Shown one piece after another: positions 1 through 35,183 of a stretch of DNA of 35,183 nucleotides (its first letter is position 1; each line of letters begins with the position of its first letter). The notes beneath the pieces were generated by a model. The model saw only the letters and a program-made list of their open reading frames with translations, had not been told where the DNA came from and searched no databases. Source of the stretch: Candidatus Gastranaerophilales bacterium (lineage in GTDB: Bacteria; Cyanobacteriota; Vampirovibrionia; Gastranaerophilales; Gastranaerophilaceae); the NCBI GenBank assembly GCA_944323325.1, contig CALUSF010000005.1:1-35183 (forward strand), in the 5' to 3' direction. Made by a program: the position numbers and the translations under genes.

Positions 1-512
1 TCTTTCCATAAACGTGCCCGGAAAAAAGAAAGAGAAGATTCGGCTGTCACATCCGAACAGAAAATCGAACGGGATAATATGGATATCAGCGAATCGGATG
101 AAGGTATTTCAGACATAGTAAAACCCAAACCGAAAAAATCTTTTTTCCAAAGAATAAAGGAGTCTTTCCATAAACGCGCCCAGAAAAAAGAAAGAGAAGA
201 TTCGGCAGTCACATCCGAACAGAAAATCAAACGGGATAATATGGATATCAGCGAATCGGATGAAGGTATTTCAGACATAGTAAAACCCGAACCGAAAAAA
301 TCTTTTTTCCAAAGGATAAAGGAGTCTTTCCATAAACGTGCCCGGAAAAAAGAAAGAGAAGATTCGGCTGTCACATCCGAACAGAAAATCGAACGGGATA
401 ATATGGATATCAGCGAATCGGATGAAGGTATTTCAGACATAGTAAAACCCAAACCGAAAAAATCTTTTTTCCAAAGAATAAAGGAGTCTTTCCATAAACG
501 CGCCCAGAAAAA
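1..512 (+). repeat. 162-bp tandem repeats with 324-bp higher-order period
   Basis: Unit starts are at 79, 241 and 403, a period of 162 bp (54 codons), so copy-number change keeps frame. Two unit variants alternate (B-A-B-A): they differ at a few bases such as cgtgcccgg versus cgcgcccag and gaacgg versus aaacgg. As a result bases 1-188 match 325-512 exactly, which marks a recent duplication of a two-unit block. The array continues beyond the left edge. Copy number may be collapsed in a short-read assembly. Confidence 0.9.
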
Positions 513-579
513 TTTCCATAAACGCAGCACAAGAAAAAGAAGAAAGAGACGCTGCCGCAGCATTTGGACAGAAAATTGA
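1..579 (+). CDS. Tandem-repeat charged protein, 3' end only, C-terminus apparently frameshifted
   Basis: The frame is open from base 1, so the start lies before the window and the Met at 79 is only an internal repeat Met. The protein is built of 54-aa units that begin MDISESDEGISDIVKP, then a basic stretch (KKSFFQRIKESFHKRA) and an acidic/polar tail (EREDSAVTSEQKI). One partial and two complete units are visible, then a third that breaks off. It is very rich in K, R, E, D and S, with no membrane segment. The last unit carries a short internal duplication (FHKR repeated) and then leaves the repeat pattern for a K/R-rich tail ending at 577-579. In the next frame, from 527, the repeat-like pattern resumes and ends with a stop at 602-604, so an extra A near 526 probably broke the original C-terminus. 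I do not recognise a family; function unknown. Confidence 0.6.
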   Translation, partial: SFHKRARKKEREDSAVTSEQKIERDNMDISESDEGISDIVKPKPKKSFFQRIKESFHKRAQKKEREDSAVTSEQKIKRDNMDISESDEGISDIVKPEPKKSFFQRIKESFHKRARKKEREDSAVTSEQKIERDNMDISESDEGISDIVKPKPKKSFFQRIKESFHKRAQKNFHKRSTRKRRKRRCRSIWTEN

Positions 580-635
580 GCCGGATGATTGGGATATCAT
601 ATAAAATTTAAATACAAAACAATTAAAAAATAAGT

Positions 636-1418
636 CTAAACCTTAATTTCATTGAGTTTCTGATAAATTGCGGAATTAAGAAGATAAAGAAAATCCAAAT
701 CAATATTAAGCTTTGAAAAATCGGGTGAAAATCCTATGTGATAGATTTTTTCTTCATGGAGAACCAATTTTGAAGTTAAAAATCCGATAAATTCAAATTT
801 TTCAGCGGTTAAAAATTTGCACAGTTTTTGAGAATATTCCAAAATTACGCTGTTATTCGAAAAACTTAGAAGATTTTTCCCGTCAAAAAGAGAAATTATA
901 TCAATTCTTTGGCCGTTTAGGAATTCTTCCAGAAAAATTGTACTTGCAATTTCTTCCGAGCGGCCGGCGATATCTTTTCTTATTTCAATAATTTCTTCTA
1001 AGGAATTTCCGATTCTGCACACTCCGTCTGCCCTTACAACAACCGGATAATTTGAAGGATAAGAAAGTTTTTTGGGTGTCAAAATTCCGTATTTTTCAAC
1101 AGATTCTTTTGCGTATCCGCCGGACAGAATTAATTTATTAGCGCTTGATGTCAGTGCAATACAATTGACGAAATTTTTTCTTAATACATCCGCAATTCCC
1201 TGTAAAATCCATTTCTCGTTTTCGACAACAACAATATCGATTTTAAGCGCTTTGCATTTTTGTGCAAGTTCTTTAAAAGTATTAAATCTGATTTCAATTG
1301 CGTCTTTTGTTTGTGCGGTTGAGTATAGTTTGTTCAGATATTTGGATTTTGAAATGAGTTCTAAAGCTTTGCTTTCCTCTGTGTTATTCGGAACGATAAG
1401 AATATTAAGCAGCGGCAT
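636..1418 (-). CDS. Degenerate PurD-like (GAR synthetase / ATP-grasp family) protein
   Basis: The 260-aa product resembles the N-terminal and early ATP-grasp parts of phosphoribosylamine-glycine ligase. Visible are the opening beta strand (LLNILIVPNN), a region like PurD IDLTVVGPE (residues 60-68), and YPVVVRADG at about 124-132, matching YPVVVKADG. FLEEFLNGQRIDIISLFDG at about 162-180 matches the family EEFLxGEExSxxxxxDG stretch. The glycine-rich ATP loop after KADG is replaced by CRIGNS, the QDHKR region is absent, and the protein is far shorter than the usual ~420 aa. It is therefore unlikely to be an active GAR synthetase. The start at 1418 is chosen because AAAGGA sits 7-8 nt upstream; an ATG at 1436 is in frame but overlaps that site. 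It lies 42 nt behind the alcohol dehydrogenase, probably in one transcript. Role unknown. Confidence 0.7.
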   Translation of the reverse strand: MPLLNILIVPNNTEESKALELISKSKYLNKLYSTAQTKDAIEIRFNTFKELAQKCKALKIDIVVVENEKWILQGIADVLRKNFVNCIALTSSANKLILSGGYAKESVEKYGILTPKKLSYPSNYPVVVRADGVCRIGNSLEEIIEIRKDIAGRSEEIASTIFLEEFLNGQRIDIISLFDGKNLLSFSNNSVILEYSQKLCKFLTAEKFEFIGFLTSKLVLHEEKIYHIGFSPDFSKLNIDLDFLYLLNSAIYQKLNEIKV

Positions 1419-1460
1419 TTTCAAATCCTTTCTCATTTATAATCGGGAAGTGTAAAGAAA

Positions 1461-2501
1461 TTATTCGCTCATTTTTAATCCGACTTTTAGACACTTATTT
1501 TTATTGTGCCTGAAAAAATCGTAAGCTTCAACTACGTTTCCAAAATCAAATGTATGTGTAATTAAAAAATCCGTGTTTATAATTCCTTTTGAAATCATTT
1601 CGACAAGTTTTTTACAATGTACGGCATCTACTCCTCCGGTTTTGAATGTAAGATTTTTACCGTACATTCGGGGAAGAGGCAGTACTTGATTTTCTTCATA
1701 CATTGCAACTATTCCGACGATTGCGTTCGGCCGTGCAATCTGCCATGCCGTATTAAATGTCGTACTGCCCGCGCCGGCGGCTTCCACAACGCAATCTGCT
1801 CCGCGATTGGATGTTAGTGATTTTATTTCTTTTTCTATATCGCATTTTTCCGGATTAAAAATATAATCCGCCAAACCCAAATCCTTTGCTAATTTTAATC
1901 TGGATTCGTTAATATCTATAGCGAAAATCTTACCCGCATTGAATGTTTTTGCACAAATCATTGTGCATAATCCGACAGGCCCTGCACCTATTACGGCAAT
2001 ACAATCGCCTTCTTTAATTTCGCACATTTCGGCGCCAAAGTATCCGCTTGAGAGTATATCTCCGACAAACAGGGCATTTTCATAACTTACATTATCCGGA
2101 AGCTTGGTTAAACCGCAGTCTGCAAACGGAACCCTTACATACTCCGCGTGGCATCCGTCTATTTTACATCCGAGCATCCAGCCGCCGTGTTCGCAATTAT
2201 TGACAAATCCGTGTTTACAAAAGTAACACTCTCCGCAAAAAGTCTCACAATTAGCACTTACCCGGTCTCCCGGTTTCAACGCGGTTATTGCGTCTCCGAT
2301 TTCAACAATTTCTCCGGTAAATTCGTGTCCCAAGATAATATTTTCATTTGCAAAAGGTACAAAACCGTCCAGTATATGCAGGTCACTTGTGCAAATACTT
2401 GATAATGTAACTTTTACAATTGCATCGCGGGGGTGCAGAATCCGCGGTATTTCACGTTCTGTTAATTTGATTTTGTCATTATTACGAACTAAAGCTTTCA
2501 T
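1461..2501 (-). CDS. Zinc-dependent medium-chain alcohol/polyol dehydrogenase
   Basis: A 346-aa MDR-superfamily enzyme that would oxidise an alcohol or polyol with NAD(P). Catalytic zinc ligands are visible: C37 in SSICTSD and the GHE motif (H59, E60). The structural zinc lobe has C89, C92, C95 and C103, with an extra C85. The Rossmann dinucleotide motif GAGPVG is at about 172-177. Length is normal for the sorbitol/threonine/butanediol dehydrogenase group, but the substrate cannot be read from the sequence. No Shine-Dalgarno precedes the ATG. A TATAAT ends 8 nt upstream, so the mRNA may be leaderless. The PurD-like gene follows closely. Confidence 0.9.
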   Translation of the reverse strand: MKALVRNNDKIKLTEREIPRILHPRDAIVKVTLSSICTSDLHILDGFVPFANENIILGHEFTGEIVEIGDAITALKPGDRVSANCETFCGECYFCKHGFVNNCEHGGWMLGCKIDGCHAEYVRVPFADCGLTKLPDNVSYENALFVGDILSSGYFGAEMCEIKEGDCIAVIGAGPVGLCTMICAKTFNAGKIFAIDINESRLKLAKDLGLADYIFNPEKCDIEKEIKSLTSNRGADCVVEAAGAGSTTFNTAWQIARPNAIVGIVAMYEENQVLPLPRMYGKNLTFKTGGVDAVHCKKLVEMISKGIINTDFLITHTFDFGNVVEAYDFFRHNKNKCLKVGLKMSE

Positions 2502-2509
2502 ATTTTTTA

Positions 2510-2515
2510 ATTATA
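2510..2515 (-). promoter_or_regulatory. -10 box of a likely leaderless alcohol dehydrogenase mRNA
   Basis: On the minus strand TATAAT is followed by 8 nt (TAAAAAAT) and then the ATG at 2501, with no purine-rich ribosome site between. Transcription would begin at or within a couple of bases of the start codon. A second TATAAT lies 15 bp further upstream (2525-2530). No good -35 box is seen. Confidence 0.45.
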
Positions 2516-2546
2516 AATGAACAATTATAATTTAAAATCGTTTATA

Positions 2547-2555
2547 TGATATAAT
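2547..2555 (+). promoter_or_regulatory. Extended -10 promoter of the SIMPL gene
   Basis: TGATATAAT (TG-n-TATAAT) lies about 45 nt before the ATG at 2599, followed by a clear AGAAGGAGA ribosome site. No recognisable -35 hexamer lies 17 bp upstream, as expected of an extended -10 promoter. Confidence 0.55.
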
Positions 2556-2598
2556 TGACCGTAGGGTCGTAAAATTCATTATTTAGAAGGAGAAAAAT

Positions 2599-3348
2599 AT
2601 GAAAAAAACATTGCTGGTTGTAACTGTATTAAGTTTGTTTGCAGGCTGTGCTACGCTTTCTACTCAGGCTGTAACAACAAATACTCCGGAGCGGGGGTAT
2701 ATTTCCGTTTCGGCGTCTGCTAATACTGAAATTGCGCCTGATGTGGTTGAAATATCTTTTGCTGTTCAAACATCTGATAATAAATCAATGCAAAAAGCAA
2801 CACAGTTGAATAAAGAGACTTCTGACAGGGTTTATTCGGTATTAAGTTCAATGCTTAATACAGCAAACGGTGATTACATAAAGACTGCAGACTTTAGTGC
2901 TTCACCGGTTTATTCGTATTCGGGAAGCAAAAGAAACTTGGATAAGTATGAAGTTTCAAACAGAGTAATTGTTCATACAAAATCTTTGGAAAAAGTAGGA
3001 ACTATGATTGATAAAGCAATTGAGGCCGGTGCTACAAATGTTGATAATCTTACATTCTCTGTTTCAAATTATGATTCACAATGTAATGAACTTTTGGGTA
3101 TTGCAACTACAAAAGCACAGACAAGAGCTGCATTTCTTGCCAAAAATCTTTCGACTTCATTAAACGGCGTAAGAACGTTTGACGTAAGCTGCAATGCCAA
3201 TAATTACGGTACTCCGAGGATGTATATGGCAAAAAATATGTTGTCTGCGGTTGCTGACGAAGCCTCCGGAAGCAGTTCTCCGACAACAATTTCCAAGGGG
3301 GTTATAAAAATTAATGCAAACGTGAATGCAAGTTTTTACGTTAAATAA
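2599..3348 (+). CDS. SIMPL-domain (DUF541) lipoprotein
   Basis: A 249-aa protein with a lipoprotein signal: basic MKKT, a hydrophobic core and lipobox LFAGC, with C17 as the expected lipidated cysteine. The rest (about 33-249) fits the SIMPL/DUF541 family: a start like GYISVSASANTEIAPDVVEISFAV, the conserved aromatic/Ser-rich middle (FSASPVYSYSG, YEVSNRVIVHTKSLEKVG), and a C-terminal strand. Family members are periplasmic or surface proteins linked to oxidative or envelope stress, but the molecular role is not established. It has its own extended -10 promoter, a strong AGAAGGAGA ribosome site and a hairpin terminator directly downstream, so it is probably transcribed alone. Confidence 0.88.
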   Translation: MKKTLLVVTVLSLFAGCATLSTQAVTTNTPERGYISVSASANTEIAPDVVEISFAVQTSDNKSMQKATQLNKETSDRVYSVLSSMLNTANGDYIKTADFSASPVYSYSGSKRNLDKYEVSNRVIVHTKSLEKVGTMIDKAIEAGATNVDNLTFSVSNYDSQCNELLGIATTKAQTRAAFLAKNLSTSLNGVRTFDVSCNANNYGTPRMYMAKNMLSAVADEASGSSSPTTISKGVIKINANVNASFYVK

Positions 3349-3355
3349 TAAACTA

Positions 3356-3396
3356 ATTTCGGCAGAGTAGTAAAAACTATTCTGCCGAAATATTTT
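3356..3396 (+). terminator. Hairpin terminator after the SIMPL gene
   Basis: Stem 3357-3371 (TTTCGGCAGAGTAGT) pairs with 3376-3390 around an AAAA loop, with one G-T wobble. The following bases (tattttata) are T-rich but not a clean T run. Confidence 0.7.
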
Positions 3397-3428
3397 ATAG
3401 TTGTTTAATAATCCGAAAAGGTAATCTA

Positions 3429-3452
3429 ATACGTACGTATCCGTGTTAAAAT
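3429..3452 (+). promoter_or_regulatory. Extended -10 with perfect palindrome upstream of the TPR gene
   Basis: ATACGTACGTAT at 3429-3440 is a perfect 12-bp palindrome, a possible operator. Just downstream, TGTTAAAAT (3444-3452) is an extended -10 box ending 7 nt before the ATG at 3460. With no ribosome site in between, the transcript would be leaderless and a protein on the palindrome would sit in the -35/-10 spacer. Confidence 0.4.
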
Positions 3453-3459
3453 AATTATT

Positions 3460-4392
3460 ATGAAAGACAAAAATAAAATTATAAATAAAATTGATAAATG
3501 TTTAAATGCAAATGATTACGAGTACGCAAGAAAAATTATTGAAAATGATTTAAAACGCCTTGGCTGTGATGAAAATTATTACTTTTATCTGGCGCTTATA
3601 ACAGAGAATTTGGAAACAAAGCGCGATTTATACACTAAAGCCATTGCAATTAAGCCTGATTTTCTTGACGCGTATATCAACAGAGGGCTTGTAAATAACG
3701 AGCTGCAGGACTATGAAAGTTCACTAAAAGATTACGATACCGCAATAGAGCTGGATTCCGCGTGTGCACTTGCTTACAATAACCGAGGATACACAAAATA
3801 TAAACAAAAAAATTACAAAGGTGCACTGGACGATTATAACAAAGCAATCTTTTTGAGCCCGAAATTCAAAATGGCTATAGATAATAAAGCACAGCTTTTT
3901 ATGAAAGTCTGTCTTGAAGATGATAAAGATTTCAGCGAAAAGTATTATCTCAGTCTCGGAATCTACGAAATTAATCAGGGCAATTATACGGATGCCTTAA
4001 ACAGTCTGAATGAAGCATTAAAATTTAATCCCGAATCAGCGGAAATATATTTTTATATAGGGGTTGCTTATCACAGTCTCAGCAAGAAAGAAATGGCTTG
4101 TGAAAATTATACCAAGGCTCTTAAAATAAATAAAAATATGCCGGACGCCTATTTTAATCGCGGCCAGCTTCTTTTTGAATCCGATATAAATGCAGCTATC
4201 GACGATTTTGTAAGCGCTATTGCATTGGATTCCAAATTTATTGATGCATATTATTCGCTTGCTGCGGCACAAAAAAAGCTCGGGCGTTACGCTGAAGCCG
4301 TAAAAAATCTTGACAAAATTATAGAGTTGGAGCCCGACGCGGTAAACGCAAAAGCGCTGAAAAAACTGATTTTAAGCAAGTATACTGTATAA
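3460..4392 (+). CDS. Tetratricopeptide-repeat protein
   Basis: A 310-aa cytosolic protein built almost wholly of TPR helical hairpins from about residue 40. Clear units carry the W/L-G-Y-A-F-P signature in forms such as AYINRGLVNNELQDYESSLKD, AYNNRGYTKYKQKNYKGAL and IYFYIGVAYHSLSKKEMACE, ending each time near a DP/NP-like turn (LDSAC, LSPKF, FNPES, LEPDA). I count seven or eight units. TPRs are protein-binding scaffolds and the partner cannot be inferred. There is no signal peptide. No Shine-Dalgarno is present before the ATG. The exported-protein gene at 4459 has its own promoter. Confidence 0.88.
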   Translation: MKDKNKIINKIDKCLNANDYEYARKIIENDLKRLGCDENYYFYLALITENLETKRDLYTKAIAIKPDFLDAYINRGLVNNELQDYESSLKDYDTAIELDSACALAYNNRGYTKYKQKNYKGALDDYNKAIFLSPKFKMAIDNKAQLFMKVCLEDDKDFSEKYYLSLGIYEINQGNYTDALNSLNEALKFNPESAEIYFYIGVAYHSLSKKEMACENYTKALKINKNMPDAYFNRGQLLFESDINAAIDDFVSAIALDSKFIDAYYSLAAAQKKLGRYAEAVKNLDKIIELEPDAVNAKALKKLILSKYTV

Positions 4393-4408
4393 TTACGGAT
4401 ATAAAAAC

Positions 4409-4438
4409 TTGATTACTAAGGCCAAGAAATGTTATAAT
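4409..4438 (+). promoter_or_regulatory. Sigma-70-type promoter of the small exported protein gene
   Basis: TTGATT at 4409-4414, an 18-bp spacer and TATAAT at 4433-4438 precede the ATG at 4459. The short leader holds a ribosome site (AAAGGGAAAG). Confidence 0.6.
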
Positions 4439-4458
4439 CGGAAAAAAGGGAAAGTTTT

Positions 4459-4890
4459 ATGAAAAAGTTTATTGTATTATTAGCACTGTTAGTTCCGGTT
4501 TACGTTTTGGCGGAAGATATAGTAACTTTGGACGGAATTACAGAGCCGCAATGGGGTGAGTTTGCGCCTCCTTCATTTGCGGATGTTGAAGAACCGAAAG
4601 GTCTGGGGAAACTTAATGAAACAGCGGCTTACTGGTATCAAAGAAGAGCTGATTTTGAAAGCTCTATTGAAGAATGCCGTTCTATGGAAGATGCAGATGC
4701 AAAGTACAGTTGTTATCAGGAAGTTAAAGTAAAACAGTACCAGAAAAACAGTGAATACAATGCAAAACTTGAAGCTCAGGAAAGAGCAAGGCGCGGCCCG
4801 CAGGAAATGTACGACAGAACGGATACAATGCTTCCTATCGGCAATTATTTAAATAACTTTACGCGTTTTCAACCGAATGAATTACATTAA
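4459..4890 (+). CDS. Small exported protein of unknown function
   Basis: A 143-aa product with a signal peptide: MKK, a hydrophobic core (FIVLLALLVPVYV) and likely cleavage after LA at residue 18. The mature part has no membrane segment. It is charged and mostly helical, with two cysteines about 16 residues apart (ECRSMED, YSCYQE) that could form a disulfide after export. The C-terminus is polar and ends PNELH. I do not recognise a family. It has its own promoter and stands alone between the TPR gene and the convergent rdgB, whose stop codon overlaps its stop by 4 nt. Confidence 0.7.
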   Translation: MKKFIVLLALLVPVYVLAEDIVTLDGITEPQWGEFAPPSFADVEEPKGLGKLNETAAYWYQRRADFESSIEECRSMEDADAKYSCYQEVKVKQYQKNSEYNAKLEAQERARRGPQEMYDRTDTMLPIGNYLNNFTRFQPNELH

Positions 4891-5462
4891 ATAAGGTGTT
4901 TTTCTTTCAGGTAAGCCAGTATTTCTCTTAGTGCAACAGAGCGGTGAGAAATTTTGTTTTTCTCTTCGTCGCTTAGTTCCGCCATTGTTTTATTCCCGTT
5001 TTCGATAAGAAAAATCGGATCATACCCGAAGCCGTTTGCCCCCGCAGGTTCGTAAGCAATTGAGCCGGAACACTCTCCCGTATAGGAAATTTCAGTTTTT
5101 CCTTCAGGATTAATAAGTGTCATACAGCATTCAAAATGTGCTTTACGGTTTTTAATATTTTTCATTTCATTTAAAACCCGCTTTATACGTTTTTGCGGCG
5201 TTTCGGCATATCTTGCCGAATAAATTCCCGGTTTACCGCCGAGTGCGTCTATACACAATCCTGAATCATCGGCAAGTGACCAGGTTTTAGAAACTTCCCA
5301 GGCCGCTTGTGCTTTTATAAGCGAATTTTCCTGAAATGTTGTTCCGTTTTCTTCGGGATTAAAACCGGAAGGAGGGAGGATAAATTCAAGCCCTAAGCCG
5401 GATACCATTTCATTAATTTCTTTTACTTTATGTTCGTTTGAAGAAGCTAAAACAATTTTCAT
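4887..5462 (-). CDS. rdgB: dITP/XTP pyrophosphatase (RdgB/HAM1)
   Basis: A 191-aa house-cleaning enzyme that hydrolyses dITP, ITP and XTP to monophosphates, keeping deaminated purines out of nucleic acids. Hallmarks: substrate-binding ASSNEHK at residues 6-12, the catalytic/metal DDSGL at 65-69, GKPGIYSARY at 76-85, FGYDPIF in the C-terminal third, and SHRSVALRE near the end. Length is normal. AAGGAAAGA lies a few bases before the ATG. It is convergent with the upstream exported-protein gene (stops overlap) and divergent from glyS. Confidence 0.95.
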   Translation of the reverse strand: MKIVLASSNEHKVKEINEMVSGLGLEFILPPSGFNPEENGTTFQENSLIKAQAAWEVSKTWSLADDSGLCIDALGGKPGIYSARYAETPQKRIKRVLNEMKNIKNRKAHFECCMTLINPEGKTEISYTGECSGSIAYEPAGANGFGYDPIFLIENGNKTMAELSDEEKNKISHRSVALREILAYLKEKHLI

Positions 5463-5592
5463 ATCTCTTTCCTTATAACCACAATAATAATACTTAATCT
5501 AAAGACAAAGTGCAAATTTTTATGAAACAAGAAATCACTTTTAATTTGTATTTGCTTTGTGTATAATCGATTTTAAGATTGGAGAAATATAA

Positions 5593-7581
5593 ATGAGTAA
5601 ATATTTGTTGGAAGTAGGTGTTGAAGAATTGCCTTATAAATTTATTCCCATGGCAATTTCTCAATTAAAATCAGGTTTTGAAACTTTTCTTAATGATAAT
5701 AATGTAGAATATAAAAATGTAAACGTAATGGCAACGCCGAGACGTCTCGCCGTAATTGTAGACGGTATATCAGCATCTCAGCCCGATTCGAAAAAAATAG
5801 TAAAAGGACCGATTGCAAAAGTTGCGTTTGATGAAAATAACAATCTGACCAAAGCCGGCGAAGGTTTTGCCAATAAAAACGGAGTCGGGGCGGACGAACT
5901 TTATATAGAAGATAATTACGTTTATGCAAAAATTTTCGTTAAAGGAAAAAACACAAAAGATTTACTTAAAGAAAATGTGCCGGTGATTTTTTCAAAACTC
6001 CAGGGCCCGCATTTTATGAGATGGGGAAACAACGATGTCAAATTTTCACGTCCGATAAGATGGGTTCTTTCAATTTTTGACGGAGAAGAAGTTAAAATAA
6101 AGATTATTGATAAAGAATCATCAAATGTTACTAACGGGCACAGATTTTCTAAACAGAATATTGTAATTAATAATCCTGATGAATACGTATCCAAATTGCG
6201 TGAAGCATACGTAATTGTTAATCAGGATGAGAGAAAAGAAAGAATTCTTGAATTAACAAAAAAAGAGGCGGATAAACTGAATGCAATAACAAATATTTCT
6301 GATGATTTATTGGAAGAAGTTACTTTTATTTGCGAATATCCGGTTGCCGTCACCTGCAGTTTTGACGAAGAATTTCTTACAATTCCGCAGGAAGTTGCCG
6401 TAACCGTTATGGAAACTCATCAGAGATACTTTGCTTTGTATACCAAAGAAGGTAAATTAATAAACAAATTCGTAACAATTACAAATTATATCGGAGACGA
6501 GTTTGAAAATATCAAAGCCGGTAACTTAAGAGTAATAAAAGCACGTCTTGACGATGCGGTATTCTTCTTTAAAGAAGATACAAAGAAACCTCTGGAAGCT
6601 TACGTTGAAAATCTCAAAGGCATGACTTTCCAAAAGGGTATGGGCTCTGTTTACGATAAAACGCAGAGAATTATTAAATTGTCTGAAAATATTGCGGCGG
6701 AATTACAAGTATCAAAACCGTCAATCAAAAGAACTGCCGAGCTTTGCAAAGCTGATTTGGCTACAAATTTGGTATTCGAATTTACGGAACTTCAGGGTTT
6801 CATCGGAGCGGATTATGCAAGAGTGTCGGGTGAATCGCCGGAAGTTGCCGCGGGTATAAAAGAGCACTATTTCCCTTTAAATGCCGACAGTGAAACCGCG
6901 AAGAGCATTGAAGGTCAGGTGGTCGGAATTGCGGATAAAATCGATACGATTTGTGCCGTATTTGCTGCCGGAAAAAAACCGACGGGCTCTTCTGACCCTC
7001 TGGGCGTAAGACGTGCCGCTTTAGGTATTATTAAGACTGTTTTGGAACATAACCTTAAACTTAATCTTTCCGATTTAATAGGCCGTGCGCTTGAATATTT
7101 GCCTGTTAAGGCCGACGTAAAATCCGATATTGAAGAATTTTTCGTACAGAGACTTATAATTTTCTTAAACGGAGAATATTCCAAAAATGTACTTGAAGCT
7201 TGCGCAGAGATAAATCCGACAAATGATTTATGCGATTACGTAAAAAGGGTCAAGGCTGTTTCTGCGGGAATAGATGAAAAACTGCTGGAGAATGCAAACA
7301 GAGTAATGCGTATTCTAAAAGATAAAACCGGTGATGTAAATCCGGCGTTGTTTGCTCTTCCGGCTGAAAAGGAATTGTATGAAGCTGTTAAAACGGTTGA
7401 ATTTAAAGGCGATTATAACGATTATATTAATTCGCTTGATAAAATTAATCCGGTTGTTACAAAGTTTTTTGACGATGTTCTTGTTATGGATAAGGACGAG
7501 AATATTAAAAATAACAGACTTGCGCTATTGAATAGTTTAAAAAATAAGTATATAATGGTAGCAGATTTTCAGAAATTGTAA
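5593..7581 (+). CDS. glyS: Glycine-tRNA ligase beta subunit
   Basis: A 662-aa beta subunit of the heterotetrameric (alpha2beta2) bacterial glycyl-tRNA synthetase. The beta chain supplies tRNA recognition and the alpha chain (GlyQ, not in this window) the aminoacylation site. The start MSKYLLEVGVEELPYKFIP is diagnostic. Other marks are ATPRRLAVIV, the KGP segment, FxRPIRW (SRPIRWVLSIFDGE), METHQRYFAL, and the HD-type region around TGSSDPLGVRRAALGI. The end is a little short compared with ~690 aa relatives, as the C-terminal anticodon-binding tail is reduced. GGAGAAA precedes the ATG. The final codons overlap the first TTGTAA half-site of the next promoter (7576-7581). Confidence 0.96.
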   Translation: MSKYLLEVGVEELPYKFIPMAISQLKSGFETFLNDNNVEYKNVNVMATPRRLAVIVDGISASQPDSKKIVKGPIAKVAFDENNNLTKAGEGFANKNGVGADELYIEDNYVYAKIFVKGKNTKDLLKENVPVIFSKLQGPHFMRWGNNDVKFSRPIRWVLSIFDGEEVKIKIIDKESSNVTNGHRFSKQNIVINNPDEYVSKLREAYVIVNQDERKERILELTKKEADKLNAITNISDDLLEEVTFICEYPVAVTCSFDEEFLTIPQEVAVTVMETHQRYFALYTKEGKLINKFVTITNYIGDEFENIKAGNLRVIKARLDDAVFFFKEDTKKPLEAYVENLKGMTFQKGMGSVYDKTQRIIKLSENIAAELQVSKPSIKRTAELCKADLATNLVFEFTELQGFIGADYARVSGESPEVAAGIKEHYFPLNADSETAKSIEGQVVGIADKIDTICAVFAAGKKPTGSSDPLGVRRAALGIIKTVLEHNLKLNLSDLIGRALEYLPVKADVKSDIEEFFVQRLIIFLNGEYSKNVLEACAEINPTNDLCDYVKRVKAVSAGIDEKLLENANRVMRILKDKTGDVNPALFALPAEKELYEAVKTVEFKGDYNDYINSLDKINPVVTKFFDDVLVMDKDENIKNNRLALLNSLKNKYIMVADFQKL

Positions 7582-7639
7582 AAAATTGTAACAACTTTGT
7601 TAAAATTAGTCAATTTTTACCTTGAGGATACTTTATAAA
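7576..7639 (+). promoter_or_regulatory. HLR1-like promoter A (99-aa protein gene)
   Basis: Direct half-sites TTGTAA at 7576 and 7586 and TTGTTA at 7597 lie 10 and 11 bp apart. Then come GTCAATTT (from 7609) and, 19 nt after GTCAA, TTATAAA (TATAAA at 7634-7639). The same layout occurs at 13955-14008, 15077-15141 and 33515-33568. There is no TTGACA-like -35; CAATTT occupies that place, which suits an activator-dependent promoter. Confidence 0.5.
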
Positions 7640-7677
7640 GATACAAGTGAAGGTAAGTAAATAAAAAAGAGGTCGTT

Positions 7678-7977
7678 ATGTTCAACCTGAAATTTTTAAA
7701 GTCACTAAAACAAGCATTAGATACAAAAAAGAATTTATTGACATTTTCCAACTCTCAGAGATTGGCAAATGAAAGTTATATAGAGTCTCTGTCAAGTACG
7801 GAACTCAAAATCAAAGCTGACGAACAAAGGCTGGAAGCAATGGTCAGACAACAATTAAAAGAAGAATTTCCGAATATTGAAAAGAGTTCTTCTTACGACT
7901 TATTGGTTGATGCAGTCATCCATAATTACAAGTCAAAACAGCTTCAGGCCACCGACGGCGCCGAAATCGGAGAATAA
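7678..7977 (+). CDS. Unknown 99-aa helical protein
   Basis: A 99-aa soluble protein with no signal peptide or membrane segment. It opens with a basic amphipathic stretch (MFNLKFLKSLKQALDTKKN) and is predicted largely helical, with a charged middle (KIKADEQRLEAMVRQQLKEEF) and an acidic tail ending GAEIGE. No domain is recognised. GAGGT lies 5 nt before the ATG. It sits alone behind HLR1-like promoter A and ahead of a hairpin terminator, so it is a monocistronic gene with dedicated control. This makes it likely to be real despite its size. Confidence 0.65.
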   Translation: MFNLKFLKSLKQALDTKKNLLTFSNSQRLANESYIESLSSTELKIKADEQRLEAMVRQQLKEEFPNIEKSSSYDLLVDAVIHNYKSKQLQATDGAEIGE

Positions 7978-7999
7978 TGCTGTCATAACAATAACAAAC

Positions 8000-8044
8000 A
8001 GTCATCACAATCATAAGATTGAGATGGCTATTTTGTTGTTTTTA
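8000..8044 (+). terminator. Hairpin terminator after the 99-aa protein gene
   Basis: CATCACAATC (8003-8012) pairs with GATTGAGATG (8017-8026) around ATAA with one mismatch. The stem extends by three pairs (8000-8002 with 8027-8029). A T-rich tail (attttgttgttttt) follows. Confidence 0.65.
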
Positions 8045-8077
8045 ATCAGACCGTTTGGCCGGTTTTAAAGTTAACGG

Positions 8078-8227
8078 TTATAAGAGCAGATAATTGTGTT
8101 CCGTATTTTGGATAAATGTTTTCTTATATGTTTTGGGAATTTCAACACAAATGTATTCGGTTCTTTTTTTTAGTCCGCATAAACCGATTACGGAGTCGTG
8201 TTTGAAAAAGTTTTTGATGAATTGCAT
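8078..8227 (-). CDS. Small unknown protein, 49 aa
   Basis: The minus strand encodes MQFIKNFFKHDSVIGLCGLK, continuing with a basic, aromatic-rich stretch and ending NYLLL before TAA. The support is a very good ribosome site (AAAGGAAG, 5 nt before the ATG), sensible residue composition, and a position in an otherwise empty 330-bp gap. No family is recognised with certainty. One cysteine, many K and Y, no signal peptide or clear membrane segment. It could be a small basic nucleic-acid- or ribosome-associated protein, but nothing in the sequence shows that. Confidence 0.55.
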   Translation of the reverse strand: MQFIKNFFKHDSVIGLCGLKKRTEYICVEIPKTYKKTFIQNTEHNYLLL

Positions 8228-8248
8228 GTTTTCTTCCTTTCCGAGTTA

Positions 8249-8257
8249 TGGTATAAT
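8249..8257 (+). promoter_or_regulatory. Extended -10 promoter of the DUF1858 operon
   Basis: TGGTATAAT (TG-n-TATAAT) lies about 52 nt before the ATG at 8310. It sits in the divergent space opposite the 49-aa ORF. Confidence 0.5.
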
Positions 8258-8309
8258 GACAATATCTTTTTAAGAATCTATTTGTAAAAGTCAAAAGGAG
8301 TATATATTT

Positions 8310-8510
8310 ATGGCAAAAGTAACAAAAGATATGGGGATTTTAGACATAGTACAACAGCATCCGGAATCTATTGCTGTGTTCCAAAAGTACGGGATGGGCT
8401 GCATAGGATGCGCAGCTGCCAGATTTGAAAATCTTGAAGCTGGTGCAAAAGTTCACGGTTTTAATCCTGACGAAATGGTTGACGAAATTAATTCAATAAT
8501 AGGTGCTTAA
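8310..8510 (+). CDS. DUF1858 domain protein
   Basis: A 66-aa protein wholly covered by the DUF1858 domain: MGILDIVQQHPESIAVFQKYGMGCIGCAAARFENLEAGAKVHG. The Cys pair C31-x2-C34 sits in the conserved GMGCxGC motif. The family is common in anaerobes, alone or fused to other domains, and is thought to bind a metal or take part in redox or disulfide chemistry; its exact function is not settled. AAAAGGAG precedes the ATG. It is the first gene of a tight run, 2 nt ahead of the NfeD gene, and has an extended -10 promoter. Confidence 0.85.
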   Translation: MAKVTKDMGILDIVQQHPESIAVFQKYGMGCIGCAAARFENLEAGAKVHGFNPDEMVDEINSIIGA

Positions 8511-8512
8511 AT

Positions 8513-8941
8513 ATGGTCGCGTGGCAGCTTTTGTGTATTATCGGTGTTGCATTTGCAATATTGGAAATATTTACGCCGAGTTTGTTTTTTCTTAATTTTG
8601 CATTAGCAGCATTTATTACTGCTGTACTGTCTTTATATGTAGCAAACAAGTTTGCTTTGGCACTTGCTTTTTTTGTCATGTCATTTCTTTCCTTTTTATT
8701 TTTGCGTCCGCTTATTTTGAGAAGGCATTCAAAAGAGACGGAGACGGGTATTGCCGGAAAGTATATTAATAAAATTGCTAAAGCCGAAGAAGAGATATCG
8801 GAATTTAAGGGTGTAATTTCTATATATGGTGAAAGATGGGATGCTCGCAGTGCAGATAAGTCCGTAATACCTGCAGGATGTGATGTAAAAATTGTTAAAA
8901 ATGACAGTTTAATTATGTATGTTGTTAAATCAGAAAATTAG
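8513..8941 (+). CDS. NfeD-family membrane protein
   Basis: A 142-aa protein with two or three N-terminal membrane segments (about residues 3-25, 28-45 and 48-65) and a C-terminal OB-fold domain (about 75-142) of the NfeD type. Family marks are the opening LLCIIGVAFAILEIFTPS and the KGVISIYGERWDARSAD stretch. Short NfeD proteins occur beside stomatin-like proteins and are thought to work with them in membrane microdomains. That fits here: the SPFH gene starts 11 nt downstream. Confidence 0.88.
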   Translation: MVAWQLLCIIGVAFAILEIFTPSLFFLNFALAAFITAVLSLYVANKFALALAFFVMSFLSFLFLRPLILRRHSKETETGIAGKYINKIAKAEEEISEFKGVISIYGERWDARSADKSVIPAGCDVKIVKNDSLIMYVVKSEN

Positions 8942-8952
8942 GGAGGAGTTTT

Positions 8953-9927
8953 ATGTTTGTTTTGGCATTTATTTTAGTAGTATTTGCAGTAATTTTTGTA
9001 ATGAAAGGTGTTATTATCGTTCAACAAGCAGAAGTTGTCATTATAGAAAGGCTCGGTAAATTTGACAGAGTTTTACAATCCGGATTCAATTTTATAATTC
9101 CTATTATTGAAGCACCGCGAGCCATAGATTGGAAAGTTACTCAAAAAGGGTTTGACGGAACGACTTATTCTATTATTCAAAAGAGAACTAAAATTGATTT
9201 GAGAGAAGCAGTGTATGATTTCCCGAGACAAAATGTTATTACGAAAGATAACGCTTCTATAAGTATTAATGCGCTTTTGTACTTTCAGATTGTTGATCCG
9301 AAATCCGCTGTTTATGAAATTCAAAATCTGCCGGATGCAATTGAAAAACTTACACAGACAAACCTTAGAAACCTTGTAGGGCAATTGGATTTGGACGAAA
9401 GCTTAGTTTCCAGAGACAAAATTAATCAGGAACTAAGAGCGATATTAGATGATGCAACTAATAAATGGGGTGTAAAAGTTAACCGTGTAGAATTACAGGA
9501 TATTATACCTCCTGCCGATATTCAGTCAGCAATGGAAAAACAAATGAAAGCTGAAAGAGACAGACGTGCCGTTATTTTAGAGGCGGAAGGCTTGAAAAAA
9601 TCTGCGGTATTAAAAGCTGAAGGTGAAAAGGAAGCCGCAATTAATAAAGCAGAGGGTGAAAAACAGGCAAATATTTTAAGAGCGGAAGGTGTTGCTCAGG
9701 CAAGAATTCTTGAAGCTGACGGTGAAAAAGAAGCTATTCAGAGGATTATTTCCGCACTTGCCGATAAAGGCCAGCCTGATAAATACCTTATTGCAATGAA
9801 ATATCTTGAAACAATGAAAAGTATTACAAGCGGTAAAGATAATAAGGTTGTTTATATGCCTTATGAAGCAACAGGTATTTTGAGTTCGGTAGACGGTATC
9901 AAGCAGATGTTCGACGCTAACAAGTAA
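8953..9927 (+). CDS. Stomatin/prohibitin-like SPFH protein (slipin/QmcA type)
   Basis: A 324-aa protein: one N-terminal membrane segment (about 1-20), an SPFH/band-7 domain (about 22-195) with VQQAEVVIIERLGKFDRVLQSGFN, DNASISINALLYFQIVDP and WGVKVNRVELQDIIPP. A long helical region follows with repeated A-E-G-E-K motifs (about 200-255) and a short C-terminal tail. SPFH proteins form large oligomers on the membrane and organise microdomains or modulate membrane proteases. A GGAGG ribosome site precedes the ATG. Its pairing with an NfeD gene is a conserved arrangement. Confidence 0.93.
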   Translation: MFVLAFILVVFAVIFVMKGVIIVQQAEVVIIERLGKFDRVLQSGFNFIIPIIEAPRAIDWKVTQKGFDGTTYSIIQKRTKIDLREAVYDFPRQNVITKDNASISINALLYFQIVDPKSAVYEIQNLPDAIEKLTQTNLRNLVGQLDLDESLVSRDKINQELRAILDDATNKWGVKVNRVELQDIIPPADIQSAMEKQMKAERDRRAVILEAEGLKKSAVLKAEGEKEAAINKAEGEKQANILRAEGVAQARILEADGEKEAIQRIISALADKGQPDKYLIAMKYLETMKSITSGKDNKVVYMPYEATGILSSVDGIKQMFDANK

Positions 9928-9951
9928 TACTTGTGTTATTCGTACGATTTA

Positions 9952-9960
9952 TGGTATGAT
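9952..9960 (+). promoter_or_regulatory. Extended -10 promoter of the 117-aa exported protein gene
   Basis: TGGTATGAT (TG-n-TATGAT) lies about 40 nt before the ATG at 10002. No -35 match is seen. Confidence 0.4.
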
Positions 9961-10001
9961 TAACCAATAAGAATAGTAAGTTTGTGAAAGGAGCTTTTCC
10001 T

Positions 10002-10355
10002 ATGTCTAAGATAAAAGTATTATTTTTATTATTGGCAGTTGCGACTACTGCAGCGTTTGCTTACAACTTTGATAAGACATTGCCTTTGCCGGGTAAAACC
10101 ATTACTGATTCAAAACTGCAGTCAGAAGTTATGATGCCTATATATTATTATTCGCTGAGAGTTGCAGAACCCGGTTGTCAGGATTTTAAAATAGCTGACA
10201 CGGAAGTTTCAAAGGCTAAAGAAAATAATACCTGGAACGAAATTTGGACTGTAAAAGCCTGCAATGCAACTGCAAGAATTCCTCTTGTATTTACTCAAAA
10301 TGCGGAAGAAACAAATTATACCATTGATTATATGAATGTAAAAGTCGCTAAATAA
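10002..10355 (+). CDS. Small exported protein of unknown function
   Basis: A 117-aa product with a signal peptide (MSKIKVLFLLLAVATTAAFA, cleavage expected after residue 20). The mature ~97 residues are polar and beta-like, with two cysteines (PGCQDF, KACNAT) placed to form a disulfide after export. The start at 10002 is chosen because AAAGGAG sits just upstream; an in-frame GTG at 9984 precedes that site. I recognise no family with confidence. It stands between the SPFH gene and rubrerythrin, with its own promoter and a strong hairpin terminator. Confidence 0.72.
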   Translation: MSKIKVLFLLLAVATTAAFAYNFDKTLPLPGKTITDSKLQSEVMMPIYYYSLRVAEPGCQDFKIADTEVSKAKENNTWNEIWTVKACNATARIPLVFTQNAEETNYTIDYMNVKVAK

Positions 10356-10382
10356 ATTTTGGCGGTAATAAATAAATTTTAG

Positions 10383-10421
10383 CGGATGCACACTTGTTTT
10401 GAGGGTGTGCATCCGACTTTT
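10383..10421 (+). terminator. Hairpin terminator after the 117-aa exported protein gene
   Basis: A perfect 11-bp stem, CGGATGCACAC (10383-10393) with GTGTGCATCCG (10405-10415), has an 11-nt loop and is followed by actttt. Confidence 0.75.
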
Positions 10422-10454
10422 AAGGAGGCAGCAAATATTATGTTGTAATTCCAA

Positions 10455-10483
10455 TTGAAGGGCGGTAGTGAACATGCTATAAT
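10455..10483 (+). promoter_or_regulatory. Strong promoter of the rubrerythrin gene
   Basis: TTGAAG (10455-10460), a 17-bp spacer and TATAAT (10478-10483), with an upstream TG making it also an extended -10 (TGCTATAAT). It lies about 48 nt before the ATG at 10531. Confidence 0.7.
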
Positions 10484-10530
10484 ACGACTGTAAGAGAAGA
10501 AGAACTTGTAAAAAAAGAAAGGAATTAATT

Positions 10531-11079
10531 ATGGCAAAATACGTATGTACAATCTGCGGTTATACAGCAGAAGGTGAAGCGCCTGAAAAATGCCCGGTTT
10601 GCGGCGCAGGAAAAGAAGCTTTTACTTTGATGGCAGAAGGTGAAAAAAATTATGCCGATGAACACAGAATCGGTGTTGCAAAAGACGTTGATCCGGAAAT
10701 TCTTGAAGGTTTAAGAGCAAACTTTATGGGAGAATGCACGGAAGTCGGTATGTATATTGCAATGGCAAGACAAGCCGACAGAGAAGGGTATCCAGAAGTT
10801 GCGGAAGCTTTCAAGAGATACGCTTTTGAAGAAGCTGACCATGCTTCAAGATTTGCAGAACTCCTCGGAGAAGTTGTTACAAATTCTACAAAGAAAAACC
10901 TTGAACTCAGAGCGGAAGCAGAATTCGGTGCTTGCGACGGTAAAATGCAAATAGCAAAGAAAGCTAAAGCTTTAGGACTTGATGCAATTCATGATACAGT
11001 CCACGAAATGGCAAAAGATGAAGCTCGTCACGGACGCGGCTTTGACGGTTTGCTTGCAAGATATTTCGGGGGTAAATAA
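10531..11079 (+). CDS. Reverse rubrerythrin (N-terminal rubredoxin, C-terminal ferritin-like domain)
   Basis: A 182-aa non-haem iron protein that reduces peroxide (and oxygen) in anaerobes. The FeS4 rubredoxin knuckles come first: C6-x2-C9 and C21-x2-C24. The ferritin-like diiron domain follows (about 55-182), with its Glu and ExxH ligands in [20 protein letters not shown], and DEARHGRGF near the end. Classical rubrerythrin has the reverse order, so this is the revRbr type described in clostridia. It has a strong promoter, a good ribosome site (AAAGGAA), and a hairpin terminator, so it is probably well expressed and monocistronic. Confidence 0.95.
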
Positions 11080-11102
11080 AATAAGTAAATGATATTAGAG
11101 AA

Positions 11103-11147
11103 GCGGTCGCGGCAGAAACCTGCCGCGACCGCCTGTATAATTATTTT
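11103..11147. terminator. Hairpin terminator between rubrerythrin and the convergent EamA operon
   Basis: A perfect 13-bp GC-rich stem, GCGGTCGCGGCAG (11103-11115) with CTGCCGCGACCGC (11120-11132), has an AAAC loop. On the plus strand it is followed by a loose T-rich stretch (ataattattttt). Placed between converging genes, it could serve both. Confidence 0.75.
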
Positions 11148-12034
11148 TCTTCTGCGCTGTACAAATTTGCAAGTAAAACAGCAACAATCATAAAACAGCA
11201 TCCGACAATTTCTTTGGGAAACATTGTTTCTCCGAGTATAAATGCACCTCCCAGTACCGCAAAAACGGATTCGGTACAAAGGATTAAAGACGCCAGAACC
11301 GGTAAGGTATATTTTTGACCGTAGATTTGCAAAGTATACGCAACTCCGCAGGCTAAGAAACCGGTAACTAATAAAGAAATTTTACAATCTATCATTGCTT
11401 CAATGGAAGGAGTTTCAAATAGAATTGTTAAGAATGCGGATAAAACTCCCATGACGAAAAACTGTACGCAGCATGCTTTTGCGGCATTAACTTTTGAAGA
11501 ATAGAAATTAACAACCAGAATATGTACGCCGTAAAAGAATGCTCCGGCTAGCAGCAATAAATCGTAAATGTTAAAGCCGCTTCCGGATTTGAAGCATAAC
11601 AGGTATAAACCTATAACGGACAGTATAACACTGATTATAATATTTCTTCCGAGTTTTTCTCCTTGCAAAACCGAAATCAACGGTACAAATACGATATAAA
11701 GTGCGGTAATAAATCCGGCTTTGCCTGCAGATACATACTGCATACAGTATTGCTGAATACTCATAGCGGTAAAAAGTGCAAGTCCGCAGCCGATTCCGGC
11801 TCTGGCTAAATTTATATGCTGATAACGTTTCATTCTTTTGGTTCTTTTATCCGGTTTGGAAAATTTTACCCAAAGTATAACGGGCAAAAGACTCAATGCG
11901 CCGAGAAAACTTCTGACCATATTAAACGTAAACGGGCCGATGTGTTCCATACCTTCCCTTTGAGCGACAAAAGAGAGACCCCAGATTGCCGCCGTCAGAA
12001 ATAATGCCAGATTTGCTTGTAATTTATTTTTCAT
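11141..12034 (-). CDS. DMT-superfamily (EamA) transporter
   Basis: A 297-aa integral membrane protein with ten predicted helices in two EamA repeats. The first repeat opens LALFLTAAIWGLSFVAQREGMEHIGPFTFN and the second begins near YDLLLLAGAFFYGVHI. The family exports amino acids, metabolites or drugs by proton coupling; the substrate cannot be assigned. AAGGAA precedes the ATG. It is the last gene of a tight minus-strand run (unknown protein, mazG, parvulin, this) with gaps of about 20 nt. Confidence 0.92.
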   Translation of the reverse strand: MKNKLQANLALFLTAAIWGLSFVAQREGMEHIGPFTFNMVRSFLGALSLLPVILWVKFSKPDKRTKRMKRYQHINLARAGIGCGLALFTAMSIQQYCMQYVSAGKAGFITALYIVFVPLISVLQGEKLGRNIIISVILSVIGLYLLCFKSGSGFNIYDLLLLAGAFFYGVHILVVNFYSSKVNAAKACCVQFFVMGVLSAFLTILFETPSIEAMIDCKISLLVTGFLACGVAYTLQIYGQKYTLPVLASLILCTESVFAVLGGAFILGETMFPKEIVGCCFMIVAVLLANLYSAEEK

Positions 12035-12055
12035 AATTCCTTAATTTTCCGAATT

Positions 12056-12400
12056 TTAATATTTTTTAGTTACCCATAATAAGTGATATCCAAACTGTGT
12101 TTTAACCGGTTCGGATACTTCACCGATGTTGCCGTCAAAAGCTGCCTGTTCAAAAGGTTTTACCATCTGCCCGCGTCCGAAACAGCCCAAATCTCCGCCC
12201 TCTTGCCCGGAAGGGCATTTTGAATATAATCGGGCATAGTACTTAAAGTCATCAAAATCTTTTATTTGGCTTTTTAATTTTACTGCATCCGCCTCGGTCG
12301 GCACAAGGATATGATTTGCACAAACCGTAGAAAATTCTTCCGCATAAGAAACGGAACAAATTGCCGTAAATAACAGTAATGTACCCAATAATTTTTTCAT
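12056..12400 (-). CDS. Exported single-domain parvulin peptidyl-prolyl isomerase
   Basis: A 114-aa protein: a signal peptide ([20 protein letters not shown], about 1-20) and one parvulin domain (about 24-114). Family motifs are [12 protein letters not shown], the [21 protein letters not shown] block and the closing [12 protein letters not shown]. It would catalyse cis-trans isomerisation of X-Pro bonds during folding of exported proteins. It lacks the SurA/PrsA chaperone arms, so it is a minimal exported version of the Par10 type. Extra cysteines are present (VCANH, KCPSG, LGCFG). GAGGAG is upstream. Third in the 13926-11141 operon. Confidence 0.9.
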
Positions 12401-12419
12401 AATTTACTCCTCAAATTCT

Positions 12420-13211
12420 TTATTTTTGTTGTGTTAAATTTTCATCTTTAGTCAAAATTTTAGCCTGTTTCCATAAATCGTTAAATTCGTCGTATGTATA
12501 TTCTTCAAGGGGCTTGGTTTTAATTTCTTCCATTTTTCGGAATCGTTTGGTAAACTTTTTATTTGCTCTTAAAAGAGCCTGCTCGGCGTCTATTTTATAC
12601 CACCGTGCCAAATTAACGGTTGCAAAAAGAATATCGCCCATTTCGTCTTCCATTTTATCTTTATTGCCGGTTTCTGCGGCTTCGTCAAATTCACGGTATT
12701 CGGATTTTATGCACTCTTTTAAACTTTCAATACAGTCCCATTCAAATCCGACTTTAACAACTTTTTTACTGATTTTTTGAGCAGACATAAGTGCGGATTG
12801 AGATCTGGAAATTCCGTCCAGAACCGATTTTCTGTTTTTCTTTTCTTCCTTTTTTAGTTTATCCCAGTTTTCAATGATTTCCTTGGTTGAATGTACGGTT
12901 TGATTGCCGAACACGTGAGGGTGTCTGTGGATAAGTTTTTCATTTAATTCTTTAGCAACGTCTTCAATATCAAATTCGTTATTATCTTTTGCAATTTGTG
13001 AATGCAAAACAACCTGCAAAAGTACATCGCCTAATTCTTCTCTTAGATTCGGTATATCGCCGTCATCAATTGCATCAACGGCTTCATAAGCTTCTTCAAG
13101 CATATTGGGACGCAAAGATTTGTGAGTTTGTTCTCTGTCCCATTCACAGCCGTTTTCACTCCTTAATACCGCAATAATATCAATCAGTTTTTCCAAATTT
13201 GGATATTTCAT
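12420..13211 (-). CDS. mazG: Nucleoside triphosphate pyrophosphohydrolase MazG
   Basis: A 263-aa two-domain all-alpha NTP pyrophosphohydrolase that hydrolyses NTPs/dNTPs to monophosphates. The start MKYPNLEKLIDIIAVLRSENGCEWDREQTH aligns with typical MazG openings. Metal-binding EExxE/ExxD motifs are seen in the first domain (LEEAYEAVDAID, REELGDVLLQ) and the second (EDEMGDILFATVN). The ATG at 13211 is chosen over TTG codons at 13229/13226, which would overlap the -10 box. No Shine-Dalgarno is visible, and TATAAT ends 6 nt upstream, so an internal leaderless transcript is possible besides read-through from the upstream gene, which ends 20 nt before. Confidence 0.94.
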   Translation of the reverse strand: MKYPNLEKLIDIIAVLRSENGCEWDREQTHKSLRPNMLEEAYEAVDAIDDGDIPNLREELGDVLLQVVLHSQIAKDNNEFDIEDVAKELNEKLIHRHPHVFGNQTVHSTKEIIENWDKLKKEEKKNRKSVLDGISRSQSALMSAQKISKKVVKVGFEWDCIESLKECIKSEYREFDEAAETGNKDKMEDEMGDILFATVNLARWYKIDAEQALLRANKKFTKRFRKMEEIKTKPLEEYTYDEFNDLWKQAKILTKDENLTQQK

Positions 13212-13217
13212 AAACTG

Positions 13218-13223
13218 ATTATA
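13218..13223 (-). promoter_or_regulatory. -10 box of a possible leaderless mazG mRNA
   Basis: TATAAT on the minus strand is followed by CAGTTT and then the ATG of mazG (13211). No ribosome site intervenes. It lies just behind the stop codon of the upstream gene (13231-13233). No convincing -35 is seen. Confidence 0.4.
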
Positions 13224-13230
13224 CAACAAA

Positions 13231-13926
13231 TTAATTGTGCGGCGCTAACATTTTATATCCCAAGGTTAAAAGGCCGGCAATTCCTGCCGTTATACCGCCG
13301 TATTTGCCTGCTTTTGCCCATTTGGAAGTTGCATTGCTCTTTTTGATGATATTAAATAAACTGTCTTCCATACCGTCAGGTTTAACAAATTTCTTTTCCG
13401 TACTGTTCCAGCAAGCTTTGGCAAGTGTCGCAAATCTTTCGTACGCATTTTTTCTCGATGCGTTTAAATTTTCTTTTATTGAGTTTTTAACAATTTTTAA
13501 GTTTTCTTCATTAATTGTGCTCAAATATGATTCAATCGAAATACCCATTTCTTTAAGCTGTAGTGCCGCTTGGTTTTCTCGGAGGAGTTTTTTCAATTTA
13601 TCGGGTTTTCTTATCCAATCAATCTTTTTTAAAATGTTGTCTGTTTGTTCGGTAATTGCTTTCCCTTCTTCCGAGAATCCTTTTTTAACCTGAGCTTTGA
13701 AAGCTTTTCTTGCAAAAGTATCAGAAACCGTTCCGTCATTTGCAACGGGGTATCTGTTTCTGTAATATCCGACGCTGCCGCCGCCGATTGCTCCCAATGC
13801 TGCCATTCCTAATACGGAAGGCCATACAGATTGATTTTTATTCACATTTGTACCTGATGAAATATATCCCTGCGGATAATTCGGCATGTTACCGGCATAT
13901 GGTGCCATAGAAAACTGACTTGTCAT
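13231..13926 (-). CDS. Unknown protein with two short Gly-rich hydrophobic segments
   Basis: A 231-aa product beginning MTSQFSMAPYAG, chosen because GGAG lies 6-7 nt upstream of this ATG. The frame itself reads open to 13998, but that extension would run through the promoter. A Gly-rich hydrophobic segment (WPSVLGMAALGAIGGGSVGYY, about residues 33-55) and a second near the C-terminus (YGGITAGIAGLLTLGYKML) flank a long charged helical middle. This suggests a protein anchored or inserted at both ends. I recognise no family; the style matches lineage-specific proteins of Gastranaerophilales (inference). It heads the operon with mazG, parvulin and EamA, behind HLR1-like promoter C. Confidence 0.65.
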   Translation of the reverse strand: MTSQFSMAPYAGNMPNYPQGYISSGTNVNKNQSVWPSVLGMAALGAIGGGSVGYYRNRYPVANDGTVSDTFARKAFKAQVKKGFSEEGKAITEQTDNILKKIDWIRKPDKLKKLLRENQAALQLKEMGISIESYLSTINEENLKIVKNSIKENLNASRKNAYERFATLAKACWNSTEKKFVKPDGMEDSLFNIIKKSNATSKWAKAGKYGGITAGIAGLLTLGYKMLAPHN

Positions 13927-13954
13927 ACAACGCTCCATTATTACTACACTTATA

Positions 13955-14008
13955 TATATAAAGTTTTTACAGGTTAAAAACTTGCCTTTTTGTAACAATT
14001 GTTTACAA
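13955..14008 (-). promoter_or_regulatory. HLR1-like promoter C (operon of the unknown membrane protein and mazG)
   Basis: On the minus strand TTGTAA (14003-14008) and TTGTTA (13993-13998) are 10 bp apart and together form a near-palindrome. Then come GGCAA (13982-13986) and, after 20 nt, TTATATA (TATATA at 13955-13960). This is the same order and near-same spacing as promoters A, B and D. The site lies in the divergent space with thrB, about 40 bp from the thrB -35, so it might also affect thrB. Confidence 0.5.
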
Positions 14009-14043
14009 TCAGAGGCTGAGAAGATAACGGAAAATTCAAAAAT

Positions 14044-14073
14044 TTGAAATTTTAGTTACCTTTATTGTATAAT
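14044..14073 (+). promoter_or_regulatory. Sigma-70-type promoter of thrB
   Basis: TTGAAA (14044-14049), an 18-bp spacer and TATAAT (14068-14073) precede the AGGAGG ribosome site and the ATG at 14107. Confidence 0.65.
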
Positions 14074-14106
14074 CACCATATACTTTTTGAGGAGGAATAA
14101 TTCAGG

Positions 14107-15048
14107 ATGAAAGTAAGTGTAAAAGTGCCTGCAACATCGGCAAATCTTGGACCCGGTTTTGATTGTCTGGGGCTTGCACTTCCGATATATAATACTGTTA
14201 CCATTGAAGAAACAGTTCTTCCGGGTACAGGTATAGAAATAAATTTAATGTCAGAAGGCGAAGAAGTTATTGATGAGGCAGCCTTTGATAACATCCCCAG
14301 AGATGAAAATAATATTGTTTATAAAGCAGTGGAGATGTTATACAATTCTATAGGTCAGGAGCCGTCGGAATTAAAAATTAACATACAGTCGCAAATCCCT
14401 ATAACCAGAGGGTTGGGCAGCTCTGCGGCAGTAGTTGTGGGCGGACTTATAGCCGCAAACAAACTTCTCGGTTCGCCTGCCGATGAAACGGCGCTTTTGT
14501 CTATTGCAACTGAAGTTGAAGGGCATCCGGATAACGTTGCACCCGCAATTTTAGGGGGTTTTGTGCTTGCTTCTCAAGAAGATGACGGTTCTGTTATTTA
14601 CAGAAAGCTTGACTGGCCGCAAGAGTGGGATATAACCGTTTGTATTCCGGATTTTGAATTATCAACGAGTATTGCGCGCTCAGTTTTACCGGAGCAGGTG
14701 CCGCTTCAGGATGCAATATTTAACGCAAAACATCTGGCTATGCTTATTCAGGCTGTTAACACCAAAGATGAAAAGTTGATGCAGGCAGCATTAAAAGATA
14801 AGCTGCATCAGCCTTACAGAGAAAAACTTGTACCAGGCATGAAAGAAATAATGGACGCATTTAAGCACGAAGACGGTGTGTTGGGCTGTGTGCTTTCAGG
14901 TGCCGGACCTGCAATGCTGATTATCTCGCATAAATATGATTTAGATAAAATAAAATCAATTGTTAAAGAAATTTGGGAAGCTCAAAGTATTAAAGTTGAA
15001 ATAAAAACTCTGAAAATAGAGCAAAAAGGTGCTGAGATACTGGAATAA
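14107..15048 (+). CDS. thrB: Homoserine kinase
   Basis: A 313-aa GHMP kinase that phosphorylates L-homoserine with ATP in threonine biosynthesis. The N-terminal VKVPATSANLGPGFDCLGLAL is characteristic, the ATP-binding GHMP motif RGLGSSAAVV lies at about residues 99-108, and the C-terminal LSGAGPAML is the conserved third motif. Length is normal. The ribosome site AGGAGGA lies about 12 nt before the ATG, somewhat long but with no better start. It is transcribed alone from its own promoter. The thrA/thrC partners are not in the window. Confidence 0.96.
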   Translation: MKVSVKVPATSANLGPGFDCLGLALPIYNTVTIEETVLPGTGIEINLMSEGEEVIDEAAFDNIPRDENNIVYKAVEMLYNSIGQEPSELKINIQSQIPITRGLGSSAAVVVGGLIAANKLLGSPADETALLSIATEVEGHPDNVAPAILGGFVLASQEDDGSVIYRKLDWPQEWDITVCIPDFELSTSIARSVLPEQVPLQDAIFNAKHLAMLIQAVNTKDEKLMQAALKDKLHQPYREKLVPGMKEIMDAFKHEDGVLGCVLSGAGPAMLIISHKYDLDKIKSIVKEIWEAQSIKVEIKTLKIEQKGAEILE

Positions 15049-15076
15049 TTCCGTTAAACTTTTTCCGCATTCTCGA

Positions 15077-15141
15077 TTGTTAAGCAATTTGTAACAATTT
15101 TTTGATAAAAGTCAATTTTGAACTTTCATCTGTTTTATATG
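15077..15141 (+). promoter_or_regulatory. HLR1-like promoter B (15159 gene)
   Basis: TTGTTA (15077), TTGTAA (15089) and a weaker TTGATA (15102) are spaced 12-13 bp. Then come GTCAATTT (from 15111) and, 19 nt after GTCAA, TTATATG (TATATG at 15136-15141). This layout is shared with promoters A, C and D. Confidence 0.5.
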
Positions 15142-15158
15142 TTTGGAAGAAGTGTACT

Positions 15159-15746
15159 ATGAATATACAACCGATACAAAATGATATTTCCCTAAGGGGA
15201 AAAAATACACCTTGGAAAAAATTTAAGAACCGTATTGTCCAAAAGGGCATTGATATGTTTCCTGTAAAAACGGCGGACGGTTCGGAAAATGCTATGCGAA
15301 GACGCAGCAGAATAGATGATGAGATTTCCAAACCGGCGCAGAACAGAGGAATTTTAGGTGCAACCGCGCTTATTACCCAGCCGGTAATTGATGCGTGCAA
15401 CCATAAAGTTGATAAAGAAACGCGGCAGGTTTCAGTAAACAGAACTATTGCGAAAATTTTAGCCGGAACACTTGTCGGAATGTTTGTTGTCCGCGGGCCG
15501 GTTTACAAGGCTGTTGTAAAAATGACTGACATAAAAGGGGCAAGACGTATAGACAGGGCGCTTATTCCTAAAAAGTATATGAGTGAAATGGCGCAAAATG
15601 AAAAATTTCTCCGAAATTACAGAAGTGCATTATCAATGAGTATAGCACTTTTAGCAATGTGTATAACAAATTTCTTTTTGGACGCTCCGCTTACAACGTT
15701 TCTGACGAACAGATTTAATGAAAAGACCGGGGGTAAGCATGACTAA
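15159..15746 (+). CDS. Unknown membrane protein (lineage-type N-terminus)
   Basis: A 195-aa protein beginning MNIQPIQNDISLRGK. The open frame extends back to 15102, but that would include the TATA box; GGAAG lies upstream of the ATG at 15159. The first ~85 residues are basic and polar. Two hydrophobic segments follow: IAKILAGTLVGMFVVRG (about 104-122) and ALSMSIALLAMCITNFF (about 160-178). The opening I-x-P-I-x-N...GK resembles a short lead found on many Gastranaerophilales proteins (recollection, not searched). No family is recognised. The stop overlaps the start of the next gene by 8 nt, so the two are translationally coupled and may form a pair. Confidence 0.65.
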   Translation: MNIQPIQNDISLRGKNTPWKKFKNRIVQKGIDMFPVKTADGSENAMRRRSRIDDEISKPAQNRGILGATALITQPVIDACNHKVDKETRQVSVNRTIAKILAGTLVGMFVVRGPVYKAVVKMTDIKGARRIDRALIPKKYMSEMAQNEKFLRNYRSALSMSIALLAMCITNFFLDAPLTTFLTNRFNEKTGGKHD

Positions 15747-16302
15747 TATTTTTAAGAATCCCTTAGCCTGGACATACGAAAATTTCAAAAAAAATACAGC
15801 CAAAATGCTTGTCGTCACCGGTACGATTGGGTGGGGGCTCTCTTCTGCCGCACAGGGACTTGCGGTACTTTTTAATCCTAAAATATCAAAAGAACAAAAA
15901 GGGTATCTTCTTCCTCAAGAGGGTGCGGATGCTATTGTAAATATTGCTTTATTTTTATCGTTTACCAGAGTTGCGCAAAAAGTCTTTTCTAAACTTGCAT
16001 CGACGGGGAAATTTGCACCGAAACAGGTAAGAGAATTTCTTAACAAGAATAAAGAGCTTTACGGTGATAAAGTCGGTAAGCTTTCTCTTGATTTGGATGA
16101 AGTATTAAAGACAGATAATAAATTTCCAAAAGAAGCGTATTATAATTATAAGAATTATATTACGACCGTAGGAACTGTGGGAGCAAGTATTTTAGCCTCA
16201 AACATAGTTACGCCGGTTGTGAGAAACTATACCGCATCATTAATACAGGATAAATATTTAAAATATAAACCTCAAAATCCTTCGGGTAATATGAAAATTT
16301 AG
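15739..16302 (+). CDS. Unknown membrane protein, coupled to the preceding gene
   Basis: A 187-aa protein starting MTNIFKNPLAWTYENFKKN at an ATG inside the ATGACTAA overlap with the previous gene. An in-frame upstream ATG at 15718 also exists. Three hydrophobic segments are visible: MLVVTGTIGWGLSSAAQGLAV (about 21-42), AIVNIALFLSFTRVA (about 66-82) and TVGTVGASILASNIV (about 143-160). The loops are basic. No family is recognised. The overlap, shared size and shared membrane character suggest that it acts with the 15159 product. Confidence 0.65.
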   Translation: MTNIFKNPLAWTYENFKKNTAKMLVVTGTIGWGLSSAAQGLAVLFNPKISKEQKGYLLPQEGADAIVNIALFLSFTRVAQKVFSKLASTGKFAPKQVREFLNKNKELYGDKVGKLSLDLDEVLKTDNKFPKEAYYNYKNYITTVGTVGASILASNIVTPVVRNYTASLIQDKYLKYKPQNPSGNMKI

Positions 16303-16309
16303 AAAAGTA

Positions 16310-16318
16310 TGATATGAT
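16310..16318 (+). promoter_or_regulatory. Extended -10 of a likely leaderless dehydrogenase mRNA
   Basis: TGATATGAT (TG-n-TATGAT) is followed by ACATTT and directly by the ATG at 16325, with no ribosome site. Transcription would start at or next to the A of the start codon. Confidence 0.45.
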
Positions 16319-16324
16319 ACATTT

Positions 16325-17554
16325 ATGGAACGTTACGAATACGGAATTATAGGAGGGGGGCCGGCAGGATATACAGCCGGTATGTGTTTGGCAAAGAACG
16401 GCCATTCCGTAATATTGTTTGAAAAAGATAAGCTCGGAGGAACTTGCCTTAACCGCGGATGTATTCCTACAAAGTCTTTTTTGCACTCGTCCGAAATATA
16501 TGCCCAAATAATGACTTCGGATAAAATCGGGGTTCATATAGATGATTTTTCGTTTGATTTTTCTAAAGTTGTTGAAAAAAAAGATACAACAGTAGAACGT
16601 GTTCGCAAATCCCTTGAACTTGCCGTAAAAAATTCCGGCGTTAAAACAGTGTACGCGAAAGCTTGTATAAAAGATAAAAACACAATTCTTACCGAATCAG
16701 AAGAGTATAAGGTTGATAACATAATTATTGCTTCCGGCTCAAAGCCGAAAGAACTTTCGGGACTTAAGTTTGACGGGGAATTTATTTTGAGTTCGGACGA
16801 TATTTTAAATATAAAAGAATTACCTAAATCCGTATTAATAATAGGTTCCGGTGCAATAGGCCTTGAATGGGCAAGGATTTTTTCAAATTTCGGAGTTGAA
16901 GTCAGTATTGTTGAAGCTGCCGAACATTTGCTGCCGCTTGCCGATACGGAAGTTTCCAAAAGGGTTGAGAGAATTTTTAAGCAGAAAAAAGTCAAATTTT
17001 ATCTGCAAAATACCGTTTCGGAAATTAAGGGCAGAACCGTTATATTAAAAACGGGGGAAGAAATTTCTCCGGATTTTGTATTATCAGCGGTCGGCAGGGA
17101 ACCCGTAAAACCGGATTGCCCCTGTGAAACAATTCTGGGTGATGCGTGCGGCGAAATCCAGCTTGCACACTATGCAATCCATCAGGCGCAGCAGTTTGCA
17201 TCAAAAGTTCCGTTTGATAAAAACCTGACACCTTCCGTTATCTACGGCGAACCGGAAATTGCTTGGGCAGGTCTTCGGGAACAGGATATTGACGAGTCAT
17301 ACAAAAAAGTTATGCTGCCGGTTACGGCTCTTGGAAAAGCCTGGTGCGATGATGCAACCGACGGATTTATTAAACTTATTATCAAAGATAATTTGATATA
17401 CGGAGCTCACATTGTATCCAAAGAAGCTTCCTCTTTAATACATACGGTTCTCGCTTTTATGCAGAACAAAATAAAAATTGAAGATATAAAACAAATATGT
17501 TTTGCCCACCCTACTTATTCGGAAGGCATTTTTGATATTCTTGCCGGGCTTTAG
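16325..17554 (+). CDS. Dihydrolipoamide dehydrogenase-like flavoprotein, compact form
   Basis: A 409-aa FAD/NAD disulfide oxidoreductase. Visible are the FAD motif GGGPAGYTAG (about 9-18), the redox-active pair in GGTCLNRGCIPTK (about 38-50), the NAD motif GSGAIGLEWA, and the C-terminal HPTYSE catalytic His-Glu pair. It is shorter than the ~460-470 aa family. The segment that normally carries V-D-x-x-x-x-T and the A-I-G-D flavin loop is about 25 residues shorter here, reading AVGREPVKPDCPCETILGDAC-G before LAHYA. A GD is kept, and two extra cysteines (CPC) appear. The reading frame is intact, so this looks like a real variant. It may be an E3 of a 2-oxo acid or glycine-cleavage complex, or a related reductase. 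lipA lies 9 kb away. Confidence 0.85.
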   Translation: MERYEYGIIGGGPAGYTAGMCLAKNGHSVILFEKDKLGGTCLNRGCIPTKSFLHSSEIYAQIMTSDKIGVHIDDFSFDFSKVVEKKDTTVERVRKSLELAVKNSGVKTVYAKACIKDKNTILTESEEYKVDNIIIASGSKPKELSGLKFDGEFILSSDDILNIKELPKSVLIIGSGAIGLEWARIFSNFGVEVSIVEAAEHLLPLADTEVSKRVERIFKQKKVKFYLQNTVSEIKGRTVILKTGEEISPDFVLSAVGREPVKPDCPCETILGDACGEIQLAHYAIHQAQQFASKVPFDKNLTPSVIYGEPEIAWAGLREQDIDESYKKVMLPVTALGKAWCDDATDGFIKLIIKDNLIYGAHIVSKEASSLIHTVLAFMQNKIKIEDIKQICFAHPTYSEGIFDILAGL

Positions 17555-17574
17555 AGTCTTTTTATACAGGAAAT

Positions 17575-17610
17575 TTTGTCATACACTCAAAAGCTGTTAT
17601 ATATGACAAA
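17575..17610. repeat. Inverted repeat between the dehydrogenase and rbfA
   Basis: TTTGTCATA (17575-17583) and TATGACAAA (17602-17610) form a perfect 9-bp inverted repeat with an 18-nt loop. There is no T run after it, so it is either a weak terminator for the dehydrogenase or an operator upstream of the rbfA promoter. Confidence 0.4.
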
Positions 17611-17630
17611 TGTAATTTTCGGCAGACTCA

Positions 17631-17639
17631 TGATATAAT
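17631..17639 (+). promoter_or_regulatory. Extended -10 promoter of rbfA-truB
   Basis: TGATATAAT (TG-n-TATAAT) lies about 22 nt before the ATG at 17662, followed by the AAAAGGAGAAGG ribosome site. Confidence 0.55.
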
Positions 17640-17661
17640 TTTACTAAAAGGAGAAGGAACA

Positions 17662-18009
17662 ATGTCTTTAAGGAATGAAAGGGTCAGAAAAGAATTAATG
17701 AGGGATATCTCTGATATTATAAGAAAAGAGGTCAGAGGGCTTGAAGGTGTTGTATCAATTGTTGATGTAGAAGTTTCGCATGATAATTCGTACGCAAAAG
17801 TTTACTACAGTGTTTTGGGTTCAGGCGAACAAGTTGAAAAAGATAAAGAAATCATTGAAAAAAATACCGGCAAAGTACGATATGAAGTAGGGAAACGTAT
17901 TCGTCTCAGAGTTACCCCGGAAATAAAATTTGTTTATTCGGACGGACTCGAACAGGGTTCGCGTGTCCTTGATTTGATTAATAAAATCTCTAACGGCGAG
18001 ATTAAATAA
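17662..18009 (+). CDS. rbfA: Ribosome-binding factor A
   Basis: A 115-aa KH-fold protein that assists late 30S maturation at the 16S rRNA 5' end. Typical features are RNERVRKELMRDISDIIRKEV at the start, VSIVDVEVSHDNSYAKVYYSVLG in the middle, and RLRVTPEIKFVYSDGLEQGSRVLDLI near the end. Length is normal. It lies directly in front of truB, with no gap between the stop and the next ATG, a common bacterial pairing that indicates translational coupling. Confidence 0.96.
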   Translation: MSLRNERVRKELMRDISDIIRKEVRGLEGVVSIVDVEVSHDNSYAKVYYSVLGSGEQVEKDKEIIEKNTGKVRYEVGKRIRLRVTPEIKFVYSDGLEQGSRVLDLINKISNGEIK

Positions 18010-18864
18010 ATGTTTGGATTTATTAATATTTATAAACCTAAAGGTATAACTTCGCATGATGTTATCTCTGTTTTAAGGCGTATTACAAAAATTAAGCAAA
18101 TCGGGCATACGGGTACACTTGATCCTTTTGCGGAAGGAGTTCTGCCTGTCTGTATCGGAAAAGCGACAAGGCTGATTGAGTTTTTAAATGATGATAAAGC
18201 TTATATCGGAACAGTGCAGCTCGGGAAGTCTACAACAACTTATGATATTGAAGGCGAGGAGGTAAACCGCTCCGACAAGGCAGTGAATATTGACCAAATT
18301 AAAAAAGAACTGGAAAATTTTAAAGGTGATATAGAGCAGCTTCCGCCCGTGTATTCCGCAATAAAAGTTAAGGGTAAGAAGCTTTATGAATACGCAAGGA
18401 AAGGCGAGACGGTAGAAATTGCTCCGCGCAGAGTCAGTATAAATAAACTGGAAGTGTTAAACTATGACCCTGAAAAGCGCACTCTTGAGTTGTATATTGA
18501 TTGTTCAAAGGGTACTTATATACGCTCAATTGCGAATGATTTAGGCGAAAAATTGGGTACATACGGACACCTTTCTAAACTTGTCAGAGTAAAAGCCGGT
18601 GATTTTATTATAGATGATGCCGTTAGGCTGGAAAATTTAAATAGTATAGATGACGTAAAAAAGAATTTAATAAATACGTTAGAGAAATTAAAATATCCCA
18701 TGGCCGAATTAAATGAAAAAGAAAAAAACAAAGTATCGCATGGCATGGATATATATAAAAATACTCCGAATGAAGGAGTGGTTATTTTGGTTTATAATAA
18801 TGAACTTGCAGCGGTCGCAAAAACAGACGGTACAACAGTTAGATGCTTAAAAGTTTTTGTATAA
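18010..18864 (+). CDS. truB: tRNA pseudouridine(55) synthase
   Basis: A 284-aa enzyme that converts U55 in the T-loop of tRNAs to pseudouridine. It opens MFGFINIYKPKGITSHDVIS. The catalytic aspartate is D38 in HTGTLDPFAEGVLPVCIGKATR. Later signatures are PPVYSAIKVKGKKLYEYARKGE and CSKGTYIRSIANDLGEKLGTYGHLSKLVR. The C-terminal ~60 residues form a reduced PUA-like region. The ATG follows the rbfA stop codon directly. Confidence 0.96.
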   Translation: MFGFINIYKPKGITSHDVISVLRRITKIKQIGHTGTLDPFAEGVLPVCIGKATRLIEFLNDDKAYIGTVQLGKSTTTYDIEGEEVNRSDKAVNIDQIKKELENFKGDIEQLPPVYSAIKVKGKKLYEYARKGETVEIAPRRVSINKLEVLNYDPEKRTLELYIDCSKGTYIRSIANDLGEKLGTYGHLSKLVRVKAGDFIIDDAVRLENLNSIDDVKKNLINTLEKLKYPMAELNEKEKNKVSHGMDIYKNTPNEGVVILVYNNELAAVAKTDGTTVRCLKVFV

Positions 18865-18900
18865 AACCATCCGCCGTTTGGCTTCTTTTAGTCATGCCTA

Positions 18901-18929
18901 TTGTCGATTTGGGGTAAATATGCTATAAT
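18901..18929 (+). promoter_or_regulatory. Promoter of the S1-domain protein gene
   Basis: TTGTCG (18901-18906), a 17-bp spacer and TATAAT (18924-18929), with TG making an extended -10 (TGCTATAAT). The AGGAGG ribosome site and a GTG start follow. Confidence 0.65.
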
Positions 18930-18965
18930 ACCCGTGTGTTTATTTGGAGATAGGAGGCTACAGCG

Positions 18966-20039
18966 GTGGAACAGTATTCAGATTGTGACTTTGAAGCACT
19001 TTTGGAAAAGTACGATTATAATTTTAAGCGCGGGGATATTGTGAAGGGCATTGTATGTGCTTATGAGTCTGACGGAGTAATTGTAGATATAGGTTCAAAA
19101 TGCACAGCTTTTGTACCGTTTTATGAAGTATCTTCAGACAGGAAAGTAAAACCGGAAGATGTATTGGAACTTAACGGAGAGTACGAATTTCTTATAATTC
19201 AGGATTGTGACGAAAACGGCAGATTTATACTGTCTTACAAGAAAGTTCATCTTGCTCATACCTGGGCAGAATTGGAAAAAATTAAAGAAGCGGATGAAAC
19301 AATTGCAGCTGTTGTTACACAAATTGTTAAAGGCGGTATTGTAGTTGATATATCCGGCGTTCAAGGATTTATCCCGCAAGGACAGCTTTGTGCAAGAGAA
19401 ACTATTTGCAATCCGGGTGATAAAATTGAAGTTAAAATTTTGACCCTTGATAAATCGCAGCATAATTTGATATTGTCAAATAAAAAAGTGTTTGAAACAA
19501 ATATGGCGGAAACAAGAAAGAATGTATTCTCTCAGGTTGAAGTCGGTCAGATTGTAAAAGGCGAAGTTGTAAGAATTACCGATTTCGGTGCGTTTGTAAA
19601 TGTCGGAGGGGTTGACTGCTTACTTCCGCTTTCTCAAATTTCCTGGAAATGGGTTGAACATCCTACTGATTTGTTAAAAGTCGGTCAGGAAATTAATGTT
19701 GAGATTATTGATGTTGACTATAATAAACAGAGAATAAGTCTCAGCCTCAAAAATACCGAGCCTGATCCGTGGATTAAAGCAGAGAATGAGCTAAAAGAGG
19801 GCGATATTAAAGAAGGAATAATAACGAGAATTAAACCCTTCGGCGCCTTCGTGGAACTTTTACCGGGTGTGGAAGCGCTGCTTCCGCAATCCGCTTTGAT
19901 TGAATTTCAGAACAAAAGTAACAATATCCTGAATGTCGGAGATAAAATTGATACTAAAATTATAAAATTCAATCCGCGTGATAAAAGGATTTCTCTGGGG
20001 CTCCCTAATTCGGAAAATACTGAAGCTGTGTCAGAATAG
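18966..20039 (+). CDS. rpsA: S1 RNA-binding protein, likely 30S ribosomal protein S1
   Basis: A 357-aa protein with four S1 (OB-fold) domains: about residues 18-87 (RGDIVKGIVCAYESDGVIVDIG), 100-165 (IVKGGIVVDISGVQGFIPQGQL), 185-258 (VGQIVKGEVVRITDFGAFVNVG) and 273-345 (EGDIKEGIITRIKPFGAFVEL). Domains 3 and 4 are the best conserved. S1 binds mRNA to the 30S subunit; cyanobacterial S1 is shorter than the six-domain proteobacterial form, consistent with this size. The start is GTG, with AGGAGG 8 nt upstream. The 3' end overlaps the end of convergent maf by 35 bp. The gene symbol is by domain content, not a search. Confidence 0.88.
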   Translation: MEQYSDCDFEALLEKYDYNFKRGDIVKGIVCAYESDGVIVDIGSKCTAFVPFYEVSSDRKVKPEDVLELNGEYEFLIIQDCDENGRFILSYKKVHLAHTWAELEKIKEADETIAAVVTQIVKGGIVVDISGVQGFIPQGQLCARETICNPGDKIEVKILTLDKSQHNLILSNKKVFETNMAETRKNVFSQVEVGQIVKGEVVRITDFGAFVNVGGVDCLLPLSQISWKWVEHPTDLLKVGQEINVEIIDVDYNKQRISLSLKNTEPDPWIKAENELKEGDIKEGIITRIKPFGAFVELLPGVEALLPQSALIEFQNKSNNILNVGDKIDTKIIKFNPRDKRISLGLPNSENTEAVSE

Positions 20040-20583
20040 TCATAACAGCTTCCGGAGACAGTCCGACAATATTTTCAAAACTTCCTTCGTATTTATCAAG
20101 ATAATTCGGAGGAAGTTCTTGTATTCCGTAGCTTCCTGCTTTATCAAGGGGATTAAATGTATCAATATAATAATGAATCATTTCATCCGTCCAAGGGGTG
20201 AATCTTACGTAACTTGTTGTGGAAATTGTTGCAGCCCGATTTGTTTTTGTATTAATTCCGCAAGTTGAAGTAACTACCGAATGAGTATTGCCCTGCAGTG
20301 ACTTAAGCATTTCAAACGCTTCTTCTTTAGAATGCGGTTTGCCCAAAATTTTATTACGAAAAACGACGACCGTATCTGCCGCAAGTACAAGCGAATTTTT
20401 ATCCACTCTTCTTACGACGTCAAGACATTTTTGAGTCGCCAAATCTTCAATCTTTTCGTAAGAAAAAATATTGTCTGCAAGTTTTTCGTCATAATTAGAA
20501 GGGATTACTTCAAAATCTAACCCTAAATCTGTCAAAATTTTTTTCCTTCTCGGAGAATTTGATGCAAGTATTAGCTTAAGCAT
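20005..20583 (-). CDS. maf: Maf family nucleotide pyrophosphatase
   Basis: A 192-aa house-cleaning enzyme that hydrolyses modified or non-canonical dTTP/UTP/CTP (Maf/YhdE group). It opens MLKLILASNSPRRKKIL with the SxSPRR substrate motif. ADTVVV and the SLQGNTHSVVTST region carry the remaining catalytic residues, and the PLDKAGSYGIQ segment is typical. The ATG at 20583 has AAAAGGAAA upstream; an earlier in-frame Met (20607) lies before that site. Its start overlaps the end of the preceding gene (20576) by 8 nt, so it is coupled. It overlaps the S1 gene tail to tail. Confidence 0.95.
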   Translation of the reverse strand: MLKLILASNSPRRKKILTDLGLDFEVIPSNYDEKLADNIFSYEKIEDLATQKCLDVVRRVDKNSLVLAADTVVVFRNKILGKPHSKEEAFEMLKSLQGNTHSVVTSTCGINTKTNRAATISTTSYVRFTPWTDEMIHYYIDTFNPLDKAGSYGIQELPPNYLDKYEGSFENIVGLSPEAVMTILTQLQYFPN

Positions 20584-21064
20584 GGATATTTCCTTTTCGT
20601 ATTTCAAGCAGTTTTCTTAGTCCAAAGCTTGTAAATCCTTCAAGTTCAATATGTTTTTTGTTAACAAGTTCCGGGTTTTCGTAATTTGCAAAGAAAAAAC
20701 TAATTGTTTCATCTATTTTTTTACTTATATTTTTCCAGCTTTTGAACAATGGGATATTTGTAATTTCCCCGGATTCATTGTTAATTGTGATATTTGTTTT
20801 ATCCGTTTTTAATACTGTCTTTCCCTGCATTTGTTTATCGCTGGGTATTTTGTTAAAAAGCATTCTTCTGTCAAGCAGGCCGGTTTTGCTGTTTGTACTT
20901 ACAAGTTCTTTTACAATTTTAACGCTAAAGAATTCATTATTTTGAGAGCTTTTCGTTTCTGCATTCATTTTTGTAAGAATTGTTTTTAAGCTTTTCATTT
21001 GATTCTGATTTAAGAACCGTTGTTTTCTTTGAAATGTTTGATTTTGTGCAGCTTGTATTCTCAT
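20576..21064 (-). CDS. Unknown protein with lineage-type N-terminus
   Basis: A 162-aa soluble protein beginning MRIQAAQNQTFQRKQRF, like the short I-x-x-x-Q-N-x-x-F lead seen on other unknown proteins of this lineage (recollection). The rest is basic and polar, with a middle of beta-like strands (KTVLKTDKTNITINNESGEIT) and a helical end. No signal peptide, membrane segment or known domain. It lies 12 nt behind the radical SAM gene and overlaps maf, so all three are one operon. Confidence 0.65.
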   Translation of the reverse strand: MRIQAAQNQTFQRKQRFLNQNQMKSLKTILTKMNAETKSSQNNEFFSVKIVKELVSTNSKTGLLDRRMLFNKIPSDKQMQGKTVLKTDKTNITINNESGEITNIPLFKSWKNISKKIDETISFFFANYENPELVNKKHIELEGFTSFGLRKLLEIRKGNIHA

Positions 21065-21076
21065 ACGGAATTCCTC

Positions 21077-21709
21077 TTATGAATACCCGTTTTCTATAAA
21101 TTCTCTTTCGCGGAACTTTGCACCGAGCGAATTTGCAATTTCTTCACATTTTTCTGTATCAATATGGTGCACTTTATCAAACCCTGTTACTACACTTGCG
21201 GTAACTTCGATTCCTGCATCTGAACAGGCTTTGATAAATTTTTTGACCTCTTCATACGCATTCGGAATTTTGGGATTGCATATTTCGTCATACTGGTTTG
21301 AGTCGGAAGCATTTAAACTTACTGACGCCGAATCAATCAAACCCTTGAATTCTTCCGCTACATTGGTTTTAAAAATAGCGTTGGCGTGTCCGTTTGTATT
21401 GACTCTGATTTTGATTTCAGGATGATTTTTGCGTAAGTATTTGCAAAATTCCTTCATCATTTCGCGTCTCAAAAACGGTTCGCCGTATCCGCAAAACACA
21501 ACTTCCTTTGGCGTCGGAGAGTACGTTTCAAACTGACGGATAATATCTTCCAAAGTGTAGTTATCATCATGCCACATTTCTGCACCGCAAACATCATCCT
21601 TTTGAGTTCTTAAACAGAAAACGCAGGAATTTGTACAAGAATTCGTGAGATTTACATAAACAGTCTCGGGAGACGGCTCATTATTTATGGAATAAACCAG
21701 AGTGTACAT
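21077..21709 (-). CDS. TatD-family-associated radical SAM protein
   Basis: A 210-aa radical SAM enzyme. The [4Fe-4S] cluster motif C25-x3-C29-x2-C32 (SCTNSCVFC) follows a strand typical of the family (VYVNLTNSC). SAM-binding GYGEPFLRRE and the TNGHAN segment follow, as in short activase-like radical SAM proteins. The opening YSINNEPSPETVYVNLTNSCTN and overall length match the group named TatD-associated, though no tatD is in this window. Substrate unknown. The ribosome site AAAGGGGAAA precedes the ATG; a TATAAT (21732-21737, minus) lies between the ferredoxin terminator and this gene. Confidence 0.88.
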   Translation of the reverse strand: MYTLVYSINNEPSPETVYVNLTNSCTNSCVFCLRTQKDDVCGAEMWHDDNYTLEDIIRQFETYSPTPKEVVFCGYGEPFLRREMMKEFCKYLRKNHPEIKIRVNTNGHANAIFKTNVAEEFKGLIDSASVSLNASDSNQYDEICNPKIPNAYEEVKKFIKACSDAGIEVTASVVTGFDKVHHIDTEKCEEIANSLGAKFREREFIENGYS

Positions 21710-21746
21710 TTTACATTTCCCCTTTTTTTAGATTATACAATAAAAA

Positions 21747-21781
21747 AGCGGCGGCACCAAAAAATTTTTGGTGCCGCCGCT
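21747..21781 (-). terminator. Strong rho-independent terminator of the ferredoxin gene
   Basis: The stem AGCGGCGGCACCAAA pairs with TTTGGTGCCGCCGCT (21747-21761 with 21767-21781). On the minus strand it is followed by TTTTTTATTG, a proper U run. It ends ferredoxin transcription just ahead of the radical SAM promoter. Confidence 0.88.
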
Positions 21782-21795
21782 AAAGCTTTTTGCTA

Positions 21796-21972
21796 TTATG
21801 CAACCGTAATTGCGGAAACAGGGCAAGCGCCTGCTGCTTCTTTTACGCAATCTTCATTTCCTGCTATGTTTGAAGAATTAACTTCTGCTTTGTCCTCTAC
21901 GTGGAATACAGCGTCACAAATTGATTCGCAAGCGCCGCATCCGATACAAGAATCTTCAATAGTTACGTTCAT
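21796..21972 (-). CDS. Single-cluster [4Fe-4S] ferredoxin
   Basis: A 58-aa protein beginning MNVTIEDSCIGCGACESICD. Cluster ligands are C9, C12, C15 and C50 (the last in ACPVSAI), so it holds one [4Fe-4S] cluster. Two extra cysteines, C19 and C42, sit where the disulfide of Thermotoga/Desulfovibrio-type monocluster ferredoxins lies (offset one residue from the T. maritima numbering as I recall it). The protein is acidic, as expected for an electron carrier. AAGGAGAAG precedes the ATG, an extended -10 promoter is upstream, and a strong terminator follows, so it is a well-expressed single gene. Possible partners here include the radical SAM enzymes and nitroreductases (inference). Confidence 0.93.
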   Translation of the reverse strand: MNVTIEDSCIGCGACESICDAVFHVEDKAEVNSSNIAGNEDCVKEAAGACPVSAITVA

Positions 21973-22022
21973 TTGTTCTTCTCCTTTTTTAGTATTACCC
22001 GCTTATACTGCGGATATGGTTT

Positions 22023-22031
22023 ATTATAACA
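22023..22031 (-). promoter_or_regulatory. Extended -10 promoter of the ferredoxin gene
   Basis: On the minus strand TGTTATAAT (TG-n-TATAAT), with a TTTAAA 17 bp further upstream as a possible -35, lies about 50 nt before the ATG. Confidence 0.55.
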
Positions 22032-22046
22032 TAAGATTAGCAATTT

Positions 22047-23228
22047 TTAAAATAACCAATCGGATATTCTGTCTGCAATCGAGTCAAATCCCTTGTTTAT
22101 ACCCAAATCTTTTGGTTCGATATTTTTTGAGTAATAAAGCACCGGAACTTTTTCTCTTGTGTGATCCGTGCCCGGAACGGTCGGGTCGCATCCGTGGTCT
22201 GCGGTTATAACCAATAGGTCGTTTTCGGAAATCAGCGGGAGAATTTTTTCCAAATAGTCGTCAACTTCTTCAATTGCTTTTCCGTAACCTTCGGCATTGT
22301 TTCTGTGTCCGTAGAGCATATCGGTGTCGACAAGGTTGGTAAATATTATCTCTTTTGATTCATCCGTAATATTTACTCCCTGATATTTTATTTTTTCTAA
22401 ATCAAGAGTTCCGTCAAGCGCTTTTATTGTCAATTCCAAGCCTTCTTTGTTTGAGCCTGTGTGGATTGCATGAGTAATTCCGGCTTTTGAAAAGATGTCC
22501 TCAATTTTTCCGATGCCGATAACTTTTGCTCCCGCATTTTTTACTTTGTCTAAAAGTGTGGGTTTTGGCGGTTTCATTGAGTAATCTCTTCTGTCTTTGG
22601 AAATTCTGGTTGGTTTCCCGTCTATTATTTTATAAGGTCTTGCGATTACTCTTGCGACGTTATAATTTCCTTCATCCAAAATATGACGCGCAATTTCGCA
22701 CCATTTATACAAAGTTTCTAGAGGTATCATATCTGTATCAAGTGCGATTTGGAAAACACTGTCTGCTGATGTATACACAATCGGATATTGTGTCTTGTGG
22801 TGTTCGTCGTTAAGCTGCTCTATAATAGCCGTACCGCTTGCGGGAATATTGGCAAGTATTCCGCCGCAGCCGGTTTCTTCAATAAATTTATCAATAAGCT
22901 CCTTCGGAAAACCTTTCGGAAATGTTGCAAATGGTTTTTCCGAGACAAGGCCCGCAATTTCCCAGTGTCCGGTTGTTGTATCTTTGCCTTTGGATTTTTC
23001 TTCCAATGTCCCATACTGTGCAATAGGAGTTGCAGTCTTTTTTATACCTTTAAAGTCCTGAATATTACCCAATCCCATTGCTTCCATTACGGGTAAATCC
23101 AAGCCGCCGTTAAATTCACAAACATTTTTTAAAGTATTGCATTCTTTTATATCTCCGAATTCTTCGCAATCGGACATTGCACCTATGCCCATTGAATCTA
23201 TTACAATAATTATTGCGCGTTTTTTCAT
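22047..23228 (-). CDS. deoB: Phosphopentomutase
   Basis: A 393-aa alkaline-phosphatase-superfamily enzyme that interconverts (deoxy)ribose 1-phosphate and 5-phosphate in nucleoside salvage. The metal site opens with IVIDSMGIGAMSD (D11). The catalytic threonine region KDTTTGHWE is at about residues 82-90. The C-terminal metal-binding block is ADHGCDPTVPGTDHTREKVPVL. Length is normal. GGAGGAAA precedes the ATG. It stands alone, divergent from nusB. Confidence 0.96.
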   Translation of the reverse strand: MKKRAIIIVIDSMGIGAMSDCEEFGDIKECNTLKNVCEFNGGLDLPVMEAMGLGNIQDFKGIKKTATPIAQYGTLEEKSKGKDTTTGHWEIAGLVSEKPFATFPKGFPKELIDKFIEETGCGGILANIPASGTAIIEQLNDEHHKTQYPIVYTSADSVFQIALDTDMIPLETLYKWCEIARHILDEGNYNVARVIARPYKIIDGKPTRISKDRRDYSMKPPKPTLLDKVKNAGAKVIGIGKIEDIFSKAGITHAIHTGSNKEGLELTIKALDGTLDLEKIKYQGVNITDESKEIIFTNLVDTDMLYGHRNNAEGYGKAIEEVDDYLEKILPLISENDLLVITADHGCDPTVPGTDHTREKVPVLYYSKNIEPKDLGINKGFDSIADRISDWLF

Positions 23229-23246
23229 AACTTTCCTCCAAGTTTT

Positions 23247-23255
23247 ATTATAACA
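23247..23255 (-). promoter_or_regulatory. Extended -10 promoter of deoB
   Basis: On the minus strand TGTTATAAT lies about 20 nt before the deoB ATG, back to back with the nusB promoter. Confidence 0.5.
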
Positions 23256-23262
23256 TGTTTTA

Positions 23263-23271
23263 TGATATTAT
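23263..23271 (+). promoter_or_regulatory. Extended -10 promoter of nusB-ftsY
   Basis: TGATATTAT (TG-n-TATTAT) lies about 30 nt before the ATG at 23301, followed by the TAGGAGAA ribosome site. Confidence 0.45.
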
Positions 23272-23300
23272 TAATAAAAAACTTAATAGGAGAAAAATAT

Positions 23301-23963
23301 ATGCAGGCAAGACGTGCAGCAAGAGAATTAGCACTTATACTTTTTTCACAGTTTGATAAAGAAATTACAAAGTATTCAAAAAAAGATTTTGAAGACATTA
23401 TGCTTAAGTCTGTAAGGATTCTTTCCAATTCGGCATCGGAAGAACTCAAACTTACCGTCGGTTCGCTTATTGATATAAAAGACGCGCTTGATACTTATGA
23501 GGCAGAGCATGAATCAAATCTTTCGCGCCCGATGGGAGCCAAAAATAAACCCGTTAAAATTCCGATGACGGACGAGATGATAAAGAAAGTTGATATTATG
23601 CTGGATGTTGCGGAAAAAGCTATCTTGGCTCTGGAAATTGCTGAATTTGCAACTCTTGAAAACCAATCTGAAGTTAAAAATTATACTGTTGAAATTGCGG
23701 AGCAATTCAAACTTCACAACAAGGATATTGATGCTGAAATTCAAAAATATTCAAACGGATGGGATATTTCAAGGCTTGTTAAAATTGATAAAGATATTTT
23801 GCGTATTGCAATAACAGAATTACTTTATACAAAAGGAGCTCCGATAAAAGTTGTTGTTGATGAAGCAGTAGAGTTGGCAAAAAAATATTCAACCGAAGAT
23901 TCGTCATCTTTTGTAAACGGAATTCTTGCGAAAGTTATTCTTGAAAATGGCCTTCGCGGGTAG
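23301..23963 (+). CDS. nusB: Transcription antitermination factor NusB
   Basis: A 220-aa all-helical RNA-binding protein that acts with NusE/S10 at boxA of rRNA operons. The C-terminal part is classic: ISRLVKIDKDILRIAITELLY, PIKVVVDEAVELAKKYSTEDSSSFVNGILAKV. The N-terminal part, opening MQARRAARELALILFSQFDKE, is much longer than in the ~140-aa E. coli protein and resembles the cyanobacterial form (about 210 aa). The ATG at 23301 follows AGGAGAA; an earlier in-frame ATG at 23262 overlaps the promoter. ftsY follows 48 nt downstream. Confidence 0.93.
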   Translation: MQARRAARELALILFSQFDKEITKYSKKDFEDIMLKSVRILSNSASEELKLTVGSLIDIKDALDTYEAEHESNLSRPMGAKNKPVKIPMTDEMIKKVDIMLDVAEKAILALEIAEFATLENQSEVKNYTVEIAEQFKLHNKDIDAEIQKYSNGWDISRLVKIDKDILRIAITELLYTKGAPIKVVVDEAVELAKKYSTEDSSSFVNGILAKVILENGLRG

Positions 23964-24011
23964 AGAATCTGATAAAATTTACAGGTTCAGTTGTATACTG
24001 ACAAGGAAGGA

Positions 24012-24923
24012 ATGAAACAGTTGTTTAATTTTTTTGATAAATTAAAAAATACGGTTTCTAAAACCGCGCAGGCTCTCGTAGGGAATGTAGCAGATGCGGT
24101 ATCTGATGAGGAAGAGTTTTCCGAATTTGTGCTTGATGATATGGAAGATATTCTTATCAGTGCGGATTTGGGCGTAAATTATGCTGCGGAACTTGTTGAT
24201 AAATTACGCGGTCAAAATAAAATTAAGCCTTCTCAGGTTAAAGAGTTTTTACAAAACGAATTTATAAAAACTCTTGATAATGCAGGTTCTTGCAAGATAA
24301 ATTATTCGGACGGAAAATTAAATATCTATTTTATAACCGGCGTGAACGGAGCCGGCAAAACTACATTAATAGGTAAACTTGCGTACAGATTTAAGCAGGA
24401 AGGCAAACGCGTTTTAATTGCCGCCGGCGATACATTCAGAGCTGCCGCGGAAGAGCAGGCGGATATTTGGTCTAAACGTGCGGGAGCCGATATTGTAAGA
24501 AGAGATAAAGCCGATCCGGCATCAGTAGTTTATGAAGCAATACAAAAAGCCCGCAAGGAAAACTATGATGTAATTCTTGTTGATACGGCAGGAAGGCTTC
24601 AAAACAAATTTAATCTTATGGAAGAGCTTGCAAAAATTAAAAATGTTATTGATAAAAATGCGCCGGATGAACTTCGGGAAAGTTTTCTTGTAATAGATGC
24701 CAATACCGGACAAAACGGCTTGCAGCAGGCAAAAGTTTTTAAAGAGTGTGTTAATTTGACTGCCGTTGCGCTTACAAAGCTTGACGGTTCGGCAAAAGGC
24801 GCAATCGTTCTTGCAATTGCAAAAGAACTCAATCTTCCTGTAAAACTTGTCGGGGTCGGTGAAAAAATTGAAGATATTAAAGATTTTGATTCAAAAGAAT
24901 TCATAAATGCACTGTTTAATTAA
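24012..24923 (+). CDS. ftsY: Signal recognition particle receptor FtsY
   Basis: A 303-aa SRP GTPase that docks ribosome-SRP complexes at the membrane. It has a helical N domain (about 1-85), then the G domain: GVNGAGKTTLIGKLA (P-loop), AAGDTFRAAAEEQ, DTAGRLQNK, LTKLDGSAKG and GVGEKIEDIKDFD. The acidic A domain is almost absent. The start is uncertain: the ATG at 24012 has AAGGA 4 nt upstream, while a TTG at 24021 (giving MFNFFDKL) fits the family start and has AAGGA 9 nt upstream. It lies behind nusB in one transcript. Confidence 0.95.
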   Translation: MKQLFNFFDKLKNTVSKTAQALVGNVADAVSDEEEFSEFVLDDMEDILISADLGVNYAAELVDKLRGQNKIKPSQVKEFLQNEFIKTLDNAGSCKINYSDGKLNIYFITGVNGAGKTTLIGKLAYRFKQEGKRVLIAAGDTFRAAAEEQADIWSKRAGADIVRRDKADPASVVYEAIQKARKENYDVILVDTAGRLQNKFNLMEELAKIKNVIDKNAPDELRESFLVIDANTGQNGLQQAKVFKECVNLTAVALTKLDGSAKGAIVLAIAKELNLPVKLVGVGEKIEDIKDFDSKEFINALFN

Positions 24924-24930
24924 AACAGAT

Positions 24931-25323
24931 TTATTTGTTGTCCGATGTTTTCAGGCATTCTTTAATATGTTTTTCCAACTTTTTTAAGATACTGTCGCTT
25001 ATAACGTGTTCTATTTTGCATGCGGTTTCTTCAGCAAGATTGTGCTCAACTCCCAGCAAGTTTTCAAAAAAGAAAGCTAGAGTTTCATGTTTTTTGATAA
25101 TTTTTTTTGCCTTTTTAATACCTTCATCCGTCATTGAAATAGTACCGTAGTGTCCGTAATTTATCAGTCCTAATTGTTCCAGTTTTTGTAATGCTTCTGT
25201 TACGGAAGCTCTTGAAACTCTGAGTTTTCGCGATACATCAATCGCTTTAACTTTTTTTTCAGCAAGAAAAATACTGTAAACAGCCTCAATATAATCTTCT
25301 AAACTTGAAGTGATTTCAGCCAT
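24931..25323 (-). CDS. DtxR/MntR-family metal-dependent repressor
   Basis: A 130-aa regulator: winged helix (about 5-65, recognition region VSRASVTEALQKLEQLGL) and dimerisation/metal domain (about 66-130). No SH3 domain follows, as in MntR. By alignment on known numbering the ligands look mixed: D10 and E13 (ITSSLEDYIEAVY) are MntR-like, while C102, E105 and H106 (ACKIEH) match the DtxR/IdeR primary site, with H79 also present. Metal choice (Mn or Fe) is therefore open. The ATG at 25323 has GGAGG 6 nt upstream. The gene starts inside the 3' end of folC (25-nt overlap). A possible target is the metal permease gene at 28347 (inference). Confidence 0.92.
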   Translation of the reverse strand: MAEITSSLEDYIEAVYSIFLAEKKVKAIDVSRKLRVSRASVTEALQKLEQLGLINYGHYGTISMTDEGIKKAKKIIKKHETLAFFFENLLGVEHNLAEETACKIEHVISDSILKKLEKHIKECLKTSDNK

Positions 25324-26453
25324 TTCATACCTCCAATCATATAAAAAGACCCGCATATTATATTTAATTTGTCTTTTGTAAGTATACTTTCATCTTCGTA
25401 TCTTAATGAATTTATTGCGCAAGAAGAACTTAATTCATTATAGGAACAAGCATTCGGATAATTGAATTCATTTAAATATACTTCGTCGCCTTCCTGAAAC
25501 AAAACATTCATCATACTTTTGTAATCTTTATTTTTCAAACATCCGAAAACAAATCTGCGTTTTTGATTCGGGAAATAATAATCGAGATTTTCTCTTAATG
25601 CCTTGATTCCGTTCGGATTGTGTGCACCGTCGACTATAAGATTTTTGTCCTTAAAATATTCAAATCTGCAAGGATTTTTAACCTTCTTAAGCCCTTCTTT
25701 TATTGTATCGGGTGTAATATCTTTGAATAAATATTCTATCGCATTAATGGCAAGAGCGAGGTTTTCTGCCTGATGCAAACCTTTAAGCGAAAGTGCTTCG
25801 ATGTATTCCGGATTTACATAGGGGTTTGCAAGAATAAATAAAGAATTCATCTCATCCGCCCTATCTCTTATTGCTTCATATCCCATTGAAGTTATAACAG
25901 GACATTCCGGCTTAATTATTCCGGCTTTTTCATACGCAATTTTTTCTTTTGTATTTCCGAGTCTCTCCGTATGATCCAAATCAATTTGAGTAATAATTGA
26001 ACAAAGATTGTTTTTTATAACATTTGTTGCATCAAGCCGTCCGCCGAGTCCGGTTTCCAGTACGGCAATGTCAATTTTGCATTTTTTAAAATACAAAAAC
26101 ATCATTACAGTAAGTATTTCAAATTCCGTAAGATGAATGCCGCAATTGCATATTTCTTCAACATAGTTTGCAAACTCTTCCTGCGTAATATTTTTTCCGT
26201 TGACTTTTATTCTTTCCGTGTAATCCCATATATGAGGGCTTGTGTATAAGCCGGTTTTATAACCGGCTTCCTGTAATATTGAAGCAAGAATTGTACAAAC
26301 GGAGCCTTTCCCGTTTGTACCGGCTACATGAATGAATTTTATATCATCCTGCGGACTCCCGAATTTCTCAAGCGCCCGGGAAACTCTCTCCAAGCCTAAA
26401 TCTATATAGAATTTTCCTCTGCTTGTTAATTGTTTTACGGCATTTTCATACAT
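25299..26453 (-). CDS. folC: Folylpolyglutamate synthase / dihydrofolate synthase
   Basis: A 384-aa Mur-ligase-fold enzyme that adds glutamate to folates, and in many bacteria also to dihydropteroate. It shows YIDLGLERVSRALEKFG, the P-loop HVAGTNGKGSVCT, TSPHIWDYTERIKVNG, the omega-loop/metal segment LETGLGGRLDATN, DHTERLGNT, and the C-terminal FIVDGAHNPNG-like LIVDGAHNPNG. It is slightly shorter than the ~420-aa norm, with a trimmed C-terminal domain. Only a weak ribosome site precedes the ATG. It sits between lipA and the DtxR-type gene in one run; folP lies about 8 kb away. Confidence 0.94.
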   Translation of the reverse strand: MYENAVKQLTSRGKFYIDLGLERVSRALEKFGSPQDDIKFIHVAGTNGKGSVCTILASILQEAGYKTGLYTSPHIWDYTERIKVNGKNITQEEFANYVEEICNCGIHLTEFEILTVMMFLYFKKCKIDIAVLETGLGGRLDATNVIKNNLCSIITQIDLDHTERLGNTKEKIAYEKAGIIKPECPVITSMGYEAIRDRADEMNSLFILANPYVNPEYIEALSLKGLHQAENLALAINAIEYLFKDITPDTIKEGLKKVKNPCRFEYFKDKNLIVDGAHNPNGIKALRENLDYYFPNQKRRFVFGCLKNKDYKSMMNVLFQEGDEVYLNEFNYPNACSYNELSSSCAINSLRYEDESILTKDKLNIICGSFYMIGGMKWLKSLQV

Positions 26454-26528
26454 AATTTTTACCGGTTTTTAATACTGCCCTGTTTTAGTAATATAGTACA
26501 GACAAAGACAAAAACCAAGCCGGAAATT

Positions 26529-27389
26529 TTATAAATTTGCGGAATTTTTATTTTCAAAGCTCATCATCGCCCGGTATGAACTTCTCACAAGCGGGCCTAT
26601 TTGAAAATTCCTGAAACCGGTTTTGCGTGCCAGTTCTTTTAAGTGTTCAAATTCTTCCAAAGTATAATATTTTGCAACCTTTAAATGCGTTTTGGACGGC
26701 TGAATATATTGCCCGATTGTAATAATATCAACTTTTGCATTTTTTAAATCTTTCAAAGTTGCTTCAATCTCATCTTCAGTTTCTCCGAGTCCGACCATTA
26801 AACCGGATTTTGTTGTTATTGAAGAATTCTCTTTGACATATTTTAAAACCTCTAAAGATGTTTGGTAATTTCCCTGCGGACGTGCGGTCTTAAACAGGGA
26901 TTCTACGGTTTCAATATTGTGGTTAAATACATCCGGCGAAGCCTGAATAATGGTATCAAGAGAGTTTTTATCTCCCTTGAAATCCGGAGTAAGAATTTCG
27001 ATTTTTGCATCCGAAATCTTTCGAATTTCTTCTATGCATTTTTTAAAGTGTTCAGCCCCTCCGTCCGGCAAATCATCGCGTGTAACAGAAGTTATAACGG
27101 CAAATTTAAGCCCGAGTTCCTTGATTGCTTCAGCAACATGGTCCGGTTCGTTTATATCCGGCGGCAAGGGTTTTGCGGGGGATATATTGCAGTATCGGCA
27201 ATTTCTTGTACACACGTTTCCTAAAATCAAAAAAGTTGCCGTGTTTTTAGAATAACATTCACTCTTATTCGGGCACCTTGCACCTTCGCATACGGTATTA
27301 AGGCATTTATCTTTTAATATCCGCCGCACGGTTTTTGTCGTTTCCGTATCTATTATAGGTCTTTTTAAATACTCGGGAAGTCTCGGCAT
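26529..27389 (-). CDS. lipA: Lipoyl synthase
   Basis: A 286-aa radical SAM enzyme that inserts two sulfurs into protein-bound octanoyl groups. The auxiliary cluster motif C34-x4-C39-x5-C45 (CEGARCPNKSEC) and the SAM cluster motif C60-x3-C64-x2-C67 (CTRNCRYC) are both intact. The RSSYRA motif near the C-terminus supplies the serine ligand. Length is normal. GAGGAT precedes the ATG. It follows the ferredoxin-nitroreductase gene by 18 nt, so it may share its transcript. A dihydrolipoamide dehydrogenase-like gene at 16325 suggests lipoate use in this organism. Confidence 0.97.
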   Translation of the reverse strand: MPRLPEYLKRPIIDTETTKTVRRILKDKCLNTVCEGARCPNKSECYSKNTATFLILGNVCTRNCRYCNISPAKPLPPDINEPDHVAEAIKELGLKFAVITSVTRDDLPDGGAEHFKKCIEEIRKISDAKIEILTPDFKGDKNSLDTIIQASPDVFNHNIETVESLFKTARPQGNYQTSLEVLKYVKENSSITTKSGLMVGLGETEDEIEATLKDLKNAKVDIITIGQYIQPSKTHLKVAKYYTLEEFEHLKELARKTGFRNFQIGPLVRSSYRAMMSFENKNSANL

Positions 27390-27407
27390 ACTCTATCCTC
27401 ATCCGGT

Positions 27408-28274
27408 TTATCTCAGGAAATTTGTTATAAGTCTTTTTGCTTTACAGAAGAAACAAGACTCTTGTTTATGAATTTCTTTGATGGAAGTGATTTTGTACGG
27501 TTCAGGCTGAATCGTGCGCTGATATTTAACTGCCGGAACCCCTAAAAGCATTACGTATACAGGTTTATATCCTGAAGGAACTTCAAGCATATCGCAGATT
27601 TCAGGGAAGAATTTTAAACAGGCTTCCGCAAAACCGCACCAGCAGGTACCGAGTCCCAAATGCTGCGCGTAAAGTTCAATATAACTCAGTGCTATAATAG
27701 GATCGACATTAGTACAAGGGGCTTTTATGGAAGACGACGCAACTATCATACAGGGTGCACCCCTGAAAATTACGTCTTTTCCGCTCTCAAGTGCTTCTTT
27801 GTATTTGGAGAACTTGCTTACCACAGGTGATACCGCTTTGTATGAGAGTGTTTTTATAAGCATATTGTTAACTCTGTTTCTTATTTCATCCATGGCGGAT
27901 TTTGTTTCGACAATTGAAAACTGCAGAGCTCTGGCGTTGCAGCCCGTCGGAACGTAGGGAAGCATTTCTTTTATCTTGTTCATAATATCAGCCGGAATTT
28001 CATCTTCTTTATACTGACGAACGCTTCTTCTGGATTTGATAAGGCTTAAAATGTCGTTATAGTCAACTTCTTGTGAATCTTCCGGTTTTTTGCCGCCGAA
28101 AGATAGAGCACCCGTAGGACAAATTGCCATGCAGTGCTGGCATGATATGCAGGAATTCTCGTCTTTCATCTCGGGAAAATTATCGCCGTCAAACCCTATA
28201 CATCCTGAAATACAATCACTTATACACAAACCGCATCTTACACACTTTTCTTTGTTAATTTCAATTGTTTTCAT
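27408..28274 (-). CDS. Ferredoxin-nitroreductase fusion protein
   Basis: A 288-aa protein with two N-terminal [4Fe-4S] motifs, C11-x2-C14-x2-C17-x3-C21 and C42-x2-C45-x2-C48-x3-C52, and a nitroreductase domain (about 75-265). The FMN-binding SRRSVRQYKEDEI motif and GLGTCWCGFAEACL are present. The C-terminal tail has more cysteines (QESCFFCKAKR). Such proteins move electrons from ferredoxin-like clusters to FMN and are common in anaerobes; the substrate is unknown. AAAAGGAG lies before the ATG. It is first in the run with lipA, folC and the DtxR-type gene, and divergent from the permease. Confidence 0.92.
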   Translation of the reverse strand: MKTIEINKEKCVRCGLCISDCISGCIGFDGDNFPEMKDENSCISCQHCMAICPTGALSFGGKKPEDSQEVDYNDILSLIKSRRSVRQYKEDEIPADIMNKIKEMLPYVPTGCNARALQFSIVETKSAMDEIRNRVNNMLIKTLSYKAVSPVVSKFSKYKEALESGKDVIFRGAPCMIVASSSIKAPCTNVDPIIALSYIELYAQHLGLGTCWCGFAEACLKFFPEICDMLEVPSGYKPVYVMLLGVPAVKYQRTIQPEPYKITSIKEIHKQESCFFCKAKRLITNFLR

Positions 28275-28311
28275 AAAAACTCCTTTTATAATTTGTACGG
28301 AAGCCCTAACA

Positions 28312-28340
28312 TTGACTATTATTGAATTTTGATGTTTAAT
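28312..28340 (+). promoter_or_regulatory. Promoter of the metal permease, likely leaderless
   Basis: TTGACT (28312-28317), a 17-bp spacer and TTTAAT (28335-28340), followed by GACTTT and then the ATG at 28347. No ribosome site is seen. TAACAT (28307-28312) and ATGTTT (28332-28337) flank it as a weak inverted repeat, a possible operator. Confidence 0.45.
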
Positions 28341-28346
28341 GACTTT

Positions 28347-29297
28347 ATGTTAATATCAATTCTCAAAAAAATCAATGGTATATATGAAGGTATAAACGGA
28401 TTGTTTTTTGCCCCTGTAGACGGTCTTATAGAAAAGTTGCCGTTTTCGGATTGGGCGCTTGATGCAATATATGACAGTGTGCATTTAATACCGTTTTTAT
28501 TTATTGTTTTTGTAATTATCGAAGTCATTGAGTTTTTTTATGCTGATAAAATTAATGCTTTATTGAAAAAGACGGGAAAAGGCAGTGTTTTAGCGGGAAG
28601 TCTTGCCGCTATAATTCCTCAATGCGGGTTTTCGGTTATTGCAAGCAGTCTCTATGCAAAAAGAATAATTACCCGCGGATGTTTGATTGCTGTATATCTT
28701 GCAACATCAGACGAAACCATTCCGATTTTGCTGGCAACGCCGGAAAAAGCGTACCTTGTGATTCCGATTGTCGGATTAAAATTGTTTATAGGAATTCTTG
28801 CCGGTTATTTTATCGATTTTGCAATTCCCCAAAGAGGGGTGCCGGAAGAGTGCGGGAATGTTGATGCGGAAATTATTAAAGAAGAAGGGTGCTGCAAGCA
28901 CGATATTGAGCACGGCTCAAAACGAGAGCTTATAATCCATCCTGTTATGCATACAGCAAACGTATTTGTGTTTATACTCATTATTACGCTTATTTTAAAT
29001 TATTGTCTTTCAAACGTAGTAATTACTAATTTCATTCAGGGCGGAAAATTTATACAGCCCGTAATTGCCTCCTTTGTGGGTTTGATTCCGAATTGCGCAA
29101 TTTCAATCGGTTTAACAATGTTGCTTATAAAAGGGACGATTTCTTTCGGCGCGGTTATGAGCGGGCTTCTTTCCAATGCGGGTTTGGGGTTAATTGTGCT
29201 TTTAAAAAACAACGATTTTAGAGATACATTAAAAATAATATTGATTTTGCTTATTATAAGTACTCTCTCCGGAATTACGATTAACTTTTTTGTATAA
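28347..29297 (+). CDS. Putative 10-TM heavy-metal (manganese) exporter, ArsP_2 type
   Basis: A 316-aa multi-spanning protein of the group annotated as putative manganese transporter / 10TM heavy-metal exporter (PF11449, from memory). Paired motifs mark the two halves: IIPQCGFSVIASSLYAKRIIT with ATSDETIPILLA, and LIPNCAISIGLTMLLIKGTIS with SNAGLGLIVLLK. The loop between them is rich in possible metal ligands (EECGNVDAE, EEGCCKHDIEHG, HPVMHT). The start at 28347 is chosen because the -10 box overlaps the in-frame ATG at 28332. A DtxR/MntR-type regulator lies 3 kb away on the other strand. Mn or Fe export is inference. Confidence 0.85.
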   Translation: MLISILKKINGIYEGINGLFFAPVDGLIEKLPFSDWALDAIYDSVHLIPFLFIVFVIIEVIEFFYADKINALLKKTGKGSVLAGSLAAIIPQCGFSVIASSLYAKRIITRGCLIAVYLATSDETIPILLATPEKAYLVIPIVGLKLFIGILAGYFIDFAIPQRGVPEECGNVDAEIIKEEGCCKHDIEHGSKRELIIHPVMHTANVFVFILIITLILNYCLSNVVITNFIQGGKFIQPVIASFVGLIPNCAISIGLTMLLIKGTISFGAVMSGLLSNAGLGLIVLLKNNDFRDTLKIILILLIISTLSGITINFFV

Positions 29298-29367
29298 AAA
29301 ATCATTTATTTATATGATGTCGGGTTTAATTTAATGTATTAGTATGATACTTGGGGGGAAGTATGTA

Positions 29368-29574
29368 ATGCTGAATCAAGCAATTATAGAGCCGCATATA
29401 GAAATTTCCGGCTCAATAACCAAAAATTGGACGGAGCAGGCAATAGAGTGTTACAAACTCAACGGCAACTGTAAAGAATGTTCTATTAAAAAAGCACACT
29501 ATTCTTTCGACTGCCAGATGCCGAAAGTTGTTGAAATACTGAAACTGGTAAACGGTGAGCCCGAATTGGATTAA
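29368..29574 (+). CDS. Small cysteine-containing protein, unknown
   Basis: A 68-aa protein starting MLNQAIIEPHIEISG; GGGGGGA lies 8 nt before this ATG, while an earlier in-frame ATG (29344) precedes that site. Four cysteines (ECYKLNGNCKECSIKK, then DCQMPK) could bind a metal or cluster: C-x6-C-x2-C and one more 12 residues on. No signal peptide. No family is recognised. It is convergent with the nitroreductase, whose stop codon overlaps its own by 4 nt. Confidence 0.65.
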   Translation: MLNQAIIEPHIEISGSITKNWTEQAIECYKLNGNCKECSIKKAHYSFDCQMPKVVEILKLVNGEPELD

Positions 29575-30173
29575 AATTCGGAACCGATTTTTTCCAAGGA
29601 AACCACAGAGTTGAAATCTTTGCGGACTTTTGTTGTCTCTGTATGCTCCGCTTCGTAACCCAAGGTTATAATTGAAGAAATAATTTGATTCCTGCTTAAC
29701 CCTAATTTTTCTTTTACTTTAGAATAAACTTCCGGCAATACTCCGGTAATTTCATTTCCTAAAGCGCCGATAATACAAGAACGAATTCCGAGTGATTCGG
29801 CTTCCAGCATCATGTAAGAAATAGGATAAACTACCTGCTCCATAGTTCTTATCAAAAGCCCGTTTTCACCCTGCATAGCCGGATTCAAAGCCGGTTTGGA
29901 AATATGTGTAATTTTAGCTTCTTCCCAGGCATCCATGTCCGCAATACATACAATCAAAGCATCCGCATTTTTTACGTGAGCCTGCCCTACTGAAAGTTCC
30001 GATAACAAATCTTTATTTTCCTGCGATTTAATTAAAATAAATTTCCAGCACTGTACATTCATCCACGAAGGCGCGAGTCTGCCTGCTTCAAGAACTTTTC
30101 TTAAATCTTCATCAGAAATATGTTTGTCTGAATATTTCCTTACACTTTTTCTTGATTTGATTAAGTCGAGCAT
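29571..30173 (-). CDS. Nitroreductase-family flavoprotein
   Basis: A 200-aa FMN-dependent oxidoreductase. The opening LIKSRKSVRKYSDKHISDEDLRKVLEAGRLAPSWMN is the family FMN-binding signature. GIRSCIIGALGN and ISSIITLGYEAE follow at the expected places. It reduces nitro compounds, quinones or flavins with NAD(P)H; the natural substrate cannot be assigned. No ferredoxin domain is present, unlike its distant paralogue at 27408. AAAGGAT precedes the ATG. It is monocistronic as far as can be seen. Confidence 0.92.
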   Translation of the reverse strand: MLDLIKSRKSVRKYSDKHISDEDLRKVLEAGRLAPSWMNVQCWKFILIKSQENKDLLSELSVGQAHVKNADALIVCIADMDAWEEAKITHISKPALNPAMQGENGLLIRTMEQVVYPISYMMLEAESLGIRSCIIGALGNEITGVLPEVYSKVKEKLGLSRNQIISSIITLGYEAEHTETTKVRKDFNSVVSLEKIGSEF

Positions 30174-30265
30174 TTATAAATCCTTTCTTCTTGATTATCC
30201 CTGTTTATTTTAACATACGAGCCGGAATTATGCACAATGAAAATTATATACAATTGTACATAAAA

Positions 30266-30592
30266 TTATTTGGAATTCAGAGTTTTTGCCGATACAAGCA
30301 ACGTATGGAGTTTTTTGCTGTCGGTTTTCATTTTATTAATTTCTTTATAAATATCATCTAAAAGTTCATCATTAGTTTTGACCATATCTTGTATAAAGAA
30401 TTCGTAAACTTCCACATCAAGTGCTTCGGCCAATTTCATAAGGTTTTCGGAGGAAGGATAATTTCTGCCTGTTTCGATTTTGCTCAATGAAACCGTATCA
30501 ATACCGACGATTTCTGCAAGTTCATCCTGGGTGTATGATTTTGATTTTCTGTATTCTCGAATCCGCTTTCCGACGTTTTTTTTGATATCCAT
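30266..30592 (-). CDS. XRE-family helix-turn-helix regulator
   Basis: A 108-aa DNA-binding protein. The Cro/C1-type HTH covers residues 5-63: GKRIREYRKSKSYTQDELAEIVGIDTVSLSKIETGRNYPSSENLMKLA-type pattern. A short helical tail (about 75-108) may dimerise. The chromosomal targets are unknown. It is divergent from the GT-D gene with 138 bp between, so it may regulate that gene or itself. AAGGAAG lies before the ATG. I see no toxin partner, so it is not called as an antitoxin. Confidence 0.9.
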   Translation of the reverse strand: MDIKKNVGKRIREYRKSKSYTQDELAEIVGIDTVSLSKIETGRNYPSSENLMKLAEALDVEVYEFFIQDMVKTNDELLDDIYKEINKMKTDSKKLHTLLVSAKTLNSK

Positions 30593-30661
30593 AATAACTT
30601 CCTTATTTAATAATATGGAATATTTTGCCTAAAAGTTTAATAAATCGAAAAGCTAATATTT

Positions 30662-30690
30662 TTGACAATTTTGCTTTTTAAGTATATTAT
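30662..30690 (+). promoter_or_regulatory. Strong sigma-70 promoter of the GT-D gene
   Basis: TTGACA (30662-30667, a perfect -35), a 17-bp spacer and TATTAT (30685-30690). An open frame from 30662 would overlap this promoter, so the start at 30731 is favoured. Confidence 0.75.
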
Positions 30691-30730
30691 TGAAAAAGAT
30701 TATTATATTTTACAAACAGGAGTTGAACAA

Positions 30731-31600
30731 ATGGGACTGCGGCAATTTATTGATAACTTGCGATATCTTGGACGTTATAATATCAAAAGTATGCAAAATG
30801 ATGTGTTGGTGGTTAAAAACGGATTGGATTTCATGAAATATGAAATTAATGACGATTTAAAATCACTTGCGGTTCCCAAAATTCTTGATACGCGGCAAAC
30901 TATAGATTATTTGCTTGAACATTCCGACAAAAGTCTTGCAAGGTTCGGGGACGGAGAAGTTTTTCTTATAAAAAATCAAAGTATTCCGTTTCAGACTGCA
31001 AGTCCTGAATTATCGAAACGCCTGACGGAAGTTTTGACTTCTAAAAACGATAAAGTGGAAATAGGGTTGCCGACTCTTATGTGTTTGTCTGTTCGTGATT
31101 ATGATATGCGGCTAAAAGATTTTACAAGGCGGTTTTGGGGTGCAAACAGCGACTGGCTGATTAAACAAATAGATTTGAACCGTACTTATTTAAATACGGC
31201 GTTTACGGCACCTACGGATGATGCGGAGATTTTGAACGGCATAAGAATGTTATGGAAAGACAAAGATATAACGGTAATTTGCGGCGACAGAGTGATAAAA
31301 AAAGTTAAGTATAACGTATTTGACTGTGCAAAATCCGTAGAATATATTTACGCTCCTACGGTTAACGCATTTGATAAATATGACGAGATTCTCCAGAGGG
31401 CAAAATCTGTTCCGAAAGACCGCTTGATTTGCATTGTTTTGGGTCCGACTGCAACTGTGCTTGCTTATGACCTTGCGCTTCTCGGCTACAGAGCTTTGGA
31501 TATCGGTCATGTTGTGAAAAGCTATGACTTATTTCTTAGCAATAACGGTAATATCGATATGGATGATAAACAATTTGCTGCTTTCTGGGCAAAAGATTAG
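30731..31600 (+). CDS. GT-D fold glycosyltransferase (SP_1767 family)
   Basis: A 289-aa protein. The GT-D fold marker is the R-F-G-D-G-E motif in SLARFGDGEVFLIKNQSIPFQ, which follows TRQTIDYLLEHSDK. The remaining conserved segments (DRVIKKVKYNVFDCA, LICIVLGPTATVLAYDLALLGYRALDIGH) fit the family (former DUF1792). Relatives transfer sugars to glycans or glycoproteins such as serine-rich adhesins; the acceptor here is unknown. AGGAG lies 8 nt before the ATG. It has a strong own promoter and no other glycosyltransferase nearby. Confidence 0.88.
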   Translation: MGLRQFIDNLRYLGRYNIKSMQNDVLVVKNGLDFMKYEINDDLKSLAVPKILDTRQTIDYLLEHSDKSLARFGDGEVFLIKNQSIPFQTASPELSKRLTEVLTSKNDKVEIGLPTLMCLSVRDYDMRLKDFTRRFWGANSDWLIKQIDLNRTYLNTAFTAPTDDAEILNGIRMLWKDKDITVICGDRVIKKVKYNVFDCAKSVEYIYAPTVNAFDKYDEILQRAKSVPKDRLICIVLGPTATVLAYDLALLGYRALDIGHVVKSYDLFLSNNGNIDMDDKQFAAFWAKD

Positions 31601-31601
31601 A

Positions 31602-31628
31602 CAAAACCTTTTTTAAATTCCGGTTTTG
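31602..31628. terminator. Possible bidirectional hairpin between converging genes
   Basis: CAAAACC (31602-31608) and GGTTTTG (31622-31628) form a perfect 7-bp stem with a 13-nt loop. It lies between the GT-D gene and the convergent HD-GYP gene. No clear T run follows, so the call is weak. Confidence 0.3.
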
Positions 31629-31653
31629 GGTTGAATACGATTTGTTAAAGTAA

Positions 31654-33492
31654 CTAAACTCCGAGAGACGGCGCAATCTGGATAAACGTTCTCACCAAAT
31701 CTTCGTCCCACTGGGTTCCGGCACCTTCTTTCAGGATAGAAATGGCTTTTTCTATATTCATACCGCGTCTGTATGGTCTGTCGCTGATTAGTGCGTGATA
31801 TGTATCTGCAATAGCAACAATTTTTGCCGCAAGCGGGATATCTCCGTTTGAAAGACCTTCCGGATAACCTTTGCCGTCAATTCTTTCATGGTGATATTTA
31901 ACAATCGGAATCAAATCCCTCAAGGACGGGTTAGGTGTGAGAACTTTTTCAGCCCCGATCGTCGGGTGCTGCTTCATTATTGCCCACTCTTCGTCAGATA
32001 GCGGCCCCTCTTTTTTCAAAACATTTTCCGGTATGCCTATTTTGCCGACATCATGAAGAAGCGCGCCCAGTTTAATGCGTTCAACTTCATCTTCGGGAAG
32101 GTTAATAGCCCTTGCCAGCGCTTCCGAAAATCTGGAAACGGAAGTCGAATGACCTTTTGTATAAGGGTCTTTTGCATCAATTGCGCTTGCAAGTGATGTC
32201 GCTATCTCTGAAATCTTATGTCCTAAACTTGCATGATCCGCATTGAATTTTTGAATCAATTCTTCTTCAAAATTTAAACCGAGTTGTGCGTGGCGTTTTC
32301 CGATGACTTCCGCATAAGATTTTAAAGCCACATCATCCCAGAAGTTGAAGTCTGCGGAGCTTATTATAGCGGACATACCGTCTTTGTATCCTTTTGCCTG
32401 CGAAATATACATAGCTTGTTCCGCCAAGATTAAAAGTTTTTCTTTGTCATCGGAGCAATCCGGATAGGTGGAAATTCCTACGGAAACTTTTACAGGTCCT
32501 ATATCGTCAATAAAGCAGCAGGAAAGAGAATACGTAAGATATTCCGCGATATATTTTGCCTGACTGTCCGAAGTATTGGGAAGGATAATCGCGATTTCAT
32601 CTCCGCCGTAACGTCCCGCAACATCACCTTCCCTTATATTTTGACGGACTTTTTCGGCTACAAGTTTAATTACTTCATCACCCTTTGCGTGTCCGAGTTC
32701 TCTGTTGATTTTTGTTATATTACAAATATCCATCATGACTATGGAGAGCTGTTGTTTATTAATCTCCGCTCTGGAAATCTCATTGGAGAGAATTTCCTGA
32801 AATCCGCGGTGGTTATACAACAGAGTTAAATTATCAGTATTTGCATATCCTTCACTTTGTTCTAAAAGTTCAAAATTGTGTGACACAAGTGCGGCATAAT
32901 TTGCTATCAATTTATACAGTTCAATATTTTGTCTTGCATAATTATCTTCAATAATCAACACTCCGATACATTTATTAACCGAAATCAGCGGTAAAATTGC
33001 AACCGCGTGGTTTCTGAAATAAGAGAATTTCATGAAATCAACATCATCTTTAAATATCACTTCTCCCGTGTTAAAAACTTGTACAATCGGATTGTCAATA
33101 TCTTTTAAGAAAATTTTCGTGGAATAAAAATTACCGTTTTTGTCACTTAATCTCAAATTAATGCAGTTGGATTTTTCTTTTAAAAGTCCTACCGCTATAA
33201 AATCAGATTCAATATTCTGGTTTATAACAGAATATATTTGTTTATAAAATTCACTTGAGCTTGACACTCCGGATATTTTATTGAGAGCATCCATAACTGT
33301 TTTATAACTCAGGGTGTGCCCCTTTTCATTATTAAAACTTTTATTTCTCGGATTGCTAAAAGAACCGGTACAAGTATTAGCCGTTAAAGAATTTACTTTT
33401 GATACTAATTTATCCTGAAAGATAGGCAATGTTACCGGGGGCTTTTCGGAGAGACTTGAAAATTTATTTGATAAGTTTTTTTCTTTATTCAC
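31654..33492 (-). CDS. GAF-GGDEF-HD-GYP cyclic-di-GMP turnover protein
   Basis: A 612-aa soluble protein with three domains. A GAF sensor (about 75-215) comes first. A GGDEF cyclase domain (about 216-378) follows with GGDEI at 296-300, metal D255, substrate N263 and D272, and an inhibitory RxxD site (R287-D290) five residues before GGDEI. Last is an HD-GYP phosphodiesterase (about 425-612) with H480-D481 and HHERIDGKGYP at 534-544. All key residues are kept in both, so it could make and degrade c-di-GMP under control of the GAF ligand. The start is GTG with AAGGTGG upstream. It has HLR1-like promoter D and lies behind the histidine kinase gene. No response-regulator domain is present. Confidence 0.93.
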   Translation of the reverse strand: MNKEKNLSNKFSSLSEKPPVTLPIFQDKLVSKVNSLTANTCTGSFSNPRNKSFNNEKGHTLSYKTVMDALNKISGVSSSSEFYKQIYSVINQNIESDFIAVGLLKEKSNCINLRLSDKNGNFYSTKIFLKDIDNPIVQVFNTGEVIFKDDVDFMKFSYFRNHAVAILPLISVNKCIGVLIIEDNYARQNIELYKLIANYAALVSHNFELLEQSEGYANTDNLTLLYNHRGFQEILSNEISRAEINKQQLSIVMMDICNITKINRELGHAKGDEVIKLVAEKVRQNIREGDVAGRYGGDEIAIILPNTSDSQAKYIAEYLTYSLSCCFIDDIGPVKVSVGISTYPDCSDDKEKLLILAEQAMYISQAKGYKDGMSAIISSADFNFWDDVALKSYAEVIGKRHAQLGLNFEEELIQKFNADHASLGHKISEIATSLASAIDAKDPYTKGHSTSVSRFSEALARAINLPEDEVERIKLGALLHDVGKIGIPENVLKKEGPLSDEEWAIMKQHPTIGAEKVLTPNPSLRDLIPIVKYHHERIDGKGYPEGLSNGDIPLAAKIVAIADTYHALISDRPYRRGMNIEKAISILKEGAGTQWDEDLVRTFIQIAPSLGV

Positions 33493-33514
33493 ACTTCCAC
33501 CTTAGACTATAAAT

Positions 33515-33568
33515 GATATAAAACGAATAAACAAAAAAAATTGCGTTTATATTACAAAATTTTTACAA
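33515..33568 (-). promoter_or_regulatory. HLR1-like promoter D (c-di-GMP gene)
   Basis: On the minus strand TTGTAA occurs twice, 11 bp apart (33563-33568 and 33552-33557). CGCAATTT follows (CGCAA at 33541-33545) and, 19 nt later, TTATATC (TATATC at 33515-33520). It is the best pair of half-sites of the four related promoters. Confidence 0.55.
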
Positions 33569-33686
33569 TACTGAATTATCCCTTTAATTCATATCTTAAC
33601 ATTTTTTGTAACTTTTTCCAGTCTGAAGGTTAGAGTTCTTTACAAATTTTAATATGAAGATGTGTGAGTTTGATATTTGTCCGGTG

Positions 33687-34601
33687 CTAAATACACATAG
33701 ATACGGTGTCTTTGATTTTAGTTTTGCTTTTATATCTCGGAATGATAAATGTAAATGTATTTGAATTTTCTCCGTCAGTATTTACAAAAATCTGTCCGTT
33801 ATGTATATCTATAATCTTTTTGGATAAATACATTTCAATGCCCTGACCGATTATACTGAATCTGGATTCATTGTTTCTGACAAAATTAAACATTTCCCTG
33901 CATTCTTCTTTTGTCAGGGCTATACCTTTACAAGATACCGCAAATTTTAATAAGTCATTGTCTGCGGTAATATTGACAGGGATTCTTTCATTTTCATCGG
34001 AATAGGTTGCCGCATTTGAAAGCAGCGTTAGCATAACTTTTTTTATTTCCGCTCTTCCGGCTTCCAGTAATATATTATTTTGCGGAGATACACACGCAAA
34101 TGTAAGATTTTTATCTTTAGCTATGTACGAAATCTCATCAAAACATTCGGTTAATAAATTTGATATATTGAATTCTTCATAAACTATATTATCGTCTCCG
34201 CCTTCAAGCTTATAGGTATTTATGACCGTTGTAATCATATCCAGAACGTATTTACAGGATTGTTTAATTTGAACGATAAGTTCTTTTTGTTCACAGCTTA
34301 CCGTTCCTATTGTTTCATGCTGCAAAAGTTCCAATCCTCTTAACTGCGCAATAGTCGGAACTTTTAGGTCGTGCACCAATGTTTCCGTAAAGTATTCTCT
34401 CTGTAAAGTCATTCTTTTCTTTAGATTTTCAATTTCTGCTTCTTTAAAATCTAAAGTTCTCTTTATTTTTGTTGTCTCAATGTATATATAAACCGCAATT
34501 AAGCAGGCAGCTGTCAGCAGTACCGAATTTGATGTCAGTACGTATGCTACAAGTGTTAAGACAAAAATATTCAGTACTATTAAATCTTTCCGGACATTCA
34601 T
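33687..34601 (-). CDS. Membrane sensor histidine kinase with degenerate ATP site
   Basis: A 304-aa protein: two membrane segments (about 8-22 and 26-42) with almost no loop between, a coiled linker (about 45-70), a HisKA domain with phospho-acceptor H77 (LVHDLKVP), and a HATPase_c domain (about 145-295). The N box is kept (N196 in LSNAATYS), but the D-x-G-x-G (G1) motif reads CKGIA, losing the Asp, and G2 is reduced to GQG. Kinase activity is therefore doubtful. With no extracytoplasmic domain it would sense the membrane or cytosol. No response regulator is adjacent. It lies between folP and the c-di-GMP gene. Confidence 0.85.
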   Translation of the reverse strand: MNVRKDLIVLNIFVLTLVAYVLTSNSVLLTAACLIAVYIYIETTKIKRTLDFKEAEIENLKKRMTLQREYFTETLVHDLKVPTIAQLRGLELLQHETIGTVSCEQKELIVQIKQSCKYVLDMITTVINTYKLEGGDDNIVYEEFNISNLLTECFDEISYIAKDKNLTFACVSPQNNILLEAGRAEIKKVMLTLLSNAATYSDENERIPVNITADNDLLKFAVSCKGIALTKEECREMFNFVRNNESRFSIIGQGIEMYLSKKIIDIHNGQIFVNTDGENSNTFTFIIPRYKSKTKIKDTVSMCI

Positions 34602-34659
34602 ATTTATATTCCCATCTGGCTCGCATTCTTCTATTATATTACACTATGTGGGTAATAAT

Positions 34660-35183
34660 TTATATTGCCCGACTGGGTATAGTATTTAATAAAGTTTTGA
34701 ACAATTTAACATTATGTACTCTTAAATAATCTACTCCGGAATATATTAACGGATAGGACAAAGCCAATGATAACGAGTCTTTTAGCTCGTTATTGCCGCC
34801 ATTTACACCCAAAAATCGTTTTCTTGAAAGTCCGACCATGACAGGACAGCCCAGACCGAAAAATTCTTCAATTCTGTCAAGTATAATGAAATTTTCTTCC
34901 TTTGTTTTGCCGAATCCGATACCGGGGTCTGCAATTATATAATTAATTCCTTTATCACGCGCGGTATCTATTTTGTTTTTTAGTTTAAGAAAGACATCTT
35001 CAACAACGTTATCGTACGATATATTATTTCCCGCATCTCCTATGGAATGCTGGATTATGACGCCGGCTTTATATTTGGATATAACTTCCGGCATTTTTTC
35101 ATCATAGTCAAAGCCCGAGACATCGTTAATAATTTCCGCTCCGTTATTTAAGGCGAAATCTGCGACAACAGAACTTCTTGTAT
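34660..35183 (-). CDS. folP: Dihydropteroate synthase, N-terminus beyond the window
   Basis: The frame continues past the right edge; the visible 174 residues are the C-terminal two thirds of a TIM-barrel DHPS. Motifs: TRSSVVADFALNNGAEIINDVSG (start of the visible part), IIADPGIGFGKTKEEN (pterin-binding block) and MVGLSRKRFLG. The stop is at 34660-34662. The enzyme joins 6-hydroxymethyl-7,8-dihydropterin pyrophosphate with p-aminobenzoate in folate synthesis. The histidine kinase starts 58 nt downstream. The Met at 35094 is internal, not the start. Confidence 0.95.
   Translation of the reverse strand, partial: TRSSVVADFALNNGAEIINDVSGFDYDEKMPEVISKYKAGVIIQHSIGDAGNNISYDNVVEDVFLKLKNKIDTARDKGINYIIADPGIGFGKTKEENFIILDRIEEFFGLGCPVMVGLSRKRFLGVNGGNNELKDSLSLALSYPLIYSGVDYLRVHNVKLFKTLLNTIPSRAI

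Follow-up and report, generated by a model that had tools for sequence, protein, structure and literature searches.

The two overlapping genes considered here, A and B, are inherited as an inseparable, co-directional and mostly overlapping pair, which in some genomes takes the form of one fused chain, and comparison of their sequence profiles gives good support for A and B being homologous, that is, ancient paralogues. We propose as the likely reading that an ancestral membrane subunit with three helices was duplicated and that its two diverged copies, A and B, would function only together. Their complex most likely sits in the membrane. In this way two "hypothetical proteins" become one testable complex, encoded in 190 of the 289 genomes sampled from the class. 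The pair lies in a stretch of 35,183 nucleotides from a Candidatus Gastranaerophilales bacterium (contig CALUSF010000005.1), a member of a gut-dwelling group related to the cyanobacteria; this stretch is referred to below as the window, and the assembly to which it belongs comprises 1,873,271 bases in 147 contigs.

Layout of the gene pair

Gene A occupies positions 15159..15746 of the + strand and encodes a protein of 195 aa with three hydrophobic helices and the N-terminal lead MNIQPIQNDISLRGK, and gene B follows at 15739..16302 (+) with 187 aa and three main helices. The two reading frames share 8 nt (15739..15746, +), so that the sizes and the overlap given in a preliminary description, made from the window alone, are exact. 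A Shine-Dalgarno-like GGGGGT for B can be read within A at 15729..15734 (+). Overlapping frames are found in 203 of the 208 unique pairs that remained of 261 A-B pairs after removal of repeats, the overlap lengths being approximate because the starts were picked mechanically, and a Shine-Dalgarno-like string precedes the chosen ATG of B in 190/208, counted by a loose pattern with no control.

Searches of family, fold and literature collections

The two proteins had been called unrecognised in the preliminary description, and this holds for the curated libraries. In Pfam and NCBIfam the window proteins fall below every curated cut-off, the weak rows (E<1) lying far below it, and a Pfam search with 39 members each of the A and B families likewise returned weak rows and no usable match; a Gal80p_C-like row reached 0.0017 at best in the B set, but for window B it stood at 14.7 bits where the cut-off is 29. 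PHROGs gave no significant match for A or B (best row E 0.19), PADLOC gave no row up to E 1 for A, B or the fusion, which places none of them in a defence family, and the PDB sequence search held one row at E 0.91 and no usable match. AlphaFold2 yields a confident model of window B with three main helices (pLDDT 89.0, pTM 0.77, 39 sequences) and a fair one of a natural A-B fusion (pLDDT 74.8, pTM 0.67, 33 sequences), whose two halves agree in the order of their helices. Foldseek against the PDB found no match with E <0.1 for these models (best 0.12 for the fusion and 1.3 for B), and a structure search of BFVD gave no usable match, the best E being 0.19. VIA-align returned Z values of at most 6.5, which lie inside the "common arrangement" range of that tool; for this reason no known fold is claimed here and none excluded, and the TRAP-gamma and BAR-domain rows were dropped. 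The A-B pair was not described in the literature searched, in which subscription papers were mostly out of reach, and no paper was found on Gastranaerophilales in combination with a membrane complex. None of the libraries searched offers a counterpart to the A/B family, to the conserved C-terminus of B or to the naturally fused proteins.

Evidence that A and B are homologous

Compared as profiles of 159 sequences each, A and B score 33.9 in local and 32.0 in global mode, whereas the best of 29 control families, unrelated and taken from the same loci, reaches 19.2 local and 7.2 global against either of them. The corresponding HH-suite probabilities are 57% local and 70% global, or 48% and 76% with 208 sequences, and smaller alignments are weak (36.6 local and 79.8 global with 52 rows; 3.8% with 39 rows); these probabilities being moderate, the controls are given more weight. 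With the loops removed, none of 60 window-shuffled profiles attains the score of the A and B cores. The alignment sets Q74..N81 of A against Q39..N46 of B and also brings together the starts of helix 2, and 6 of 526 members are weakly matched by the model of the other family.

Helices, charge and the comparison with paired transporters

The preliminary description had ascribed hydrophobic helices and basic loops to both proteins, and both features are borne out, the segments being marginal in hydrophobicity and the loops net basic. Averaged over the family, A has three segments at about residues 59-77, 97-115 and 156-174, with Kyte-Doolittle means of 0.63, 1.25 and 1.70, and B has three at about 27-45, 57-75 and 143-161, with means of 1.54, 1.05 and 1.68; by this scale they are marginal as a set, and only some of the helices show typical transmembrane hydrophobicity. 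In both families segments 1 and 2 are joined by a short loop, and a long basic loop precedes segment 3. In window A, helix 1 corresponds to residues 62-80 (15342..15398, +) with conserved R63, G67, Q74, P75 and D78, helix 2 to residues 96-116 (15444..15506, +) with conserved T96, K99, G103, T104, G107 and R112, and helix 3 to residues 156-176 (15624..15686, +), which is closed by the motif TNFxxDAPLT. The bias of Lys and Arg, taken as the sum for the N-terminus and loop 2 less the sum for loop 1 and the C-terminus, is +6.6 in A and +4.2 in B. An antiparallel dual topology was considered and found unsupported, since the two proteins do not differ in the sign of this bias. With three spans the C-terminal tail of B, with a net charge of +6.2, would be exterior, in breach of the positive-inside rule.

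There are known cases of obligate heteromers that arose when a membrane subunit was duplicated, and YkkCD is one of the paired SMR transporters. Other paired SMR proteins, EbrAB and MdtIJ, are described as homologous small membrane proteins from adjacent genes that form an obligate heterodimer, with subunits of about 100 residues, four helices and opposite charge biases (PMC9574504). A and B resemble them in being adjacent and homologous, and by analogy may act jointly, but differ in their length of 195 and 187 residues with three hydrophobic segments each, and in sharing the sign of the charge bias. No row for the SMR family appeared in the Pfam searches with the window proteins and 39 members each.

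This likeness raises the alternative of a small transporter made of two paired proteins, in which A and B would form a heterodimer that serves as carrier or channel after the manner of paired SMR exporters and conserved polar helix residues would line the substrate path. Adjacent paralogous genes forming an obligate pair are the very arrangement of the paired SMR proteins (PMC9574504), and the helices of A and B carry, inside or at their ends, Q, N, D, K, R and T residues that are conserved. Three hydrophobic helices instead of four, a bias of Lys and Arg that keeps one sign from A to B and a neighbourhood without any constant gene all speak against it, and we consider it unlikely, if the most serious of the alternatives. 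Taken more broadly, a structural or permeability-modulating membrane module, to which we give slightly less than an even chance, is likelier for the pair than a role as a solute transporter, which is possible at best.

Hydropathy bears on a further alternative, in which A and B would form a helical heteromer that is soluble or peripheral, resting on the membrane or some other anionic surface without spanning it. For transmembrane helices the usual hydropathy threshold is 1.6, and four of the six helices are marginal by it (<1.6), the loops are net basic throughout, and the middling structural matches (Z <=6.5) include BAR-domain proteins, possibly as a mere common arrangement. However, helix 3 of A and of B and helix 1 of B reach family averages of 1.5-1.7, and helix 3 of B holds on average 0.0 basic and 0.4 acidic residues. 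A non-spanning heteromer is accordingly judged rather improbable, and the location in the membrane is preferred.

A putative Lys99(A)-Glu61(B) contact

Two charged residues near the starts of helix 2 may connect the two chains, namely Lys99 of A (codon at 15453..15455, +) and Glu61 of B, which lies in the conserved PQE (codon at 15919..15921, +). Position 99 of A is K or R in 202 of the 208 pairs, and position 61 of B is E in 200. In the alignment of A with B the two sites stand one helix turn apart, A99 being opposite Asp64 of B and Thr96 of A opposite B61. All 6 pairs that lack K99 also lack E61, and they represent two loss events in two clades: a clade of four genomes within the genus of the window has Val for K99 together with Ala for E61, and a distant clade has Gln for K99 together with Gly for E61. 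Under a simple branch-length model, the chance of these losses coinciding on the same branches is about 2e-4. In a third clade (L075, L080), E61 is replaced by Thr while K99 is retained and Thr96 of A has become Ala.

Among column pairs between A and B, A99-B61 ranks 8th and A96-B61 19th by coupling. The 25th best A-B coupling is 0.92, compared with 0.53-0.60 in five shuffled pairings, a control that overstates the signal because shuffling also erases shared ancestry, and the coupling of A99-B61 itself (1.10) equals the top single score of one of the five shuffles (1.10). For these two reasons the loss events are weighted over the coupling scores. Taken together, the two charged residues are likely to form a contact, and they offer a concrete pair for testing by charge swap.

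Distribution and linkage of the pair

Across the class, the A profile and the B profile each match 190 of 289 genomes, and a comparison by eye of the rows listed shows the same genomes for both. Co-occurrence had been named in the preliminary description as the check on a group-specific membrane complex of two components, with independent occurrence of the genes in related genomes counting against it, and above the cut-off given below A and B are never apart in the loci read. The proposal as a whole is strengthened by this pairing together with the fusions, the homology of A and B, the correlated loss of charge and the restricted distribution, the membrane being the part that is deduced.

The pair is present in nearly all sampled genomes of the family to which the window belongs. 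A first sample, made up of 57 relatives, yielded B in 44 genomes and A in 43, the sole mismatch being a genome (G002) whose B gene is truncated by a contig end (match 8191-8523 on a contig of 8523 nt). A sample of 339 genomes from the phylum holds A in 151, comprising the family of the window and one genome of a sister family, and the 289 genomes of the class sample add two further families with A and B. A scan for an A motif in one genome per species, over 84,980 species, gave 212 matches, 210 of which are relatives; the best 80 of these 210 comprise 77 adjacent A-B pairs and 3 fusions of A and B in a single protein, with lengths of 454, 467 and 481 aa. The relatives are mostly deposited as metagenome-assembled genomes of Candidatus Gastranaerophilales, Melainabacteria or plain "bacterium", and a few bear the labels Clostridiaceae, Heliobacteriaceae, Fusobacterium or Eubacteriales, which are given here as deposited.

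The loci read, each of which had been retrieved through a match to A or B, hold 261 A and 261 B genes that form 261 adjacent pairs, with no orphan above the cut-off of E 1e-5. Not included in this count are loci already represented by another view (L001, L002, L032-L049 and L051-L060) and fusions present a second time (L082, L083, L099 and L100). The cut-off also excludes L098 (1165-2493 of this locus, from G240; E 2.7e-4), which encodes a protein of 442 aa with a weak A-like stretch, VDQENRKIAATKSIASG, and has no neighbouring B; this protein may be a larger and evolutionarily older relative of the A/B family. The same protein contains the lead-like strings NVSFGG and NIAFKG.

More than one copy of the pair may be present. 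A second, diverged A-B pair lies in the genome of the window itself (L062, contig C11), and one other genome (G034) has up to five matches to B. In three members of the genus (L063, L065 and L066) a gene identified by eye as glycogen-phosphorylase-like lies 3' of the second pair.

Linkage by itself is no proof of contact, and overlapping genes are common in operons, so that A and B could be merely co-inherited and co-expressed and form no physical complex. Three natural fusions, the paralogy of the two chains, the correlated loss of charge and the retention of the pair through duplication (L062 in the same genome and up to five B in G034) argue against this reading, which we hold to be very improbable. 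A toxin-antitoxin or phage-derived module, which small, overlapping and in some genomes multicopy genes might suggest, is hardly credible for a pair that is near-universal in its family within the sample, whose chains are homologous to each other, that has no PADLOC row and no significant PHROGs row, and for which a motif scan of viral contigs gave 6 motif matches and 0 confirmed relatives, members that lack the motif being beyond the reach of such a scan.

The proposed complex

Under the preferred reading of one duplicated membrane subunit, ribosomes that end A would restart on B, as the overlap and the Shine-Dalgarno-like string inside A lead us to infer, and the two chains would be produced side by side and in similar amounts. 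A and B would then fold co-translationally into a pseudo-twofold heteromer of the inner membrane, in which Lys99(A)-Glu61(B) would bring the beginning of helix 2 in A into contact with its counterpart in B. The basic tails would stay outside the bundle, the N-terminal tail of A bearing the lead-like motif, and the end of the B tail, [Leu/Met]-[Lys/Arg]-[Ile/Val], would probably dock another protein, such as a PDZ-like or quality-control reader.

The tails and the N-terminal lead

B ends in the tail SGNMKI (16282..16299, +), which closes with a conserved [LMIFV][KR][IVL]-COOH, and the same pattern terminates 186 of 208 B proteins. In the narrower form [LMIF][KR][IV] it ends 73 of 77 B proteins as against 3 of 676 neighbouring ORFs, where 5.1 would be expected; the latter count led us to reject a C-terminal tag used throughout the lineage. 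The end of B is best explained as a putative docking or quality-control tag.

A lineage-type lead at the N-terminus of A had been part of the preliminary description, and of this claim the presence of the lead in A stands, with 36 of 40 members of the genus and 55 of 168 others carrying it, while its standing as a lineage signal does not. The pattern used is loose, matching the N-terminus of 250 of 991 other ORFs and an internal stretch of 208 of 874, and so fails to separate the lead from the background. The linkers of two fusions (L082 and L083) carry the lead-like KISFSG or NVSFGN between their A and B halves, and the lead may therefore be a binding motif that works inside a chain too.

A third, MTP18-like family

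Known members of the MTP18 family (mitochondrial fission process 1, PF10558) are mitochondrial inner-membrane proteins that affect the integrity or the fission of the membrane, and MTP18 is not known to occur as a gene pair. A weak viral row of BFVD, annotated as "Mitochondrial fission process protein 1" (rank 10, E 1.4), prompted a search with PF10558 in 12 genomes, which matched a third gene and not the loci of A or B. PF10558 gave no row for window A or B, nor was it among the families shown for the 39 members each, and A and B stay below the Pfam gathering cut-off for MTP18 of 25 bits. Of eight proteins encoded by the third gene, three pass this cut-off (30.5, 28.4 and 30.9 bits), one of them from the genome of the window. 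The gene in this genome encodes 289 aa (L301:865-1731, contig C45), the others being L299, L300 and L302-L306. A profile built from the eight proteins matches 119 of the 289 class genomes, and the gene is also found in families that have no A or B in the sample (f3 and f14).

Compared end to end, the core of the MTP18-like proteins and the core of B score 25.8 local and 20.5 global against control maxima of 19.7 and 6.7, the 29 controls not having been cut at their loops as the two cores were, and among 60 shuffles one beats the local score and none the global. The full-length MTP18-like profile scores 20.0 against A and 18.3 against B, within the range of the controls (up to 22.4), and A shows no similarity to the MTP18-like profile above the controls, either in full length or as a core. 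A and B share with MTP18 the order of helix 1, a short polar loop, helix 2, an insert and a helix 3 with a near-terminal proline, but differ from it in having no PF10558 row.

On these comparisons of sequence, we regard it as a tentative and rather doubtful reading that A and B represent a bacterial heteromeric branch of the MTP18 superfamily. If true, Gastranaerophilales would hold two branches of MTP18, a single-gene form and the split pair A/B, and the latter would jointly tune the permeability or the shape of the inner membrane; should the lead hold, bacteria would also offer a model for this mitochondrial membrane protein, about which little is understood. Bacterial relatives of MTP18 are unmentioned in the portions of the literature that the search covered, and for MTP18 in combination with cyanobacteria neither term stood in a title or abstract among the matches listed.

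Genomic neighbourhood and upstream control region

Around 162 A loci (not deduplicated), with gene names assigned by eye, A is directly preceded by a co-oriented glgC-like gene in 50, a glycogen-phosphorylase-like gene lies downstream in 3, a flavoprotein gene lies downstream in 19, and a convergent anti-sigma-like gene is found in 70. A connection of the pair with glycogen is thereby possible; a role in it is not adopted here because no neighbour holds across families, the 162 loci showing no constant partner gene.

Four elements can be read in the region upstream of the pair (15078..15154, +). A direct repeat TGTTAA/TGTAAC begins at 15078 and 15090 (+), with a period of 12 bases and a spacing of 6, and is followed by the block AGTCAATTTT (15110-15119, +), which has the form AG[TGC]CAATTT in 32 of 38 orthologues of the genus, by the -10-like TGTTTTATA (15131-15139, +), with a -10-like element (TTTTATA) in 31 of 38, and by the Shine-Dalgarno sequence of A, GGAAGAAGTG (15145-15154, +). 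The repeat pattern TGTWAV-N4/5-TGTAAV occurs in 28 of 38 upstream regions of the genus as against 6 of 1900 shuffles, although the repeat of the window, with its spacing of 6, falls outside this pattern; repeat, AGTCAATTTT block and -10-like element are found together in 20 of 38. Since the repeat, the block, the -10-like element and the Shine-Dalgarno sequence are kept across many members of the genus, the A-B pair probably forms its own transcription unit.

The HLR1 consensus of RpaB type consists of two TTACA-type repeats ten bases apart, and the direct repeat upstream of A in the genus is, as we take it, reminiscent of cyanobacterial RpaB sites. The preliminary description had spoken of an HLR1-like promoter, and the direct repeat itself is found in 28 of 38 orthologues of the genus, with starts 10 or 11 bases apart, whereas the period of 12 in the window departs from the ten-base consensus.

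The flavoprotein gene (16325-17554) lies downstream of B and had been credited with its own leaderless promoter. A -10-like TG-A-TATGAT (16310-16318) is indeed present, and its end six bases before the ATG is the reason why the flavoprotein transcript may be leaderless, but a stricter form of the pattern is absent from the window and occurs in 8 of 40 members of the genus.
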